This document shows, one piece after another, positions 1-64,000 of a stretch of 64,000 nt of DNA. The position numbers were made by a program, and so were the translations under genes. This stretch comes from Phycisphaera sp. (GTDB taxonomy: Bacteria > Planctomycetota > Phycisphaerae > Phycisphaerales > UBA1924), in contig CP098402.1 of the NCBI GenBank assembly GCA_025916675.1, forward strand, positions 2,289,205-2,353,204. The letters are read 5' to 3'. How positions within the stretch are numbered: the first letter of the stretch is position 1; each line of letters starts with the position of its first letter. A model generated the notes under the pieces. The model saw only the letters and a program-made list of their open reading frames with translations, was not told the DNA's origin and did no database searches.

Positions 1-225
1 CATCAGGTCGCGTGCCTGTTCCATGAGTTCGTCGACCGGCACAGCCGGCCCGTCGAGCGTCAGCGGCACACGCTGGTGGATCGCGCTGGGCGGCGGGTTC
101 AGCGTCACCGGCTGCCGGGGGTCGTCGCTGCGACTCAGGTACTCGGCCGCCAGATCCGCGGCGGCATGGAAAATCTCGGTCACCCGATCGTCGTTCTGGG
201 CGACGGGCTGGCCTTCGGTGGACAT
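1..225 (-). CDS. Probable group II PLP-dependent decarboxylase, N-terminal fragment
   Basis: The gene starts at the ATG complementary to 223-225 and runs off the left edge, so only 75 codons are visible. The peptide has an amphipathic helix with AADLAAEYLSR followed by a proline-rich stretch with PPPSAIHQRVPLTLDG and then VDELMEQARDLM. This order (helix, R-P-V loop, 'L...P..G...EL...') resembles the N-terminal arm of aromatic-L-amino-acid or histidine/glutamate decarboxylases of PLP fold type I. The PLP lysine lies outside the window, so the assignment is tentative. It is divergent from the transporter and hut genes with an 87-bp shared upstream region. A role in amino-acid metabolism would fit that neighbourhood, but this is inference. 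Confidence 0.5.
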   Translation of the reverse strand, partial: MSTEGQPVAQNDDRVTEIFHAAADLAAEYLSRSDDPRQPVTLNPPPSAIHQRVPLTLDGPAVPVDELMEQARDLM

Positions 226-312
226 ACACGGCTCCGGGGTTTGCGAACAGAAACCAATCTCGGATGGCAGTAGCTTATTCGCCCAACCCACGCCGGGGCG
301 TATCCTGCGGGC

Positions 313-2181
313 ATGCCCGAACCCAAAGCACCCCCAAAGACGCTGCTGGCCGCCCCGGGCCGGGCCTTCGCCACCTTCCTGCGCATCGTGGAATGGCTGG
401 GCAACTGCCTGCCCCACCCGGTCACCCTCTTCGCCCTGCTCGCCCTGGCCGTCGCCATCGTGAGTGGCATCGCCTCGTGGCTCCAGTGGGAGGTCGTCTT
501 CCAGAAGATGGAGCCCGGCGGCGGATTCGTCGAGGAGCGGTACGTCGCCACCAACATCATGAGCGGCGAGGGCTTCCGCTGGCTCGTGCAGAACCTGGTC
601 ACCAACTTCACCAGCTTCGCGCCCCTGGGCACCGTGCTCGTCGCGCTGCTGGGCGTGGCCGTCGCCGAACGCAGCGGCCTGCTGAGCGCCGTCATCCGCA
701 GCATGGTGCTGGCCGCCCCGCCCAAGCTCGTCACCCTGGTCGTCGTCTTCGCCGGCGTGCAGAGCAACATCGCCAGCGAGATGGGCTACGTCGTGCTCAT
801 CCCCCTGGCGATGGTCGTCTTCCACGCGCTGGGCCGCCACCCCTACGCCGGCCTGGCCGCCGCCTTCGCGGGTGTCAGCGGCGGCTACAGCGCCAACCTG
901 CTCATCGGCACTATCGACCCGCTGCTGGCCGGCATCACGCAAGAGGCAGCCCAGATCGTGGCACCGGGCTACGAGGTCCACGCCGCGGTCAATTGGTACT
1001 TCATGATCGTCAGCGTGTTCATGATCACGATCGTCGGATGGGCCGTCACGACCTTTATCGTCGAGCCCCGCCTGGGCAAGTACGACCCCGCCAATGCCGA
1101 GGAGTCCGTCGAGAAGGACCCGTCGCTCAGCAAGCTGACGAAAGAAGAGAAGCGCGGCTTGAAGCGCGCGGGCATCGCCGCACTGCTCACCGCCCTGGCG
1201 TTCGCGTATGTCGCCGGGCCGCAGATTACCAAAGCGGTCTACGTCGGCGAGGACGTCGCCCTCAGCGAGTACCTCAGCGCGAGCCCCGAAGACCGCGAGC
1301 AACTCGAAGCGGAGGTCATGGGTCCGCCAGTCGAAGCCACGATCGATTCGCCCCCAACCACCGGACCACGGGTCGAATCGGCACCAGACGCTGAGGCGGA
1401 CGAGGCCGGAGAACAACCCGTCCTGGCCGCGAAAAAGCGGAAACTCGTCATCACCCGCGATCTCGCGATCAATCGCGTCCTGAACACCCTCCCTGGCTAC
1501 GGCGTCCTGCGAAACCAGGACACCGGCGGGCTCATGCCCAGCCCCTTCCTCCGCGGCGTCGTCGCCATGATCTTCGTCTTCTTCATCATCCCCGGCTTCG
1601 TCTACGGCCGGGCGGTGGGCACCATGAAGAACGACCGCGACATCATCGACGCCATGGCCCACGGCATGAGCACGCTGGGGCTCTACATCGTCCTGGTCTT
1701 CTTCGCCGCCCAGTTCGTGGCGATGTTCAAGTACTCGGGCCTGGGCAGCATGCTCGCGGTGGTCGGGGCCGACGGCATCCGGGCCCTGGGCATCGACTCG
1801 CCGATCGTGTTCATCCCCTTCATCCTGATGTGCTGCTTCATCAACCTGATGCTGGGCAGCGCGAGCGCTCAGTGGGCCGCCACCGCACCAATCTTCGTGC
1901 CCATGCTCATGGGCGTCGGATACTCACCCGAAGTCATCCAGGCCGCCTACCGCATCGGCGACAGCACCACCAACATCATCACACCCATGATGAGCTACTT
2001 CGGCCTCATCCTGGCCGTCGCCGCGAGATACGACAAGAAGCTGGGCATCGGCACCATGATCGCGACCATGCTCCCATATTCGATTGCGTTCTTAATCGGC
2101 TGGATGATCCTGTTCTACGTCTGGGTCTTCGCCCTGGGCCTGCCCGTCGGCCCGGGCTCGCCCACGCACTTCACGCCGTAA
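313..2181 (+). CDS. AbgT-family transporter
   Basis: A 622-residue polytopic inner-membrane protein. The N-terminal segment with GNCLPHPVTLFALLALAVAI and the later GGYSANLLIGTIDPLLAGIT and SAQWAATAPIFVPMLM segments match the AbgT family (p-aminobenzoyl-glutamate transporter/antibiotic exporter). It is about 100 residues longer than usual. The excess is a charged, Pro/Ala/Glu-rich soluble loop around residues 300-390, between transmembrane helices, just before the family motif LRNQDTGGLMPSPF. The stop codon is 9 bases before hutG, which has an AAGGAG ribosome site, so the two are probably one operon with hutI. Known AbgT substrates are amino-acid conjugates. Import of a histidine-derived acyl-glutamate such as formiminoglutamate is my inference from context. 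Confidence 0.9.
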   Translation: MPEPKAPPKTLLAAPGRAFATFLRIVEWLGNCLPHPVTLFALLALAVAIVSGIASWLQWEVVFQKMEPGGGFVEERYVATNIMSGEGFRWLVQNLVTNFTSFAPLGTVLVALLGVAVAERSGLLSAVIRSMVLAAPPKLVTLVVVFAGVQSNIASEMGYVVLIPLAMVVFHALGRHPYAGLAAAFAGVSGGYSANLLIGTIDPLLAGITQEAAQIVAPGYEVHAAVNWYFMIVSVFMITIVGWAVTTFIVEPRLGKYDPANAEESVEKDPSLSKLTKEEKRGLKRAGIAALLTALAFAYVAGPQITKAVYVGEDVALSEYLSASPEDREQLEAEVMGPPVEATIDSPPTTGPRVESAPDAEADEAGEQPVLAAKKRKLVITRDLAINRVLNTLPGYGVLRNQDTGGLMPSPFLRGVVAMIFVFFIIPGFVYGRAVGTMKNDRDIIDAMAHGMSTLGLYIVLVFFAAQFVAMFKYSGLGSMLAVVGADGIRALGIDSPIVFIPFILMCCFINLMLGSASAQWAATAPIFVPMLMGVGYSPEVIQAAYRIGDSTTNIITPMMSYFGLILAVAARYDKKLGIGTMIATMLPYSIAFLIGWMILFYVWVFALGLPVGPGSPTHFTP

Positions 2182-2190
2182 GGAGCGTTC

Positions 2191-3123
2191 ATGGAAGTTC
2201 CATACGCGACACCGCCGCAGACGCCGATCGAGCTGCACGAAGGGCGCTTTTCGGAGCGTGTCCAACCGATCGACGCGTACCAGCCCAAGCCGTTTTATCG
2301 CAAACCCTTCGCAATCTTGGGAATGCCAGATGACACCGGTGTCAAGCTCAATAACGGCAGGCCCGGGGCGAAAGAAGGACCAAGTGCCATCCGACGTGTG
2401 CTCTCGACGATGGGCGTCAAGAAGCCGTCATTCGGATTGTGGCCAAAGGTCTACGACGCTGGCGATGTGCTGCCAGCGGGCGATGATCTCGACGAGACCC
2501 ACCGCCGCGTGAGTAAAGCATCGGCGGCGCTCGTCAGGGCCGGCTTCTTCCCGATCGGCCTGGGCGGCGGACACGATCTGACTTTCGCGTTCGTGCGTGG
2601 GGTCATCAATGGCCTGGCCAGCGACGACGCACCGCGAGAGGGCATCTACCTTGATGCGCACCTCGACGTCAGAGAGACCAAGGGCTCGGGCATGCCCTTC
2701 CGCCGACTCGTCGAGGACTGCGGCATCGAATCACTCACCATCGCCGGCTACGAACGCAAGGTCAACTCCGATGAGCATATGAAGTGGTTCATGGAGCACC
2801 GCGGCGGTGTGCTCTTTCTCGACGACCCCGTTGTCGACGAGACCGATGACGAGGAAGATGAACCCCGCCTGCCTTACTTCGCAAGTCTCGACCTCGACGC
2901 GATCGACGTGTCCCAGGCACCGGGCGTGAGCGCAACGAACCCGTGCGGCGTTCTGGCCCAGACGGCCAGACGCTGGATCCGGGACAACCTGCGCTCACCC
3001 TCGTTGCGATGCTTCGACATCATGGAACTCAGCCCGCCGCACGACGACCAAGACCGCACCGCACAACTTGCGGCTTACCTCTTTCTCGAAGCCCTCGATG
3101 TCATCGACCCCCGCAACCAATGA
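2191..3123 (+). CDS. hutG: Formimidoylglutamase (arginase/agmatinase fold)
   Basis: A 310-residue ureohydrolase. In histidine degradation it hydrolyses N-formimidoyl-L-glutamate to glutamate and formamide. The manganese ligands of the fold are all visible: GGGHD (His128), DAHLD (Asp155, His157, Asp159) and SLDLDAID (Asp234, Asp236). The start has AAGGAG eight bases upstream. The last codons overlap the hutI start in an ATGA arrangement (3120-3123), implying translational coupling. Arginase and agmatinase share these motifs, but adjacency to hutI and the N-terminal 'GMPDDTGVKLNNGRPGAKEGP' type segment favour HutG. An acidic insert (DETDDEEDE) lies between the ligand motifs. Confidence 0.86.
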   Translation: MEVPYATPPQTPIELHEGRFSERVQPIDAYQPKPFYRKPFAILGMPDDTGVKLNNGRPGAKEGPSAIRRVLSTMGVKKPSFGLWPKVYDAGDVLPAGDDLDETHRRVSKASAALVRAGFFPIGLGGGHDLTFAFVRGVINGLASDDAPREGIYLDAHLDVRETKGSGMPFRRLVEDCGIESLTIAGYERKVNSDEHMKWFMEHRGGVLFLDDPVVDETDDEEDEPRLPYFASLDLDAIDVSQAPGVSATNPCGVLAQTARRWIRDNLRSPSLRCFDIMELSPPHDDQDRTAQLAAYLFLEALDVIDPRNQ

Positions 3124-4313
3124 CAACTATCGCCAACGCCCGAATCCTCACCCTCGACCCATCCCTCGGCGAAGGCCCCCTCGGCCTCATCGAGCACGGC
3201 TGGCTGCGCTTCAAGAACGGTCGCGTCGAAGAAGTCCACACCGGCGACCCGCCCGGCAGCGCCGACGTCAACGCACAGGGCAAGGTGCTCATGCCCGCCT
3301 TCACCGACTGCCACACCCACGCCTGCTGGGCCGGCGATAGGACCGACGAGTGGGCCGCCCGCCTCGCCGGTGCGTCATACCTCGAACTCCTCGAAGCCGG
3401 CGGCGGCATCATGGCCACCGTCCGCGCCATCCGCGCCGCCTCGCAGCAAGAACTCGCCGATCTCCTGCTCGAACGCCTGCACACCATGCTCGCCCATGGC
3501 ACGACCACCGTCGAAGTGAAGTCCGGCTACGGCCTCACCACCGCCGACGAGCTCAAGATGCTCCGCGCCATCGCCGACGCCAACAACCGCTTCCCCGGCA
3601 CGGCGATTCCCACCGCCTGCATCGGCCACGCCCTCGACCCCAACATCCCGCGCAACATGTTTGTCCGCACGACCATCGACGAGACCCTCCCCGCCGTCAC
3701 CGCCGAGTTTCCCGGCATCGCCATCGACGCCTACGCCGAGCCCGCCGCCTGGCACCTCGAAGAGTGCCTCGAACTGTTCGACAGGGCCCAGGCCGCCGGC
3801 CATCCCTGCCGCGTCCACGCCGACCAGTTTACCAGCTTCGGCATGGTCGAGGCCGCGCTCGAACGGAACTTCCTGAGCGTCGACCATCTCGAAGCCAGCA
3901 GCCCCGAGTTGTTACAACGCGTCGCTCAGAGCGATACCCACGCCGTCGTCCTCCCCTGCAGCGGCTTCCATGTCGATCAGAGATACGCCGACGCACGCAC
4001 GTTGTTCAACAACGGCGCCAACCTCTGCATCGCCACCAACCTCAACCCCGGCAGCGCCCCGTGCCCATCCATGCCGATGGCTATCGCCCTGGCCTGCCGC
4101 TTCAACGGCTCGCCGCCGATCACTCCCGAAGAAGCCATCCTCGCTACCACGCGAACACCGTCACGCATGCTCGGCCTCCAAGACCACGGCACGCTCATGC
4201 CTGGCGCGACCGCCGACGCCATCCTCCTGCACCACACCAACGAACGCGAGCTCGCCCACTCCTTCGGGACCAACCCGGTCGAGCGCGTGTGGGTTGGCAG
4301 CGTCGAGCAGTAA
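3120..4313 (+). CDS. hutI: Imidazolonepropionase
   Basis: A 397-residue metal-dependent amidohydrolase that converts 4-imidazolone-5-propionate to N-formimidoylglutamate, the step before HutG. The metal-binding DCHTHACWAGDR motif (His65, His67), the VKSGYGL motif, CIGHALDP and the later HADQF and NLNPGSAP segments are in family order. The start is the ATG that overlaps the hutG stop. An open frame continues upstream through hutG, but that extension has no family similarity. The stop lies only 3 bp from the stop of the convergent dockerin gene, leaving almost no room for a terminator between them. Upstream hutH and hutU are not in the window. Confidence 0.95.
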   Translation: MTTIANARILTLDPSLGEGPLGLIEHGWLRFKNGRVEEVHTGDPPGSADVNAQGKVLMPAFTDCHTHACWAGDRTDEWAARLAGASYLELLEAGGGIMATVRAIRAASQQELADLLLERLHTMLAHGTTTVEVKSGYGLTTADELKMLRAIADANNRFPGTAIPTACIGHALDPNIPRNMFVRTTIDETLPAVTAEFPGIAIDAYAEPAAWHLEECLELFDRAQAAGHPCRVHADQFTSFGMVEAALERNFLSVDHLEASSPELLQRVAQSDTHAVVLPCSGFHVDQRYADARTLFNNGANLCIATNLNPGSAPCPSMPMAIALACRFNGSPPITPEEAILATTRTPSRMLGLQDHGTLMPGATADAILLHHTNERELAHSFGTNPVERVWVGSVEQ

Positions 4314-4316
4314 GCC

Positions 4317-6518
4317 CTACCCACAGCCGATGTCAAACGCGTTCTGGAACGCGAGGAAGTCAAAGATGGTGAGATCCCCGTCACCGTCGAAGTCGGCCGC
4401 CAGGTCGCCCAAGGCAAAGAGCCCGCCGAAAGCCAAATAGTCGAACAACGTCGCTTCGCCATCACCATCGAGGTCGACCGCGCACGGATCGCACGGGCCC
4501 AGGTCGTACACCCTCAAGCCATCACTATTCAGAGCAACGTACATCCACCGGCCATCGACGGCCACGCCGGTCGGCTCGCTGGGCGTGTCCACCATCGTGA
4601 TGAGCCTCGGGTCGGTGGGGTCCTGGATATCAACGATGACCACGCCGCTGTTGGCGTCAGCGATGAACGCCCGGTCACCCGAGAGCACGAGCGTGCCGCG
4701 GGGCGAGAACCCGCCAAGCGTCCCCAGCCGGAGGGGATTGGCCGGGTCGGTCACGTCCTCGATCCGCAATCCGACGGTCGAATCGATCGCGTACAACACG
4801 CCATCGCGCGCGACCGCATCGGTCACGAACGCCGGCCGTTGCGAAAAGACCACCGCCAGGTCCATCGGGTCGGAGGCGTCGACGATGTCCAGGCTGCCGT
4901 TGGCGTAGTACACCATGCCATCGGCGGCGTCCACGTCATAGCCCGACGCCACCGTTTCGATCTCATCAAGGACGACCGGCGCCGCCGGATCGCTGATGTC
5001 ATAGGACCGCAGGAACGACAGTACCTCGAAGTCATCGTCTGGCCCGCACAGGTAGGCCACGTTGCCGTCGATGGCTACGCCCGCCGCATGCCCGCCCGAG
5101 CTCGGCGGAGCCGTGGCCAGCACGCGGGGCGCGAGCGGGTCGGTCAGGTCGATGGTGTAGATCCCGCGCGATCCCGACGCCACGGCCAAATCCCCCCGGA
5201 AGGCCACGTCCCAGGCCGACACCGGCTGGGCCCCATCGGGATATCCGATCAACCGCGGGTCGGCCTTATTGGTCACGTCCACCACACCCATGCCCGAGAC
5301 ATAGACGTGGTCCTCCCCACCGCGCGCGAACACGCCGCGCACCCGGCCGAGCTGGGTGAAGGCGCCGACCTCCACTGGCACGCTCGGGTTTGCCACGTCA
5401 AGCACCGTCATCCCCCCGTCGATGCCGCTGACGTACGCCAGGTCACCGTCCAGATGTACATCCCAGGCCGTGGTGTCTTCGGCGACGGTCGCAAGCCGCT
5501 CATACACGCCATCGCTCACCTCCTCGAAGATGCCAAGACCCCCGTAGCCCTCGGCCACATACACCAGATCGCCCGCGCCGACCCGCCGCTTCACGTCCAC
5601 GTCCGAGGGCCAGCTCTCCAGCGCGAAACTGCCCACCAGCCGCGGCGCCGAAGGATCGAGCACGTCATAAGCCCAGAATCGCTCGTCCCAGCCCGTCGGC
5701 GTATCGCCTTGGGCGGCCACGTACACGCGCCGGAACGACACCTGGACCGCCATGCTGCGCTCCGGCTCGGGCGCTGTGTACAGCAGCACCGGGTCGTCCT
5801 GATCGGTCACGTCCACGAAGTGAACACCGGCCTGGAAGCCGGCGACAATCGCGATGTCCTGCCGATCTACGCGCATGAAATCGACATCGGCCGCACTGCC
5901 GCCCCCATCGAACCGGGCCACCGTCAACGGCTCGCGGGCGTCGCGGCTCAGATCGTAGATCGACAGCCCACCGGCGCCCTCGCACACGTACAGGTGCGGG
6001 CCGTTGATCCGCCCCGTGTACACCCGGGCGTCGAAGGCGCTCCAGGGTTGGCCCACCACACCCAATAGGCTCGGCGCGGCGGGATCGGCGATGTCCACGA
6101 CGTACACACCCCCACCACGCTCGTGCACATCCTGTGTACACGCAACGTACGCCAGCGGCCCCTCGTCGGAATCGAACAGATCAACGGTCTGGGCCCGGCC
6201 GGGGAGATCAAGCTGGGTGACCCGCACCGGGTTGGCCGGATCGGTCACGTCGAACACCAGCAACCCGGTCTCCGCATTGGCCACGAACGCGAGCCTGTCG
6301 CGGACCTCCGAGCCCACCGCGGTGCCGCCGTTGATGCCAACCTCGACCGGCACGCACTCCACCGGCTGCGCGAACGATGGCGCGGACGCCACAAGCAACC
6401 CGACAACAACCCAGCCCCCGATCCAAGAGCCCGGGGCGTGCCCCCCGCGATGTCCCGGTCGATTGGCGTTCGAGATCGCGGCTCGGGCAAGAGCGACTGA
6501 CTGGTCTATGCGCGGCAT
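4317..6518 (-). CDS. Secreted LVIVD-repeat beta-propeller protein with GC-type dockerin
   Basis: A 733-residue exported protein. The N-terminus is a long basic segment followed by a hydrophobic stretch (GGWVVVGLLVASAPSFAQ), a signal peptide with cleavage probably after A-Q. The body is a series of about 45-residue LVIVD-type repeats with the pattern 'YVA...G..V.DV.DP..P....' (for example VFDVTDPANPVR, VVDIADPAAPS, VLDVANPSVPVE), expected to form one or two beta-propellers. The C-terminus (after DPCAVD) holds two EF-hand-like loops, DLDGDGEATLFDYLAFG and DFDGDGDLTIFDFLAFQ, ending in DIGCG. This is the dockerin-like module shared by five proteins in this window. The start has a strong AAGGAGG site 6 bases upstream. 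Ligand unknown. Confidence 0.88.
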   Translation of the reverse strand: MPRIDQSVALARAAISNANRPGHRGGHAPGSWIGGWVVVGLLVASAPSFAQPVECVPVEVGINGGTAVGSEVRDRLAFVANAETGLLVFDVTDPANPVRVTQLDLPGRAQTVDLFDSDEGPLAYVACTQDVHERGGGVYVVDIADPAAPSLLGVVGQPWSAFDARVYTGRINGPHLYVCEGAGGLSIYDLSRDAREPLTVARFDGGGSAADVDFMRVDRQDIAIVAGFQAGVHFVDVTDQDDPVLLYTAPEPERSMAVQVSFRRVYVAAQGDTPTGWDERFWAYDVLDPSAPRLVGSFALESWPSDVDVKRRVGAGDLVYVAEGYGGLGIFEEVSDGVYERLATVAEDTTAWDVHLDGDLAYVSGIDGGMTVLDVANPSVPVEVGAFTQLGRVRGVFARGGEDHVYVSGMGVVDVTNKADPRLIGYPDGAQPVSAWDVAFRGDLAVASGSRGIYTIDLTDPLAPRVLATAPPSSGGHAAGVAIDGNVAYLCGPDDDFEVLSFLRSYDISDPAAPVVLDEIETVASGYDVDAADGMVYYANGSLDIVDASDPMDLAVVFSQRPAFVTDAVARDGVLYAIDSTVGLRIEDVTDPANPLRLGTLGGFSPRGTLVLSGDRAFIADANSGVVIVDIQDPTDPRLITMVDTPSEPTGVAVDGRWMYVALNSDGLRVYDLGPCDPCAVDLDGDGEATLFDYLAFGGLFALGDLAADFDGDGDLTIFDFLAFQNAFDIGCG

Positions 6519-6541
6519 TTAGGGCCTCCTTCTGTCAAACC

Positions 6542-6570
6542 AGCATACCAGAAACCGCCCCTCCAAACAA
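6542..6570 (-). promoter_or_regulatory. Candidate promoter of the LVIVD dockerin gene
   Basis: On the minus strand TTGTTT and TATGCT are separated by 17 bases, about 25-30 bases before the AAGGAGG ribosome site of the LVIVD dockerin gene. The match to the sigma-70 consensus is only moderate. The 17-base spacing and the GG directly after the -10 element recur upstream of two other dockerin genes in the window. Confidence 0.35.
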
Positions 6571-6644
6571 GGGCCATTTCCTCGGCACCCCGCGGCGCAT
6601 GAGAGCCGTGAGAACCGCACACGATCCTGGCCGTATTGTCCCGT

Positions 6645-7895
6645 ATGACTGCCGCCCGAACATTCGTCACCGGCGTCTTGCTCCTGGCCGTGGCCGCCGC
6701 CCTCCTACTGCCAGGCACCCGCACGAACGAACTCGCTTGCCTCTGGGACAGCGACACCCTGCGCGCCGAGGCCGCCGGCGCGCCGGGCATGGTCGAGACC
6801 ATCGTCGGCCGCTTCGATCGCTACCCGCCGCTCTACTACGAGATGCGTCTGGAGCGCGTCGCCAAGGAACTCGAGACAGACCCAACCGATCTCGCCGCCT
6901 ACGACGACGCCGGCGTCGCGTGCGATCGCCTGGGCCGCTACGACGAAGCCGTCGCGTGGATGGCCAGGAAGCGTCGTGCGCTTGACGCGGCACCAGACGA
7001 GGAACACGAGTACCGGTACCTCGCCAACCTTGGCACCTTCCACGCCCATCGCTGGATCAGCAGCGGTGCCGACCGCTCCGACCTCGCCGACATCCAGCGC
7101 GCCCGCGACCTGATCGACCAGGCCATCCAGCTCAACCCCGACGCCCACTTCGGCCGCGAACGCTACCAGCTCATGGCGCTCGACTGGATCCTGCGGCCAC
7201 CCGCCCGTGAGCCTTTGTACGATGCACCCTCGAACATCCTCGCGGCCGACCCGTCCTTGGGTGTCCATCAGGGCAGCTTTTTCTTGGGGCAACTCGAAGG
7301 CACCGATCACGCCGACGCGGGCGAGGGCCTGGCCGGGCTCGTCGCGCTGGGCAACGCGTGGAACAGCTTCGACGTGTTCTTCTCGCTCGGCGGGGCGCTC
7401 CAGGGCGGCGGCGACAGCTCGATCGCCGCGCTCGCCTGGTTCCGGGCCGAGGAAATCGCCAACGACGGCGGCCGGAGCCTGCACCCCGACTACGACGCCT
7501 CGGGCTTCGAGGCCGACCGCTACGCCCGCGCGCACCTGTCCAGCGCCGCCCCCCTCGAACGCTTCTATAAAGAAGCCCGCGCCGAGGCCGACGCCCGGCA
7601 CGCCGCCCGCACCGCCTACATCACGACGCGCCTCGAACAGGGCCAGCACCCCGACACCCACCCCGATTTCTTCGCCGCCTGGGCCGAGCCATCGAGCATG
7701 CCCGAGATGCCCGACGGCTTCTTCGGCCTGGGCGGCCACGACGCGACCATCGCCAAGGCCGCCCTGGTCGCCGGCGGCCTGCTCCTGTTCCTGCTGGCCA
7801 ACGCCATAGCCCTGACCGTCTGGCTCGTCCGCCGCTTGAAGCGCCGCCGCGCCCACCGCGCTGCGGCCCCCACGCCCGCCACCGCCCCCGCGTAG
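6645..7895 (+). CDS. TPR-containing membrane-anchored protein, function unknown
   Basis: A 416-residue protein with a short N-terminal hydrophobic segment (FVTGVLLLAVAAALLLPG), either a signal peptide or an anchor. Residues about 50-160 look like tetratricopeptide helices (YYEMRLERVAKELETDPTDL, AYDDAGVACDRLGRYDEAVA, IDQAIQLNPDAHFGRERYQL). A strong C-terminal transmembrane helix (ALVAGGLLLFLLANAIALTVWLV) is followed by a basic tail RRLKRRRAHR, so the bulk should lie outside the cytoplasm. The ATG at 6645 is preferred to a TTG three codons upstream. Similar TPR proteins are common in planctomycetes, but I cannot assign a partner. It is divergent from the LVIVD dockerin gene. Confidence 0.75.
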   Translation: MTAARTFVTGVLLLAVAAALLLPGTRTNELACLWDSDTLRAEAAGAPGMVETIVGRFDRYPPLYYEMRLERVAKELETDPTDLAAYDDAGVACDRLGRYDEAVAWMARKRRALDAAPDEEHEYRYLANLGTFHAHRWISSGADRSDLADIQRARDLIDQAIQLNPDAHFGRERYQLMALDWILRPPAREPLYDAPSNILAADPSLGVHQGSFFLGQLEGTDHADAGEGLAGLVALGNAWNSFDVFFSLGGALQGGGDSSIAALAWFRAEEIANDGGRSLHPDYDASGFEADRYARAHLSSAAPLERFYKEARAEADARHAARTAYITTRLEQGQHPDTHPDFFAAWAEPSSMPEMPDGFFGLGGHDATIAKAALVAGGLLLFLLANAIALTVWLVRRLKRRRAHRAAAPTPATAPA

Positions 7896-8160
7896 CGCTC
7901 CCACCCAAAGCGAAAACGCGACGGACGCCCCCGCACACCGGGACCCGAAACATGATCGGACCGGCGGCGGAGCGGCTCGGGAGCGGTCCCCGGTCGATCG
8001 GGGGCGGTCCTATCCGGGCTGCGAGCAGCGGATAGCCCTCGAGAAGCGCTTCTGAGCGCCTCGCGTCTCCACTGTTTGGCATATGCCGTTGCTGGAACAG
8101 GCTGAAAAGGCGAGACCTGATTCCCTTAGCCTGACCCCCACACCCTATCGTGACCCTACC

Positions 8161-9735
8161 ATGGCAACTGAGCTTCCACCGCCACCCCCATTCGACCATC
8201 GAGCCGTGTTCGACGAGATCGCCGCGCTCCTGCGGCCCATCGATCTCAAGCACGCCCTCCTGACCTGCCGCCATGCGCAGGCCTTCTGGCAGAGCGAACT
8301 CTGCGATGACTATCTCCGCCATCTCCTCGACAGCGCGGACGTGCAGAGCCAACCGTTGTTCCACGGCGCCAACCTCGCCCGCGTGATCCTCCTGCATTGT
8401 GCGGAGCGCGGGGGGAGGCCAATGGACGGCGACACGCTGGTGCGCGTCGTGCGGTTGATCTGGGACTCGCATGTGAACGATCCGGCGTCTGCCGATTTGG
8501 CCTCGGGTACGGCCGACGTGCTCGGCTTCTTGATGCGATACGGCTCTGCCCAGACGGAGCGTGAGCCAAACCCGAAGCAAGCCATCGGCCTCGCCTTTGC
8601 GCTGTTTACCGACGCGATGCCGGTTGGTCCGGGCGAAACGATGGATGTCCCACGAGGCATCGATGCAGCGCTCGGGTTTCCAGCGTTCGAGTTCATGCGG
8701 GCGGGTTTCGTTTCGATGTCTCTCGCAGCCATGCAGACCCCCGGGGGGATCCGCATGTCGGGCATCGCGAGCAAGGGCTACGTCCTTGACCACCTCTCCA
8801 TGCTTGGAAAGAACATGGAGCGATACTGGCTTGCCGTCACAAGGCGACTGGCATGTACGCCGGAGGACTTTCGCGCACGAGCCAATCAGGAGATAGAGAC
8901 GCTGGCCGACGATCGATATTGGATGTATGCCTTCAATCCCCTCAAGGACCGTCCATTCATTGAGACTGCTGACGACAGGTGGATCGCCCCGGTGCCAGAC
9001 TACGTTGTCGGACGCATCACACGAAGCATGTGGCACGACCTGAATGCCGCACATGGCAACGCCTTTCGTACCGCCTTCGGGTTCCGATTTCAGAATCTTG
9101 TAGGCCATCTCGCGGCGAGCACTATCGAGGGGCAGACCGTCATCCAAGAGCATGACCTGCCCAGTAACCTCGGTAGCGAGATTGGAACGAAGAGTGCCGA
9201 TGTCGTCATCACGGGCCCGGAGTGCCACGTGCTCGTCGAGTGCAAGGCGTTGCAGGCGAGCCAGCGCCTCCTCTCGCTCGGTCGAACGGAGGACGTCGAG
9301 AAGATCATCGAGCGGTTGACCGACGCGATGGAGCAGGTTTGCCAGCACGCCGCCTCGATCAACCGCGGCGAGTGGGCGGAACATGGCATCGGTCCCAAGC
9401 CATGCGTTGGTGTCGTCGTCAGCTTCGGACAGGTGCTCGGGGTTCAGGGCGATCTGCTTCGGAACCGCATTGCCAAGCGGCTCGCGGACAAGGGCTGCAC
9501 CCCCATCCCTTATCTCCTGCTGTCCATAGGCGAGTTCGACACACTCATGAAGCTTGCCGAGCTTCGGTTTGACCCTGCGAAGGTGATACGCACGCTCAGC
9601 GAGGACGAGAACGGCTTGTTCCCGGGCCGCTACTCCAAGCACATGGCGGACGGCGCCATCAGTTTGGCTACTACACGATGGGCCGATACGGTGACCGAAT
9701 CGCTTCGGCCTGGGCCCATCCAAGAGACCCGCTGA
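8161..9735 (+). CDS. Unknown protein with a PD-(D/E)XK nuclease-like core
   Basis: A 524-residue soluble protein I do not recognise as a named family. Its C-terminal half has the layout of a PD-(D/E)XK nuclease core: SADVVIT (Asp347), then CHVLVECKA (Glu360, Lys362), preceded by a helix-rich segment with FRTAFGFRFQNLVGHL and followed by an amphipathic helix and a CVGVVVSFGQ strand. The N-terminal 280 residues are helical, with no motif I can name. The start at 8161 is chosen because the 26 upstream in-frame codons look non-protein-like. By eye it is less GC-rich than its neighbours and stands alone between unrelated genes, which would fit acquisition by transfer. Possible roles are restriction, repair or anti-mobile-element defence, all inference. 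Confidence 0.6.
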   Translation: MATELPPPPPFDHRAVFDEIAALLRPIDLKHALLTCRHAQAFWQSELCDDYLRHLLDSADVQSQPLFHGANLARVILLHCAERGGRPMDGDTLVRVVRLIWDSHVNDPASADLASGTADVLGFLMRYGSAQTEREPNPKQAIGLAFALFTDAMPVGPGETMDVPRGIDAALGFPAFEFMRAGFVSMSLAAMQTPGGIRMSGIASKGYVLDHLSMLGKNMERYWLAVTRRLACTPEDFRARANQEIETLADDRYWMYAFNPLKDRPFIETADDRWIAPVPDYVVGRITRSMWHDLNAAHGNAFRTAFGFRFQNLVGHLAASTIEGQTVIQEHDLPSNLGSEIGTKSADVVITGPECHVLVECKALQASQRLLSLGRTEDVEKIIERLTDAMEQVCQHAASINRGEWAEHGIGPKPCVGVVVSFGQVLGVQGDLLRNRIAKRLADKGCTPIPYLLLSIGEFDTLMKLAELRFDPAKVIRTLSEDENGLFPGRYSKHMADGAISLATTRWADTVTESLRPGPIQETR

Positions 9736-10100
9736 CAGTATTTTGGGATTCCGAACCCCTCCACAACCCCCCCAGGCCCGATTCCCAACAATTTTCAGAT
9801 TTCCCCCTTCACCAACTGAAGTCACACCCCGATCCGCTCGATACAAGTAGTACAGGCGGCACAACCGGCACGAACCGGCCCGCCGTCGGCGAGGCGACAA
9901 ACAATCGACGCAACGGAGCCGCCGGGCCCGCATGAAAATGCAGTTTACGGCGCCCGTTGCCTATTGGGGGCAGAACATGTCCGGCAAGCCACTCGCCCAC
10001 GCGAGCGCAAGCCCGAAGCGCGCGGGCCCGCTGCCGAGGCGGCAAGGCAAACCGGCCCCGCTGGCGAAGCGACCAGAAGAACCCTCCCCTACCCTCGCCC
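9736..10100. other. Gene-free stretch before the glycosyltransferase operon
   Basis: 365 bases without a convincing gene. The first half is relatively AT-rich (ATTTTGGGATTCC, ACAATTTTCAGATTT) and the second half is GC-rich. An open frame in the glycosyltransferase register extends back to 9957, but its translation is Arg/Ala/Pro-rich and unlike the family N-terminus. The stretch presumably carries the promoter of the operon, although I could not pick a convincing -35/-10 pair. Confidence 0.4.
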
Positions 10101-11699
10101 GTGCGCATCTGCATGCTCAACTGGCCCAAGGCCTACGACGGTGCCACCAAGGGCGGCATCGCCGGCTATACCCAGGCCCTCGCCCTCGCGCTCGCCGCCC
10201 GGGGCCACCGCGTCAGCACCATCGCCAGCGGCACCGCCTACACCCCGGCCTCGAAACGCCACAAGGACCGCCCCGGCCCCTGCACACCCCACCGCCACGC
10301 CGACTGGTTCGGCATGGGCGTCTACGAGATCGCCAACAGCCCCGTCCTCGCGCCCAGCCTCTTGCAGTTCAACGAGCCGCTGGCCGAGGTCGGCAGCCCC
10401 GAACTCGAGGCCGCGTTCGCGCAGATCCTTAGGCAAGAGAAGCCCGACGTGCTGCACGTCCAATCGCTCGAGGGCTTCAGCCTCGGCTGCCTCGATGTCG
10501 CGCGAACCGCCGGCTGCCGCGTCGTCTACAGCCTGCACAACTACCACCCCCTGTGCCCGCAGGTCTACCTGATGCAGAGGCACCGCACGCTGTGTACCGA
10601 CTACGACGGCGGCAGAGCGTGCGAGAAGTGCATCCCCGCGCCCGACCCCGCCCACGAACGCGCCCGCCGCGCCGAGGCCTGGCCCAAGGAGCCGCCCCCC
10701 TTCGAAGCGCCCGCTGCAGAACCCAAGCGCGTGCCCCTGCCCGTGCTCCCGGCCGAGGGCGTCGCGCTCAACGAAACACCGCCCGCCATCGACCCCAACC
10801 ACGACCCCCGCGGGATGAGCGCGCTGCTGCGATCATGGGACACGCCCCGCCGCTGGTGCATCCCGGGCGACCCGACCTGGCAGCCCTTCGACAACACACC
10901 CCGAGCCGAACCAACGCACCACGGCACACCGACCGACTACAGCACCCGCCGCCAGGCCTTCATCGACACGCTCAACCGCTGCGACGCCGTCCACGCCGTC
11001 TCCGACTTCGTCGCCAACAAGTTCATCGCCCACGGCGTCGACGCCTCACGCGTGCACACGCTCACCATCGGCACCATCGCCAACGAGCTACGCGAGCACA
11101 ACGCCGAGCTCGCCTTCGATCCACCCCCACGACCAACCATCAACGCCCGGCCCTTGCGCCTGGTCTTCATCGGTGTCAACAACTGGTACAAGGGGCTGTC
11201 GATGCTGGCCGACAGCCTGGAGATGGTGACGCCCGACACGCTGCGCAACGTGGCCCTCTCGGTCTTCGCCGCCGCCGGCAAGACCATCGAGTACCGCTTC
11301 CGCCGCCTCGAGCCACGCCTGGCCTCCCTCCGCTACGGCTACGAGTATGGGCCGCAAGACCTGCCCTGGATGTGCGGCGGCCAGGACGCCGGCGTCGTCC
11401 CCAGCGTGTGGTGGGACAACGGGCCCCAGACCGTCCTCGAGATGCAGGCCAACGGCCTTCCGGTCATCGGGGCCAACGCCGGGGGCATCCCCGATTTTGT
11501 CCAAGACGGCACCAACGGCCTGCTCTTCACCGCCAACGACCGCTTCGCCCTGGCCGCCACCATCGCGCGCTGCGTGAACGAGCCCGCCATGGTCGCCCGG
11601 CTCCGATCCGGCGTTCGACCACCCAAAACGATGCCTGTCCACGCACAGGAAATGGAGCCGATCTACATGGAGCAAACCGGCGCGGGAGGCGTATCGTGA
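10101..11699 (+). CDS. Glycosyltransferase family 4 (GT-B fold) with Cys cluster
   Basis: A 532-residue enzyme starting at GTG (VRICMLNWPKAYDG), where the Rossmann-like N-terminal domain begins with a glycine-rich donor/acceptor loop (GGIAGYTQALALALAARGH). After LHNYHPLCPQ it has a Cys cluster (C-x-D-Y-DGGRACEKC) seen in a subset of GT4 enzymes that may bind a metal. About 120 poorly conserved residues follow, and then the C-terminal domain with LRLVFIGVNNWYKG, PSVWWDNGPQTVLEMQANG and GGIPDFVQDGTNGLLF, which carries the E-x7-E type nucleotide-sugar site. The stop overlaps the next gene's GTG (11696-11699). Presumably it acts in surface polysaccharide or glycan assembly; donor and acceptor are unknown. 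Confidence 0.85.
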   Translation: MRICMLNWPKAYDGATKGGIAGYTQALALALAARGHRVSTIASGTAYTPASKRHKDRPGPCTPHRHADWFGMGVYEIANSPVLAPSLLQFNEPLAEVGSPELEAAFAQILRQEKPDVLHVQSLEGFSLGCLDVARTAGCRVVYSLHNYHPLCPQVYLMQRHRTLCTDYDGGRACEKCIPAPDPAHERARRAEAWPKEPPPFEAPAAEPKRVPLPVLPAEGVALNETPPAIDPNHDPRGMSALLRSWDTPRRWCIPGDPTWQPFDNTPRAEPTHHGTPTDYSTRRQAFIDTLNRCDAVHAVSDFVANKFIAHGVDASRVHTLTIGTIANELREHNAELAFDPPPRPTINARPLRLVFIGVNNWYKGLSMLADSLEMVTPDTLRNVALSVFAAAGKTIEYRFRRLEPRLASLRYGYEYGPQDLPWMCGGQDAGVVPSVWWDNGPQTVLEMQANGLPVIGANAGGIPDFVQDGTNGLLFTANDRFALAATIARCVNEPAMVARLRSGVRPPKTMPVHAQEMEPIYMEQTGAGGVS

Positions 11700-13360
11700 C
11701 CCCGACGGCCGCTACCCAACCAACACCCGCCCCACACCATACGTTGACCCAACACGCCCACGCATCCTCACAGGCCAACCAGCGCCACGCGGCTTCCACC
11801 GCGCCCCCCGCGACCGCCACGCCCAGCGTGGCCGTGGTCATGGTGACGTGGAACCGCGTGTCTGAAGTCCGCCGGTCGATCGAATCCGTACTCGCACAGA
11901 AGCACGTTGACCAAGGTGCCATCCACCTCGTTGTCGTCGACAACGCTTCGACCGATGGCACGACCGAAGCCCTGACCGGCTGGCTCAAGCCCGAGCGCCT
12001 CGTACGAAACAACACCACCCATGCCGACAAGCCGGCCTTCGACGCAACCAATACTGGCCACGCCAACACCGCGGGCCTCGCCAGCGTCACCCTCGTCCGC
12101 AACACCGCCAACCTCGGCGGCACCGGCGGCTTCAACACCGGCTTCCTGACCGTCGAACACATCCTGACGACCGACACCCCCATCGACTTCCTCTGGCTGC
12201 TCGACGACGACGCCGTCGCCGATCCCACCGCGCTCGCCTCGCTCCTGCAAACCACGGCCGATGATCCCGCAGCCGGGCTCGTCGGTTCGCGCGCCGTCGA
12301 CATCGCCGACCGCCAGACCACGTACGAAACCACCATCTATTACGACCCGCGCCAGGGCCGCATGGCCGAGACCCCACACACCGGCCACCGCCTGCGCGAC
12401 ACGCATGCGCAATGGGTCGATGCCGTCGGCGACACCCGCGGCGACCTCGAGTTCGCGGGCGTGCGCGAGGTCGACGTTGTCTCGGCGTGCAGCATGCTCG
12501 CCCGCTGGAGCGTCGTGCAACAAGTCGGCTACTGGGACCGCCGCTACTTCATCTACTGCGACGACGCCGACTGGTGCCTGCGTGTTGGCCGCTCGGGCTC
12601 CAAGGTTGTGTGCGACCTCGACGCCGTGGTCTACCACACGCCGTGGTTCCAAAAGCTCACGCCCACGCGCCTCTACTACGCCGAGCGCAACGCCATCTGG
12701 ACCATGCGCAAGGGCCTCTCTGGCAGCGCGCGGCGCACCAGCACCGCCCGATGGATGCGATCGGTCCTGCGATCCAGCCTGGCCGCCGGCCTGCGCCGCC
12801 GCCTGTACCACGCCGAGATCCTCCGCAAGACCGCCAGCGACGCCGCAACCAACACCGCCGGCAGGCTCACACAAGCCGAGCCGCCGCACGAGCCCATCAC
12901 CGCCGCGCTCGAACGCCTGAATCTCAACCGCGCCGACGCGAGCCTCGCGTTCCTCTGCATGACCGCGGACCAGGCCACCCTCGCGCGTGACATCACCACC
13001 ACACTGCGCAGCGCCCTCGGCAACACCTGCCCCAGGCCACGCTTCATCACGCGAAACGATGCGGGCACCGGCGACATCACCTATGCCCCCTCCACCCGCT
13101 CGCGCCTGCGCCGCCAGCTCCCCTTGCTGACAAACGCACCCGACGCCTGCGTCGTGCTCAACAACACCAACGACTTCCCGCTTCTGCGCTGCCCCACCAC
13201 GCTTCATATCGATCACCGCGATCCCAATCGGTGTCAGGTCGAGCACGACAGCCTCGGGTGCCGCCTTGCGTTCTTCTGCCGCTGGAGCGCAACGACGATG
13301 CGCGCCATCTGGTACGTCCTGCGCAACAAGCCCCAGCAGCCCCCGGCCCCCTTCGGATGA
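11696..13360 (+). CDS. Glycosyltransferase family 2 (GT-A fold)
   Basis: A 554-residue enzyme starting with the GTG that overlaps the preceding stop. About 45 disordered residues precede the GT-A start SVAVVMVTWNRVSEVRRSIES, then VVVDNASTDGT, NLGGTGGFNTGF and WLLDDDAVADP (the DxD metal/nucleotide motif). The later FIYCDDADWCLRVGRSG segment (ED/DDxDW type) is typical of galactofuranosyl/rhamnosyl transferases such as the GlfT group. The C-terminal about 180 residues are Ala/Arg-rich and unlike the catalytic domain. Its stop overlaps the next start in ATGA. It is probably the second enzyme of a three-step glycan-building operon; the sugar is not predictable. Confidence 0.85.
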   Translation: MTPTAATQPTPAPHHTLTQHAHASSQANQRHAASTAPPATATPSVAVVMVTWNRVSEVRRSIESVLAQKHVDQGAIHLVVVDNASTDGTTEALTGWLKPERLVRNNTTHADKPAFDATNTGHANTAGLASVTLVRNTANLGGTGGFNTGFLTVEHILTTDTPIDFLWLLDDDAVADPTALASLLQTTADDPAAGLVGSRAVDIADRQTTYETTIYYDPRQGRMAETPHTGHRLRDTHAQWVDAVGDTRGDLEFAGVREVDVVSACSMLARWSVVQQVGYWDRRYFIYCDDADWCLRVGRSGSKVVCDLDAVVYHTPWFQKLTPTRLYYAERNAIWTMRKGLSGSARRTSTARWMRSVLRSSLAAGLRRRLYHAEILRKTASDAATNTAGRLTQAEPPHEPITAALERLNLNRADASLAFLCMTADQATLARDITTTLRSALGNTCPRPRFITRNDAGTGDITYAPSTRSRLRRQLPLLTNAPDACVVLNNTNDFPLLRCPTTLHIDHRDPNRCQVEHDSLGCRLAFFCRWSATTMRAIWYVLRNKPQQPPAPFG

Positions 13361-15042
13361 GCACCACCACGCCGCCCCAAGCCGACCGCCCACGCACGAT
13401 CGCCCTGCTGGGCTGGGCCGCGCTCAGCAAGCAGGCCGAGGAGGGCTCGGGCTACAACCTCAACGCGTCCGAGCTGGCCATCGGCCTCGCCCAGGCCGGC
13501 CATCGCGTGCATTACCTGGGCTCGGGCCTGCGATACTCCCTACGCCCCGGCCCCTTCGTGCGCGAGATCAAGCCCTGGCGCGGCGTGCGAAACTTCGAGC
13601 TGCTCAACAGCCCCAACCTCGCGCCCTCGGCCATCAACCTGCGCAACGTTGATTCCGAACGATCCAGCCCGAGCACGACCAAGCTCGTCCTGCGCTGGCT
13701 GCGAGACATCGACGCCGAAGTCGTCCACGCCCACTCGACCGAGGGCCTGAGCCTCGATCTCATCCCCGCGATCGAAGCCGGCGGCATCCCCGTCGTTGCC
13801 ACCACGCACAACTACTCGTACGTGTGCCCGCAAGTCGACCTGCTCTACAGCGAGCACGAGGTCTGCCTCGACTACGACGGCGGCAACCGCTGCGCCACAT
13901 GCCTCGATGCGCCCAGCCCAGCAAACCGCCGCCTCAAGCGACGCCTCGGCCAGACCGCCCAGCGCCTCGTCGGCCACGCCATCACGGGCCACGCGCGCGC
14001 CTCGGCCAAATCCATCGCCAGCGGACGCTCCAAAGAAAACACACCCACCGACGAGCTGCGCTACCTGGGCTACGACAACGGCGCCATCGAGTCGGCCGCC
14101 ACCGCCGAAGGCCCCGCCAGCACCTACGGCGTGCGCGCCGAGCCGCGCGAGCTGCCCAAACCCGCGCCCATCCTGCCCGACGACACCAACGAGCGCATGC
14201 TCGCCAACACCGACATCCACCTCAAGGTCCTCAACGACTACGGCCGCCGCCGAGCAGACGGCGTCGCCGCCCTCAACGCCGCCAGCGTCGTCACGCCACC
14301 CAGCGACTTCCTGGGCCGTGTCCACGAATCCATGGGCCTCGACCCCGCCAAGCGACGCACCGTCCGTCTGGGTCAGCCCCACTTCGATCGCATGCACCGC
14401 GCCGCCATCGCCCAGCCCGGCTACGACCGCGCGCCCTGGACACCCGCCGACGAACGACCGCTCCGCCTCGCCTTCTTCGGCACCGTGCGCCCCAACAAGG
14501 GCCTGCGTGTGCTGGCCGACGCCATCGCCCTCTTGCCCGCCGACACCCGCCAACGCTGCCTCTTCCATGTGCGCGCCTCCGGCGGAGACTGGGCCTTCCG
14601 AAAGCTCCTGAGCGGCTACCCCCAGATCCAGTTCGCCGGGGCATACGACCTCATGCAGCGCGCCGCGTCCGTCCCCGAGTACGACGTTGGCCTGCTCCCC
14701 CACATCTGGATGGAAAACTCGCCGCTCGTGCTGCTCGAGCACCTGCACGCCGGCAAACTCGTCATCACCAGCCGCCTGGGCGGCCCGCCCGAGTGGATCG
14801 TCGACCGCGACGGCGCCACCAACGGCCTGCTCTTCCCCTCGGGAGACGCCCGGGCCCTGGCCGACCGCATCACCGACCTCGTGTGCGGCAACGTGGCCCT
14901 GCCCAGCGCCAAAACTATCCACGACATCACGCCACACCTGACCAGCTACCCCGCCCACCTGGCCGAGGTGCAGTCGATCTACGAGTCCATCATCGAAGCC
15001 AAGGCCTCACGCCCGGTCGACAAAGCCCTCGAGCCGGCGTGA
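13357..15042 (+). CDS. Glycosyltransferase family 4 (paralogue of the first enzyme)
   Basis: A 561-residue GT-B enzyme starting at the ATG overlapping the previous stop. It shares the distinctive layout of the first enzyme of the operon: [20 protein letters not shown], then [13 protein letters not shown], a roughly 130-residue variable insert, and the C-terminal domain with [40 protein letters not shown] and [19 protein letters not shown]. The two GT4 genes are therefore diverged duplicates flanking a GT2. Its last 36 bases overlap, tail to tail, the 3' end of rpoD on the other strand. Role in glycan assembly inferred from family and operon. Confidence 0.85.
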
Positions 15043-16728
15043 TCGCAGCGGGTGCTGCAGCTTGCGTAAGGCCTTGCTCTCGACCTGCCGCACGCGCTCG
15101 CGCGTGACCTTGAAGATCCGGCCGACCTCTTCGAGCGTGTAGGTATACCCATCACCGATGCCGTAGCGCAGCTTGATGATCTCGCGCTCACGATAGCTCA
15201 GCGTCCGCAGTACCTGCTCGAGCTTCTCGCGCAACATGTCCTGGGCCATGCCGTCGGCAGGCGCGCCGTTGCGGCTGTCCTCGAGCACGTCCATCATCGA
15301 GCCGTCATCGGACCCCACCGGCTTATCGAGCGACGCCGGGCTGCGCGTCAGGTTCATGACCTTGCGCACGTCGGCCGACGTGCATCCGGCGACCTCGGCA
15401 ATCTGCTCATCGGTCGGCTCCTGCCCGTGCTCCTGCATGTATTGACGCTGGATCGTGCGGATCTTGCCCATCGTGTCGATCATGTGGACCGGCAGGCGGA
15501 TCGTCCGCGCGTGGTCCGCAAGCGCCCGGGTGATGGCCTGGCGGATCCACCACGTCGCGTACGTGCTGAACTTGTACCCGCGCTTGTACTCGTACTTGTC
15601 CACCGCGCGCAGCAGTCCGGTGTTGCCCTCCTGGATCACGTCCAGGAAGCTCAGCCCGCGGTTGCGATACTTCTTGGCGATCGAAACCACCAATCGCAGG
15701 TTCGCGCCCGACAAATCCCGCTTGGCCTGCTCGTACTCCCAGAACACGCAGTTTAGCTCGGCCACCCGCCGCGCCAGCGCGTCGGGCGTGTCGAGCACGA
15801 GCGACCGCAGCCCCTCGAGCTCATCGCGCATCACCAGCCGGTCGTCGTCGTCCGCCGAGACCCCGTTGGATTCGGCGCCCTCGTCCTTGGCCAGCAGCCC
15901 CTCGATCTCGCGCATCTTGCCCGAGATCGCCCGCAGCTTCCGCAAGATCGGCACCAGTTTGCTCGTGCGCAGCTCCAACTCTTCGATCAAAGCCGATATC
16001 CGCCGCCGCCGCGCACGCAGCGATCGCTCGATCGCCGCCAGCTCCTGCACGGCTCGTACCGTCAGCCGGCCGTCAGCCCCACGCCCCGTCGCGCACGCCC
16101 GCTCGGCCCGCGCCCACTCGGCCCGGTTGCGTTCGAGCATCGCCTCGATCGTCGGCAGGCTCGTCGGCAACCGGCGGCCAAGCATTTCTTTCGCTTCGGG
16201 CGTGATCGTCGACACCCGCAGCGTGCGATCGAACGGCAGCTTGCGGGCCTGCACCTGCCGCAGCAGTTCCACGGCTTGCGTGGCCACGTAATCGCACTGC
16301 AGGCACCGCCGCCGGAACACGATGCGCGTGGTCTCGATCTTCTTGGCCAGCCGGGTCTCGTCCTCGCGCGTCAGCAGCGGGATGGAGCCCATCTGCGCCA
16401 GATAGCTCCGCACCGGGTCCTCCACCGGGCGATCATCCGAGGGCACGTCGTGCGCGGTCTCCTCGAGTTCTGGAACGAGATCCTTCTTGGCTTCGGGGAC
16501 ATCTGCCACCGTCGGGGCACCGCCGGGCTGGTGGCGCATGCGTGCCCGGTACGTCGGCTCGTCGACCAGTTCGATTCCCAGCTCGTCCACCCGAGCGAGG
16601 AAGGTGTGCAGCGACCGCGGCCCCACCCACTCATCGGGGGCCGCCGCGTTGATTTCTTCATAGCTCAGCCATCGACGGCCAGCGGCCGACTCCAGCATCC
16701 CAGCTACCGAAGGAGGAAATCCGGTCAT
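15007..16728 (-). CDS. rpoD: Primary RNA polymerase sigma factor (sigma-70)
   Basis: About 573 residues with a region 1.1-like segment ([15 protein letters not shown] ... LGIELVDE), region 1.2 ([20 protein letters not shown]), a non-conserved region, region 2 ([60 protein letters not shown]), region 3 and region 4.2 ([20 protein letters not shown]). It recognises housekeeping promoters. The start is uncertain: an in-frame ATG lies at 16803 and another inside, and none has a clear ribosome site. It follows dnaG on the same strand, the conserved dnaG-rpoD pair. The CRRRCLQC-like cysteine pair in the non-conserved region ([10 protein letters not shown]) is unusual. The 3' end overlaps the convergent glycosyltransferase gene. 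Confidence 0.95.
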
Positions 16729-16881
16729 CGCACGCTCGGGCCCGTGAAGCCCATCCCTCCTGCACTCTTTCGGGAAATCGAACACACATCCCGCCAAACG
16801 CATGAAGCGTCCAACAGAGACTTTACCCGCGCCCCCGCAGAAAGACCCACCGGAACCCCCAAACCTAGGCCCGAAAACCTT

Positions 16882-18699
16882 TTACGACGGCCTGGCGATA
16901 CGCCCGGGGTCGTGCTGGAACCGCGCCAGCTGCTCCTTGCGGGCCCGGATCCGCTCGAACGGGTCCACGTCCTGGCTCGACTGCCGCCCCAGCATCTGCC
17001 GAAGCAACCCGGCAACGGCCTCCCGGACCGATTCGTCCACCGCCGACGCCTCGATGCCGCGCCCGCCACCAGCCTGCCGCTCGGCCCACGCCACCAGCGT
17101 GCTGGCCCACTGCAGCGATTCCTCGTCCAACTCACCCCGCAGCGCCGCCATCGTGAGCGGCTCGCCCTCGGCCGCCAAGCGATCCACCGCCGCCGCCACC
17201 GGCTCGCTGGGGCCACCGGCCACCGTGTCGCGAAGCATCGTGGCGTCGTCCTCACTGAGCAATCCCCACGCCGCCGGCTCGAGCAGCACCACGCCCACCA
17301 GCTTGTCGCCCACCGAGAACTCCGTGGACGGCCGCCCCTCCCCAGAGGCCGGCATGGGTGCATCGCCCCCGCGCGCCCGCCAGGGCGCGCTCAGGGCCAG
17401 TTCACGCAGGCGATACTGATCAAGCCCGCTCAGGTTGCCGAGCTGCGCCAGAATCCGATCCCGCCGCGCCGGCTCGATGCTCCGCAATCCGTGCTCACCC
17501 AGCCATCGGACCTCCTCCTCCACGCCGCTCAACAGCGCCGAACGCCCCCGACCCTCCAGCCGGCCCTTCAGCCGATCGAAACGGAACGCCAGCAGGTCAC
17601 CCGCCGAGCGCAGCATGGCCTCGAACCGTTCCTTGCCCCCCTCTTGCTTGAGCAACTCGTCGGGGTCCTTGGCCCCGCCCTCGCGCCCGAGGATGGCGAT
17701 CTGCACGTCCAGCGGCTCGGCGAACAGCACCCCCACCGCCCGGTCGGCCGCCGTCAGACCGGCCTCGTCACCATCAAAGAGCAGCACCACGCGGCTGCAC
17801 AGCCGCCGCAGCAATGCCGCGTGCTCGGCCGTGAAGGCCGTGCCGAGCGTGGCCACCGTGTTGGTGAACCCCGCCTGGTGGCACGCGATCGTGTCGGTGT
17901 AGCCCTCGGTCACGATGCAGTAGCCCGCCTGGCGGATCCCGGCGTTGGCCTTCCAGAGCCCATACAGCACGCCCGACTTCTTGAACACCGGGCTCTCGGG
18001 GCTATTGAGGTACTTGGCCGGGTCATCCTCGCTCAGCCGCCGCCCGCCGAAGGCGATCACCCGCCCGCCCTGGTCATGGATCGGGAACATCAGCCGGTTG
18101 CGAAACACGTCGTAGTGCCCGCCGCCCTGCTCGCGGGCTTTCACCAGTTGGGCCGCCGCGAAGGCTTCCACCGGCCGCTTGGCCCGCAGCACGGCCTGCA
18201 CCAGCCCGTCCCAGCCCTCGGGGGCCGCCCCGACCCCGAACGCCTCGACCATCTCGGGCGAGATGCCCCGGGCCTCGATCATCGCTCGGGCGGCCTTGCC
18301 CGCGTTGGGGTCTACCAGCGACTTCCGGAAGTGCTCCTGCGCGAAGGCGTTAGCGTCGATCGCCGCCGCCCGCTCGCTCCGGCCCGGCCCGCTGGGCGCT
18401 TGCCGGCCGCGGGGGGTCAGTTCGATGCCGGCCCCCTCGGCCAGGTGCTCGAGCGCCTGGGGGAACTCCACCCCGTCGTACTTCTGCACAAACGACAGCG
18501 CGTCGCCGCCCGCCCCGCACGCGAAGCACTTAAAAATCTGCTTGGCCGGCGAAACGAACATCGAGGGCGATCGGTCGTCGTGGAACGGGCACAACCCCAC
18601 CCATTCTCGGCCTTTTTCCCGCAGATCCACACGCTCGCGCACCACCCGCACGATGTCGGTGGCCGCCAGAACCCGCTCGATGTCCCCTCGATCGCTCAT
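16882..18699 (-). CDS. dnaG: DNA primase
   Basis: A 605-residue primase that makes RNA primers for replication. It has an N-terminal CHC2-type zinc finger (Cys37 and His40 in CPFH, Cys58 and Cys61 in CFAC), the catalytic core, and a TOPRIM domain with VTEGYTDTIACHQAG and VLLFDGDEAGLTAADRA carrying the acidic metal ligands. The C-terminal helicase-binding region is diverged. The ATG at 18699 is the first ATG of the frame; upstream extension would need a TTG. It lies upstream of rpoD with a gap of about 80-150 bp depending on the rpoD start, as in the classical macromolecular synthesis operon but without rpsU visible. It is divergent from the acylphosphatase gene. Confidence 0.95.
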   Translation of the reverse strand: MSDRGDIERVLAATDIVRVVRERVDLREKGREWVGLCPFHDDRSPSMFVSPAKQIFKCFACGAGGDALSFVQKYDGVEFPQALEHLAEGAGIELTPRGRQAPSGPGRSERAAAIDANAFAQEHFRKSLVDPNAGKAARAMIEARGISPEMVEAFGVGAAPEGWDGLVQAVLRAKRPVEAFAAAQLVKAREQGGGHYDVFRNRLMFPIHDQGGRVIAFGGRRLSEDDPAKYLNSPESPVFKKSGVLYGLWKANAGIRQAGYCIVTEGYTDTIACHQAGFTNTVATLGTAFTAEHAALLRRLCSRVVLLFDGDEAGLTAADRAVGVLFAEPLDVQIAILGREGGAKDPDELLKQEGGKERFEAMLRSAGDLLAFRFDRLKGRLEGRGRSALLSGVEEEVRWLGEHGLRSIEPARRDRILAQLGNLSGLDQYRLRELALSAPWRARGGDAPMPASGEGRPSTEFSVGDKLVGVVLLEPAAWGLLSEDDATMLRDTVAGGPSEPVAAAVDRLAAEGEPLTMAALRGELDEESLQWASTLVAWAERQAGGGRGIEASAVDESVREAVAGLLRQMLGRQSSQDVDPFERIRARKEQLARFQHDPGRIARPS

Positions 18700-18794
18700 G
18701 GCACCCCGTTGCGCAACGCCCAAGATCCACGGTACGCCATTGATCGCGCCCCAACACCCACGCCGCGACCGATTCGTGGATACGCTCTGCGATC

Positions 18795-19067
18795 ATGGCG
18801 ATCCGAACCGCGGTGCGCTATCTCGGCAGGGTACAAGGCGTGGGCTTCCGGGCCACCGCCCGGTCCCTTGCCCAGCTCATGCCCATCACGGGCTTGGTCC
18901 GCAACGAGCCCGACGGCACCGTCTGGCTCGAGGCCCAGGGCCAGCCAGGCGATGTCGAGGCCTTCCTCGGCGAACTGACCCGGGCGATGCATGGTTGCAT
19001 CGACCGGGCCAACCGCGAAGAACTGCCCGTGCAAGAGCACGAGGCGGCCTTCCAGATCGCCCGCTGA
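18795..19067 (+). CDS. acyP: Acylphosphatase
   Basis: A 90-residue enzyme of full family length that hydrolyses acyl phosphates. The signature GRVQGVGFRAT with the phosphate-binding Arg19, and GLVRNEPDG with the catalytic Asn37, are both present. The C-terminal GxVxLEAQG...F...L strands fit the ferredoxin-like fold. A single-domain stand-alone gene, it is followed after 80 bp by a conserved hypothetical gene on the same strand. Confidence 0.93.
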   Translation: MAIRTAVRYLGRVQGVGFRATARSLAQLMPITGLVRNEPDGTVWLEAQGQPGDVEAFLGELTRAMHGCIDRANREELPVQEHEAAFQIAR

Positions 19068-19147
19068 TTTTCGCTCCCTCCCCGAGCGAGGCACCGGTTC
19101 TGGTGCCGACAACCCGGTCCGCACGTCGGCTCAAAGGAATGACCCAC

Positions 19148-19930
19148 ATGCCCATCGACAGCCAATCCATCGAGAGCTACAAGGCCCTCTGCTCGGACAT
19201 GTACGTCAACCTCAAGCTCGCCTTCCACAACGAGCTCGACACCTCGCGCCAGGTCACCGTCGAGTTCTTCGACCGCCTCCGCAAGGAGTTCCCCGGCCTG
19301 CAGACCTTCCGCCAGGTCCAGGGCGAGCTCGCCCTCGAATCGGCCCCGGGCATCAATCCCCAGCACTGGGTGGCCGTCCGGGGCAATTGCGTGCGCGCCG
19401 GCGCGGTGAATCCCGAATCGTTCGAGCAGGCCTACGCGCTCCACGGGGCCGTCCTCGAACTCGCGCCGTACTACCTGGGCATCTCGCCGCTGGACATCGA
19501 CTATTACGAAACCCTCTTCGGCTTCGATATCGAGGCCAGCGGCGACCACGACCGCATCGTGTTCGAATCGCTGCTTCGGGGCTCTCCACTCGCGGGCCTG
19601 GTCGACGACATGGGGGCCGCACCCATCGATGCCCAGCCGATACTTGGCGTCGCGCTGCGGGGCGACGGCATCCCCCGACGGTGCGAGGCCTACTTCGAGA
19701 TCAAGACCCGGCCCACGACCGTGGCCGATCGCCCCACCGAGGGCGAGCCCATCAGCGTCTATCTGACCGTCCGCCGCCACGGTCCGATGGACGACGTCAC
19801 CACGCCCAAGCTCGAGTTCGCGGACCTGGGCAGTTGCGGTGAGCGGATCATCGAGAACTCGGTCATGCCGAGGCTCGTCCAGCCCATCCGCTCGTTCATC
19901 TCATCTGGAGGGACCAGCACGTGGGGGTAG
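19148..19930 (+). CDS. Conserved hypothetical cytosolic protein
   Basis: A 260-residue soluble protein without a recognised domain. It opens with an amphipathic helix (SIESYKALCSDMYVNLKLAF) and continues with mixed alpha/beta sequence (LETFRQVQGELALESAP-like, LAPYYLGISPLDIDYYETLFGFDIEA). The ATG at 19148 is preferred because AAAGGA (19133-19138) sits nine bases upstream. An ATG at 19139 would have no spacer. There is no signal peptide or transmembrane segment. It lies between acylphosphatase and a small membrane protein with which it overlaps by 10 bases, suggesting co-expression. I cannot name a function. Confidence 0.65.
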   Translation: MPIDSQSIESYKALCSDMYVNLKLAFHNELDTSRQVTVEFFDRLRKEFPGLQTFRQVQGELALESAPGINPQHWVAVRGNCVRAGAVNPESFEQAYALHGAVLELAPYYLGISPLDIDYYETLFGFDIEASGDHDRIVFESLLRGSPLAGLVDDMGAAPIDAQPILGVALRGDGIPRRCEAYFEIKTRPTTVADRPTEGEPISVYLTVRRHGPMDDVTTPKLEFADLGSCGERIIENSVMPRLVQPIRSFISSGGTSTWG

Positions 19931-20277
19931 TGCCTGGGGTTATGCTTGCGCAAGCCGGCCGGGGCGGCGGCGATATGGGCCAGATGCTCATCTGGGTGGG
20001 CGTGCTCATTGTCGCGGTTGTTATCGGGACGATCATCCTCCTGATGATCCGGCGATGGATGGAGAACCAAAGGAGAGAAGACCCGGGTGCCTTTACGACG
20101 ATGGAGGACATGCGGGCGATGGTGGATCGCGGAGAGATGTCCAAAGAAGAATACGAGCAGGTCCGAGAAGCGATGATCGCCAAGGTCCGAGGGTCCCAAA
20201 ACGCGCCCAAGGCGGGCGCCAGGGCAACCGGCGGGAATCGCCCACGCGGCGAAGCCGGTTCGACCTCTGAACGGTAG
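19921..20277 (+). CDS. Small membrane protein with SHOCT-like C-terminus
   Basis: A 118-residue protein with one transmembrane helix at about residues 22-43 (MLIWVGVLIVAVVIGTIILLMI), then a basic RRWMENQRRED and a short helical domain FTTMEDMRAMVDRGEMSKEEYEQVR resembling the SHOCT (short C-terminal) oligomerisation domain. The tail is disordered. A GTG start at 19921 is chosen because GGAGGG lies eight bases upstream, which makes it overlap the end of the preceding gene. An ATG at 19942 is possible. Function unknown. It precedes clpX, but the 108-bp gap leaves room for a separate clpX promoter. Confidence 0.7.
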   Translation: MGVVPGVMLAQAGRGGGDMGQMLIWVGVLIVAVVIGTIILLMIRRWMENQRREDPGAFTTMEDMRAMVDRGEMSKEEYEQVREAMIAKVRGSQNAPKAGARATGGNRPRGEAGSTSER

Positions 20278-20385
20278 TAAAAACACGCTGGATCTGGCCC
20301 TTTTGCATCCAGACAAGCGGGAAACGCGTCGATACAGTCCTGAACGCTCGGGCGAGGGGCCCGGTGGTGAGGCAGTGGGAAGAGC

Positions 20386-21705
<1,320 letters not shown>

Positions 21706-21735
21706 GCCCGACCAACAAACCCGATCGAACACGAG

Positions 21736-21755
21736 GCCCGGGCGCTAGCCCGGGC
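21736..21755. terminator. GC-rich palindrome between clpX and the convergent gene
   Basis: GCCCGGGC, four bases, GCCCGGGC again form a perfect hairpin in either strand, flanked by further partial pairing (GAG/CTC). There is no T-run on either side. It is probably a bidirectional transcription or decay barrier between two convergent genes rather than a canonical rho-independent terminator. Confidence 0.45.
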
Positions 21756-21789
21756 TATCTCGTAGCACCAGGGAGCACGCCCTCCGAAC

Positions 21790-23145
21790 TCAGTTCAGCG
21801 CGACGAGCCCGCTCGCGCCCGGGGCCGTCACGTGCACGCGCAGATCCCCCATCGCCAGGCCGAGCGCACCGCGCCCCTCGCGGAGCACCAGGTGCCGCAC
21901 GCTGGGCAATGCTGAGAGCGGCCGCCCCATGACCACGGCCACCAATTCGGAGTGATCGCGCAGCCAGCTCGACGCGACCACCAGATCGCGCACCGCCGTC
22001 GAAGCCGAGTCGCTGTCAGCCGCCCATGCCACGGCGTGCAGCACGCCCGCATCGTCGACCGCCATGCCGACACCCCGTGCGTAAGGGCAGGCCACGTCCA
22101 CCGGTTCGAGGCCCTCGGGCAGAGGGCTGGCTTGCGGCCCGATCTTGGGTTGTGGCTCGATCTTGGGTTGAGACTCGGGGGCTATCGCCTTCCCGTCCGC
22201 CGGCTTGGGGGCGTGCATGTCGGCACCCTCGGCCTCGAAGCCAACCGGCGCAACGACTCGGCGGGGCTCGAATCCCTCGCCCGCATCGGGACGCACCTCG
22301 ATCGGATCGACCGACCGGGGCTGCCTCACGAACTGCGCGAGCAGGTCGGGCACGTCCGCCCACGCCGGCGGCTGCCCGTGGAAGAACTCCACCGACGCAC
22401 CGGCGTCGATACGCCGCACCGGCGTCTCGCGATCGACGCTGAAGCCAAGGAACCGCTCGGTCGCGTCGGCAAGCTTGGCGCCCGCATCCGCCGCGATGGG
22501 CTCATCACACCCGGCAATCGCTACACGCATGGCTGGCCCCTGCGCATCGGCGGGCAGGTCTTGGGCGATAGACTTGAAGCTCTGGTAGGCCCCCACGATC
22601 GCCGGATCATCGGCACCGGTCAGGATCGTCATCGAGGCCGCATCACACTCGCCGCCGATCCATCCCGCCTCGGCTTCGGGCAACCGCACGATGAGGTCGG
22701 CCCCGATGCGTCCGAGCGTGGTCAAGGCCCTTGCAAGATCCGTTCCCCGCCCCATATCGGTGGTTGGTGCGCCGAAGACCTCGAGTCGCGCGGCCTCATC
22801 ACCCAGCGTCAGCAAGCCGAGCGGGCGGCCCGTCGCGCTCTGGCGGTCGCGTGCATATTGGCCGGCCCACGCCCCTGCGAACACGGGCAGGTTGCCCAGC
22901 ACCAAGAGCGAGAGCGTCGGCTTACGCGAAACGCCTGTTGGCTTGAGTTCGGTCAGTGTCCTCGGAGCCTCACGCGGCGCCTCGGCCTCATCATCACCCC
23001 CGCCAAGGAACAGCGCGGCGAGTTCATCGGACACACCCTCGGGGGTGTCGGCGCGTGCGTACCGCCCATTCTCATCGGCGGCGTGCAAGTGACGCAGCGA
23101 ACCATTGGTTGGTGCGATCGGTGTTGATGGCGGCTGGTTGGACAT
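21790..23145 (-). CDS. MinD/FlhG-like pseudo-ATPase, partner of the ParA-CBM48 protein
   Basis: A 451-residue soluble protein. After about 90 low-complexity residues it reads like a SIMIBI (MinD/FlhG) ATPase in outline: a first strand and loop where the P-loop should be (LLVLGNLPVFAGAWAGQYAR), a D-type strand (ADLIVRLPEAEAGW), MTILTGADDPAIVGAYQSFK resembling the 'ttpe...ltDAY..iK' segment, then VAIAGCDEPIAADAGAKL...FLGFSVDRE. The P-loop Gly-Lys-Thr is absent, so it should not hydrolyse ATP; the relationship is inferred from pattern only. The C-terminal 150 residues are a linker plus a small alpha/beta domain. The start at 23145 has GGAG nine bases upstream. It lies 59 bp after the ParA-CBM48 gene on the same strand, so probably one operon. 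Confidence 0.5.
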   Translation of the reverse strand: MSNQPPSTPIAPTNGSLRHLHAADENGRYARADTPEGVSDELAALFLGGGDDEAEAPREAPRTLTELKPTGVSRKPTLSLLVLGNLPVFAGAWAGQYARDRQSATGRPLGLLTLGDEAARLEVFGAPTTDMGRGTDLARALTTLGRIGADLIVRLPEAEAGWIGGECDAASMTILTGADDPAIVGAYQSFKSIAQDLPADAQGPAMRVAIAGCDEPIAADAGAKLADATERFLGFSVDRETPVRRIDAGASVEFFHGQPPAWADVPDLLAQFVRQPRSVDPIEVRPDAGEGFEPRRVVAPVGFEAEGADMHAPKPADGKAIAPESQPKIEPQPKIGPQASPLPEGLEPVDVACPYARGVGMAVDDAGVLHAVAWAADSDSASTAVRDLVVASSWLRDHSELVAVVMGRPLSALPSVRHLVLREGRGALGLAMGDLRVHVTAPGASGLVALN

Positions 23146-23204
23146 GATGGTGCGCTCCGTCGCGTGCGTCCCGCCCGGGGATCCTCCGAGCATGGTGCCT
23201 GACT

Positions 23205-24608
23205 CTACACGGCAGGCTGTGGGCCTCCGGTGCCCGTCCCCAGCGAAGCACTTGGTCCGCCGGGGACTTCGGCGATGCTGTTGGGCTCGCCAAATGGGTT
23301 GGTTTCGGCCATCGGGTTGAACGGGTCGGCCGTCCAGAATCCGTCGACCGTCAGCCGATACGCGTGCCGGCCGGGCGGCAGCGCGAGCTTCAGGGCATGG
23401 ACACCAAGGTTCTCATACCGTGTGAAGCGATGGCTCTGGGCCGACCAGTTGTTGAACTCTCCGGCGGCAGCAACGCAGATACCCAAGCCGATGGGCTGGA
23501 CCAGCCACACGCCATCCGAAACGGGATGGGTGCCGAAGGCCTCCGATCCTCGCATGGGCAATAGCAAACGCTCCAATTCGAGCGTGCCATTGGGTGCGGG
23601 CGTCGAAGTCGTCGACCTGCTGTCTGCCGGCTGCTGGCTCGATTGCGGAGTTGTTGCAACGGGTTCTTCCAACTCCATCGCCCGCCGCGCGCGCTCGGCC
23701 ACTTGGGCGACCGATTGCTGGTTGTTCGGCTGCTCCACAATCCTGTCCCAGGATTCGGTTGGCGTGCTGTTTTCGCTTGCGGGGATCGGGGCCGGTGGTG
23801 GCGGCGCCGTGCGATCGACAAGTTCGACCGCGACGGTCGCACACTGGCCCAGCAGCCATTGCGCCAGCTCGGTGTAGTCTCGGGCCGCTTGCGATTCAGG
23901 GGCGTACTCGCCCACCGGGCGGCCGAACGTGGCCGCTTCTTTCACCTTCTCGTCCTTATGGATCACCATCGGGCACACCTGCGAGCCAAACCGCGAACGT
24001 AGCTGATCGAGCAACTCACAAGGCAATGCGGCATCGGGCTCATGGATCGTCGGCACGATCCAGTGCTTCGCCTGGCGACCCAGCCGCTGGCCCAGGCTCC
24101 GCAGCGTGGCCACTTGGCGGCTCGCCCCCTGCTGCGCAAAATAGCTCATCTCGACGGGAATCAGCACCTCATCGGCGGCGCACAGCGCGTTGTAGGTCAA
24201 CAGGCCGATGGACGGCGAGCAATCGATGACGGCCAGGTCATAGCCCTCGATCGAGCCGAGCAGCTTGGCCAACCGCTGGTCCTTGTCTTCCAGCGAAGCA
24301 AGGCCGCCCCGACTGGCTTCGAGGCCCGCCAGCTTCATGCGGCTGGGGACCAGGTCGAGGTTGCGGCCAATCCGCCAGAGCAGCTTCGTGAGGTCGAGGT
24401 TGCGCGGATCGTCGGCCAGCATGGCGTCGCCGACGTCGTTCTCGATGTGCGCTTCGGGGATGGCCAGCCCCGCGGCGCAGTGGGACTGGGGATCCATATC
24501 CACCAGCAGCACCCGCGTTCCCTGAGAGGCCAAGGCCCCGGACAGGCTGATCGCCGTGGTCGTCTTGCCACAGCCACCCTTTTGGTTCACGATGGCGATC
24601 GTGCGCAT
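23205..24608 (-). CDS. ParA-type ATPase fused to a CBM48-like glycogen-binding domain
   Basis: A 467-residue two-domain protein. Residues 1-250 are a complete ParA/Soj ATPase: deviant Walker A NQKGGCGKTT (residues 8-17), VLLVDMDPQSH (Walker A'), YDLAVIDCSPSIG (Walker B), and the switch/DNA-binding surface. Residues about 250-350 are a disordered Pro/Ser/Gln linker. Residues about 360-450 match the early-set (CBM48/AMPK-beta) fold: VAAAGEFNNWS, LPPGRHAYRL, VDGFWTADPFNP and NPFGEPNSIAEV. The two tryptophans and the Asn that contact glycogen in AMPK-beta have equivalents here. No ParB is adjacent. The role is probably positioning or partition of a polysaccharide-containing cargo, which is inference. 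It is followed by a probable pseudo-ATPase gene. Confidence 0.85.
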   Translation of the reverse strand: MRTIAIVNQKGGCGKTTTAISLSGALASQGTRVLLVDMDPQSHCAAGLAIPEAHIENDVGDAMLADDPRNLDLTKLLWRIGRNLDLVPSRMKLAGLEASRGGLASLEDKDQRLAKLLGSIEGYDLAVIDCSPSIGLLTYNALCAADEVLIPVEMSYFAQQGASRQVATLRSLGQRLGRQAKHWIVPTIHEPDAALPCELLDQLRSRFGSQVCPMVIHKDEKVKEAATFGRPVGEYAPESQAARDYTELAQWLLGQCATVAVELVDRTAPPPPAPIPASENSTPTESWDRIVEQPNNQQSVAQVAERARRAMELEEPVATTPQSSQQPADSRSTTSTPAPNGTLELERLLLPMRGSEAFGTHPVSDGVWLVQPIGLGICVAAAGEFNNWSAQSHRFTRYENLGVHALKLALPPGRHAYRLTVDGFWTADPFNPMAETNPFGEPNSIAEVPGGPSASLGTGTGGPQPAV

Positions 24609-24704
24609 GGAGGCCTACCCGGTGAACGCAACGGTTCAAAATCCTGGCTTGAACGCGGCCAGAACACCTCCCTCTCTCAACCCTTCCGGCCGCGTTATCG
24701 GGAT

Positions 24705-24716
24705 GTTCGTACGAAC
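24705..24716. promoter_or_regulatory. Perfect 12-bp palindrome upstream of the ParA-CBM48 gene
   Basis: GTTCGTACGAAC is a perfect palindrome about 95 bases upstream of the ParA-CBM48 start, in a locally AT-richer 187-bp gap. It could be an operator or a centromere-like site for the ATPase system. It does not match the ParB consensus for parS. Confidence 0.35.
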
Positions 24717-24795
24717 GGCTCCAAAGATGGCTCCAGTTCGCCCGGATTGGCCAACCTACCAGCAAAAATTGAGATAGGCGACATAAGAAATTGGG

Positions 24796-25968
24796 CTAAA
24801 GCACCCATTGCCAAGCCGGATCGAGTGCCTCATCTCCTGGGTCATCCCGCATGACGACCCCGATGTTCGTGGGTAGAACAAGACGCATCCCGCCACCACT
24901 GGCCTTCTTGTCCTGCCTCATGGCGGCGATGAGTGTTGTCCCGTCGGGCGCCCCATTCAGCTTCGTGGGCAACCCGGCCGCGAGGGCGGCAGCTTCGATC
25001 CCTTCACGGACTGTCGCAGATCCGACCCGAACAACCTCGGCCAGCCGGGCGGCCGCGATCAGGCCGATCCCTACTGCCTCGCCGTGCTTGGGGTGCTGGC
25101 TGGTTCCATCAATCTCTACACGGGTGCCATCGCAGCCTTCGATGGCGTGCGCGAACGTGTGGCCCAGGTTGAGCGCGCGGCGGCCGGGCGTAGAGCCGGT
25201 CGCGGTCTCTCTCTCGTCTCCGGCAACGATGCCGGCCTTGAGCCCGACGCCCTGCTCGACCAGCGACACCAGCAGATCCGTATCTCCGCCGAGCAGCCTG
25301 GGCATCGACTCGGTCAGCCTCCCGAGCGAGAGCAGGCCCTGGCCCGATTCGCCGGCGATCACCGCGTGCTTGATGCACTCGGCCATGCCGCACCGCAGCT
25401 CGCGCGGTTCGAGCGAGGCGAGCGCGTCCACGTCGGCCACAACCAGTGAGGGCTGGTGGAACACGCCCACGCCATTCTTCAGGAGCATGGTCGAGCCGCC
25501 GATGCTGGCCCGCAGGTTCACGGCTGTCTTGCCGCCCACCGAGGCATCGACCATCGCCAGCAGTGTCGTAGGGCACTGGACGACCCGGACCCCGCGGCGG
25601 TGCAAGCCAGCCGCCAGGCCGGCGACGTCACCCAGGATGCCCCCGCCGAGCGCAACAACGAGGTCGGTCCGCTCCAGCCCCGCTTCGGCAAGATCCACCA
25701 GCATCCGCTCGAGCGTGGCCATCGACTTGGAGGGCTCATCGAGCCGGAACGTAGAGCGCGTGACCGTCGTGCGATCGAACGACGCCACGGCCGCATCCCG
25801 CAACGAACGCGGCACGCCTTCGTCCTCGAACACATGGACCCGACTGGTTTCGATCCCGGCACGCCCGCACAGCGTACCGAGTTGCCCGAGCAACCCCCGG
25901 CCCACGTGCGCCTCGTAGCCCCCATCGGCTAGGGCGACTCGCACGCTGGTCGGGCCGCCCCCAGTCAT
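24796..25968 (-). CDS. aroB: 3-dehydroquinate synthase
   Basis: A 390-residue NAD-dependent enzyme of the shikimate pathway that converts DAHP to 3-dehydroquinate. The family core is intact: LVVALGGGILGDVAGLAAG (NAD loop), QCPTTLLAMVDASVGGKTAV, the metal-ligand segments RCGMAECIKHAVI and LNLGHTFAHAIE, and HGEAVGIGL. The ATG at 25968 overlaps the stop of rsfS (25965-25968, ATGA), so the two are translationally coupled. An upstream extension of the frame lies inside rsfS and is not used. Confidence 0.95.
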   Translation of the reverse strand: MTGGGPTSVRVALADGGYEAHVGRGLLGQLGTLCGRAGIETSRVHVFEDEGVPRSLRDAAVASFDRTTVTRSTFRLDEPSKSMATLERMLVDLAEAGLERTDLVVALGGGILGDVAGLAAGLHRRGVRVVQCPTTLLAMVDASVGGKTAVNLRASIGGSTMLLKNGVGVFHQPSLVVADVDALASLEPRELRCGMAECIKHAVIAGESGQGLLSLGRLTESMPRLLGGDTDLLVSLVEQGVGLKAGIVAGDERETATGSTPGRRALNLGHTFAHAIEGCDGTRVEIDGTSQHPKHGEAVGIGLIAAARLAEVVRVGSATVREGIEAAALAAGLPTKLNGAPDGTTLIAAMRQDKKASGGGMRLVLPTNIGVVMRDDPGDEALDPAWQWVL

Positions 25969-26456
25969 TGCGGGAATCGCTCGTCGGGCTTGAGCCCCGC
26001 GCGGTTGCGGTCGATCTGGTCGGGCCGGGCCCACGCCACCTCCGTTGCGTCTGGGTAGAGGCTCTCCACGTCGTAGTGGGCCCGCGTGTTGGGCTCGAAG
26101 ATGTGCAGCATCACGTCGACAAAGTCGGCCAGCAGCCAGGTCGCCCGCTCGTCCTTCGCGTGCCTCACCGCCGCCATACCAGCCTCTTCGGCCAGTTCCA
26201 TCGCGTTATCGAGCACAGAGTTCATCTGGCGGTCGCTGGTGCCCGAGGCGATGACGATGTAGTCGGTCACCGGGCTCACGCCCGAAACATCGAGCACCAG
26301 CACGTTCTCGCACTTGTCGTCGGTCAGCGCGCGGGCCAGGTCGATGGCCATTACGCGGGCATCGTCGGTGCTGCCGCGGCGGGTGGCCGACTGGGTGTCG
26401 AGCTTGATGGGCTGGGCGTTGGCGTCGTTTGGCTGCATCGGTTGGTGTGGATCCAT
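25965..26456 (-). CDS. rsfS: Ribosomal silencing factor RsfS (Iojap family)
   Basis: A 163-residue protein that binds ribosomal protein L14 and blocks subunit joining under nutrient limitation. The core VLVLDVSGVSPVTDYIVIASG, NAMELAEEAGM, WLLADFVDVMLHIFEPNTRA and YDVESLYPDA matches the family. About 45 extra N-terminal residues are polar. The start is the ATG at 26456 (MDPHQP); frame upstream of it is non-conserved and runs into the rRNA terminator. It lies upstream of aroB with a 4-base overlap. Confidence 0.93.
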   Translation of the reverse strand: MDPHQPMQPNDANAQPIKLDTQSATRRGSTDDARVMAIDLARALTDDKCENVLVLDVSGVSPVTDYIVIASGTSDRQMNSVLDNAMELAEEAGMAAVRHAKDERATWLLADFVDVMLHIFEPNTRAHYDVESLYPDATEVAWARPDQIDRNRAGLKPDERFPQ

Positions 26457-26530
26457 CTGCGGGAGGGTATCCAAGCACCCCGCGCTCGCGATTGGGGCTT
26501 GGAACCGGGACAAAAAAATAACACGGGCCA

Positions 26531-26561
26531 AAAGAAAACGGCCCGGATTGCTCCGGGCCGT
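26531..26561 (-). terminator. Rho-independent terminator of the 16S rRNA unit
   Basis: On the minus strand a 10-bp perfect stem ACGGCCCGGA / TCCGGGCCGT closed by a GCAA tetraloop is followed by TTTTCTTTT. A second T-run (ATTTTTTTG) lies about 15 bases further. It sits about 190 bases after the 16S 3' end and before rsfS, so the rRNA transcript ends here without reaching a 23S gene. Confidence 0.9.
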
Positions 26562-26733
26562 CTCAAGTCCAAAGCGGTCGAGATTATCCTCGCCAGCCGT
26601 CACCGGCTGGCTCGTCGCGTTGTTGCCCAGGCAAGCCTGAGCAGCGGTGCGAACGAGAGTGTACTGACGATTTTGATCGCTCGCTGGAGTTCGCACTCCG
26701 TGGAATACCTTGGTCAAAGGGCACTCCGCGAGT

Positions 26734-28225
<1,492 letters not shown>

Positions 28226-28620
28226 AGCGACAACCGAGCTTTCACCCGGTTGCCGCCAATCTCGGAATGATCCGTTGTAACCGCTGCACCCCAAACAAGC
28301 AAAGCTCGTGAGGCACAGCGGCCGGTCATTCTCGCGATCACAAGTGATCACGAGCCGTCGTCGGCAAAGACGACGGTCTAAGTTGGCATACTCAAATTCA
28401 TCACGAGAGTGTGCCAACGACTAGGATCTGTGAAATCCCAGCCACCGGTTTTGACCGGCCTTACCGACCCAGTTACGGGCTTGCGGGTGATGATCCGCAT
28501 TGGCAAGGCCACACACTCTCGAGGGCATCTCGACCGCTCAGATTTCAAAGAGCTTGGAGTCGGGCCCGCATCCGCAAGCCGTCGTCCGTCCCGGTTCTGG
28601 CCTTCGCCAGAGCGGTTGAG
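28226..28620 (-). other. 16S rRNA leader region
   Basis: About 390 bases between the promoter and the mature 16S 5' end, with no gene. It holds several stems: CCGTCGTC/GACGACGG near 28354-28376, GTTGGCAtACTC/GAGTGTGCCAAC at 28382-28418, and CCGG-TTTTGA-CCGG near 28443. These are probably precursor processing and antitermination structures. The pairs are seen directly; the role is inferred. Confidence 0.55.
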
Positions 28621-28648
28621 ATGATACACCACCCTCAGCCAGCGTCAA
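28621..28648 (-). promoter_or_regulatory. Sigma-70 promoter of the 16S rRNA unit
   Basis: On the minus strand TTGACG (28643-28648), a 16-base spacer ending in TG, then TATCAT (28621-28626). Each hexamer has five of six consensus bases. It lies just after the comF stop codon and predicts transcription starting near 28613. Confidence 0.8.
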
Positions 28649-28668
28649 GCTAGGCGAGCGTAGAACCT

Positions 28669-29544
28669 TCACATTTTTTGGACCTTGGCAGCATCTGCGC
28701 CCGACACCACCAGCGGCAACCCCTCCCCATCGGGCCCCAGGGCCGATTTTTGCCGGCCAGGCTCGCTCACGGCGATGCACGCCGCAAGGATCACCAGTTC
28801 GCTATTCGATCCTCCTAAAGCCCGAACGGCCCGGCACGCCTCGGTCAGCGTGGCACCGGTCGTCATCACGTCGTCGACCAGCACCACAACCCGCACGCCC
28901 GCCAGGGCCTCGGGGCCCACCCGGGGCTGCATCGCGTGCTTGAGGTTCTTCCGGCGGGCGGCGGCCGAGAGCCCGGTCTGGGCCGGCCGGTGCTGGCGGA
29001 CGAGCGTCCTCCGGCACGACAGCCCCGAGCCCTCGGCGACCGCCTTGCCCAGGCACGTCGCGTGGTCGATGCCCCGGCTGGCCCGGCGCCAGAAGCTCAT
29101 CGGCACCGGCACCACGATGGACCGACCAAGCACCTGGGCCTCGGGCTCGCCGGCGTGCCGCGCGACGAGCCGTAACCGCTCGGCGACGGCCGCGCCCAGG
29201 GCTCTGCCGAGGTGCTCGCCCACGGCGTGCCAGCGGTTGAACTTGAAGTCGTGCACCGCCTCGCGCAGCGCGAAGTCGTACGAACCGAGCCGCACGCAGC
29301 CGCCCCACGCCACACGCGACTCGCGGCACGAGCTACATCGCCCATCGACGAACTCACCCGGCCCGACGCCACGCCCGCAGCGCGGGCAGTAGTCGTCCCT
29401 GTCGTTGGCAACGAACCCACTCTCGCGCAATGCTTCGAGCGGGCCGGGACGATCGCTGAGCATCGCCCGCTCGATGTTGAGCAGGCCGCTTCGCACGATA
29501 TTGGTTACGCCCCCACGCACCACACGCCTACCGGTCTCCGCCAT
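28669..29544 (-). CDS. comF: ComF-family phosphoribosyltransferase-like protein
   Basis: A 291-residue protein. Near residue 50 is a four-cysteine zinc motif (CPRCGRG ... CSSC), then the ComF core with HDFKFNRWHAVGEHLGRAL, IVVPVPMSFWRRASRGID, RTLVRQHRPAQTGLSAAARR and the PRPP-binding loop VVVLVDDVMTTGATLTE. ComF proteins act in DNA uptake and recombination in competent bacteria; outside them the role is unclear. The start overlaps the mcsB 3' end by 17 bases, so it belongs to the mcsA-mcsB-comF operon. Its stop is followed within 50 bp by the 16S promoter. Confidence 0.88.
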   Translation of the reverse strand: MAETGRRVVRGGVTNIVRSGLLNIERAMLSDRPGPLEALRESGFVANDRDDYCPRCGRGVGPGEFVDGRCSSCRESRVAWGGCVRLGSYDFALREAVHDFKFNRWHAVGEHLGRALGAAVAERLRLVARHAGEPEAQVLGRSIVVPVPMSFWRRASRGIDHATCLGKAVAEGSGLSCRRTLVRQHRPAQTGLSAAARRKNLKHAMQPRVGPEALAGVRVVVLVDDVMTTGATLTEACRAVRALGGSNSELVILAACIAVSEPGRQKSALGPDGEGLPLVVSGADAAKVQKM

Positions 29545-30694
29545 CTGGCGGGCGGTTGCTGGGGCCAGCGGGTGGCTCGGGCGTGTCGGGCCGAATCAGC
29601 CTCGGCGGCTTGCGTTTGGGCGCGAACGCCTCGCCGAGCTTGCCTCGCAGGAGCGACGCGCGCGCCTCTCGGCGTTGGTCTTGCGTCAGTTCCTGGCCGA
29701 TGGCCATCTGGATGTGCGAGGGCTGCACCGCGACGAGCAACTGGTTCACCAGCGGCAGGTCGAGATTCGGCACCACGCCAAGCGCGATCCCCAGGCGCAG
29801 ACGGCTAAGCAACTGCGTGGCCTCTTCGGTGCTCAGCAGCCGCGCGTGCAGCAGCACCCCCACCGCCCGCCAGGCCTGGTCTTCCATGCCGCGGCGGCCG
29901 CCCTTCATCAGCCGCTCGCGCGCGGTGCGCTCGTAGGCGATGACCGAGGGGATGATCTCGGCCTCCATCTCGCGCAGCAGCACGGCCTCGCTCTTGCCGA
30001 TGGTGGTCTGGTTGCTGATCTGGTAGAAGTCGCCCGTCGCGTCGCTGCCCTCGCCGTATGAGCCGCGGACGGTCAGGCCCAGGTCGTCGGCGGCTCGCTT
30101 GACCTTCTCGATCTCCCGCGTGATCTTGAGGGCGGGCAGGTGCAGCATGACGCTCAGCCGTACGCCCGTGCCCACGTTGGTCGGGCACGCGGTGAGGTAG
30201 CCGAAACGCGGGCTGTACGCGTAATCGATGCGCTGCTCGATGGCGTCGTCGGCCGAGTCGATCTCGTCCATCGCGCCCGAGAGGTCGAAGCCGCCTCGGA
30301 TGACCTGGAGGCGCAGGTGGTCCTCCTCGTTGATCATGATCGACAGGCGGCGCTCGGGCAGGCCGATGGCGACGGCACGCGCGTGCATGGGCTCGCCGGG
30401 CTTGCCCATCGCATGCTGGCGGCTGATGAGTCGTTCCTCGACCAGCGACGTGCGGTGGCCCGAGGTGGTCGAGCTCAGGTCCACCCACTCCATCTGCGGG
30501 CTCAGCCGAGAGCCGAGCACGATGGGCTTGAGCTTGGTGAGGATCGCACTGCGCTCGCTGGCGGGCGCGCGATTGGGGAAGCGGAAGCCCGCCAGGTTGC
30601 GCGCCATGCGCACACGCGACGACACGACAACATCGCCCGATCGCCCCGCGACGGCCAGCCAGTTGCCCGCGTTCTCGGCGTTGCCCGTGTTCAT
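29528..30694 (-). CDS. mcsB: Protein-arginine kinase McsB
   Basis: A 388-residue guanido-phosphotransferase-fold kinase that phosphorylates arginines in proteins, marking them for Clp proteases in Gram-positive bacteria. Conserved elements are intact: SSRVRMARNLAGFRFP, INEEDHLRLQ (Glu123/Glu124), LTACPTNVGTGVRLS with the active-site Cys at about residue 170, and DFYQISNQTTIGKSE. This suggests an active enzyme. The start overlaps the mcsA stop in ATGA (30691-30694) and the gene ends inside comF. No ctsR or clpC is in the window. The C-terminal tail is Pro-rich and non-conserved. Confidence 0.93.
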   Translation of the reverse strand: MNTGNAENAGNWLAVAGRSGDVVVSSRVRMARNLAGFRFPNRAPASERSAILTKLKPIVLGSRLSPQMEWVDLSSTTSGHRTSLVEERLISRQHAMGKPGEPMHARAVAIGLPERRLSIMINEEDHLRLQVIRGGFDLSGAMDEIDSADDAIEQRIDYAYSPRFGYLTACPTNVGTGVRLSVMLHLPALKITREIEKVKRAADDLGLTVRGSYGEGSDATGDFYQISNQTTIGKSEAVLLREMEAEIIPSVIAYERTARERLMKGGRRGMEDQAWRAVGVLLHARLLSTEEATQLLSRLRLGIALGVVPNLDLPLVNQLLVAVQPSHIQMAIGQELTQDQRREARASLLRGKLGEAFAPKRKPPRLIRPDTPEPPAGPSNRPPDGGDR

Positions 30695-31272
30695 CCGTTC
30701 TCGCCCGATGGGCCTTCTTTGGAGCTTTCTTCCTGCGACGACTCGGCCTCGAACCGCCGAAGCTCATCGCGCAGCGCCGCCGCGCGCTCGTACTGCTCCA
30801 TGGCCAGCGCCTCTTCGAGCTGCTTGCGCAGCAGCGCCACACGCTCGGCCCGCTCGCGGGCGCCGCCCAGCACGCGCTCGATGGCCTCGGTGTCGCCGTC
30901 CTTGGCCGCCGCCAGCATCCGCCGGGGCGTCTTGCCGATGTGGTGGGTACCGCCCTGGTGGGCCCGCTCGATGAGCGGGGCCAGCTTGTCCTCGAAGGTC
31001 TCGTAGCACACCGGGCAGCCCAGCAGCCCGTGCTGGCGGAAGGCCGCGTACGACAGCCCGCAGGTCTCGCACTTGAGGGTTGCCCCCTGCTGCTGGACGC
31101 TCAGCACCACCGACGCGCCCGAACCCGGCACGCTCACGCTCGAGTGCCCGGTCAGGCCCACCTCGCCCGCGTGCCGCTCGCACAGCCGGCGCACCATGAC
31201 CTGCCCATTGACGATCTGCGTCTCATGGACGGTCGCTTCGGCTTCGCATAGGTCGCACTTCACGCTGCACAC
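30691..31272 (-). CDS. mcsA: McsA-like activator with zinc fingers and UvrB/UvrC motif
   Basis: A 193-residue protein with two zinc-finger modules, CDLC...CERH near the N-terminus and CETCGLSYAAFRQHGLLGCPVC around residues 70-95. A basic/His segment (GGTHHIGKTP) follows, then a UVR-type helical hairpin (LRKQLEEALAMEQYERAAALRDELR). This is the McsA architecture; McsA stimulates McsB. It is directly coupled to mcsB. The C-terminus is Ser/Glu-rich. It is separated from rpmB by 107 bp. Confidence 0.9.
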   Translation of the reverse strand: MCSVKCDLCEAEATVHETQIVNGQVMVRRLCERHAGEVGLTGHSSVSVPGSGASVVLSVQQQGATLKCETCGLSYAAFRQHGLLGCPVCYETFEDKLAPLIERAHQGGTHHIGKTPRRMLAAAKDGDTEAIERVLGGARERAERVALLRKQLEEALAMEQYERAAALRDELRRFEAESSQEESSKEGPSGENG

Positions 31273-31379
31273 CCCGGGCCGGGCGGTGGTGCCGGCCCCA
31301 GTTGGATCCTACGGGCACGTGCTGGCGCTGTTCAGGAGATCGCGCCGCGGGCCGGGATGGCCCTCGGGCAGGAACCGGC

Positions 31380-31658
31380 TCAACCGCCGGCCTGTTCCTT
31401 CTGCTGGCGGGTATAGCCATACTTGCGCTTCAGGGGCTTGACCACCAGGCCGCTCTTGATGGCCTTGGTGCTGGCCAGCACGCGTACGGGCTTGCCATCG
31501 ATGATGGCGTTGACCTTCTGGAGGTTGGGCCGGAAGGTGCGGCGGGTGATGCCGGTGGTCTTCAGGCCGAAACCGCCCTTGGAGATCTTGGCACCGCCGT
31601 AGGCCTTGGACTTGCCAAAGCGGGTCTTACGTCCGGTAAAATGGCATTTGTAGGGCAT
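31380..31658 (-). CDS. rpmB: 50S ribosomal protein bL28
   Basis: A 92-residue basic ribosomal protein starting MPYKCHFTGRKTRFGKSK, with TTGITRRTFRPNLQKVNA and RVLASTKAIKSGLVVKPL, which match bL28. The single Cys near the N-terminus is what remains of the zinc-type CxxC of some bL28 proteins. It lies between the DegT aminotransferase and mcsA genes and is not next to rpmG. Confidence 0.95.
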   Translation of the reverse strand: MPYKCHFTGRKTRFGKSKAYGGAKISKGGFGLKTTGITRRTFRPNLQKVNAIIDGKPVRVLASTKAIKSGLVVKPLKRKYGYTRQQKEQAGG

Positions 31659-31763
31659 CAGGGCAATCCTCGGTCTCGAACCACGGGCGTACGGCCGGCC
31701 TGAATCTGGCCGGTGGGTCGGGATGGTAGGCGGAATATTGCCGGCCGGAAACCCCAGACGCCC

Positions 31764-32981
31764 TCACCCCCGCGCCAGATTTTCCCGCGACAGGATCACG
31801 CTGAGGGTCTGCGCCACCATGTCGATGTCCCGCTCGGTCAGCCCGTTGTGGAACGGCAGGGCGATCGTGCGGTCCGACACGCTCTCGGCGATCGGGTACA
31901 TGCCCCGCTCGTAGCCAAAGCGGCGGACGTACTCGGGCATCAGGTGGATGCAGGGGAAGTACGGGGCGCAGCCCACGTCGTGGTTGCGCAGGCCCTGGAT
32001 GACGCGGTCGCGCTCCTCGCCCGTGTAGCCGCGTTCGAGGCGGATGGTGAACACGAACCAGCTCATGCTCGTGCCGCTCTCGATGGTCGGCAGGATGATG
32101 CCGGAGATGCCCATGAGGCGGTCGAGGTACTCGCCGGCCACGCGGCGGCGACGCTCCAGGATCTCTTCGAGCCGCCGCATCTGGGCGACGCCAAGGGCGC
32201 AGGCGATCTCGCTGAGGCGGTAGTTGTACCCAAGACGTTCGTGGCTCAGCCACAGGCCCAGGCCGCTGCTGCCCTCCTGGTCGAGCTCGCTCGGCATGGT
32301 GCGGCCCTGGTTGCGCAGGCTGCGGCACAGGTCGGCCAGGTGCTGGTCGTCGGTGACGATCATGCCGCCCTCGCCGGTGGTGATCTGCTTGTTGGGGTAG
32401 AACCCGAACACGCCCACGCGCCCAAAGCTGCCGCATTTGCGGCCCTTGTAGGTGGTTCCGAGCGCCTCGCAGCAGTCCTCGACGAGGTGGATCTCGTTCT
32501 TGTTGGCGATGGCCGCGTAGCGGTCCATGTGGGTGGGGTTGCCCAGGGCCTCGACGGCTAGGATGGCCTTGGTGCGCGGGCCGATGGCCTGCTCGACCTT
32601 GTCGGGGTCCATGTTGAGGCTGCGCGGGCAGAGGTCGACGAACTTGGGCGTCGCGCCCACATAGAGGATGGCGTTGGCCGACGCGACGAAGCTGAATGGC
32701 GTGGTGATGACCTCGTCGCCCGGCCCGATGCCCAGGGCGAGCAGCGCCAGGTGCAGCCCCGAAGTACCAGAATTGACTGCCACGCCGTGGTCGCAACCGG
32801 CGGCCTCGCTGACCGACGCCTCGAAGGCCTCCTGCATGGGTCCGATGCTCAGGCGGCCCGACCGCAGGACGCGAGCGACCGCCTCGATCTCGAGTTCGGA
32901 GATATCTGGCCCGCTGAGGGCGATCTCCTGGTTGGCGTTCGGTCGCGATGCGGGCCTGCTGGGGTAGTCGCTGGGTGACAA
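31764..32981 (-). CDS. DegT/DnrJ/EryC1/StrS-family PLP aminotransferase
   Basis: A 405-residue PLP enzyme, fold type I, of the family that aminates keto-sugars (perosamine, bacillosamine and related). Seen: ALSGPDISELEIEAVARVLR, AVNSGTSGLHLALLALGIGP (PLP-phosphate loop), FSFVASANAILYVGATP, LVEDCCEALG and FGFYPNKQITTGEGGMIV with the PLP Lys. It probably supplies an amino sugar for surface glycans, fitting the glycosyltransferases elsewhere in the window, although it is not linked to them. It follows dnaA after 54 bp on the same strand. Confidence 0.9.
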   Translation of the reverse strand: MSPSDYPSRPASRPNANQEIALSGPDISELEIEAVARVLRSGRLSIGPMQEAFEASVSEAAGCDHGVAVNSGTSGLHLALLALGIGPGDEVITTPFSFVASANAILYVGATPKFVDLCPRSLNMDPDKVEQAIGPRTKAILAVEALGNPTHMDRYAAIANKNEIHLVEDCCEALGTTYKGRKCGSFGRVGVFGFYPNKQITTGEGGMIVTDDQHLADLCRSLRNQGRTMPSELDQEGSSGLGLWLSHERLGYNYRLSEIACALGVAQMRRLEEILERRRRVAGEYLDRLMGISGIILPTIESGTSMSWFVFTIRLERGYTGEERDRVIQGLRNHDVGCAPYFPCIHLMPEYVRRFGYERGMYPIAESVSDRTIALPFHNGLTERDIDMVAQTLSVILSRENLARG

Positions 32982-33035
32982 ATCGGCTCCCGTGTCCTGA
33001 GGCGTTGGCTTGTGATCCGCCTCGCTTGGGGAACT

Positions 33036-34736
33036 CTATCGCCCCCGGGGCCGGATCCGCTTGGCCAGCGATGCGGCGAGCTCGGCGATGGCCGTCCCAT
33101 CGGCCTCGCAGCCCACCTCGACCAGTTCCTCATCGGCGATCTGCCGCTCGATCCGCCGGACGGCGGTGATGATCGAGGAGTGGTTCGGCCGGCCCATGGC
33201 GCTGGCGATCTCGGGATAGCTGGCCGTGGTGAGCTGGCGGGAGATCAGGGCGACCAACGCCCGAGCCAGCACGACGCGGCGGTGGCGGCCGCGGCCGGCG
33301 AACTCGGCGCTGCCCACGCCCAGGAACCCGCACACGCCCTCGATGACCGCCTCGACGCGCACCGGTCCGGCCTTCTGGGCCACGTTCGCACGAACCCCCA
33401 GAGCCTGGTGGACGGTGGACATGGCCACAAGGTCACCCGCGGGCTGGCCGCCGACGCGGCCCAGCAGGTTATGGAAGGCGTCGACGCGGGCCATCGCTCC
33501 CTCGATGTCTCTAAACGAGCCCGGCTCGCTGTCGTGGTCCTCGCCCACGGCGCCCTGGGCGATGGCCGCCACGACCTGGTCATCCATCGTGAGCCCACGC
33601 TGGCGGGCGAGCTTGCGGACCATGGCCTCGCGCAGCTCCTGCTCGGGCGAGCCCAGCTCGATGGTCAACCCCGACAGCAGGCGGCTGATGAGTTGCTTGC
33701 CCAACCCATTCACCTGGCGCGGGTGCTCGTCGCTGGCCAGCGCCAGGCGGCAGCCGCCCTGGATGATCTGGTCGAGGGTGTGGAGCAATTCGGCCTTGGT
33801 GGCCTCCTTAGTAGCGAGGAAATGGACGTCGTCGAGGCACAGCAACTCGACGCCGCGGTACTGGTCGCGGAAGCGATCGGTGGTACCGGTGCGCAGGGCT
33901 GCCAGGAACCCGTTCGTGAAGTGCTCGGCGGTCAGGTACTTGGCCTTGCCGCCCGAGCCGCGCAGGCGGTTGTAGTTGTGGGCCATGCCGCGGAGCAGGT
34001 GGGTCTTGCCCAAGCCGCAGCCGCCGTGGAGCACGAGCATGTTGCCGGCCCGGGGGGTGGCGTTGGGGTCGCTGATCGACAGGGCGGCCATGTGGGCGAG
34101 GCGGTTGCTCTCGCCGACGACGAAGTCTTCCAGCCGCAGCGTGCGGTCGCGCTGGGCTGCGTGGGGCTTGGGCGCGATTTCCTGGGGTTTCTGGCGGATG
34201 GCCTTGGCCTTTGGGGGTTTAGCGGCAGGAAAGGCCTCGGGCTTGTCGATGAAGCTCACCGCACCGCCGCCAGCGATCTCGACCAGGTGCCGGCGGAAGC
34301 GGCCCTCGACGATGGGCACCAGGAACTTGGAAGCCACGACCACACGCAGGCCGTCCTCGGTGCGTTCCAGCTTGGCCTGGCCCTGGAAGTACCGCTCAAA
34401 AGTCAGCGTGCCGACCTTGCCGGCGAGCAGGCGCTCGAGGTTCTGGCTGGTGGTCGGCGCTGTGGCGGATACATCAGCCGGCTCGGCGGCGGGGGCGTCG
34501 CCCCGGCCGGGATGGATGTGGCGGGTGCGCACACGCTCACCGGCGGCGTCTCGGCCGGGCAGGCGTGTGGGCACACGTGAGGGATTGGACGTACTCGGAG
34601 CGGGCACGAGGTTCAGGTTCGCAATGTGGTCACCAGGCCCCGCCGCTGAGCCGTTCTGTCCCTGACCTGGATGCAAGCGGACGGCGCGCTGCGGCTGGTC
34701 TGCCCGAACGGTCTTGTCCCTGCTGGTCGCTGCCAT
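33036..34736 (-). CDS. dnaA: Chromosomal replication initiator DnaA
   Basis: A 566-residue AAA+ initiator. An N-terminal Pro/Ala-rich stretch of about 90 residues precedes domain I (LERLLAGKVGTLTFERYFQG). It then has a linker and the AAA+ domain with Walker A HGGCGLGKTHLL, Walker B LLCLDDVHFL and sensor motifs. Domain IV carries the DNA-binding helix-turn-helix (YPEIASAMGRPNHSSIITAV); the usual GR-DHTT signature is here GRPNHSS. The ATG at 34736 is preferred, with AGAAGG eight bases upstream; frames open to 34817. The upstream region holds DnaA-box-like sites. Confidence 0.94.
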   Translation of the reverse strand: MAATSRDKTVRADQPQRAVRLHPGQGQNGSAAGPGDHIANLNLVPAPSTSNPSRVPTRLPGRDAAGERVRTRHIHPGRGDAPAAEPADVSATAPTTSQNLERLLAGKVGTLTFERYFQGQAKLERTEDGLRVVVASKFLVPIVEGRFRRHLVEIAGGGAVSFIDKPEAFPAAKPPKAKAIRQKPQEIAPKPHAAQRDRTLRLEDFVVGESNRLAHMAALSISDPNATPRAGNMLVLHGGCGLGKTHLLRGMAHNYNRLRGSGGKAKYLTAEHFTNGFLAALRTGTTDRFRDQYRGVELLCLDDVHFLATKEATKAELLHTLDQIIQGGCRLALASDEHPRQVNGLGKQLISRLLSGLTIELGSPEQELREAMVRKLARQRGLTMDDQVVAAIAQGAVGEDHDSEPGSFRDIEGAMARVDAFHNLLGRVGGQPAGDLVAMSTVHQALGVRANVAQKAGPVRVEAVIEGVCGFLGVGSAEFAGRGRHRRVVLARALVALISRQLTTASYPEIASAMGRPNHSSIITAVRRIERQIADEELVEVGCEADGTAIAELAASLAKRIRPRGR

Positions 34737-35129
34737 TGCGAACCCTTCTGGCCCATTCTCGGGCCACACGAATACCCCCATCACGGCCCAAGGCCTTGAT
34801 GCGCTCGCTCGTCCCAAAGAATCCGTTCATCCATGCGACGCTGGGCCGTAGACCGCGCGATCCCCGCGCTGTGCCGCCGCCTCGCCCAAGAAGCTCGTGG
34901 TGGCCATCGGAGCGTGCTGAACAACCGCCGGAGTACGCACGGCGGTGGTGCCCGATGGCTGTTGGGCTTGGCTGCTCTGGTCTTCTGGCCCCCCGACGCG
35001 ACGCCATTCCTTCGACGCCGACAGAATGTATCCGAGTTGTCGCCGCTTCGCTACCAATAATCTCGGTGTTCGGGCCAAATACTCGGCGAAAAGCCCGGTT
35101 CCTCAACGGGTTAGAGCTTTATAATTTCT

Positions 35130-35138
35130 TTATACACA
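35130..35138 (+). promoter_or_regulatory. DnaA-box-like nonamer
   Basis: TTATACACA fits the TTATNCACA DnaA-box consensus exactly. It lies at the edge of the AT-rich island upstream of dnaA. Confidence 0.55.
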
Positions 35139-35165
35139 AGCGCGGCGCAAGCTATCAACATTGGC

Positions 35166-35174
35166 TGTGGACAA
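35166..35174 (-). promoter_or_regulatory. DnaA-box-like nonamer, opposite orientation
   Basis: The complement reads TTGTCCACA, the variant box common in high-GC origins. It faces the other nonamer across 27 bases. Confidence 0.5.
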
Positions 35175-35225
35175 ATCGTGGAGAGTACCCCGAACTGGTC
35201 GCGCAAGACCCCGTACCGCAACGCG

Positions 35226-36269
35226 CTAGCGGCCTTCATCGGCAGTGGATAGCTCGCTACCCAGGTTATGAACGCACGCGACGCGCCGATCAAACGGTGT
35301 GAAACCCAATCGCTGGTACAGTCGCACGGCCGGCGTGTTAGCGGTATCGACGGCGCACGTGAGCGACCACCCGGAGCGCGCCGAACTCTGCTTCACGCGC
35401 GCCGAGAGTTGGCCGATGGCACGCCGCATGAGCAGTTCACCCAACCCCAAGCCGCGTAGCGACCGCCCGAGGCCGATGTAGACCAGTTCGTAGCAGCGCT
35501 GCTCGGGCAAACCCGCGAGCAGGACAGCGCCGGCCGGGCGGCCCTCGTGACGGATGAGCGTCCAGATCGCCAACTCGGGACGGCCTATCGCCGCATGGGA
35601 GGCGATGATGTCGCTCGTGCGACGCAATCCGCACAACTCGGGGCAATCGAGGGTGTCGGCGTACGAATCGTCGAGTGCGGCCACGAGGAGGCCGAGGTTG
35701 GGCGTGCCCCTCTCGGGGATGCTGATGGACTCCAGTTCGACCCCATCGGGAAGGTCGGGCTCGGGCTCGCGATGGCGGAGCAGCCCCTGGCGTGGCGCGT
35801 CCTCGGCGCTCAGGGGCCGCCGCATGTACGCGAGTTCTCCCACGATCCTCCAGCCGGCGGCCATAAGGGCGTCCACGGCCCACCGCTCGCCGACGGCCGG
35901 CAGGGCCTGGGCGATGTCGATGGTGTGCCCGGGCAGTGATGCCAGGTGTTCGGTAAGGGAAACGGCGCACCTGGCACGCTCGGCGGGCCGGTCGTCGGTC
36001 GGGTCTGGCCGGCTTAGGAATACCAGGGCGCTCCGCCCGGGGGAGGGGATCGCCAGGGCCATCTCGCGGACGGCCCGCCGGTCGGTGTCGATGGTCGCGA
36101 AGACGTGGTCGAAGGCGACCCCACCGTCGGGCCCGGCCTCGACGATGCGGCGGGCGGCCTGGCGGGCGGCCGGGCCGGTGGCCTCAACCAGGCGCTCGGC
36201 CGCGGCAAGCCTCAGATCGGGAGGCAGCAACCTTGGCAGGCAATCTTGTGGGAAACCGCTGGCGTCCAT
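35226..36269 (-). CDS. GNAT-family N-acetyltransferase
   Basis: A 347-residue protein. The C-terminal domain is a clear GNAT fold: acetyl-CoA loop YIGLGRSLRGLGLGELLMRR, LTCAVDTANTPAVRLYQRLGF with the motif-B-like helix, and FTPFDRR. The N-terminal half is Ala-rich and contains a fragment (ALMAAGWRIVGELAYMRRPL) resembling a second, degenerate GNAT unit, as in MshD-type two-domain enzymes. The start at 36269 (MDASGF) is chosen over a much longer open frame that crosses the divergent gene. Substrate unknown. It faces dnaA across the AT-rich island. Confidence 0.82.
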   Translation of the reverse strand: MDASGFPQDCLPRLLPPDLRLAAAERLVEATGPAARQAARRIVEAGPDGGVAFDHVFATIDTDRRAVREMALAIPSPGRSALVFLSRPDPTDDRPAERARCAVSLTEHLASLPGHTIDIAQALPAVGERWAVDALMAAGWRIVGELAYMRRPLSAEDAPRQGLLRHREPEPDLPDGVELESISIPERGTPNLGLLVAALDDSYADTLDCPELCGLRRTSDIIASHAAIGRPELAIWTLIRHEGRPAGAVLLAGLPEQRCYELVYIGLGRSLRGLGLGELLMRRAIGQLSARVKQSSARSGWSLTCAVDTANTPAVRLYQRLGFTPFDRRVACVHNLGSELSTADEGR

Positions 36270-36482
36270 GCTCGTATCCGTTGGGCGTCTGGACCCGTTG
36301 CGGCGGTGCGGAGTGGCAGAACCCGGCAAATTCCCCGGCGGAGCTGCCGTCGCGGGCGGGGAAACGAATATAGACTGTTGGGGTGTAGGGTTGGCCGAAG
36401 GCCTACTCGGGCCCAGAATCCTATCTCTGCCTGGTTCGCAGCTGCCCGCGTTCGGGCCGTCCCACTCGCCTCGGAGAATTCC

Positions 36483-37118
36483 ATGGCCTTGCTGAATCTG
36501 CCTTCCCGCGTGCTCGCCGTCCTGTTGGTGGTTGTGGGCGTGGTCGCCGCCTCGGCCGCCCTGCCCCCCGAGCCCAACCCCATCCCGTTGCGTTGGCAAC
36601 TCGACCTCGACGTCGGGCCGCTCCGCGTGGCCAGCGTCGAGACCCCAGGCCAGGGGCCAATGCTGTACTACTACCTGACCTACACCGTGACCAATAACAC
36701 CGAGCAGGACATCCTCCTGGCGCCCAGCTTCGAGCTGAGCACCGAAACCGGCACCAACGTCGTCGCCGGCCAGGGCGTGCCCGCCAGCGTGACCCGTGAA
36801 TTGCTGGACCGCCTCAGCAACCCACTGCTGAGCGATCAGGTGAACATGATCGGCGTCCTGCGGCGTGGCGAAGCCCACGCCCGCGACGGGCTGGTCGTCT
36901 GGCCGGTCCGCGACGTGCAGGCCGACGAGACTCGGGTCTACATGGCCGGCTTCAGCGGCGAGACGGCCCGCATCCAACTGATCGATCGCGAGAGCGGCAA
37001 CCCCAGGGACGTCGTGCTCCGCAAGACGCTCATGGCCGTGCATGAGGTGCCCGGGCACGTCGACGGCTTGGGCTCGGACCCGATCACGCGGTCCGAGACC
37101 CGCTGGATCATGCGGTAA
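36483..37118 (+). CDS. Exported protein of unknown function
   Basis: A 211-residue protein with a clear signal peptide (LPSRVLAVLLVVVGVVAASA, cleavage near ASA-ALP). The mature part is beta-rich (YYYLTYTVTNNTEQDILLAP), resembling an immunoglobulin-like or DUF domain in which a 'normal/neutral tone' of conserved residues is not obvious. No lipobox. It is followed after 78 bp by rpmA on the same strand. I cannot name a family. Confidence 0.7.
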   Translation: MALLNLPSRVLAVLLVVVGVVAASAALPPEPNPIPLRWQLDLDVGPLRVASVETPGQGPMLYYYLTYTVTNNTEQDILLAPSFELSTETGTNVVAGQGVPASVTRELLDRLSNPLLSDQVNMIGVLRRGEAHARDGLVVWPVRDVQADETRVYMAGFSGETARIQLIDRESGNPRDVVLRKTLMAVHEVPGHVDGLGSDPITRSETRWIMR

Positions 37119-37196
37119 TCGTTCGCTACTATCCTGACCCGGCCCCTCGACTTTGATGAGGAACAGACGCCGGCCAGCTTCCAGGAGTATCTCGCC

Positions 37197-37505
37197 ATGG
37201 CGCATAAAAAGGGCCAGGGATCGTCAAAGAACGGTCGCGACTCGAACCCCCAATACCGGGGCATCAAGCTCTATGGCGGCCAGTTCGCCCAGCCGGGCAA
37301 CATCCTGGTGCGCCAGTGCGGCACGAAGTTCCAGCCGGGCTTCGGCGTGCAGCGTGGCAAGGACGACACGCTCTTCAGCGTGACGACCGGCAAGGTCGTG
37401 TTCCAGGGCCGCCGCGTCCACATCGACCCGATGGACGACGACGCACCGCGCCCCCGCTGGCTGACGCAGTATCGTGCGACTCAGGCCGCCAAGGCAGCCG
37501 GCTGA
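37197..37505 (+). CDS. rpmA: 50S ribosomal protein bL27
   Basis: A 102-residue ribosomal protein starting [20 protein letters not shown], with [19 protein letters not shown] and [10 protein letters not shown], matching bL27. The N-terminal arm that reaches the peptidyl-transferase centre begins directly with the AHKK sequence, so no N-terminal processing is expected. rplU and obgE are not adjacent. A strong terminator follows. Confidence 0.96.
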
Positions 37506-37540
37506 CTCCGCGACCCCAACGTGAATTGCGAATCGGTTCA

Positions 37541-37565
37541 GCCCGGGTGATTGCCCGGGTTTTTC
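37541..37565 (+). terminator. Rho-independent terminator after rpmA
   Basis: CCCGGG, six bases, CCCGGG, then TTTTTCT, 36 bases after the rpmA stop. Confidence 0.85.
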
Positions 37566-37585
37566 TATGGGCGCAAAGCAAAGAG

Positions 37586-37610
37586 AAGGCCCGAACTTAC
37601 GCCCGGGCCT
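37586..37610 (-). terminator. Terminator-like hairpin of the coiled-coil gene
   Basis: AGGCCCG / CGGGCCT stem with a short loop, 25 bases after the stop of the minus-strand gene. The downstream tract is CTCTTTGCTTTG, a weak T-run. It faces the rpmA terminator. Confidence 0.55.
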
Positions 37611-37635
37611 CGTTTGTTTCTGGTGTGTAGCTGAA

Positions 37636-38400
37636 TCAGCGTTTGGTGGCGGGTTCCATGGCCTTGCGGGCCTCTTCGCTGAGGTAGAGGATGCAGCCCG
37701 ATTGGGGATCCATGGTCACGCGGCCGTGGCTGAGCAGGCCGCTGACGATCTCGATGGGGACGGCCAGCATGCTGGTGCCGCACACGAACTCGTGACGCTT
37801 GACGTCGACGACCTCGACGGGTGCCATGGCCTCGTCGCCGAGCTGGCCTCGCACGCGGAGGTAATGGGTCAGGGTATGCTCGGGGACGTCGGAGACGATG
37901 GTCTCGCGTTCCTTCTTGAGTTCGTCGAGGCGGTCGGAGATCTCCGAGGCACGCTCGTCACGCTGCTTCAGCGCCACGGCACGCACGCCCTGGCGTTCTT
38001 CCTTGGCCTTGGCCATCTCCTGGCCCGAGGCGGTGAGCGCCTCGACGCGGTTCATCAGCTCGAGAGCAACCGACTCTTGCTCGTCCTGCTGTTCTTTGAA
38101 GGTGGCGATCTCGGCGAGGTAGGCCTGGTACTCCTTGTTGGAGGCGGCCGAGTTCATCTTCTCGCGGAGCTCGGTGATGTGGGCCTCGAGACGCTTGGCC
38201 TCGCCCTCGGCGTTGGCCGCAGCGGCCTTGGTCTTGCGGAGTTCGCTCTGGTTGGCCTTGTGCTCATCGGTGATGGCGGCCAGTTGTCGCTCCTGCTCGG
38301 CCAGGAATCGCTCGGCGGCGCGGAGCCTGCCCTGCAACCCGTCGATGCTGTTATCGACCCTGAAAACCTTGAGCAACCGATCGGTTTCCGTCATCGTCAT
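37636..38400 (-). CDS. Coiled-coil protein related to the C4 zinc-ribbon family, ribbon degenerate
   Basis: A 254-residue protein. Residues about 10-180 are an almost continuous antiparallel coiled coil (RLLKVFRVDNSIDGLQGRLR, ... SAASNKEYQAYLAEIATF ...). The C-terminal about 45 residues match in outline the zinc-ribbon domain of the DUF164/CdsZ family, with VCGTSMLAVPIEIVSGLL and SGCILYLSEEARKAM. That family has two CxxC pairs; here only one Cys of each remains, so zinc binding is probably lost. The KEYQAYLAEI segment is the family's most conserved helical turn. Known members are cytosolic and of unclear role. The start is the first of two in-frame ATGs at 38400. Confidence 0.75.
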   Translation of the reverse strand: MTMTETDRLLKVFRVDNSIDGLQGRLRAAERFLAEQERQLAAITDEHKANQSELRKTKAAAANAEGEAKRLEAHITELREKMNSAASNKEYQAYLAEIATFKEQQDEQESVALELMNRVEALTASGQEMAKAKEERQGVRAVALKQRDERASEISDRLDELKKERETIVSDVPEHTLTHYLRVRGQLGDEAMAPVEVVDVKRHEFVCGTSMLAVPIEIVSGLLSHGRVTMDPQSGCILYLSEEARKAMEPATKR

Positions 38401-38528
38401 GTACGCTGAGCTCCCTCGGTCCAAACTATCGAAAGAGAGTGTAGCGCACGCGTCGGGAACGAGCGTGGCAGGTGAAAAAACCCGAACGCGGCGGTGTCGC
38501 GTCGCCGACGCGACTGGTTTCGCCGGAG

Positions 38529-39437
38529 TCAGGCCCAGATGGCCAGCGTCCAGTAGGCCAGTGGGGCAACGAGGATGGGCGAATCGATGACGTCCAGGAT
38601 GCCGCCGAAGCCGGGCAGGATGGTGCTGGAATCCTTGATACCGGCGTCGCGCTTCATCATGGAGGCCATCAGGTCGCCCAGTTGGCCGGCCAGGCCGATG
38701 CACGCGCCGGCGACGGCGCCCACGAGTGCGAGCGTGGCGGGCGAACCGCCGGGGTCGAAGATGTCCTGCGAGGTGAGCAGGGCGAGCCCCGCGCCGCCGA
38801 CGACGGCCGAACCGATGACGCCGCCGACGAGGCCCTCCCAGGTCTTGCCCGGGCTGAGCCAGAGGATGAGCTTGCGCTTGCCGATGGCCTTGCCGGTGAA
38901 GTAGGCGAAGATGTCGCAGCTCTTGACGGTGGCCAGCACCCAGACGAGCACCCAGGCGCTGTGGTCCAGGCGGATGCGCAGCAGGAAGCCGAAGGTGAGG
39001 CCCAGGTAGACGAAGGCGAAGAGGACCGCGCCGATGCTGAGCATGGCGCCCTGGCTGTTCTTGGTCCGGGCGTGGTGGAGGATGCCGATGAGCACCATCG
39101 CGCTCGCGGCCGAGGCCAGGCCGGCGGCGCCGTCACCCTTGGCGAGCGTGGCGAAGAGCGGCGTGGAGGCCAGCAACCCCAGTACGGCGGTGACCGCCAG
39201 GGTGAGGCGCGAGGCGTGGATGCCCTTGGCCTTGAGCATGATGGCCAGCTCGCGCGCCCCGAGGGCGGCAATGACCAGCATGACCGGCAGCACGACGACC
39301 CCCGGCGGCGCGGTGCCGTCGAAGCCCAGGGGGGGGTAGTCGAGGGGCCACTGGATGCCCTCGATGGCCTGGTCGAGCCAGAGGCCCGCGAGCAGCAGGG
39401 CGATCAGGATGGGCCCGAAGAGGAGCCTCGTGCGCAT
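38529..39437 (-). CDS. cdsA: Phosphatidate cytidylyltransferase
   Basis: About 302 residues, polytopic. It makes CDP-diacylglycerol from phosphatidate and CTP for phospholipid synthesis. The signature MMKRDAGIKDSSTILPGFGG followed by ILDVIDS is intact, as are CDIFAYFTGKAIGK and SPGKTWEGLVGG. The start MRTRLLFGPILIALLL (39437) resembles family N-termini; in-frame ATGs at 39473 and 39512 remain possible. It precedes (on the minus strand) the coiled-coil gene by 128 bp. No isoprenyl transferase or rseP is adjacent. Confidence 0.92.
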   Translation of the reverse strand: MRTRLLFGPILIALLLAGLWLDQAIEGIQWPLDYPPLGFDGTAPPGVVVLPVMLVIAALGARELAIMLKAKGIHASRLTLAVTAVLGLLASTPLFATLAKGDGAAGLASAASAMVLIGILHHARTKNSQGAMLSIGAVLFAFVYLGLTFGFLLRIRLDHSAWVLVWVLATVKSCDIFAYFTGKAIGKRKLILWLSPGKTWEGLVGGVIGSAVVGGAGLALLTSQDIFDPGGSPATLALVGAVAGACIGLAGQLGDLMASMMKRDAGIKDSSTILPGFGGILDVIDSPILVAPLAYWTLAIWA

Positions 39438-39492
39438 GGTGGCGAGTGTAGAAGGGCGGGGGAGGGGGGTCATCACGGACGCGGAGTCGTAG

Positions 39493-39601
39493 ATAAGAGG
39501 GGCAATTGGCAATGGGCAATAGGCAATTGGAAAGAAGCGAGCCTATCGCTGCGATCCGCCCAGCTGCCAACTACCCATTGCCAACTGCCATCTCCTCTTA
39601 T
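39493..39601. repeat. Long imperfect inverted repeat with 7-bp tandem GGCAATN units
   Basis: The left arm has ATAAGAGG, then four tandem GGCAAT-plus-one units (39501-39528). The right arm (39571-39601) is its imperfect complement (CCATTGCCAACTGCCATCTCC followed by TCTTAT). The element lies between cdsA and the VCBS dockerin gene and includes that gene's stop codon. It probably folds as a long hairpin. Confidence 0.7.
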
Positions 39602-40887
39602 GGGCAGCCCAGGTCGAAGGCGTTTTGGAAGGCGAGGAAGTCGAAGATGGTGAGGGAGCCGTCGGCGTCGAAGTCGGCCAGGGGGCTGCCCAGGTCGTAG
39701 AGCACGCCGAACGCCAGAAAATCGAACAACGTGAGTTCGCCGTCGCCGTCCATGTCCGCCACGCACGGGGCGCACTGGTTCAGGAAGATCGACAGGTTGT
39801 TGTTGCCGCGGTTGGCGGCGATCAGGTCGGGACGGGCGTCGCCGTCGAGGTCGGCGACCGCCACCCACCGCGGCGCCCGGCCAACGTCGATCGACTCGGC
39901 CGGCGCGAACAGGCGATCGCCGAGATTCAGCAGCACACCCATGGTGTCTGAAGCGGTGTTGACCGCGGCCACGTCGATGAGGCCGTCGCCGTTGACGTCC
40001 GCCGTGGTGACGCACCAAGGGTCGAGCCCGCCGCTGGGGAACGCGACGGGGTCGCCGAAGGTGCCGTCGCCGTTGCCGAAGACCATCGTGACGACGTCGT
40101 CGCCGTAGCCGGGGATCGCCAGGTCGATCGCCCCGTCGTTGTCGAGGTCGGCCACGCTCAGCCGGTGCGGGCCATCGCCCGCGGGCCAGCGCGTCTGGGG
40201 GGCGAACCCGCCCGCACCGTCGCCGAGGAGGATCGAGACCTCATCGTCCTCACGGCTCGTGACGGCAACATCGGCGATGCCATCGCCGTTGAAGTCGGCA
40301 GTCGCCAGGCCTTCTGGTCGATCGCCCACGGCGAAGGCGCCACCCGATGCGAACCCACCCTCGGTGTCGGCGAGCAGCACGGTGACCGAGTCGCTGGCGC
40401 GGTTAGCCGAGACCAGGTCGAGCAGGCCGTCGCGGTTGGCGTCCAGGGCGACCAGGAGGTTGGGCTCGAATCCCACGCGGTAGCGTCGCTCGGCCCTAAA
40501 AGTGCCGTCGCCGTTGCCGAGGAACACCGAGACGTTGCCGCTGATGATGTTGGCGTTGGCGAGGTCAATAAAACCATCGCCGTCGAGGTCGGTGGCCACC
40601 AGCCCGGCCGCGAAGTTGCCGGCGGGTAGGGTGATCCTGGGGGCGAACTCGGCCGGGGCCGTGGCAATGAGGACGGAGAGGTTGTCGCTGAATGCGTTGC
40701 TGGAGGCCAGGTCCAACAACCCATCGCCGTTGAAATCGGCGGCAACGATGGCGTTGGGGCCGCCGCCCACCGCGACGAGTTGCTCGTCGGGGAAGGCGTT
40801 CAGCACGGCGCACGATTGGGCAAGGGACCACTTTGGGAACCCCACGAGGGCGAGCAGGATTGCAGTGGTGCTGGCGGCAGGATTCAT
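39598..40887 (-). CDS. Secreted VCBS/FG-GAP repeat protein with GC-type dockerin
   Basis: A 429-residue exported protein. The signal peptide (TTAILLALVGFPKWSLAQ) is followed by seven or so VCBS/FG-GAP repeats of about 45 residues with calcium-loop cores such as ADFNGDGLLDLASSN, TDLDGDGFIDLANAN, ADVNGDGLIDVAAVN and ADLDGDARPDLIAAN. These should form a seven-bladed integrin-type propeller. The C-terminal dockerin reads DMDGDGELTLFDFLAFG...DFDADGSLTIFDFLAFQNAF, ending DLGCP. The start has GAAGGAG seven bases upstream. It presumably acts outside the cytoplasm; ligand unknown. Confidence 0.9.
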   Translation of the reverse strand: MNPAASTTAILLALVGFPKWSLAQSCAVLNAFPDEQLVAVGGGPNAIVAADFNGDGLLDLASSNAFSDNLSVLIATAPAEFAPRITLPAGNFAAGLVATDLDGDGFIDLANANIISGNVSVFLGNGDGTFRAERRYRVGFEPNLLVALDANRDGLLDLVSANRASDSVTVLLADTEGGFASGGAFAVGDRPEGLATADFNGDGIADVAVTSREDDEVSILLGDGAGGFAPQTRWPAGDGPHRLSVADLDNDGAIDLAIPGYGDDVVTMVFGNGDGTFGDPVAFPSGGLDPWCVTTADVNGDGLIDVAAVNTASDTMGVLLNLGDRLFAPAESIDVGRAPRWVAVADLDGDARPDLIAANRGNNNLSIFLNQCAPCVADMDGDGELTLFDFLAFGVLYDLGSPLADFDADGSLTIFDFLAFQNAFDLGCP

Positions 40888-40908
40888 TCGTCGCTCCTTC
40901 TCAGGCCC

Positions 40909-40937
40909 AGTGTACTTGAAGGGCTCCCATCGTGCAA
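40909..40937 (-). promoter_or_regulatory. Candidate promoter of the VCBS dockerin gene
   Basis: On the minus strand TTGCAC, 17 bases, TACACT followed by GG, about 20 bases before the start codon's ribosome site. It has the same layout as the elements before two other dockerin genes. Confidence 0.35.
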
Positions 40938-41088
40938 GGGTTATTGGCAGCATCGAGCACCCTGCCAGAACGGGAACCTGCGGGTTTTGGCGTGGATCAT
41001 TGGTGCTTCTGGCTTTGGGCAAGATTGGTCCCAACAATGTCCCTCTGGTGGCGAGCGAATCGCCGTCGTGCGAGAAGGCCCGCCTTTT

Positions 41089-41161
41089 GGGGGTGTAGCT
41101 CAGTTGGTAGAGCATCGGACTTTTAATCCGCAGGTCCAGGGTTCGAGTCCCTGCGCCCCTA
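41089..41161 (+). tRNA. tRNA-Lys (anticodon TTT)
   Basis: 73 bases folding as a cloverleaf: acceptor GGGGGTG/CGCCCCT (with two G-U pairs), D-arm GCTC...GAGC, anticodon loop CTTTTAA with TTT at 41122-41124, variable loop, T-arm CAGGG-TTCGAGT-CCCTG, discriminator A. The 3' CCA is not encoded. It lies 43 bases upstream of the SNF2 gene on the same strand. Confidence 0.96.
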
Positions 41162-41204
41162 CTTCTCTGTCTGATTTTGGCCTGGCCGGCTCTGGGGGCT
41201 ATCC

Positions 41205-44200
41205 ATGGTGAGCACTGCCGTCCGACGCCAGCCGGCGTGCTTGCACGCGGCGTGGGTTGCCGGCCGCCTGTGGCTGTGGGCCGAGGTCGCGCCATCGCGC
41301 GATGCCAACTCGTCCGAAGACACGGCGTGGATCGCGGGCGAGGCGTTTGTTCGGCGGGTCGTCGAGGCGCTCGGCTCCAAGTTCGGCGAGCACGGCGAGG
41401 CCGGCGAGATCGACCTGCGGCTGCCGCTGGGCGGCCGCGTGCCCAGCCCGGCGATGGCGCGGGCGGCGGGCGTGGTCGATCGGCCGGGCGGCGAGGGCTC
41501 CGAAGAGGATGGCGCCGGGTTCGAGAAGGTCACCATCCAGGGCGTGAGCTTTGGTCCGGATCATGCGGCGGCGGTGCTGGATGCGATCAACGACCTGGCT
41601 AGCGGCGCCTCGGAGGTCGCGCTGGGTGAGGGGCGGTTCGAGTTGGCGGCCAGCGGCGATACCCCGCAGGCGGGCGTGCTGGTGGCCCCCACCGTTCGGC
41701 ACTTCATCGTGGCGCTCGCGCTCGTTCGGCAGTTGGTCATCCAGCAGCGGTTCGTGCCGAGCCTGCGGCAGCACCCCGACGGGCGGCTGCTCGGGTGCTG
41801 GCAGCCGTGGCTGGCCGACGAGCACACGGCCAAGGCGACGAGCGCGCTCCTCAACGCGATGCCGCTCGCGAGCAGCGCGGGCGTGGACGACCTGGAGCAC
41901 GACCCGTGGCTGGTGCTGAGCGACTTCCTGACGCTGGTGCTCGACGCGCAGGCGCGGGCGGCGTTCGGGCGTGAGAAGCTCGTCGAAGCCGTCGAGAACA
42001 AGGAGCACGACACGCACGTGGCGTGGCTGAGCGGGTTGCTCGACGGGGCCCAGGAGTCGGGCATTAAGCCATCGGAGCGGACCGACGCGGCCCGGGGCGT
42101 GCGGCGGTGGCTGGCGCGATTGGAAGAGCGCGGCGCGAGTGCGCTGTGGCGTTTGTGCCTGAAGCTGCACGAGCCGGTGAATACCGAAGAACTGCCCGAC
42201 TTGCAGCCGCCGCCGGGCGACACGAAGTGGGCGCTCACGTTCCACCTGCGCGCGGTGGGCACCGAGAACGTCGAGGTCGACGCCGAAGAGGTATGGAGCC
42301 TGACGGGCCGGGGCGTGACGGTCGAGGGCCGGCAGCTCGATGACCCGCAGCAGCTGATGCTCAGCGAGCTCGGGCGGGCGTCGCGGCTGTTCGACAAGCT
42401 CGAGGGCGCGCTGCGGCAGAGCGAGCCGACGCGGCTCGAGCTGACCACCAAGCAGGCGTACCAGTTCTTGCGCGATACGGCCCCGGTGCTGAGCGAGCAG
42501 GGCATCACCGTCGTTGCGCCGCCGTGGTGGGATTCGCCCAGCATCCGCGTCGGTGCCACGCTGCGATTGGACAGCGACCCGATGGAGAGCCTGACCGGCG
42601 ACGCCGAGGGCTGGGGTGTGGCACCCGAGGACGAGGGTGTGCCGGGCGCGCCGCACACGCACAAGTCGCAGCTCGGCTTGCAGACCCTGGTGCGGTACTC
42701 GTGGGAGATCTCGCTGGGCGGGCTGAAGCTGACGCTGGCCGAGTTCGAGAAGCTTGCGCGCGACGGCTCGACGCCGCTAGTGCGCGTCGGGGGCCAATGG
42801 GCGGAAGTCCGGGCCGAGGACGTCAAGGCCGCCGCCAAGTTCATCCGCGAGCACCCCGGCGGCGAGATGACGGTGCTCGAGGCCATCCGCATGGCCCACG
42901 GCTCGATGGACGAGGAGGGCGCGGCGCTGCCGATCGTGGGCATCGAGACCAGCGGCTGGCTGGGCGCGGTGTTCGGCTCGAGCGACGAGAGCCAGAGCCT
43001 GCCCGAGGTGGAAGCGCCGCCGACGTTCCACGGCGAGCTTCGCCCGTACCAGCTCCGCGGCGTGGCGTGGATGGCGTTCCTCGAACGCTTCGGCTTCGGC
43101 GCGTGCCTGGCCGACGACATGGGCCTGGGTAAGACCATCCAGGTGCTGGCTCTGCTGGCGCGCGAGCGGCACTTGCACAGCCAGGGGCCGTACGCCCAGG
43201 CTCCCGTGCCACCGACGCTGGCGATCGTGCCGATGAGCGTGCTGGGCAACTGGGAGCACGAGGCGCGGCGGTTCTGTCCTTCCTTGAAGGTCATGGTGCA
43301 CCACGGGGCCGAGCGGCACCAGGACGACGCGTTCATCGCCAGGGCCGGCGAGACCGACGTGGTGCTCACGACCTATGCCTTGGCCCACCGCGATCAGGAG
43401 CTGCTGGCGCGCATGCCGTGGCGGCGGATCATCCTCGACGAGGCGCAGAACATCAAGAACCCCGCCGCCAAGCAGGCGCAGAGCGTGCGGCAGTTGCACG
43501 CCGATCATCGCTTGGCGCTGACGGGCACGCCCGTGGAGAACCGCCTGAGCGAGCTGTGGTCGATCATCGATTTCTGCAATCCTGGCTACCTCGGCACCAT
43601 CGGCAACTTCCGGCGGCGATTCAGCCTGCCGATCGAGCGCTACAGCGACCGCGGGCGGCGTGAGCAGTTGCGTCGCTTGGTGCGGCCGTTCATCCTGCGT
43701 CGCCTGAAGACCGACGAGGGCGTGGCGGGCGACCTGCCCGAGAAGGTCGAGAGCCGCGAGTATTGCCACCTGACCAGCGAGCAAGCGGCGCTGTACGAAG
43801 CAACGGTCAACACGATGCTGCGCGACATTGATCGCGTGGAGGGCATGCACCGCCGCGGCATGGTGCTGAGCACGCTCATCCGGCTCAAGCAGATCTGCAA
43901 CCATCCGTCGCAGCTCTTGAAGGACCACGACTTCGGCCAACCGGGCGCACCGGACGCCACGCGCAGCGGCAAGTGCGTGCGCCTCGTCGAGATGCTCCAG
44001 GAGGTCCAGGCCTCGGGCGAACAAGCCCTGCTCTTCACGCAGTTCCGCCAGATGGGGCGGCTGCTGGTCTCGCTGCTGCAACAGGAACTCGGCAAGCCCG
44101 TGCTGTTTTTGCACGGCGGCACGACGCAGAAGCAGCGGCAGGACCTCATCAACAAGTTCCAGAAGGCCGACGGCACGACGCCCTTGCTCATCTTGAGCCT

Positions 44201-44519
44201 CAAGGCCGGTGGCGTGGGCCTGAACCTGACCGCCGCGACGCACGTGTTCCACTTCGACCGCTGGTGGAACCCCGCCGTGGAGAACCAGGCGACGGACCGG
44301 GCGTACCGCATCGGCCAGACCAAGCGGGTGCAGGTGCACAAGTTCGTGGTGCGCGGCACGCTGGAGGAGCGCATCGACGCCATGATCGAGCAGAAGACCG
44401 AGCTGGCCGAGCAGATCGTGGGCGCGGGCGAGCGGTGGCTGACCGAACTGGATACCTCTCAGCTGCGCGACCTGCTGACGCTGCGCGGCGACGCCGTTGG
44501 CGATGAAGAGGTCGCGTGA
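41205..44519 (+). CDS. SNF2-family helicase-like ATPase
   Basis: A 1104-residue DNA-translocating ATPase. Residues 1-600 hold the bacterial SNF2-associated region (QLMLSELGRASRLFDKLEGA, ... ALPIVGIETSGWLGAVF). The motor follows: motif I DDMGLGKTIQVL (Lys643), LAIVPMSVLGNWEHEA, DEAQNIKNPAAK (Asp745), LTGTPVENRLSELWSI, and the second lobe with LLFTQFRQMGRLLVSLL, LSLKAGGVGLNLTAA and NPAVENQATDRAYRIGQ. All helicase motifs look intact. Its stop overlaps the next start (TGATG). Bacterial SNF2 proteins of this type are usually paired with a SWIM zinc-finger protein, as here. Likely role is nucleoid or transcription remodelling; unproven. Confidence 0.93.
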   Translation: MVSTAVRRQPACLHAAWVAGRLWLWAEVAPSRDANSSEDTAWIAGEAFVRRVVEALGSKFGEHGEAGEIDLRLPLGGRVPSPAMARAAGVVDRPGGEGSEEDGAGFEKVTIQGVSFGPDHAAAVLDAINDLASGASEVALGEGRFELAASGDTPQAGVLVAPTVRHFIVALALVRQLVIQQRFVPSLRQHPDGRLLGCWQPWLADEHTAKATSALLNAMPLASSAGVDDLEHDPWLVLSDFLTLVLDAQARAAFGREKLVEAVENKEHDTHVAWLSGLLDGAQESGIKPSERTDAARGVRRWLARLEERGASALWRLCLKLHEPVNTEELPDLQPPPGDTKWALTFHLRAVGTENVEVDAEEVWSLTGRGVTVEGRQLDDPQQLMLSELGRASRLFDKLEGALRQSEPTRLELTTKQAYQFLRDTAPVLSEQGITVVAPPWWDSPSIRVGATLRLDSDPMESLTGDAEGWGVAPEDEGVPGAPHTHKSQLGLQTLVRYSWEISLGGLKLTLAEFEKLARDGSTPLVRVGGQWAEVRAEDVKAAAKFIREHPGGEMTVLEAIRMAHGSMDEEGAALPIVGIETSGWLGAVFGSSDESQSLPEVEAPPTFHGELRPYQLRGVAWMAFLERFGFGACLADDMGLGKTIQVLALLARERHLHSQGPYAQAPVPPTLAIVPMSVLGNWEHEARRFCPSLKVMVHHGAERHQDDAFIARAGETDVVLTTYALAHRDQELLARMPWRRIILDEAQNIKNPAAKQAQSVRQLHADHRLALTGTPVENRLSELWSIIDFCNPGYLGTIGNFRRRFSLPIERYSDRGRREQLRRLVRPFILRRLKTDEGVAGDLPEKVESREYCHLTSEQAALYEATVNTMLRDIDRVEGMHRRGMVLSTLIRLKQICNHPSQLLKDHDFGQPGAPDATRSGKCVRLVEMLQEVQASGEQALLFTQFRQMGRLLVSLLQQELGKPVLFLHGGTTQKQRQDLINKFQKADGTTPLLILSLKAGGVGLNLTAATHVFHFDRWWNPAVENQATDRAYRIGQTKRVQVHKFVVRGTLEERIDAMIEQKTELAEQIVGAGERWLTELDTSQLRDLLTLRGDAVGDEEVA

Positions 44520-45706
44520 TGCCCGACAAGCCCAGCGATAAACCGGACGCCAAACCCGACCCCAAGCCCGCGGCCAGGCCCAAGATCCCCGGCAAGATCG
44601 CCTCGGACGCCTCGACCGACGCGACGCCCGACACGACCGAGAAGGCGGTGCAGGCGCTGCGCGAGAGCCTGACCAAGCCCAACGCGCCCATGCGGCCGCA
44701 CCCGCGCCCATTGCCGACCAAGCCGCGGCGGGTGTCGGGCGGCATCCGGCTGAAGCGCAAGGAGGGCGACGAGCTGGCCAGCGTGCCCGAGCGGCGGCTG
44801 ATGCGCCTGCTCGAACTGAGCGCCGGGCCCAACGCGATCGAGGAGGGCACCGAGTACGCCCGCCTCGGACAAACGCGCACCCTGGTGGTCGAGCCCGGCC
44901 TCGTGCGTGCTGCGGTGCAGGGGCGGCGCACGCGCAGCTACGACATCCAGCTCAAGGTCGACGCGTTCACGCCCGAGCAGTGGGACGCGGTGGCCGACCA
45001 GCTCAACGAGCAGCCGCATATCGCCGCCGAGGTGCTCGGTGGCCGGCTACCGCAGGACGTCGAGCAGGTGTTCGAGCCGCTCGGGCTGAGCCTGCTGCCG
45101 GCCGCGTCCGACGCGGTCAAGATCGTCACAACGTGCCCAGATTCCACCGAGGGTGGCGGCTGGAGCAAGCACGCGTGCTGCGTGGTCATGCTGCTGAGCG
45201 AGCGCATCGCGGCGGACCCGTCGGTCGCGTTCACGCTCCGCGGCCTGCCCGACGGCGAGCTTGCCGAACGCATGAGCCACCGGCGGCTGCTCAGCGCGGG
45301 CGGGGCGAACCCCAAGCCGATTTATCAGCCCCGGGTCGAGGGCGCGAGCGACGCAGCCCTGCCCGACGACGAGGCGATGCTGGAGCGTTTCTGGGAGAGC
45401 CCGACCGACCTGGACGCGCTCGATCTCGCGCTTGAACCCCCGCCCGTGCCCACGCCCATGCTGCGGCGCCTGGGCTCGAGCCCATTCGAGGACGCGAAGT
45501 TCCCGCTGGTTGGGTTGCTGGCCACGTGCTACGAGGTCGCGCGCGAGCGGCTGCTCAAGGAAGAGAGCGGCGAGGCGGACGAGCCCGACGTGCCGGCCGA
45601 GGAAGAGAAACCAGCGGAAGAGCCCGCGAGCCGGCCTAAGACCGCCGAGGAGCGCGCGGCGGCGATCCGGGCGAAGATGATGGGCAAGGCGAACCGGCGG
45701 AAGTAA
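44519..45706 (+). CDS. SWIM-type protein with degenerate zinc ligands, partner of the SNF2 ATPase
   Basis: A 395-residue protein. The first 100 residues are a Lys/Pro/Asp-rich disordered tail. The following part has the layout of bacterial SWIM proteins: TLVVEPGLVRAAVQGRRTRSYDIQL, FTPEQWDAVADQLNEQP, a ribbon core VKIVTTCPDSTEGGGWSKH, then VVMLLSERIAADPSVAFTLRG. The SWIM signature is CxCx(n)CxH. Here the first Cys is Thr and the third is Ser, leaving only Cys206 and the His, so zinc binding is doubtful. The start overlaps the SNF2 stop. The C-terminus is Glu/Ala-rich and ends with a basic KMMGKANRRK. Assignment rests on pattern and on the pairing. Confidence 0.7.
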   Translation: MPDKPSDKPDAKPDPKPAARPKIPGKIASDASTDATPDTTEKAVQALRESLTKPNAPMRPHPRPLPTKPRRVSGGIRLKRKEGDELASVPERRLMRLLELSAGPNAIEEGTEYARLGQTRTLVVEPGLVRAAVQGRRTRSYDIQLKVDAFTPEQWDAVADQLNEQPHIAAEVLGGRLPQDVEQVFEPLGLSLLPAASDAVKIVTTCPDSTEGGGWSKHACCVVMLLSERIAADPSVAFTLRGLPDGELAERMSHRRLLSAGGANPKPIYQPRVEGASDAALPDDEAMLERFWESPTDLDALDLALEPPPVPTPMLRRLGSSPFEDAKFPLVGLLATCYEVARERLLKEESGEADEPDVPAEEEKPAEEPASRPKTAEERAAAIRAKMMGKANRRK

Positions 45707-45772
45707 GCCGCTCCGCGTGGGGCTCTGACAAGGGCTTGAACGCGGAGGTCGCGGAGGGCTCGGAGTGAAGCG

Positions 45773-45881
45773 AACCACAGAGGCACAGAGCCGCAGAGGA
45801 ACGATGAGCAGATTGGAGGAGGGTTGAGCGGGGCCGCCTCGCACCTCAGGCTCTTCTCTGCGCCTCTGTGTCTCTGTGTTG
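45773..45881. repeat. Imperfect palindrome of CACAGAGGCACAGAG type
   Basis: The left arm 45773-45800 (AACCACAGAGGCACAGAG and onward) and the right arm 45852-45881, whose complement is CAACACAGAGACACAGAGGC and onward, are near-identical inverted copies around about 50 bases. The element fills the gap between two convergent genes, so it may terminate or stabilise both transcripts. Its sequence type suggests a dispersed element. Confidence 0.7.
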
Positions 45882-45891
45882 AACTCTTCTC

Positions 45892-46593
45892 CTACGCCGC
45901 CTTGCCCGGCGCCAACTCCACCACCGGCACCACGTCACCGCACCCGAACGTCGCCGCTACCGCGTTCGACCAGCGGCTGACGCTGGCGGGCCCGAACGGT
46001 CCGCGGCGGCCCGGCCGCATCGCGCGGGCGCGGTAGCGCACTTCCTGGACACCGCTGGGCGGGCACTCGTCGGTCCAGGTCTTACCGGTCCCGCTCGCGA
46101 CGGTCGCCCACGGGCCGGGGCGCCCGTCGAGCGGCACCACCTGCCGCTGGATCTCGTACAGCACGCCCTCGCCGGTGCCCTTGAAGCGCACCTCGATCGA
46201 CCCGCGGCTCTGGAGCGTGAAGCCGCCATCTCGCGGGGCGGCGGGGGCGGGCCGGGGGCCGGGGTCGGCCGGCGGGGCGATGAACGCCCGGGCCCACACG
46301 CCCCGGTCGCCGGTGAACCTGGCGTAGCCGTCGATGCTGGTGACCAGGGCGCCAAAGGCGGCCCGGGCCTTCTTCATGGCGGTGCGGCGTGACAGGTTGG
46401 CCGCCCGGGCCAGGCTCTGCGCGCGGAGATTCTCGGCGGTTGCCTCGTCGGCGCTCTCGACCAGGGCGATCAGCGCATCGACGTGGGCGGGATCGAGCCC
46501 CAGGCTGGCGGCCCCCTGCTCCTGCCATCGCCTGGCGAGCAATCGGGCCTTGAGCAGGAACAGGGCGTCGATGCGCGGGGCGCGGCGGGCCAT
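45892..46593 (-). CDS. Hypothetical protein with helical N-terminus and fibronectin-like C-terminus
   Basis: A 233-residue protein without signal peptide. Residues 1-90 are helical and Arg/Ala-rich (LLKARLLARRWQEQG, AQSLARAANLSRRTAMKKAR). A Pro-rich linker is followed by a beta-rich part (GEGVLYEIQRQVVPLDGRPG, GVQEVRYRARAMRPGRRGPF) that resembles a fibronectin type III-like unit. Similar proteins, in which an experimental-plot-like 'reading of conjoined repeats' is not apparent, are annotated only as hypothetical. The ATG at 46593 has GAAAGGA upstream. Convergent with the SWIM gene across a palindrome. Confidence 0.6.
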   Translation of the reverse strand: MARRAPRIDALFLLKARLLARRWQEQGAASLGLDPAHVDALIALVESADEATAENLRAQSLARAANLSRRTAMKKARAAFGALVTSIDGYARFTGDRGVWARAFIAPPADPGPRPAPAAPRDGGFTLQSRGSIEVRFKGTGEGVLYEIQRQVVPLDGRPGPWATVASGTGKTWTDECPPSGVQEVRYRARAMRPGRRGPFGPASVSRWSNAVAATFGCGDVVPVVELAPGKAA

Positions 46594-47235
46594 GATCGGG
46601 TCCTTTCTTGAGCTCCGCCGTGCGGCGGGGTGGGTCCAGAAAGTCATCGGCCGATCGCCAGGGGGACTTGATCCCGAGCCGCGCGGGCGATGATGCCGGC
46701 CGTCATGGGCGCAGGTGCTGCGCTCCTTGGGGCGTTGCCGGGGGGCTTCGAGCCAGGAGCGGGCGACATCGGGGCAGAAGTTCGGGTCTTTGCCGAGTTG
46801 ACACGAACTTCTGCGGCAAAGACGCGGGGTCCTGGCGTCGTGCCGGGGGTGTCTGGGGCGGCGGCGGGCGGCACGGGAGCCGATGCGGCGCGGGGAGAGG
46901 CACCCCAATCCAAGAAAGGCCCGCTTCGCCTTGCATCCATCCCGGATGTCGATTGCAATGGACTCCGTAAGGCCGCAGGCGTCCTCCAAAACGCATCAAT
47001 AGCCCAATGGTGAGCAACCCGCACGGATGCCCGGACGTATCATCCTGCAACGCGCATCCGCACACGACCGCAAGGCTCGGGCTGGCACACCACGCTGGCC
47101 CACGCCCCCGGCCGCCCAACCAACCCCCAGGGCGGCTCAAGCACAGAACCACACTCCGGACCGAGACCGCCACGCGGTTGGTCGCCGATCCGTAGGACCC
47201 GGACATTGAAGAGCCAGACCATGAGGAGCCAGACC
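46594..47235. other. Gene-free stretch between the hypothetical gene and the HAF dockerin gene
   Basis: 642 bases, divergent upstream regions of both flanking genes. No frame in it gives a protein-like translation. Its notable content is the permuted inverted repeat at 46774-46823. The rest is GC-rich without other clear signals. Confidence 0.5.
46774..46823. repeat. Two interleaved perfect inverted repeats (A-B-A'-B' order)
   Basis: A is GCAGAAGTTCG (46774-46784) and A' is CGAACTTCTGC (46804-46814). B is GTCTTTGCCG (46786-46795) and B' is CGGCAAAGAC (46814-46823). The 11-bp and 10-bp pairs are both perfect and interleaved, so in RNA the two hairpins exclude each other. Confidence 0.75.
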
Positions 47236-48528
47236 ATGGCACGATCCATCGCCCCACGCCAACCCATGGGCCATTCCCCCAGCTCTTGGGGCCCCACCGC
47301 CATGAGGGCATCCGCAGTGGCCGCCGCCGCGTGTGGCACGGCGGCGGCGATGGCCCAAGGTCCGACCATCATCGAACTGGACTTGTTGCCCAGCCCGGGG
47401 CTCCGCGGGGGTGAGCCCCGGGCCATCAACGCGGACGGCTCGGTGGTCGTGGGCTGGTCACACGCCGGCGCTTCGACCATCTCGGCCGTCCGCTGGAACG
47501 CGGCGGGCAACGTCGAGGCACTGTTCGATGACGGGGTCCGGTCGCTCGCCTTTGCCACCAATCAGGATGGCCGCTACGCCTTCGGGGAGTTCCGGACCCG
47601 CGACGGGCAGCGGGCGTTCCGATGGAGCGAGGGAACGGGGCGCGAGGACCTGGGCGTGGACCTCCCATCGCGGACCCGCGTCGCGTGGGACGCCAGCGCG
47701 GACGGCCGGGTCGCGGTGGGCGACGGCGGGACCGGGACCAACGCGTGGTGGTGGCGAGAAGGGGAAGGCATGGAGACCCTGGACATGCCCGGTTGGGACA
47801 ATACCACAGCCAAGGCGGTGAGCGCCGACGGCACGATCGTGGTCGGCTCCGGGTGGCGGCCCGGCGTCGACGAGAAGACCCACCCCTACCGCTGGACCCA
47901 AGCGGCAGGGGCCGAGGATCTGGGCGTGCCCGAGCCCTGGGCGTCGGCGGAGATCCGCGCCACCAGCGACGACGCCGGCGTGATCATCGGCGAACTCAAG
48001 GACGCCGATGGGCGCTCGCGCACGGTCTACCGATGGACCGAGGCTGGCGGCTACGTCGAATTGGCCGTACCCGATGGCTTGTACGATCCTTTCCTGTTCC
48101 AGCTCAGCGACGATGGCGCGATCGCCGTGGGTGAGGCGGTCAGCCTCGCGGCGGGCAGCAGGCGGCCGATCTTCTGGACCGAAGCGACCGGCATGGTCGA
48201 CCTGCAGGCCTACCTCGAGAGTACGGGTGTGGACCTGAGCGGCTGGGACTTGATCGACGCCAGCGCCATCTCGGGCGATGGCACCGCCATCGCGGGCAAA
48301 GGCAACTTCGAGGACCGCGGTTCGGCGTTCCTCATCACCGGGCTGCGGCTGCCGGGTTCTTGCCGCGTCGACCTGAACGGTGACGGCATGGCGACCGTGT
48401 TCGACTTCCTCGCGTTCCAGAACCTGTTCGAAGCCGGCGATCCGAGGGCCGACTTCGACGCCGACGGTGCGTTGACGATCCTCGACTTCCTGGCTTTCCG
48501 GGCGGCGTTCGATACTGGATGCGCGTGA
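47236..48528 (+). CDS. Secreted HAF-repeat protein with GC-type dockerin
   Basis: A 430-residue exported protein. The N-terminus has a long polar segment, then AMRASAVAAAACGTAAAMAQ as the likely signal. The body has HAF-type repeats (motif 'G..AFRW....G..DLG', for example GQRAFRWSEGTGREDLG and THPYRWTQAAGAEDLGV) alternating with ADGSVVVGWS-type strands, probably a propeller. The dockerin DLNGDGMATVFDFLAFQ...DFDADGALTILDFLAFR ends DTGCA. The ATG at 47236 is chosen because GAGGAG lies seven bases upstream. Upstream ATG (47221) and TTG (47206) starts are created by a 15-bp duplication of GAGCCAGACCATG. Confidence 0.86.
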   Translation: MARSIAPRQPMGHSPSSWGPTAMRASAVAAAACGTAAAMAQGPTIIELDLLPSPGLRGGEPRAINADGSVVVGWSHAGASTISAVRWNAAGNVEALFDDGVRSLAFATNQDGRYAFGEFRTRDGQRAFRWSEGTGREDLGVDLPSRTRVAWDASADGRVAVGDGGTGTNAWWWREGEGMETLDMPGWDNTTAKAVSADGTIVVGSGWRPGVDEKTHPYRWTQAAGAEDLGVPEPWASAEIRATSDDAGVIIGELKDADGRSRTVYRWTEAGGYVELAVPDGLYDPFLFQLSDDGAIAVGEAVSLAAGSRRPIFWTEATGMVDLQAYLESTGVDLSGWDLIDASAISGDGTAIAGKGNFEDRGSAFLITGLRLPGSCRVDLNGDGMATVFDFLAFQNLFEAGDPRADFDADGALTILDFLAFRAAFDTGCA

Positions 48529-48593
48529 GGAAAGGGCATCGGGGATCAGGCACGAGGCAATAGGAAAGCGGAGAACCAAAGATGGCCGCCTGG

Positions 48594-49124
48594 TCAGCCG
48601 CTCGGCTCGGTTTCACGCCCATCGACGACCTGCCGCGCCTCCACCCGCGCTTTCGAGGGCGCCGCCATCAGCACGATGCCCACGGCGATGAAGGCGATGG
48701 CGAAGCACTTGCGCATGGTCAGGGGCTCGCCCAGCATGAGGGCGCCCACGAAGACCGCCGTGACCGGGGCGACGGCGAAGGCGATGGGCTTGACCACCGA
48801 GACCTGGCCCAGGCTCAGGGCGGCATAGAAGAACACCAGCGCGAGGGCGGCGGCGAGCAGGCCGGAACCGAGCGTGAGCCGCAGCCAGTTGGCCGTCGAG
48901 AGGTTGACGCGCCAGCCGGGGATCTCGCTGGTGAGCAGGCCCGAGTGCGCGGCGGCGAGGTAGGCCAGCGCGATGAGCGGCAGGGCGACGAGCGTGCGCA
49001 CGAGCAGGGCGGCGAAGGGGCCGATCTCCTTAGAGTGCAGCACCTGGCGGGTGAAGACCTCGCCGATGCCCCAGCATAAACCGGCGGCGATGGCGAGGAG
49101 GATGGCGAGGGTCGCGGGCTTCAT
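48594..49124 (-). CDS. EamA-family half-transporter
   Basis: A 176-residue inner-membrane protein with five predicted helices, equal to one EamA (DMT superfamily) repeat. Seen: ILLAIAAGLCWGIGEVFTRQ at the start, LVRTLVALPLIALAYLAA, FFYAALSLGQVSVVKPIAFA, VAPVTAVFVGALMLGEPLT and FAIAFIAVGIVLMAAP. Full DMT exporters have two repeats; single-repeat forms act as dimers. The ATG at 49124 is preferred over a TTG two codons upstream. Substrate unknown. Confidence 0.85.
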   Translation of the reverse strand: MKPATLAILLAIAAGLCWGIGEVFTRQVLHSKEIGPFAALLVRTLVALPLIALAYLAAAHSGLLTSEIPGWRVNLSTANWLRLTLGSGLLAAALALVFFYAALSLGQVSVVKPIAFAVAPVTAVFVGALMLGEPLTMRKCFAIAFIAVGIVLMAAPSKARVEARQVVDGRETEPSG

Positions 49125-49145
49125 CGGCAAGCGTACGCGACGGAC

Positions 49146-49799
49146 TCACACTGACAGCGCGGTGAGGTCGCGCGCCGTGACGCTCGCGAGCGATGGAACC
49201 CCGAGCGTCACCCGCGAGTCGTGCTGGACCGGGCCCACCCCCACCACCGCCATGCGCGCGTTGATGGCGGCTTCGACGCCGGCGGGGGCATCCTCGACCA
49301 CGACGCAGTGCGCGGGCGGTACTTCTAGTTTCTCAGCGGCCAATAGGAAGCACTGGGGGTCGGGCTTGGCCTTGGGGGCGTCGTTGCCGTCGACGGTGGC
49401 GTGCAGGAGGCTCGTGAGACCGACACGATCGAGGACGACTCGTGCGTTGCGGCTGGCCGATGCGGCGGCGAGCTTGATGCCCGCTTCGCGGAGGGATTGC
49501 AAGAGTTCACGCACGCCCGGGAGGGTCTCGGAGGGGGTCATGGCGTGTACGGCATTCAGGAACGCGGCGTTCTTCTGATCCGTAAGGGCCGTGCGCCGCT
49601 CGGGTGTGTAGCGGTCGAAGGCATCGCCCAGGACGAGTTCGAGCGAGCGCTCGCGGCTGACGCCCCGGAGCTTGTCGGGCAGGTCGTCCGGAAATGGCAG
49701 GTCTTCCCGTTCGGCGAGCGCCCGCCAGGACCTCTCGTGCAGGACGTCGGTGCGGACGAGGACGCCGTCGACGTCGAAGATGATGGCTCGGACGTTCAC
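49146..49799 (-). CDS. HAD-superfamily hydrolase, beta-phosphoglucomutase-like
   Basis: A 217-residue HAD enzyme. Motif I FDVDGVLVRTD (nucleophile Asp9, acid/base Asp11), a cap helix domain with KLRGVSRERSLELVL, motif II SASR, motif III Lys in KAKPDPQCFL and motif IV VVVEDAPAGVEAA are all present. The GVSRERSLE segment and the overall length match the beta-phosphoglucomutase subgroup, but phosphatases of the same subgroup cannot be excluded. The start overlaps the mutS stop in ATGA (49796-49799). Confidence 0.88.
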   Translation of the reverse strand: MNVRAIIFDVDGVLVRTDVLHERSWRALAEREDLPFPDDLPDKLRGVSRERSLELVLGDAFDRYTPERRTALTDQKNAAFLNAVHAMTPSETLPGVRELLQSLREAGIKLAAASASRNARVVLDRVGLTSLLHATVDGNDAPKAKPDPQCFLLAAEKLEVPPAHCVVVEDAPAGVEAAINARMAVVGVGPVQHDSRVTLGVPSLASVTARDLTALSV

Positions 49800-52489
49800 G
49801 GCTGTTCTTCGACCAGGCCTCGGAGTTCGCGAAGGAGGTCGAAGGCGTCCAGGGGCGTGAGCGACTCGATCCTCACTTCCGTGAGGCGATCGACAGCGGG
49901 GTGTGGGGCCGCCCTGGCGAATAAGGGCATCTGGGGCTCGGGGGCCTGCTTGGCAGGCGCGGGCGCGGCACCGTCCTCTCGCACCGAGAGCGAGGCGAGA
50001 ACCTGAGCGGCCCGCTCGACGACCTCGGGCGGGATCCCGGCCAGCCGCGCGACCTGCACGCCGTAGCTGCGATCGGCCCGGCCCGGCTCGACGTGGTGGA
50101 GGAAGACGACCTCGTCGCCGACCTCACGCACGCGGACGGCGAGGTTGCGGACCTGGCCGGCGCGTTCTTCTTCGAGGGTCGTCAGCTCGTGGTAATGCGT
50201 GGCGAAGAGAGTGCGTGGGCCGGGGTTCTTGGCGTCACCGGCGAGCCGCTCAGCGATGGCACGCGCAAGGCTGAGGCCATCGAGCGTGCTCGTGCCGCGG
50301 CCGATCTCGTCGAGGACGACGACCGAGCGGTCGGTGGCGTTGTTGAGGATGGCGGCGGTCTCGGCCATCTCGACCATGAAGGTGGACTGGCCGTCGTGCA
50401 GCGCATCGTCGGCGCCAACGCGGGTAAAGACCCGGTCGGTCAGGCCGATGCGGGCGGACCCCGCTGGAACAAAACTGCCGGCGTGCGCGAGCACGACCAG
50501 CAGCGCGGCGGTCCGGATGTACGTGCTCTTGCCGGCCATGTTCGGGCCGGTGATGATCGCGAGGCGCGCGTACTCGTTGAGGGCCACGTCGTTGGGAACG
50601 AGCCGGTCCGCGAGCGTGCGTTCGAGCACGGGGTGCCGGGCGGCGTCGAGCTCGAGGTTGGCCTCCTCGACCATCTCGGGCCGCACCCAGCGGCGTTTGC
50701 GCGCGAGGGCGGCGAAGCAGGAGAGGGCATCCAATGCACCGATAGCCTCAGCAGCGACGGCGATGGCGTCGAGCTGGTCGCGGGCCTTGAGGCACAATTG
50801 ATCGAAGATGGCCTTCTCGCGTTCGAGCGCCCTCGCCTCGGCGGTCTGCACGCGGTGCTCGAAGTGGCGCAGCTCGTCGTTGACGTACCGCTCGGCGTTC
50901 TTGAGCGTCTGCTTGCGGCTGAGGCCGGCGGAGATGAGCGTGTCGCCGTACTCCTTTGCTTGGGTGGCGGTCAGCTCGATGTAATACCCGAAGACCTTGT
51001 TATACCCCACGCGGATCGCGGGGATCTTGAGTTCTTCGGCCAGCCGCTGCTGGAAGTCGGCGAGCCACTGCCCGGCGTCGTGCTGGAGGCCGCGGACCTC
51101 GTCGAGCTCGGCGTCGACACCATCACGGATGAGGCCGCCGTCGGCGAGGCGGGCCGGGGGGCGGTCGACGCAGGCGGATGTAATCTCGGTGGCCAGCGGC
51201 GTGAGGGCGTCGAGGGTCTGGCCCAACTCCTTCGCCCGAACGGCGAGCGATGGCGTGTTCTCGCACGCGGCACACACGGTCGGGATGGCGGCGAGGGATT
51301 GGCCCAGGCCGACGAGGTCTCGCGGCGCGGCCCGGCCGAGGGCCAATCGTGCGGCGATGCGGGCGATGTCCTGGATGGGTTCGAGCGCCTTTGCCAGTTC
51401 ATTGGCCTGCTTGGAATCTTCGACGAGCGCGGCGACGGCGGCGTGCCTCGCGGTGATCTCATCGAGCTTTGCCGCCGGCTCGCGCAGCCACGTGGCGACC
51501 TGGCGGCGGCCCAGCGCGGTCATGCACTGGCCGCCGTTCAAGACCTCACCGGCCAGTGAGCCATCGGTGCCGCCGCGGCGGATGGTGCGTTCGATCTCCA
51601 AGGCGCGGAGGCTCGTGGCGTCGAGCACGAGGCGATCGCCGGGCGCGGCACGCTTGGGTGGTCGGATATAGGAAAGCGACGGCGTCAGCGCGCCCTTCGC
51701 GAGCGTGCCCGCGGGCGTCTGCGTCTCGCCCGCGTACCGCAGCACCGCGCCGGCGGCGACGAGCGCGGGGTCGTCGTCGCTCAGGCCGAAGCCCTCGACC
51801 GAGCCGACCGAGAAATGCTTGAGCACCGCCTCGATCGCTTCGCTCTTTCGGAAGTGCCACGCGGGGCGCTCGGTGATGGCGCAGCCCGAGCGCCCTGCCT
51901 CGATCTCGATGCGGCTGCGCAGGCCCGCGGGGCAGTCGTCGGGCAGCAGCAACTCGGCGATCGCCAATCGCGAGAGGCCGTCGAGCAGGTCGTTCAGGGG
52001 TGCCGAGTCGAGCGTGAACGCGCCGGTCGAGACGTCGAGCGCGGCGAGCGACACGCCGTCGCCATCGAGGTAGGCCGCGGCGAGCGTGCCACCGGCGGGG
52101 CGTGATTCGAGCAGGTCGTCATCGACCAGCGTGCCGGGCGTCAGCACGCGCGTGACGGCGCGCTCGACGACGCCCTTGGCTTCTTTAGGGTCCTGCACCT
52201 GGTCGGCGATGGCCACGCGGAAGCCCTTGTCGATGAGCTTGCGGAGGTAGTTGTCCAGTTGATGATGCGGCACGCCGGCCATCGGTTGCCCGGGGCTGCG
52301 CTCGGTGAGGGTCAGGCCGATGGCCTTGGACACCTCGACGGCGTCCTCGTAGAACATCTCGTAGAAATCGCCCATGCGAAAGAGCAGAACGCAGCCGGGG
52401 AAGCGGTCCTTGAACTCGTGGAACTGGCGCATCGCGGGCGTCAGCTTCTTGGGTTCGGTGATCGAGTTGGCGATCTTCAGGTCCGGCAC
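49796..52489 (-). CDS. mutS: DNA mismatch repair protein MutS
   Basis: An 897-residue mismatch-recognition ATPase. The N-terminal domain has the mismatch-reading GDFYEMFYEDA (Phe and Glu of F-x-E) and the KLTPAMRQFHEFK start. The connector, lever and clamp follow, then the ATPase with ITGPNMAGKSTYIRTAALL (Walker A), VVLDEIGRGTSTLDGLSLA (Walker B and signature) and LFATHYHELT. Length and motifs are normal, so the enzyme should be functional. mutL is not in the window. It is coupled to the HAD gene downstream. Confidence 0.97.
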   Translation of the reverse strand: MPDLKIANSITEPKKLTPAMRQFHEFKDRFPGCVLLFRMGDFYEMFYEDAVEVSKAIGLTLTERSPGQPMAGVPHHQLDNYLRKLIDKGFRVAIADQVQDPKEAKGVVERAVTRVLTPGTLVDDDLLESRPAGGTLAAAYLDGDGVSLAALDVSTGAFTLDSAPLNDLLDGLSRLAIAELLLPDDCPAGLRSRIEIEAGRSGCAITERPAWHFRKSEAIEAVLKHFSVGSVEGFGLSDDDPALVAAGAVLRYAGETQTPAGTLAKGALTPSLSYIRPPKRAAPGDRLVLDATSLRALEIERTIRRGGTDGSLAGEVLNGGQCMTALGRRQVATWLREPAAKLDEITARHAAVAALVEDSKQANELAKALEPIQDIARIAARLALGRAAPRDLVGLGQSLAAIPTVCAACENTPSLAVRAKELGQTLDALTPLATEITSACVDRPPARLADGGLIRDGVDAELDEVRGLQHDAGQWLADFQQRLAEELKIPAIRVGYNKVFGYYIELTATQAKEYGDTLISAGLSRKQTLKNAERYVNDELRHFEHRVQTAEARALEREKAIFDQLCLKARDQLDAIAVAAEAIGALDALSCFAALARKRRWVRPEMVEEANLELDAARHPVLERTLADRLVPNDVALNEYARLAIITGPNMAGKSTYIRTAALLVVLAHAGSFVPAGSARIGLTDRVFTRVGADDALHDGQSTFMVEMAETAAILNNATDRSVVVLDEIGRGTSTLDGLSLARAIAERLAGDAKNPGPRTLFATHYHELTTLEEERAGQVRNLAVRVREVGDEVVFLHHVEPGRADRSYGVQVARLAGIPPEVVERAAQVLASLSVREDGAAPAPAKQAPEPQMPLFARAAPHPAVDRLTEVRIESLTPLDAFDLLRELRGLVEEQP

Positions 52490-52522
52490 GCCCAGAGCGT
52501 AGAGGCGTCAACTCGCCCGGGA

Positions 52523-53140
52523 TCAGCGCTCGGAAGGGGCGGCCTTGGCCTTGCCCAGCAGCATGCGCTTGATGGCGTCGCTGACGTGCTTGCCCTTGGC
52601 GTCGGTGCCGTGGCCCTCCAGGCCCCAGGCGGTCAGCACGCCGAAGCCAAGGCCCACGTCGATGAGCAGCCAGGCGATCAGTTCCGGGCTGTAGCGGCCG
52701 GTGACCTTGTGGGCCTCCTGGCCGCTCTCGATCTCGCGGGCCAGGAAGCTGTGGACCGTCTCCATGTGCTCACGCAGGGCGTCGGCGATGCCGTCGTCGC
52801 CCACCTCGGTGATGGCTTGGAGGATCACGCGGTAGGCGCTCTGGAACCTGGGGTGCACCATCGGGTTGCCGTCCACCAGCGTCGAGAGCCGCTCGGCGGG
52901 GGTCTGGGCGGCGTCGAGCTGCTCTTCCCAGAACCCGATGGTCTCCTCGCTGGTCTGCTTCACCAGGGCGATGAACAGGTCGCGCTTGGACCCGAAGTGG
53001 CGGTAGATGATCGGCTCGGTGACGCCGGCGGCCTTGGCGAGCTGGCTCGTCGTGGCACGCGCGTACCCGTGCTCGGCGAAGAGCTCGGCGGCGGTCTTGA
53101 GGAGTTGGGCGCGACGGGCGGCCGCTGGCAACCTGGGCAA
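52523..53140 (-). CDS. TetR/AcrR-family transcriptional regulator
   Basis: About 205 residues. The N-terminal helix-turn-helix is a classic TetR domain: RAQLLKTAAELFAEHGYARATTSQLAKAAGVTEP in outline, with YRHFGSKRDLFIALV. The C-terminal ligand domain is helical (LREHMETVHSFLAREIESG, LLIDVGLGFGVLTAWGLEG). No ATG is available before the domain. A TTG at 53140 has GGAG seven bases upstream and is preferred over another TTG at 53161. Ligand and target are unknown. It lies between mutS and yidD on the same strand. Confidence 0.9.
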   Translation of the reverse strand: MPRLPAAARRAQLLKTAAELFAEHGYARATTSQLAKAAGVTEPIIYRHFGSKRDLFIALVKQTSEETIGFWEEQLDAAQTPAERLSTLVDGNPMVHPRFQSAYRVILQAITEVGDDGIADALREHMETVHSFLAREIESGQEAHKVTGRYSPELIAWLLIDVGLGFGVLTAWGLEGHGTDAKGKHVSDAIKRMLLGKAKAAPSER

Positions 53141-53202
53141 GAACGAGCTCCAACTGGGCAAAGCGGGGCCGGTTGGGAGGGAGGCCGGCGTGGTGGCTTA
53201 TG

Positions 53203-53538
53203 TTAGCCCTGACTAGGACGGTTGGGCCGAGAACCCGGTCTCGCCTGGCCGCCCGCAGCTCGATCGGCCGGAGGCACCGGGTCGTAGCCGCCCTTGCCGA
53301 ACGGCTGGCAGCGCAGCAGTCGCCAGATCGTCAGCCGCGTGCCTTTGAGGGGGCCGTGGGTGTGGTAGGCGTCCAGCGCGTAGTGGCTGCACGTGGGCTC
53401 GAAGCGGCATTGGCCGCCCAGGAACGGGCTCAGCGTGAGGCGGTAGGCCCGGATGGGCAGCACGAAGGGTGCGATGGCCAGGCGGCGCAGAGGGGTCGAG
53501 CGCCAGGGGCGGGGGCCGTCATGGTCCGGCGTGTGCAT
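53203..53538 (-). CDS. yidD: Membrane protein insertion efficiency factor YidD
   Basis: A 111-residue protein with the YidD core [20 protein letters not shown], the conserved cysteine segment [14 protein letters not shown] and [17 protein letters not shown]. It has a hydrophobic N-terminal helix and a disordered C-terminus. It overlaps the 3' end of rnpA by 20 bases, the conserved rnpA-yidD order. yidC and rpmH are not in the window. Confidence 0.92.
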
Positions 53539-53947
53539 CTGGCCATCCTTGGGGCCGCTCGCCGCGGGCGAGTCGCTTGGCCCACACCTCGTGGCAGGCG
53601 CTCGCCAGTTCGAGCAGCAGCCGCTGGTACTCGGCGGCGGGCAATCGCTCGTGGGGGCGGACCTGGATGATCATGTCGTAGCGGCCTGACTCATGCCCCA
53701 CTTCCCACGTCGGCAGCTCGTGCTGAATATGGCGAAAGGCCTCGCGTAGCGCCCGCTTGGCGGCCACGCGGTCGTGGGCCTTGCCGACCTTCTTGCCCAC
53801 GCTGAGCCCCAGCCGCGGCTCGGGCAGGTGATTGGGGCTGGCATGCACCGTCAGCAGCCCCGCGCTCTTGCGGCACCGGGCGGCGTAGACCGCCTGGAAC
53901 TCTCGCGCGTGGGTGAGGCGGTGTCGGGGGCGGAAGGTGAGGGGCAC
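53519..53947 (-). CDS. rnpA: Ribonuclease P protein component
   Basis: About 142 residues, basic. RnpA assists the catalytic RNA in maturing tRNA 5' ends. Seen: [20 protein letters not shown] at the start, [20 protein letters not shown] and ALREAFR (the RNR-type helix), and DMIIQVRP. The GTG at 53947 is preferred because it matches family N-termini. A longer frame extends far upstream on the strand opposite the histidine kinase and is spurious. rpmH, which normally precedes rnpA, is missing: only 108 bases separate rnpA from the divergent kinase gene. Confidence 0.9.
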
Positions 53948-54055
53948 GATCGATTCTATGGAATGGCCGTGGCCCGCCTGGGTTGAACACGCGCATGAAG
54001 AGAATCTCATGGCGAGCCCACCAAAGCTAGACTTCGGGCAGTTGTGGACCCCACG

Positions 54056-56911
54056 ATGGAATCCAATCGAGCAATCCTGGCGTCGCGTGAGTCCCTCCGG
54101 GTCACACTGGCCAGCATCGGTGACGGCGTCATCACGACCGACGCCAAGGGCCGCGTGGTCTTTCTCAACCCCGTGGCCGAAGCGCTGACCGGCTGGGCCA
54201 CCAAGCAAGCCGCCGGGAAGCCTCTGGACGACGTGTTCCGCATCGTGCACGAGCAGACCCGCACCGAGGTGGAAAACCCCGCCCTGCGGGCCCTGCGTGA
54301 GGGGAGGATCGTTGGCCTGGCCAACAACACGATCCTGATCGCCCGGGACGGCACCGAGCGGCCCATCGACGATTCGGCGGCACCCATCCCGAACCCGGCC
54401 GGTGAGATCGCCGGGGCCGTGCTGGTCTTCCGCGATATCAGCGAGCGTAATACGCACGAGCGGCTCGTGGGTGACGCCCTCGACTACGCCACGAACATCA
54501 TCGACACCCTCCGCCACGGCTTCCTGGTGCTCGACGCCGATCTGCGGGTGGTCTCGGCCAATCGGGCGTTCTATCGGGTCTTTGCGACCAACCCCGGGGC
54601 GACCGTGGGACGATTGGTGTACGAACTGGGCGATGGGCAATGGAACATCCCGGCGCTGCGAAACCTGCTCGAGCGGGTCCTGCCCGACAACGGGGTGATG
54701 GAGGACTTCGTCGTCGAGCACGACTTCCCGGGCATGGGGACTAGGGTCATGGCCCTCAACGCCCGGAAGGTGCGCAAGCCCGGCAACGGCTCGCGGCTGA
54801 TCCTGCTGGTCATCGAGGACATCAGCCAGCGCAGGCGGGAAGAACGGGCCCTGACCGAGACTCGGTCCCGCCTGGATTTGGCGCTCAGCGCCGCCGAGAT
54901 CGCCACCTGGGAGTACGACATCGTGCGCAATGTCGTGAAGGGCGACGCGAATCTCTCGCGCCTCTTCGGTATCGACGCGACGGCGGTCAACGGCACGCCG
55001 CTCGAGGCCTACACCTCCGTCATCCATCCCGACGATCGCCAGCGTGTCGAGGGGCACATCGCCGAGGCGATCGGGGGGGGCGACGCGTTCGAGAGCGAGT
55101 ACCGCGTGTTGGCCCACGGCGAGACCCGCCACGTGCTGGCCCGCGGCCGAGTGCGTCGCGACAAGGCCGGCCGCGCGGTCAGCCTGCCGGGGGTGGCCCT
55201 GGACATCACCGCACGCAAGGAGGCCGAGCGGGCGCTGCTGGCCAGCGAGCGCCAGCGCCGGCTGGCGCTCGACGCGGCGAACCTGGGCACCTGGCACGTC
55301 AATCCGGCGGGCATGTCCCTGGAGACCGACGCGCGGTTCCGCGAGATCTTCGGCGTGACCGATGGCGATCTGCCCTACGAGGCCGCGATGGGGATTATCC
55401 ATCCCGACGACCGCGAGCACGTGCAGGAAGCCGTCGCGGCGGCGATGGACCCCCAGAACCCGGCGCCCTACGACTCGGAGTACCGCATCGTGCTCGCCGA
55501 CGGCTCGGTGCGTTGGGTCCACGCCAAGGGGCGGGCCAACGTCGTCCAAGGGGCGCACGGGCCCGAGCTGGACAGCTTCGATGGCACGCTGGCCGACGTC
55601 ACCGAGCGGATCCTGATGCGGCAGAAGATCAACGAGCAGGCGCTGTCGCTGGCCGACGAATCGCGGCGCAAGGACGAGTTCCTGGCCATGCTCAGCCACG
55701 AGCTGCGCAACCCCCTGGCGCCCATCCGCTCGGCGGCCCACGTGCTCAAGGCCAACGCCCAGCCCGGCGAGCCGCCGGTGCACCAACAGGCCCGCGAGAT
55801 CATCGAGCGGCAGGTGGGCACCCTCACCCGGCTGGTCGACGACCTGCTGGAGGTCGCCCGGGTGATCAGCGGCCGCATCCACCTCCAGCGCGCCGTCGTG
55901 GACCTCGGCCAGATCGTGCGGCACGCCGTGGAGACCATGTCGCCCACGATCGAGCAGCGCGGCCACACCCTGCGGCTGACGGTGTCCGACGATCCCGGGC
56001 GGACCGATCCGGCCCGGATCGGGCCGGGCCAGCAAGCCTGGGTCCACGCCGACGCCACACGCCTGGAAGAGGTCCTGACCAACCTGCTGGGCAACGCGGC
56101 CAAGTACACCCCGCCGGGGGGAGCCATCGAGGTCGAGTGCGAAGTCGAGTGCCAAGCCGAGCGGGGGAGCGTGCCAGGGAGCGCGGGCGAGCCGGACGGC
56201 CCCACGGCCGTCGTGCGCGTGCGCGACAACGGGATAGGCATTGATCCGCAGCACCTGCGGACCGTCTTCGAGCTGTTCGCCCAGGCCGACCACTCGCTGG
56301 ACCGCGCCCAGGGCGGGCTGGGCGTCGGCCTCTCGCTGGCCAGCCGCCTGGTGGAGCTGCACGGCGGCACCATCGAGGCGCTCAGCCCGGCGCCCGGCCG
56401 CGAAGCCGGCAGCGAGTTCGTGGTGCGCCTGCCGATGGTGGACCGGCCCCCGGCCCCCCGGGGCCCGACCCCGGCCGGCCGGGCAGCCCCCGCCCCAGCC
56501 GGTGCCCCCAGCACCCCAACGGGCAAGCCCAGCGTGCTCGTGGTCGACGACAACACCGACCTGGTCGCCATGCTGGCCGCCGCGCTCAAGCAGGAGGGGT
56601 ATTCCGTTCGGACCGCCTACACGGGCCTCGACGGCCTGGCGATGGCCCGCCGGTGGCGCCCCGGCGTGGTGCTGCTGGACATCGGCCTGCCCGGCATGGA
56701 CGGCTACGAGGTGGCCTCGGTCCTCCGGGCCGACACGGCCAGCTTCGGCCCCGGCGGCTACGCAGGGCGGATGGTCGCCCTGACGGGCTACAGCCGCGAC
56801 ACCGACGTGCGGAAGGCCACGGCCGCGGGCTTCGACGCCCACCTGGCCAAGCCGTACGACTTCGACGAGCTCGAGGCGCTCATGCAAGACACGCGGGACA
56901 CGGCGCCATGA
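54056..56911 (+). CDS. Hybrid PAS-domain sensor histidine kinase
   Basis: A 951-residue soluble sensor with no transmembrane segment. It has PAS-like units in series (first LRVTLASIGDGVITTDAKGR, then FLVLDADLRVVSANRAFYRV, LDLALSAAEIATWEYDIV, LALDAANLGTWHVNPAG), the dimerisation domain with KDEFLAMLSHELRNPLAPIR (His548), and the ATPase domain with LTNLLGNAAKYTPPGG, RVRDNGIGI and GGLGVGLSLASRLVE. It ends in a receiver domain with phospho-acceptor Asp875 in VVLLDIGLPGMDGYE. Signal unknown. The stop overlaps the start of a small H-box protein. The ATG at 54056 is preferred over a GTG four codons upstream. Confidence 0.93.
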   Translation: MESNRAILASRESLRVTLASIGDGVITTDAKGRVVFLNPVAEALTGWATKQAAGKPLDDVFRIVHEQTRTEVENPALRALREGRIVGLANNTILIARDGTERPIDDSAAPIPNPAGEIAGAVLVFRDISERNTHERLVGDALDYATNIIDTLRHGFLVLDADLRVVSANRAFYRVFATNPGATVGRLVYELGDGQWNIPALRNLLERVLPDNGVMEDFVVEHDFPGMGTRVMALNARKVRKPGNGSRLILLVIEDISQRRREERALTETRSRLDLALSAAEIATWEYDIVRNVVKGDANLSRLFGIDATAVNGTPLEAYTSVIHPDDRQRVEGHIAEAIGGGDAFESEYRVLAHGETRHVLARGRVRRDKAGRAVSLPGVALDITARKEAERALLASERQRRLALDAANLGTWHVNPAGMSLETDARFREIFGVTDGDLPYEAAMGIIHPDDREHVQEAVAAAMDPQNPAPYDSEYRIVLADGSVRWVHAKGRANVVQGAHGPELDSFDGTLADVTERILMRQKINEQALSLADESRRKDEFLAMLSHELRNPLAPIRSAAHVLKANAQPGEPPVHQQAREIIERQVGTLTRLVDDLLEVARVISGRIHLQRAVVDLGQIVRHAVETMSPTIEQRGHTLRLTVSDDPGRTDPARIGPGQQAWVHADATRLEEVLTNLLGNAAKYTPPGGAIEVECEVECQAERGSVPGSAGEPDGPTAVVRVRDNGIGIDPQHLRTVFELFAQADHSLDRAQGGLGVGLSLASRLVELHGGTIEALSPAPGREAGSEFVVRLPMVDRPPAPRGPTPAGRAAPAPAGAPSTPTGKPSVLVVDDNTDLVAMLAAALKQEGYSVRTAYTGLDGLAMARRWRPGVVLLDIGLPGMDGYEVASVLRADTASFGPGGYAGRMVALTGYSRDTDVRKATAAGFDAHLAKPYDFDELEALMQDTRDTAP

Positions 56912-57198
56912 CCGCCGGCGACCGTCCGACCGGTGGCTCGCCGGGCGATCCCGCCGGCGCCCGTGCCCAGGCCCGCGTGCTGGCCCACGACCTGCGCAAC
57001 AGCCTGTGCCTCATGCGGTTCGCCGTGCGCAGGCTCAAGCGGGTCCAGGGCGAGCACGGCCCGCTCGCCGACGAGGTGCGCGCCGATCTCTCCGAAGAGG
57101 TCACGAGCGTCGAACGCCTGGTGAACCAGATGGAAGCGCTGTTCGAGACGCCGCGCGAGGACGGCCCGGCCGACCAGCCGGAGCCCGGGGGGTGCTGA
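56908..57198 (+). CDS. Stand-alone H-box (HisKA-like) mini-protein
   Basis: A 96-residue protein whose centre is a histidine-kinase dimerisation-type helix: RVLAHDLRNSLCLMRFAVRR with candidate phospho-His27, then a second helix (LADEVRADLSEEVTSVERLV). There is no ATPase domain, so it cannot autophosphorylate. The ATG overlaps the stop of the hybrid kinase (56908-56911), implying co-translation. Inference: it accepts phosphate from, or is phosphorylated in trans by, the hybrid kinase, acting as a histidine phosphotransfer protein or as an inhibitor/partner of its dimerisation domain. It could instead be a remnant of a second kinase. Confidence 0.6.
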   Translation: MTAGDRPTGGSPGDPAGARAQARVLAHDLRNSLCLMRFAVRRLKRVQGEHGPLADEVRADLSEEVTSVERLVNQMEALFETPREDGPADQPEPGGC

Positions 57199-57390
57199 TG
57201 GCCGGCTTCCAACCCTCGCGACCTGAGCGGCGAGCCCGGGCCCCGTTCTTCTGATCAACGGGATGGCGCCACGCCCTACCGGGTTCGGCTGAGTCCGAGA
57301 CTTCTTATTGTTTTGTGATGCAATTTTGGGGACTCGCACGCTCGACGCTATGGCGGAGCGGAGCGGCGAAGTGCCAGCAACGCGTGATAC

Positions 57391-57861
57391 TTACCTCCGC
57401 CCCTGCGGCAGCACCCCCACCAGCACCATCAACGCCCCGAGCCCCAGCAGCCACGGCCGCAGCCGGTCGCTGCGGCTGAGGCGGGCCAGGACGCTGTCGG
57501 CCGGGCGGACGGCCCGGATCGTCACCGGGGCGGGTTCGAGCTGGGCGTAGACGTCGACCGGGCCGGGGGGCGGGGGCTCGAGCACGGCGGTGCGGCCGGC
57601 GGGAACGAGCCGCATCTGATCCAGGGCCAGCGAGCGGACCAGGGCCTCGTCGCCGCGGTCGAGGGCGGCCAGGTAGCGGGCCTGGCGCCGGATGCGTTCG
57701 CGGCCCTGGGCGTCCATGGCCAGCAGCTTGTCCCGCTCGAAGCGGGTCCGCTCGAGCTGCTCCCACGCGGGGATGAGCACCACGGCGGCGACCAGGGCCA
57801 GGCCGGCCAGCACGAGGGGCCAGCCGGTGTCGAATCGGGATATGGGTGAGCGTGCGGCCAC
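57391..57861 (-). CDS. Small membrane protein with FtsB/FtsL-like layout
   Basis: About 156 residues: a short cytoplasmic N-terminus, a transmembrane helix (WPLVLAGLALVAAVVLIPAW), a coiled-coil heptad segment (EQLERTRFERDKLLAMDAQG), about 60 periplasmic residues, and a second C-terminal hydrophobic helix (PWLLGLGALMVLVGVLPQG). The first half resembles the FtsB/FtsL/DivIC cell-division layout, but the second helix does not. The start, GTG at 57861, is a best guess; no ATG is near. It stands alone, convergent with the H-box gene and divergent from the ketosynthase. Function unknown. Confidence 0.55.
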   Translation of the reverse strand: MAARSPISRFDTGWPLVLAGLALVAAVVLIPAWEQLERTRFERDKLLAMDAQGRERIRRQARYLAALDRGDEALVRSLALDQMRLVPAGRTAVLEPPPPGPVDVYAQLEPAPVTIRAVRPADSVLARLSRSDRLRPWLLGLGALMVLVGVLPQGRR

Positions 57862-57908
57862 GAGAGACCGTATCGGCAGGGTGGGGCTTGGGCGCTGACA
57901 GGCGGGCT

Positions 57909-57998
57909 GGGTGCCACGGCTTGTCGTCTTCGCAAGCCGTGGTTTGGGGGGCCGAGGGCGGAGCACGGCTTGCCGAAGACGGGCAAGCCGTGGCACCC
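57909..57998. repeat. Nested inverted repeats of GTGCCACGGCTTG type
   Basis: Two hairpins in tandem: CCACGGCTTG/CAAGCCGTGG (57914-57942) and CACGGCTTGCC/GGCAAGCCGTG (57964-57992). In addition the outer arms GGGTGCCACGGCTTG and CAAGCCGTGGCACCC pair across the whole element. It sits between divergent genes, so it is not a simple terminator. Confidence 0.75.
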
Positions 57999-58017
57999 GG
58001 GGATCTACAGTGGCCCC

Positions 58018-59412
58018 ATGGCCACGCCGATTGCCATCACGGGATTGGGGGTTGTCAGCCCGTTCGGGGTTGGGGTGGAGGCGTTCTGGGATGGCGTTTG
58101 TGCGGGGCGGTGCGCGATCGGGCGGCCGGAGACGCTCGACGCGAGTTCGTTCTACTGCCAGTACGCCGCCGAGGCCCCGAAGCTGGCGATGAAGGACCAC
58201 CTGCCCAAGAGCTACCGGAAGTTTGCGCGGGTGATGGCGCGGGATACCGAACTGGCGGTCGTCGCGGCGAACGAGGCGGCGCGGAGCGCCCGGTTAGGCA
58301 CCATCGGCGGAACGGACGAAGAGGAAGGGGCAACGCCCCCCTACCCGCCCCATCGCCTGGGCACGCACGTGGGGGCGGCGCTGATCGCGCCGGAAATCCC
58401 CGAGCTCGCCCGGGCCATGCACGCGGCGGCCGACGAGGACGGCAACTGGGACATGGGCAAGTGGGGAGAAACGGGCATGGGCCAGCTCACCCCGCTGTGG
58501 ATGCTCAAGTACCTTCCCAACATGCTGGCGTGCCACGTGAGCATCCTGCATCAGGCCAAGGGGCCCAGCAACACCATCACGGCGGGCGAGGCCAGCGGGC
58601 TGCTGTCTATCGGTGAAGCGATGCGCGTGATCGAGCGGGGTGATGCCGATGCGAGCCTGGCGGGCAGCGGCGACAGCCGTGTGAACCACCTTGCGATCGA
58701 GCGTTTGCGGCTGGCGGGGCGATTGGTAGAGACGGCAGGTCTTGATGATCCTTCGAGGATCGTGCGGCCTTTTGATGCCGATGCACAGGGCAGCGTGCCG
58801 GGGGAGGGGGCGGCGATCTGCTTCCTGGAAACGCCCGAGGCGGCGGATGCGCGAAGTGCCAAAACGATCGCGACACTGCTGGGCTTCGGCGCGGCACAGG
58901 CTGTGCCGACGAATTGGAGCGACGGCGGGCCGGTGATGGCGGGGCTTGGGGCCACGGCCGGGGGCTCGGCCGGTGGGCTCGATGATGCGTTGGCGCAGGC
59001 GATCGGGCGGGCTTTGGATGATGCGGGTGTGCGGCCGGGGGAGATTGACGCCGTCTTCTGCCACGGCGCGGGTGAGGTGGCGCTCGATGAGGCCGAGGCT
59101 CGGGCGCTGCACGCAGCGTTTGGGGATCACGCCAGAGGGGTTGAGCTGTTCTGGCTCGGGCCGATGATTGGCGAGACGATGGCGGCGGGTGGGTCGCTGC
59201 TGGTGGCCGCCGCGGCGATGGCGTTGGAGCGTCAGCACTTGCCGGCGCGGGCGCAGCCGGGGGCAGGCCGGGGCAATCTGAAAACGAACTCATCCCCGGC
59301 GCGCGAGATGCAACTCCGCCGCGTGCTCGTCTGTACGCACGCGTTGGGCGGGCAATGCGCGGCGTTGGTGCTGGGTCGTGCTGGTGATTCCCCGGCCGAA
59401 ATAGGAAACTGA
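58018..59412 (+). CDS. Beta-ketoacyl synthase-like protein lacking the catalytic Cys (chain-length-factor-like)
   Basis: A 464-residue thiolase-fold protein starting IAITGLGVVSPFGVGVEAFW, as in KAS II/FabF and type II polyketide KS. At the active-site loop it reads GPSNTITAGEASGLLSIGEA; the nucleophile position (TACA in KAS) appears to be Glu191. The first His motif survives (FCHGAGEVALDEAEA). The second, normally GHT, is GETMAAGGSLL. So condensation chemistry is not expected. Chain-length factors, which carry Gln in place of Cys and pair with an active KS, are the nearest analogy. No active KS or acyl carrier protein is adjacent. The C-terminal part has an extra Pro/Gly-rich insert. Confidence 0.75.
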   Translation: MATPIAITGLGVVSPFGVGVEAFWDGVCAGRCAIGRPETLDASSFYCQYAAEAPKLAMKDHLPKSYRKFARVMARDTELAVVAANEAARSARLGTIGGTDEEEGATPPYPPHRLGTHVGAALIAPEIPELARAMHAAADEDGNWDMGKWGETGMGQLTPLWMLKYLPNMLACHVSILHQAKGPSNTITAGEASGLLSIGEAMRVIERGDADASLAGSGDSRVNHLAIERLRLAGRLVETAGLDDPSRIVRPFDADAQGSVPGEGAAICFLETPEAADARSAKTIATLLGFGAAQAVPTNWSDGGPVMAGLGATAGGSAGGLDDALAQAIGRALDDAGVRPGEIDAVFCHGAGEVALDEAEARALHAAFGDHARGVELFWLGPMIGETMAAGGSLLVAAAAMALERQHLPARAQPGAGRGNLKTNSSPAREMQLRRVLVCTHALGGQCAALVLGRAGDSPAEIGN

Positions 59413-59479
59413 CATCCAGGACAGGCAATGGCACGAAGTCACCAGGGGCTTGGAGAGCCCCGGCATGGCAAAATTGCGC

Positions 59480-59508
59480 TTGCATCGCCCGGGGATTGGC
59501 TGTATTCT
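59480..59508 (+). promoter_or_regulatory. Candidate promoter of the FG-GAP dockerin gene
   Basis: TTGCAT, 17 bases, TATTCT followed by GG, 180 bases before the start codon. Moderate consensus match. It shares spacing and the trailing GG with elements before two other dockerin genes. Confidence 0.3.
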
Positions 59509-59688
59509 GGTCCGAGAAAGCGGATGTCGTTATGGGCAGGAACACAAAGGGGCGGCGCGTGCTTGTGCGTCGCGACGGCGATGCCCCTCAATCTGGACGG
59601 GTCGCTGGCCGATTTTGAGTCGTAGCGGCTTGCCGGCGCTGCCCTGCCGCTCGTCGGAGTTCCGCGGGGAGACAAGAGGAGAAAGACC

Positions 59689-61503
59689 ATGCCGCAGGCC
59701 CCAGACCGCCGTTCGATCCTGCTCGCGACGCTTGCTGGCATGGCCGGTTCGTGGTCGGCGTTTGCAGACCCACAAGACGATCCGCTGGCCGAGCCATTCC
59801 CCGCCGTGTTCGATCTGAGCACGCTCGACGGCACGACTGGTTTCGCGCTCGAGGGCGTGGCGGCTGGCGATTCGGCTGGGTTGGCGGTCGCGGCGGCGAC
59901 CGACATCAACGGCGATGGGATCGCCGACGCGATGATCGGCGCGCCGTTCGTTGGCGGGGCCGATGGGCCGGGCGAGGCGTACCTGGTCTTCGGTCGCGGC
60001 ACGCCGTGGCCGGCGCGCGTGGGCCTGGCCGACCTCGATGGCGAAACCGGTGCGCGGCTGTTCACCTCGCGACCCACGGCATGGGGCGACCGCCTTGGCT
60101 TCGCGGTTGCCGGCGCGGGCGACATCAACGGTGACGGCTTCGGCGATGCGCTCGTGGGCGCGCCCTTCACCTGGCCGGGCAACCCCTACGAGGGGCCCTA
60201 CCCGATGGGTGTGTCGTACACCATCTTCGGACGCGAAGATGCGGGTGGGGCGTTCCCGGCGTCCATCGACGTCGCGACGCTCGGAGGGAACGACGGCTTT
60301 GCCGTGTTCGGGCCGTGCATCTTCGCCGAAAGCGGGTCGGCGGTGGCCGGCGGCGCCGACATCAACGGCGACGGCGTGGACGACGTAGCCATCGGAGCGG
60401 CGGGGGCATTCGAGGGCTACTGCTACGGCGACAGCTACGTGCTCTTCGGTCGCAGCGCTCCTGGCGGTGGCGCGTTCCCCGAATCGCTCGGCGCGGACGA
60501 CCTCGATGGCAGCAGCGGATTCGTCTTCAACTCGATCTGGTACGCCAACGGGGGCGGCACCTCGACGGCAGTGGGCGACGTGAACGGCGATGGGCTTGCC
60601 GACGCCGTGTTCGGGACGCCCCGCGAGTACACCATCGCGCCCTCGCACGCGTACGACGAGCTTACCGGTGCGACCTATGTCATCTTCGGGCGAGACACCA
60701 CCGCGGGCGAACGGTTTCCCGACCAACTCGATCGCGACGACCTGGATGGCGACCTGGGCATCCAACTCGTGGGCTCTGGTGAGCTGGCCGGCAGCGGAAG
60801 TGCCGTGGCCGTCGTGGGCGACATCAACGGCGATGGCATCGATGACCTGGCCATCGGCGAGCCGGGCCGAGAATCGGGCGATACTGAACGCTCGCGCGGC
60901 GCGGTGCTGGTGGTGTTCGGTCGCCCCGGGCTGGCCCCGCTGATCGATCTGATCGACCCGGGCGAGGGCGAGGGATTCCGCCTGAACGGTGCGGCCGTGG
61001 GCGACTTGCTCGGCACGCGCGTGGCCGGCGCGGGCGATGTGAACGGTGACGGCTACGACGATCTCATTGCGACCGACATCCACGGGGCTCATGTCCTCTT
61101 TGGTCGCGACACGGCGAGCAGCGGCGGCTTCCCCGACGTCATGAATGTGACCGAACTCGACGGCGTACTCGGATTCACGATCCGCGGGAGCGTGGGCATC
61201 GACTCCATCGCCGGCCGGGCCGACCTCAACGGCGATGGGCGCGACGACCTGCTGCTGGGGTTGGCCGGTGCGTCGCCCGGTGGGCGCGATGGCGCGGGCG
61301 AGGTGGCGGTGGTCTTCGGGCGCGGGGCGCTCTCATGCCGCGTGGACATGGACGGCGACGGGGCCGTGACCATCTTCGACTTCCTGGTGTTCCAGAACCT
61401 CTTCCAGGACGGTGATCTGCTGGCCGATTTTGACGGCGATGGTGCGCTCACCATCTTCGACTTCCTCGCGTTCCAGAACGAGTTCGACATCGGCTGCCCG
61501 TAG
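59689..61503 (+). CDS. Secreted integrin-alpha-like FG-GAP protein with GC-type dockerin
   Basis: A 604-residue exported protein. The N-terminus RRSILLATLAGMAGSWSAFA has an Arg-Arg before the hydrophobic stretch, so Tat export is possible. The body has seven FG-GAP blades of about 65 residues, each with a calcium loop such as TDINGDGIADAMIGAP, GDINGDGFGDALVGAPF, ADINGDGVDDVAIGA and GDINGDGIDDLAIGEP, as in integrin-alpha propellers. The dockerin DMDGDGAVTIFDFLVFQ...DFDGDGALTIFDFLAFQ ends DIGCP. AGAGGAG lies about seven bases before the ATG. Its 3' end is almost identical in inverted orientation to that of the next gene. Confidence 0.92.
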   Translation: MPQAPDRRSILLATLAGMAGSWSAFADPQDDPLAEPFPAVFDLSTLDGTTGFALEGVAAGDSAGLAVAAATDINGDGIADAMIGAPFVGGADGPGEAYLVFGRGTPWPARVGLADLDGETGARLFTSRPTAWGDRLGFAVAGAGDINGDGFGDALVGAPFTWPGNPYEGPYPMGVSYTIFGREDAGGAFPASIDVATLGGNDGFAVFGPCIFAESGSAVAGGADINGDGVDDVAIGAAGAFEGYCYGDSYVLFGRSAPGGGAFPESLGADDLDGSSGFVFNSIWYANGGGTSTAVGDVNGDGLADAVFGTPREYTIAPSHAYDELTGATYVIFGRDTTAGERFPDQLDRDDLDGDLGIQLVGSGELAGSGSAVAVVGDINGDGIDDLAIGEPGRESGDTERSRGAVLVVFGRPGLAPLIDLIDPGEGEGFRLNGAAVGDLLGTRVAGAGDVNGDGYDDLIATDIHGAHVLFGRDTASSGGFPDVMNVTELDGVLGFTIRGSVGIDSIAGRADLNGDGRDDLLLGLAGASPGGRDGAGEVAVVFGRGALSCRVDMDGDGAVTIFDFLVFQNLFQDGDLLADFDGDGALTIFDFLAFQNEFDIGCP

Positions 61504-61717
61504 ATAATCATCGCGAGGGTTGGGCCGTACCACGCTCGGGACAGGCGTTGGTCGTCAGACCCTCGCACGGGTAGCCGCAGGCCGAGCGGTTGTTGACGAG
61601 CTCGCGCACGATGCGTCACATGCGTTCGATAGATGCGGCGCGCATGGTCCACGCCAGGCCGTGCGCGGTGACGCCGAGGAATTCGGTCGGCCCAGACCGG
61701 TTCGCCCCAAACGACAA

Positions 61718-61743
61718 CCGGCCCCGCATCGCTGCGTGGCCGG
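61718..61743 (-). terminator. Terminator-like hairpin after the last dockerin gene
   Basis: On the minus strand CCGGCC-A-CGCA / TGCG-G-GGCCGG with a GCGA loop, followed by TTGTCGTTT, 26 bases after the stop codon of the minus-strand dockerin gene. Confidence 0.6.
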
Positions 61744-61769
61744 TGGGTTATTCTCGGAACTGCCGCGGC

Positions 61770-62588
61770 TTACGGGCAGCCGGCGTCGAACTCGTTCTGG
61801 AACTCGAGGAAGTCGAAGATAGTCAGGCTGCCATCGCCGTCGAAGTCGGCGGCCAGGTCGCCTGCGTCGAACAGGTTCTGGAACTGCAAGAAGTCGAAGA
61901 GGGTCAGCACGCCGTCGCCGTCGAGGTCGGCGCGGCAGCCGCCGGTGCCGGCACCCCCTTGGATGAACCAGTTGTCGGTGCGGACGTTGCCGCTCGTGCT
62001 GGTCGCGCCGTCGAGCGTGAGGACGATCTGCGCGTCCGCGACGCCGTCCAGGTCGCTGATGTCATACATCTGGGTTGCGAAGTCGCCGGTCAGGTCGAGC
62101 CCGGCCTCGATGGTCGAGACGAGCGTGCCGCCGTCGAACAGGTCGATGGTGATCATGCTGAAGCCGGTGCTCGTGCGGCGGGCATCAAACTGGAAGGCGA
62201 GGTCTTCGAGGCCCGCGGCGTTGAAGCTGGCGATGACCATCGAGCCGTTGTTGAACGTGTCGGTGCCGCCCTGGATGGCCAGCGAGCCGCCGCTGCCCTC
62301 GCCGAACTGGGCACCCAGGTCGGTGCCGCTAAAGGACTGGACCCAGCGGAGCACCTCGTCGCCGCCGCCGCTGAGTGTGGTCTCGTCGAGGATGCCGCCC
62401 ATCAGCGAGATCTCGGCCGTGCCGGCCTGATCGCCGAACTCGGCCGGGAAGGGGAATTCGTCGGCGGTGTAGCCGAAGCCGCCGCCGGGCAGCGACTGGT
62501 TGTTGAAGGACCAGTAGGCGACGTCGCTCTGGGCGGACACGGTGGTGGCGGCGGCGGCCAGGGCCACGAGGGCGAAGGCGGTCTTCAT
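61770..62588 (-). CDS. Secreted protein with GC-type dockerin
   Basis: A 272-residue exported protein. The signal peptide KTAFALVALAAAATTVSAQ is clear. The mature domain of about 190 residues is beta-rich and starts SDVAYWSFNNQSLPGGGFGY, with FQFDARRTSTGFSMITIDLF and DGATSTSGNVRTDNWFIQG. This is the layout of a lectin/jelly-roll-like extracellular domain often found with PEP-CTERM or dockerin tails. The dockerin DLDGDGVLTLFDFLQFQ...DFDGDGSLTIFDFLEFQ ends DAGCP. GGAGAGAG precedes the ATG. It is convergent with the FG-GAP gene. Ligand unknown. Confidence 0.87.
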   Translation of the reverse strand: MKTAFALVALAAAATTVSAQSDVAYWSFNNQSLPGGGFGYTADEFPFPAEFGDQAGTAEISLMGGILDETTLSGGGDEVLRWVQSFSGTDLGAQFGEGSGGSLAIQGGTDTFNNGSMVIASFNAAGLEDLAFQFDARRTSTGFSMITIDLFDGGTLVSTIEAGLDLTGDFATQMYDISDLDGVADAQIVLTLDGATSTSGNVRTDNWFIQGGAGTGGCRADLDGDGVLTLFDFLQFQNLFDAGDLAADFDGDGSLTIFDFLEFQNEFDAGCP

Positions 62589-62880
62589 GATCGTCTCTCT
62601 CCGTTGGGAATGAGCCAGGATGGGTCGCCGTGGAGCCACACCGCCCCACGCGCAATCTTTGCGCAATCCTATCGCTGTCCGCCGCTCAAGCCCGGCCGGA
62701 ACCTGGCCTGGGTGGCTGGTTTCATGGAATCTTGACGGTTGGTGTCGGGTGTGGGTGGAAGTGGTTGAAACAGATGGTGTTCTGGCTCCATCCGAGCCCC
62801 AGCCACTAGCCGGGGATCTCCTTAGGACCGGGCGCCAAAGACCCGCTCGCTTGCGCTCGGGGCTCGGCCGGAGCCGTCGT

Positions 62881-64000
62881 CTACTCGACCACCCGCCATT
62901 CCTTCCCCTCCCGCTCCACACGCCGGTACAGCGTGTCGCGCTCGACGGGCGTGAAGCCGGCCTCGCGGATGGCGCGTTGGAGGTCGAGGCTGGTCGTCTC
63001 CTGGTGCGTGCTGGCGCCGCCGACCTTGGTGATGTCGTACCACACGACAGTGCCGTCGATGTCGTCGGCGCCGGCCTCAAGCATCAACTGGGCCATGCTC
63101 AGGGTCTGCATGATCCAGAACGCTTTGACATGCGGGAAGTTGTCGAGCATCAGGCGGGCGATGGCGATGGTGCGCAGGTTCTCCAGACCGGTCGGGCCGT
63201 AGAGGTGCTCCATCTCGCTGCCGTCGGGGAAGAAGGGCAGGGGCGTGATGGTCTGGAAGTAGCCGGCCTTGCCTGCGGCCATGGCGGGCGTGGGCTTGGG
63301 TGTGCCCTCACGTGAGAGCGTGATGACCGGCGCGGTGACGTTGGCGGTCGCGGGAAGGCCGGGCTCGATGAAGCCGTCTTCGCCCGTGTAGCCCAACCGC
63401 TCGAGCGCCTGATCCTGCGCGCGGCGGAGGATCTCCATGTGCACCAGCCGCTCACGGCGCTGATCGATATGGCCGTAGAGGATGGTCGCGTTGGTGTTCA
63501 GGCCAAGCTCGTGCGCAACCAGATGCACGTCGAGCCACTCGTCGCTGCGGATCTTGCCCTTGTACGCCTCGTCGTGCACGCGGTCGTCAAAGACCTCGGC
63601 CCCGCCGCCGGGCAGGGAGTCGAGGCCCGCGGCCTTGAGCTCGCTGAGCACCCAGCGGATGCCGGCTTGGCGGTCGTCGCGCTTGTACTTCTTCGCAATC
63701 TTCGCAAGATGCACGATCTCGACGGCGGTCAGTGCCTTGATGTGCAGGGTGGGCGCGGCCTCCTTGATGGTCCGCATCATCTCGGTGTAATAGTCCCACG
63801 GCAGGTAGGGGTGCAGCCCGCCGACGATGTGCATCTCGGTGGCGCCGCTCTCGATGGCACCCTTGGCCTGATCACGGATGTAGTCCATGTCGCGCGTGTA
63901 CGCGCCGTCGTCGCCCTTCTTGCGGTAGAACTCGCAGAACTTGCAGCTCAGCGCGCAGACGTTGCTGTAGTTCATGTGGCGGTTGATGTTGTAGTAGGCC
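62881..64000 (-). CDS. mqnE: Aminodeoxyfutalosine synthase (radical SAM), 5' end outside window
   Basis: About 373 residues are visible; the start lies beyond the right edge. This is a radical SAM enzyme with cluster motif CALSCKFC preceded by AYYNINRHMNYSNV. The segments EMHIVGGLHPYLPWDYYTEM, LHIKALTAVEIVHLAK, GLDSLPGGGAEVFDDRVHDE and LNTNATILYGHIDQRRERLV are those of MqnE of the futalosine menaquinone pathway. The closely related MqnC differs in the GGLHP and HIKA segments. It implies menaquinone synthesis by the futalosine route. Complete towards the C-terminus. Confidence 0.92.
   Translation of the reverse strand, partial: AYYNINRHMNYSNVCALSCKFCEFYRKKGDDGAYTRDMDYIRDQAKGAIESGATEMHIVGGLHPYLPWDYYTEMMRTIKEAAPTLHIKALTAVEIVHLAKIAKKYKRDDRQAGIRWVLSELKAAGLDSLPGGGAEVFDDRVHDEAYKGKIRSDEWLDVHLVAHELGLNTNATILYGHIDQRRERLVHMEILRRAQDQALERLGYTGEDGFIEPGLPATANVTAPVITLSREGTPKPTPAMAAGKAGYFQTITPLPFFPDGSEMEHLYGPTGLENLRTIAIARLMLDNFPHVKAFWIMQTLSMAQLMLEAGADDIDGTVVWYDITKVGGASTHQETTSLDLQRAIREAGFTPVERDTLYRRVEREGKEWRVVE

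Follow-up and report, generated by a model that had tools for sequence, protein, structure and literature searches.

ATPases of the ParA/MinD type place DNA, carboxysomes, chemoreceptors and flagella. A locus in the genome of Phycisphaera sp. raises the question of what such an ATPase does when it bears, in the same polypeptide, a domain of the glycogen-binding type. The locus lies in a stretch of 64,000 nucleotides (the window) taken from a single-contig genome. An earlier reading of this stretch, made from its letters and open reading frames (the sequence-only reading), had seen there an intact ParA ATPase, a disordered linker of about 100 residues and a C-terminal CBM48 domain retaining the glycogen-contacting tryptophans, and had taken the combination to suggest a system that places or segregates glycogen. 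The fusion gene exhibits the following features:

23205..24608, minus strand: ParA-CBM48 fusion gene P0001, 467 aa, ATG start, single open frame
23841..24608, minus strand: ParA ATPase domain, residues 1-256 (PF13614, E-value = 1.8e-41), with deviant Walker A NQKGGCGKTT at 8-17, D39 and Walker B D129
23541..23840, minus strand: disordered linker, residues 257-356, pLDDT below 50 across most of it
23670..23714, minus strand: short conserved linker helix, residues 299-313, SVAQVAERARRAMEL (family form SRAAELVxRARxL; predicted helix 300-312)
23262..23540, minus strand: CBM48/AMPK-beta glycogen-binding-type domain, residues 357-449 (PF16561), with W388, R418, W425 and N443

The anatomy drawn from the sequence is borne out in all three parts. 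The Pfam AAA_31/ParA match covers residues 1-176, and the signature lysine, the catalytic aspartate and Walker B place the protein by sequence among the deviant-Walker-A ATPases of the ParA/MinD group. The AlphaFold model of the fusion consists of two confident domains, in blocks mostly of pLDDT 82-98, on either side of a linker with pLDDT below 50 at residues 265-302 and 313-336; residues 359-448 form a confident predicted beta-sandwich. In the profile search, the C-terminal part scores 33.7 bits against AMPK1_CBM (PF16561, E-value = 4.1e-8, residues 376-448), above the cut-off of 26.8, so that it falls inside the CBM48 fold. The gene is one intact reading frame, not two genes, and owes nothing to an assembly or frame error, since the genome is a single contig and the same architecture is found in many other genomes. 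This recurrence also excludes a chance fusion.

A search of planctomycete genomes, which the sequence-only reading had proposed, finds the same fusion across the class Phycisphaerae. A profile of the fused CBM matches 376 of the 397 genomes of the class, a number that takes in any CBM48-like match and not fusions alone; when the 30 best class loci were opened, all 30 encoded ParA and CBM in one frame. The same architecture was seen in a further 17 class genomes and in one genome outside the class (L048), and within the order the fusion is present in 102 of 124 genomes. A separate scan of named genomes yielded 80 loci, aligned from about residue 1 to about residue 440-464 and titled almost wholly Phycisphaerae, Phycisphaerales, Phycisphaeraceae or Planctomycetota. 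The comparison of these sequences supports the view that the ParA-CBM48 fusion is wide and old in the class. Two loci titled Leptolyngbya sp. PLA1 (L258) and Vicinamibacteraceae bacterium PLA1 (L317) carry a Phycisphaerales ParA-CBM locus, and the assemblies are probably mislabelled. A plasmid or phage origin was considered and rejected: at least 5000 plasmid records match, and in each of the best 5000 the coverage of the protein stays below 80%. Against the phage families of PHROGs, the fusion gives a generic ParA match only.

The catalytic residues of the ParA domain are invariant in 119-124 of the 124 order genomes, and K10, K15, D39 and D129 among them in 120-124, the remainder being alignment gaps. 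Since these residues do not vary wherever they align, the fusion ParA very probably works as an ATPase switch. Its best structural matches, in a search with the AlphaFold model, are chromosomal Soj/ParA proteins (Z = 34-36), with McdA (Z = 29.6) and BcsQ (26.5) lower, and its identity to chromosomal ParA/Soj over the ATPase domain is about 33-37%. Identity with BcsQ, the ParA of cellulose biosynthesis, was tried and rejected (TIGR03371, 108.8 bits, under the cut-off of 157.85). The DNA-binding arginines of Soj are R189 and R218. By the columns assigned in our alignment, that of R189 holds arginine in 41 of 124 order genomes (D192 in the window copy) and that of R218 holds lysine or arginine in 62. 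Position 223, another basic site, is lysine or arginine in 123 of the 124. As the canonical Soj arginines are not conserved, binding of the fusion ParA to the nucleoid is likely but not assured.

Among solved structures, the C-terminal part is closest to the glycogen-binding domain of AMPK beta-1 (4yef, E-value = 5.5e-9), then to AMPK beta-2, GlgB and SEX4. The alignment pairs W388, R418, W425 and N443 of the fusion with W100, K126 (a conservative replacement), W133 and N150 of AMPK beta-1. In rat AMPK beta-1, residues W100, K126, W133, L146 and T148 touch the sugar, and their mutation lowers glycogen binding (PMC2642990); N150 has been added to these contact residues (PMC4032982). Among the 102 order genomes with a CBM, taken over all families, W388 is conserved in 99, R418 in 94 and W425 in 85. 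Every change of W388 and W425 falls in one family, f4, of which 17 genomes exhibit an eroded W425, often with an eroded N443 as well, in a module that is otherwise kept. W388, R418 and W425 are all intact in the 62 of 62 CBM-bearing genomes that possess a GT3 glycogen synthase, substitutions being confined to genomes lacking GT3. The domain thus combines a score above the curated cut-off, an early-set beta-sandwich and the contact residues that characterize CBM48/AMPK1_CBM, and alpha-glucan binding is likely.

The sequence-only reading had also noted that there is no ParB next to the fusion. This is literally right, as the neighbouring gene contains no ParB domain (no significant Pfam match), but the ParA of the fusion is no orphan, because a conserved, dedicated partner gene directly follows it:

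21790..23145, minus strand: operon partner, 451 aa, downstream of the fusion (longest frame begins at 23193)
23002..23034, minus strand: partner N-terminal helix, residues 38-48, VSDELAALFLG (family form DxLA(D/E)LFL(G/T); predicted helix 38-47)
22312..22923, minus strand: partner central domain, residues 75-278, predicted MinD/FlhG-like fold, with GNLP...W..QYA at the P-loop position
21793..22113, minus strand: partner C-terminal alpha/beta domain, residues 345-451, confident AlphaFold model, hardly covered by fold matches

In every locus of the order that was first inspected, this gene neighbours the fusion on the same strand. Of 131 order genomes, 128 contain it and three do not, namely G095, G209 and G704, the last of them a 78% complete genome; G095 and G209 lack both the fusion ParA and the partner. 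The fusion-family ParA and the partner are adjacent in 122 of 124 order genomes. In other families of the class, such as f5, f98, f99 and f97, the partner again adjoins the fusion, and in the genomes listed for f7, f107 and f108 it was not found or appears only at E >1e-8. That ParA and partner form one working module is highly probable. The two exceptions to adjacency belong to one genus (G512 and G631; L222 and L221), in which about 10 kb separates the ParA-CBM gene from that of the partner and the two are on opposite strands. G095, devoid of the fusion ParA and the partner, encodes a 191-residue protein (L230:5073-5648, plus strand) with a CBM closely similar to that of the fusion and no ParA, possibly a remnant of a fusion.

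The partner has no match in Pfam, NCBIfam or PHROGs. Its central domain is modelled by AlphaFold with pLDDT about 90 over most of its length, and the best fold matches of this predicted model are FlhG (4rz3, Z = 12.3) and FleN (10.9), all others being at 9.5 or below. A Walker A P-loop is not present, there being no GKT/S at the GNLP...W..QYA site; G84, L86, P87, W93 and Q96 are invariant. The model gives the central domain a predicted MinD/FlhG-like fold that has no P-loop. In sequence the partner resembles FlhG weakly (hhalign probability 19%). Common descent of the partner and the ParA domain of the fusion was also considered, and profile comparison gave it no support. The motif of the N-terminal helix recurs in relatives, and in most members the helix lacks a distinctly basic character; an N-terminal peptide is the general mode of action of ParA/MinD partners (PMC10241942, PMC12462528). 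Two distant relatives, L054 and L048, have next to the ParA a gene that opens with GRGI-type motifs; these resemble the motif by which ParB binds ParA (cf. LGRGLSSLL in the ParB of the window organism). Homology to the partner family has some support for the L054 neighbour (E-value = 2.6e-5, probability 75%) and none for the L048 neighbour. The bearing of these motifs on the role of the partner is a lead only.

The resemblance of the ATPase to Soj, its best structural match, raises the possibility that the fusion is simply the chromosomal ParA, working with an unlinked canonical ParB, in which case the partner would act as an additional regulator and the CBM would sense the reserve. A canonical ParB (MPTQRPRKLGRGLSSLLEE...) that has no ParA gene beside it is consistent with this. 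However, the other stand-alone ParA (L001, C1:1791k) keeps a canonical-looking RNIKLAEAPSFG motif that is missing from the fusion family, and G095 and G209 do without the fusion ParA and its partner altogether; we consider such a role very improbable. The canonical ParB is located at L246:1393-2310 (G000:C1, ~3193179-3194096), starts with LGRGLSSLLEE and is unlinked to either stand-alone ParA (L001 and the fusion).

The CBM is less constant than the pair that carries it. It is undetectable in 22 of the 124 order genomes, all of which keep ParA and partner; there the ParA ends 51-225 residues past the ATPase domain, and the partner gene follows. The strict pattern of the linker helix is found in 76 of 102 tails with a CBM and in 16 of 22 tails without one, versus 2-3% of shuffled tails. 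These comparisons point to a core machine made of ATPase, linker helix and partner, to which the CBM would be an accessory alpha-glucan link. Most families of the class have the CBM, and the reading that fits best is that it was added in an ancestor and later dropped by some lineages. As 22 of 124 genomes lost it yet kept ParA and partner, it cannot be the sole cargo contact, and this is the main reason why the proposal of glycogen placement or segregation is not accepted as it stood. Its ingredients are real (the ParA, the CBM and a glycogen operon in the genome), but the CBM is not the whole cargo interface.

Glycogen genes, which the sequence-only reading had suggested looking for among the neighbours of the fusion, were not recognised beside the ParA/partner pair in the neighbourhoods examined; the genome does contain an unlinked glycogen operon. 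This cluster lies 63 kb from the module and encodes a GT3 glycogen synthase, GlgB, a phosphorylase, MalQ and a GH57 protein. By simple counting, the CBM is kept in 62 of 63 order genomes with GT3 versus 40 of 61 lacking it (Fisher 6e-7). On phylogenetically independent pairs (5-6 pairs), the same association gives a median p of 1, and family f4, wholly devoid of GT3, holds most of the CBM losses. We therefore regard the GT3/CBM association as not independent of phylogeny, suggestive and not established. CBM retention exhibits no association with matches to GlgP (PF00343) or to GlgA-type sequences (PF08323). A link within f4 between an intact site and GlgA (p = 0.004) was discounted, as it rests on a single clade of three genomes (G391/G433/G661). 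Among individual genomes, G557 possesses GT3 and no CBM, G433 has an intact CBM site and no match to GT3, GlgB or phosphorylase, and G095 and G209, which have no module, keep a GT3 glycogen synthase.

Absence of GT3 does not mean absence of glycogen, since the GT3-lacking G261 has the GlgE pathway. In this genome GlgE and a TreS-maltokinase fusion lie beside GlgB (L232:2967-8494), an alternative alpha-glucan route within the family. A GT4 protein of about 490-510 residues (LGWEFPPFISGGLGTACYGL), with a partial starch-synthase match, seemingly occurs in most order genomes (loci include L227:1035-2540, L228:727-2193 and L234:2314-3846). Weak PF08323 matches mostly appear to be a GT4-type protein and not GlgA, as in the two examples checked. 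Within the window, three consecutive glycosyltransferase-like ORFs at 10113-15042 on the plus strand may be a surface-polysaccharide cluster.

Such a record could also mean that sugar binding has been lost from the CBM48-like domain, which would now act as a protein-interaction or solubility module. Its repeated loss (22 of 124), the 17 f4 genomes in which W425, and in many cases N443, is eroded while the module is kept, and the want of a phylogenetically independent tie to glycogen genes would all be expected of such a module. A pure scaffold role, however, leaves unexplained the invariant or near-invariant contact residues outside f4, and we judge it improbable.

Building on what was computed (the domain anatomy, the intact catalytic residues, the conserved sugar-contact residues, the class-wide conservation, the linkage to the partner and the repeated loss of the CBM), we propose, with somewhat less than even confidence, an old two-gene positioning module of the ParA type in the class Phycisphaerae, of which the ATPase bears a flexible alpha-glucan hook. 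The ParA domain would bind ATP and dimerise on a matrix, probably the nucleoid. The P-loop-less partner would bind the ParA dimer via its N-terminal helix, the linker helix or both, and thereby switch ParA. The CBM48, on its tether of about 100 residues, would hold glycogen or another alpha-glucan and bring the glucan with its enzymes to the ParA-covered surface. More speculatively, the ATPase cycle may then spread or partition glucan bodies at division. That the glucan is the cargo being moved is likewise put forward with less than even confidence. In its strongest form, as a class-wide system dedicated to the positioning or partitioning of glycogen, in which CBM48 grips a polysaccharide cargo in cis and the MinD-like partner serves as activator, the proposal is rather unlikely.

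Glycogen may plausibly be the cargo that is positioned; a role for it as a signal is about equally probable. The pair may position some other object, such as the chromosome, the division site or another body, while the CBM senses alpha-glucan and thereby alters or sequesters ParA. Nearly every genome of the order has the pair, also where the CBM is gone, which argues that its basic job needs no glycogen. The closest characterised domain, that of AMPK beta, is an allosteric glycogen sensor (PMC2642990), and in ParA/MinD systems it is normally the partner, not the ATPase, that gives cargo specificity (PMC10241942). The glycogen genes of the window genome, moreover, are not linked to the pair. 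On the other hand, no conserved neighbour names another cargo, and the long disordered tether is no less fitting for a physical hook than for an allosteric switch. We rate the signalling role as possible but rather doubtful.

The proposed hook-bearing module may be compared with several known systems. It shares the fold and the catalytic motifs of chromosomal ParA/Soj (ParABS), and differs in its tethered C-terminal CBM48, in having no adjacent ParB and in the poor conservation of the canonical DNA-binding arginines. McdA/McdB and other ParA/MinD cargo systems (PMC10241942, PMC13052382) likewise combine a ParA-type ATPase with one dedicated partner gene; here, in contrast, the partner is a predicted P-loop-less MinD/FlhG-like protein, and it is the ATPase itself that bears a putative cargo- or signal-binding domain. 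FlhG and FleN, MinD-like regulators of flagellar number whose fold comes closest to that predicted for the central domain of the partner, possess the P-loop that the partner lacks and do not have its extra N- and C-terminal parts. The AMPK beta domain (PMC2642990) is the closest solved domain and exhibits the same contact residues, its K126 being replaced by arginine in the fusion; it is joined to a kinase complex, whereas that of the fusion is joined to a positioning ATPase. Bacterial storage granules tied to the nucleoid have a precedent in PHB and polyphosphate granules, tethered by PhaM/PhaF and AlgP, in a review that makes no mention of glycogen (PMC13052382); the proteins that tether PHB are not homologous to ParA. 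The sequence-only reading knew of no described system of this kind, and we likewise found neither a ParA-CBM48 fusion nor a ParA-glycogen system described in the open-licence literature, nor any ParA/MinD ATPase bearing a carbohydrate-binding domain. As a ParA/MinD positioning system the module is of a known kind; what is new is the glucan-binding domain fused to the ATPase, together with a MinD-like partner that has no P-loop.

If the CBM binds glycogen, the module would either add a polysaccharide to the cargoes of ParA systems or provide a direct link from the carbon store to positioning or segregation. In either case it is a wide, near-universal two-gene module at the level of a class, with a partner that carries no annotation, in a phylum of bacteria whose cell biology is known to be unusual. 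The finding suggests, rather than proves, that in bacteria of this class the stores of sugar are coupled to the machinery that positions things inside the cell.
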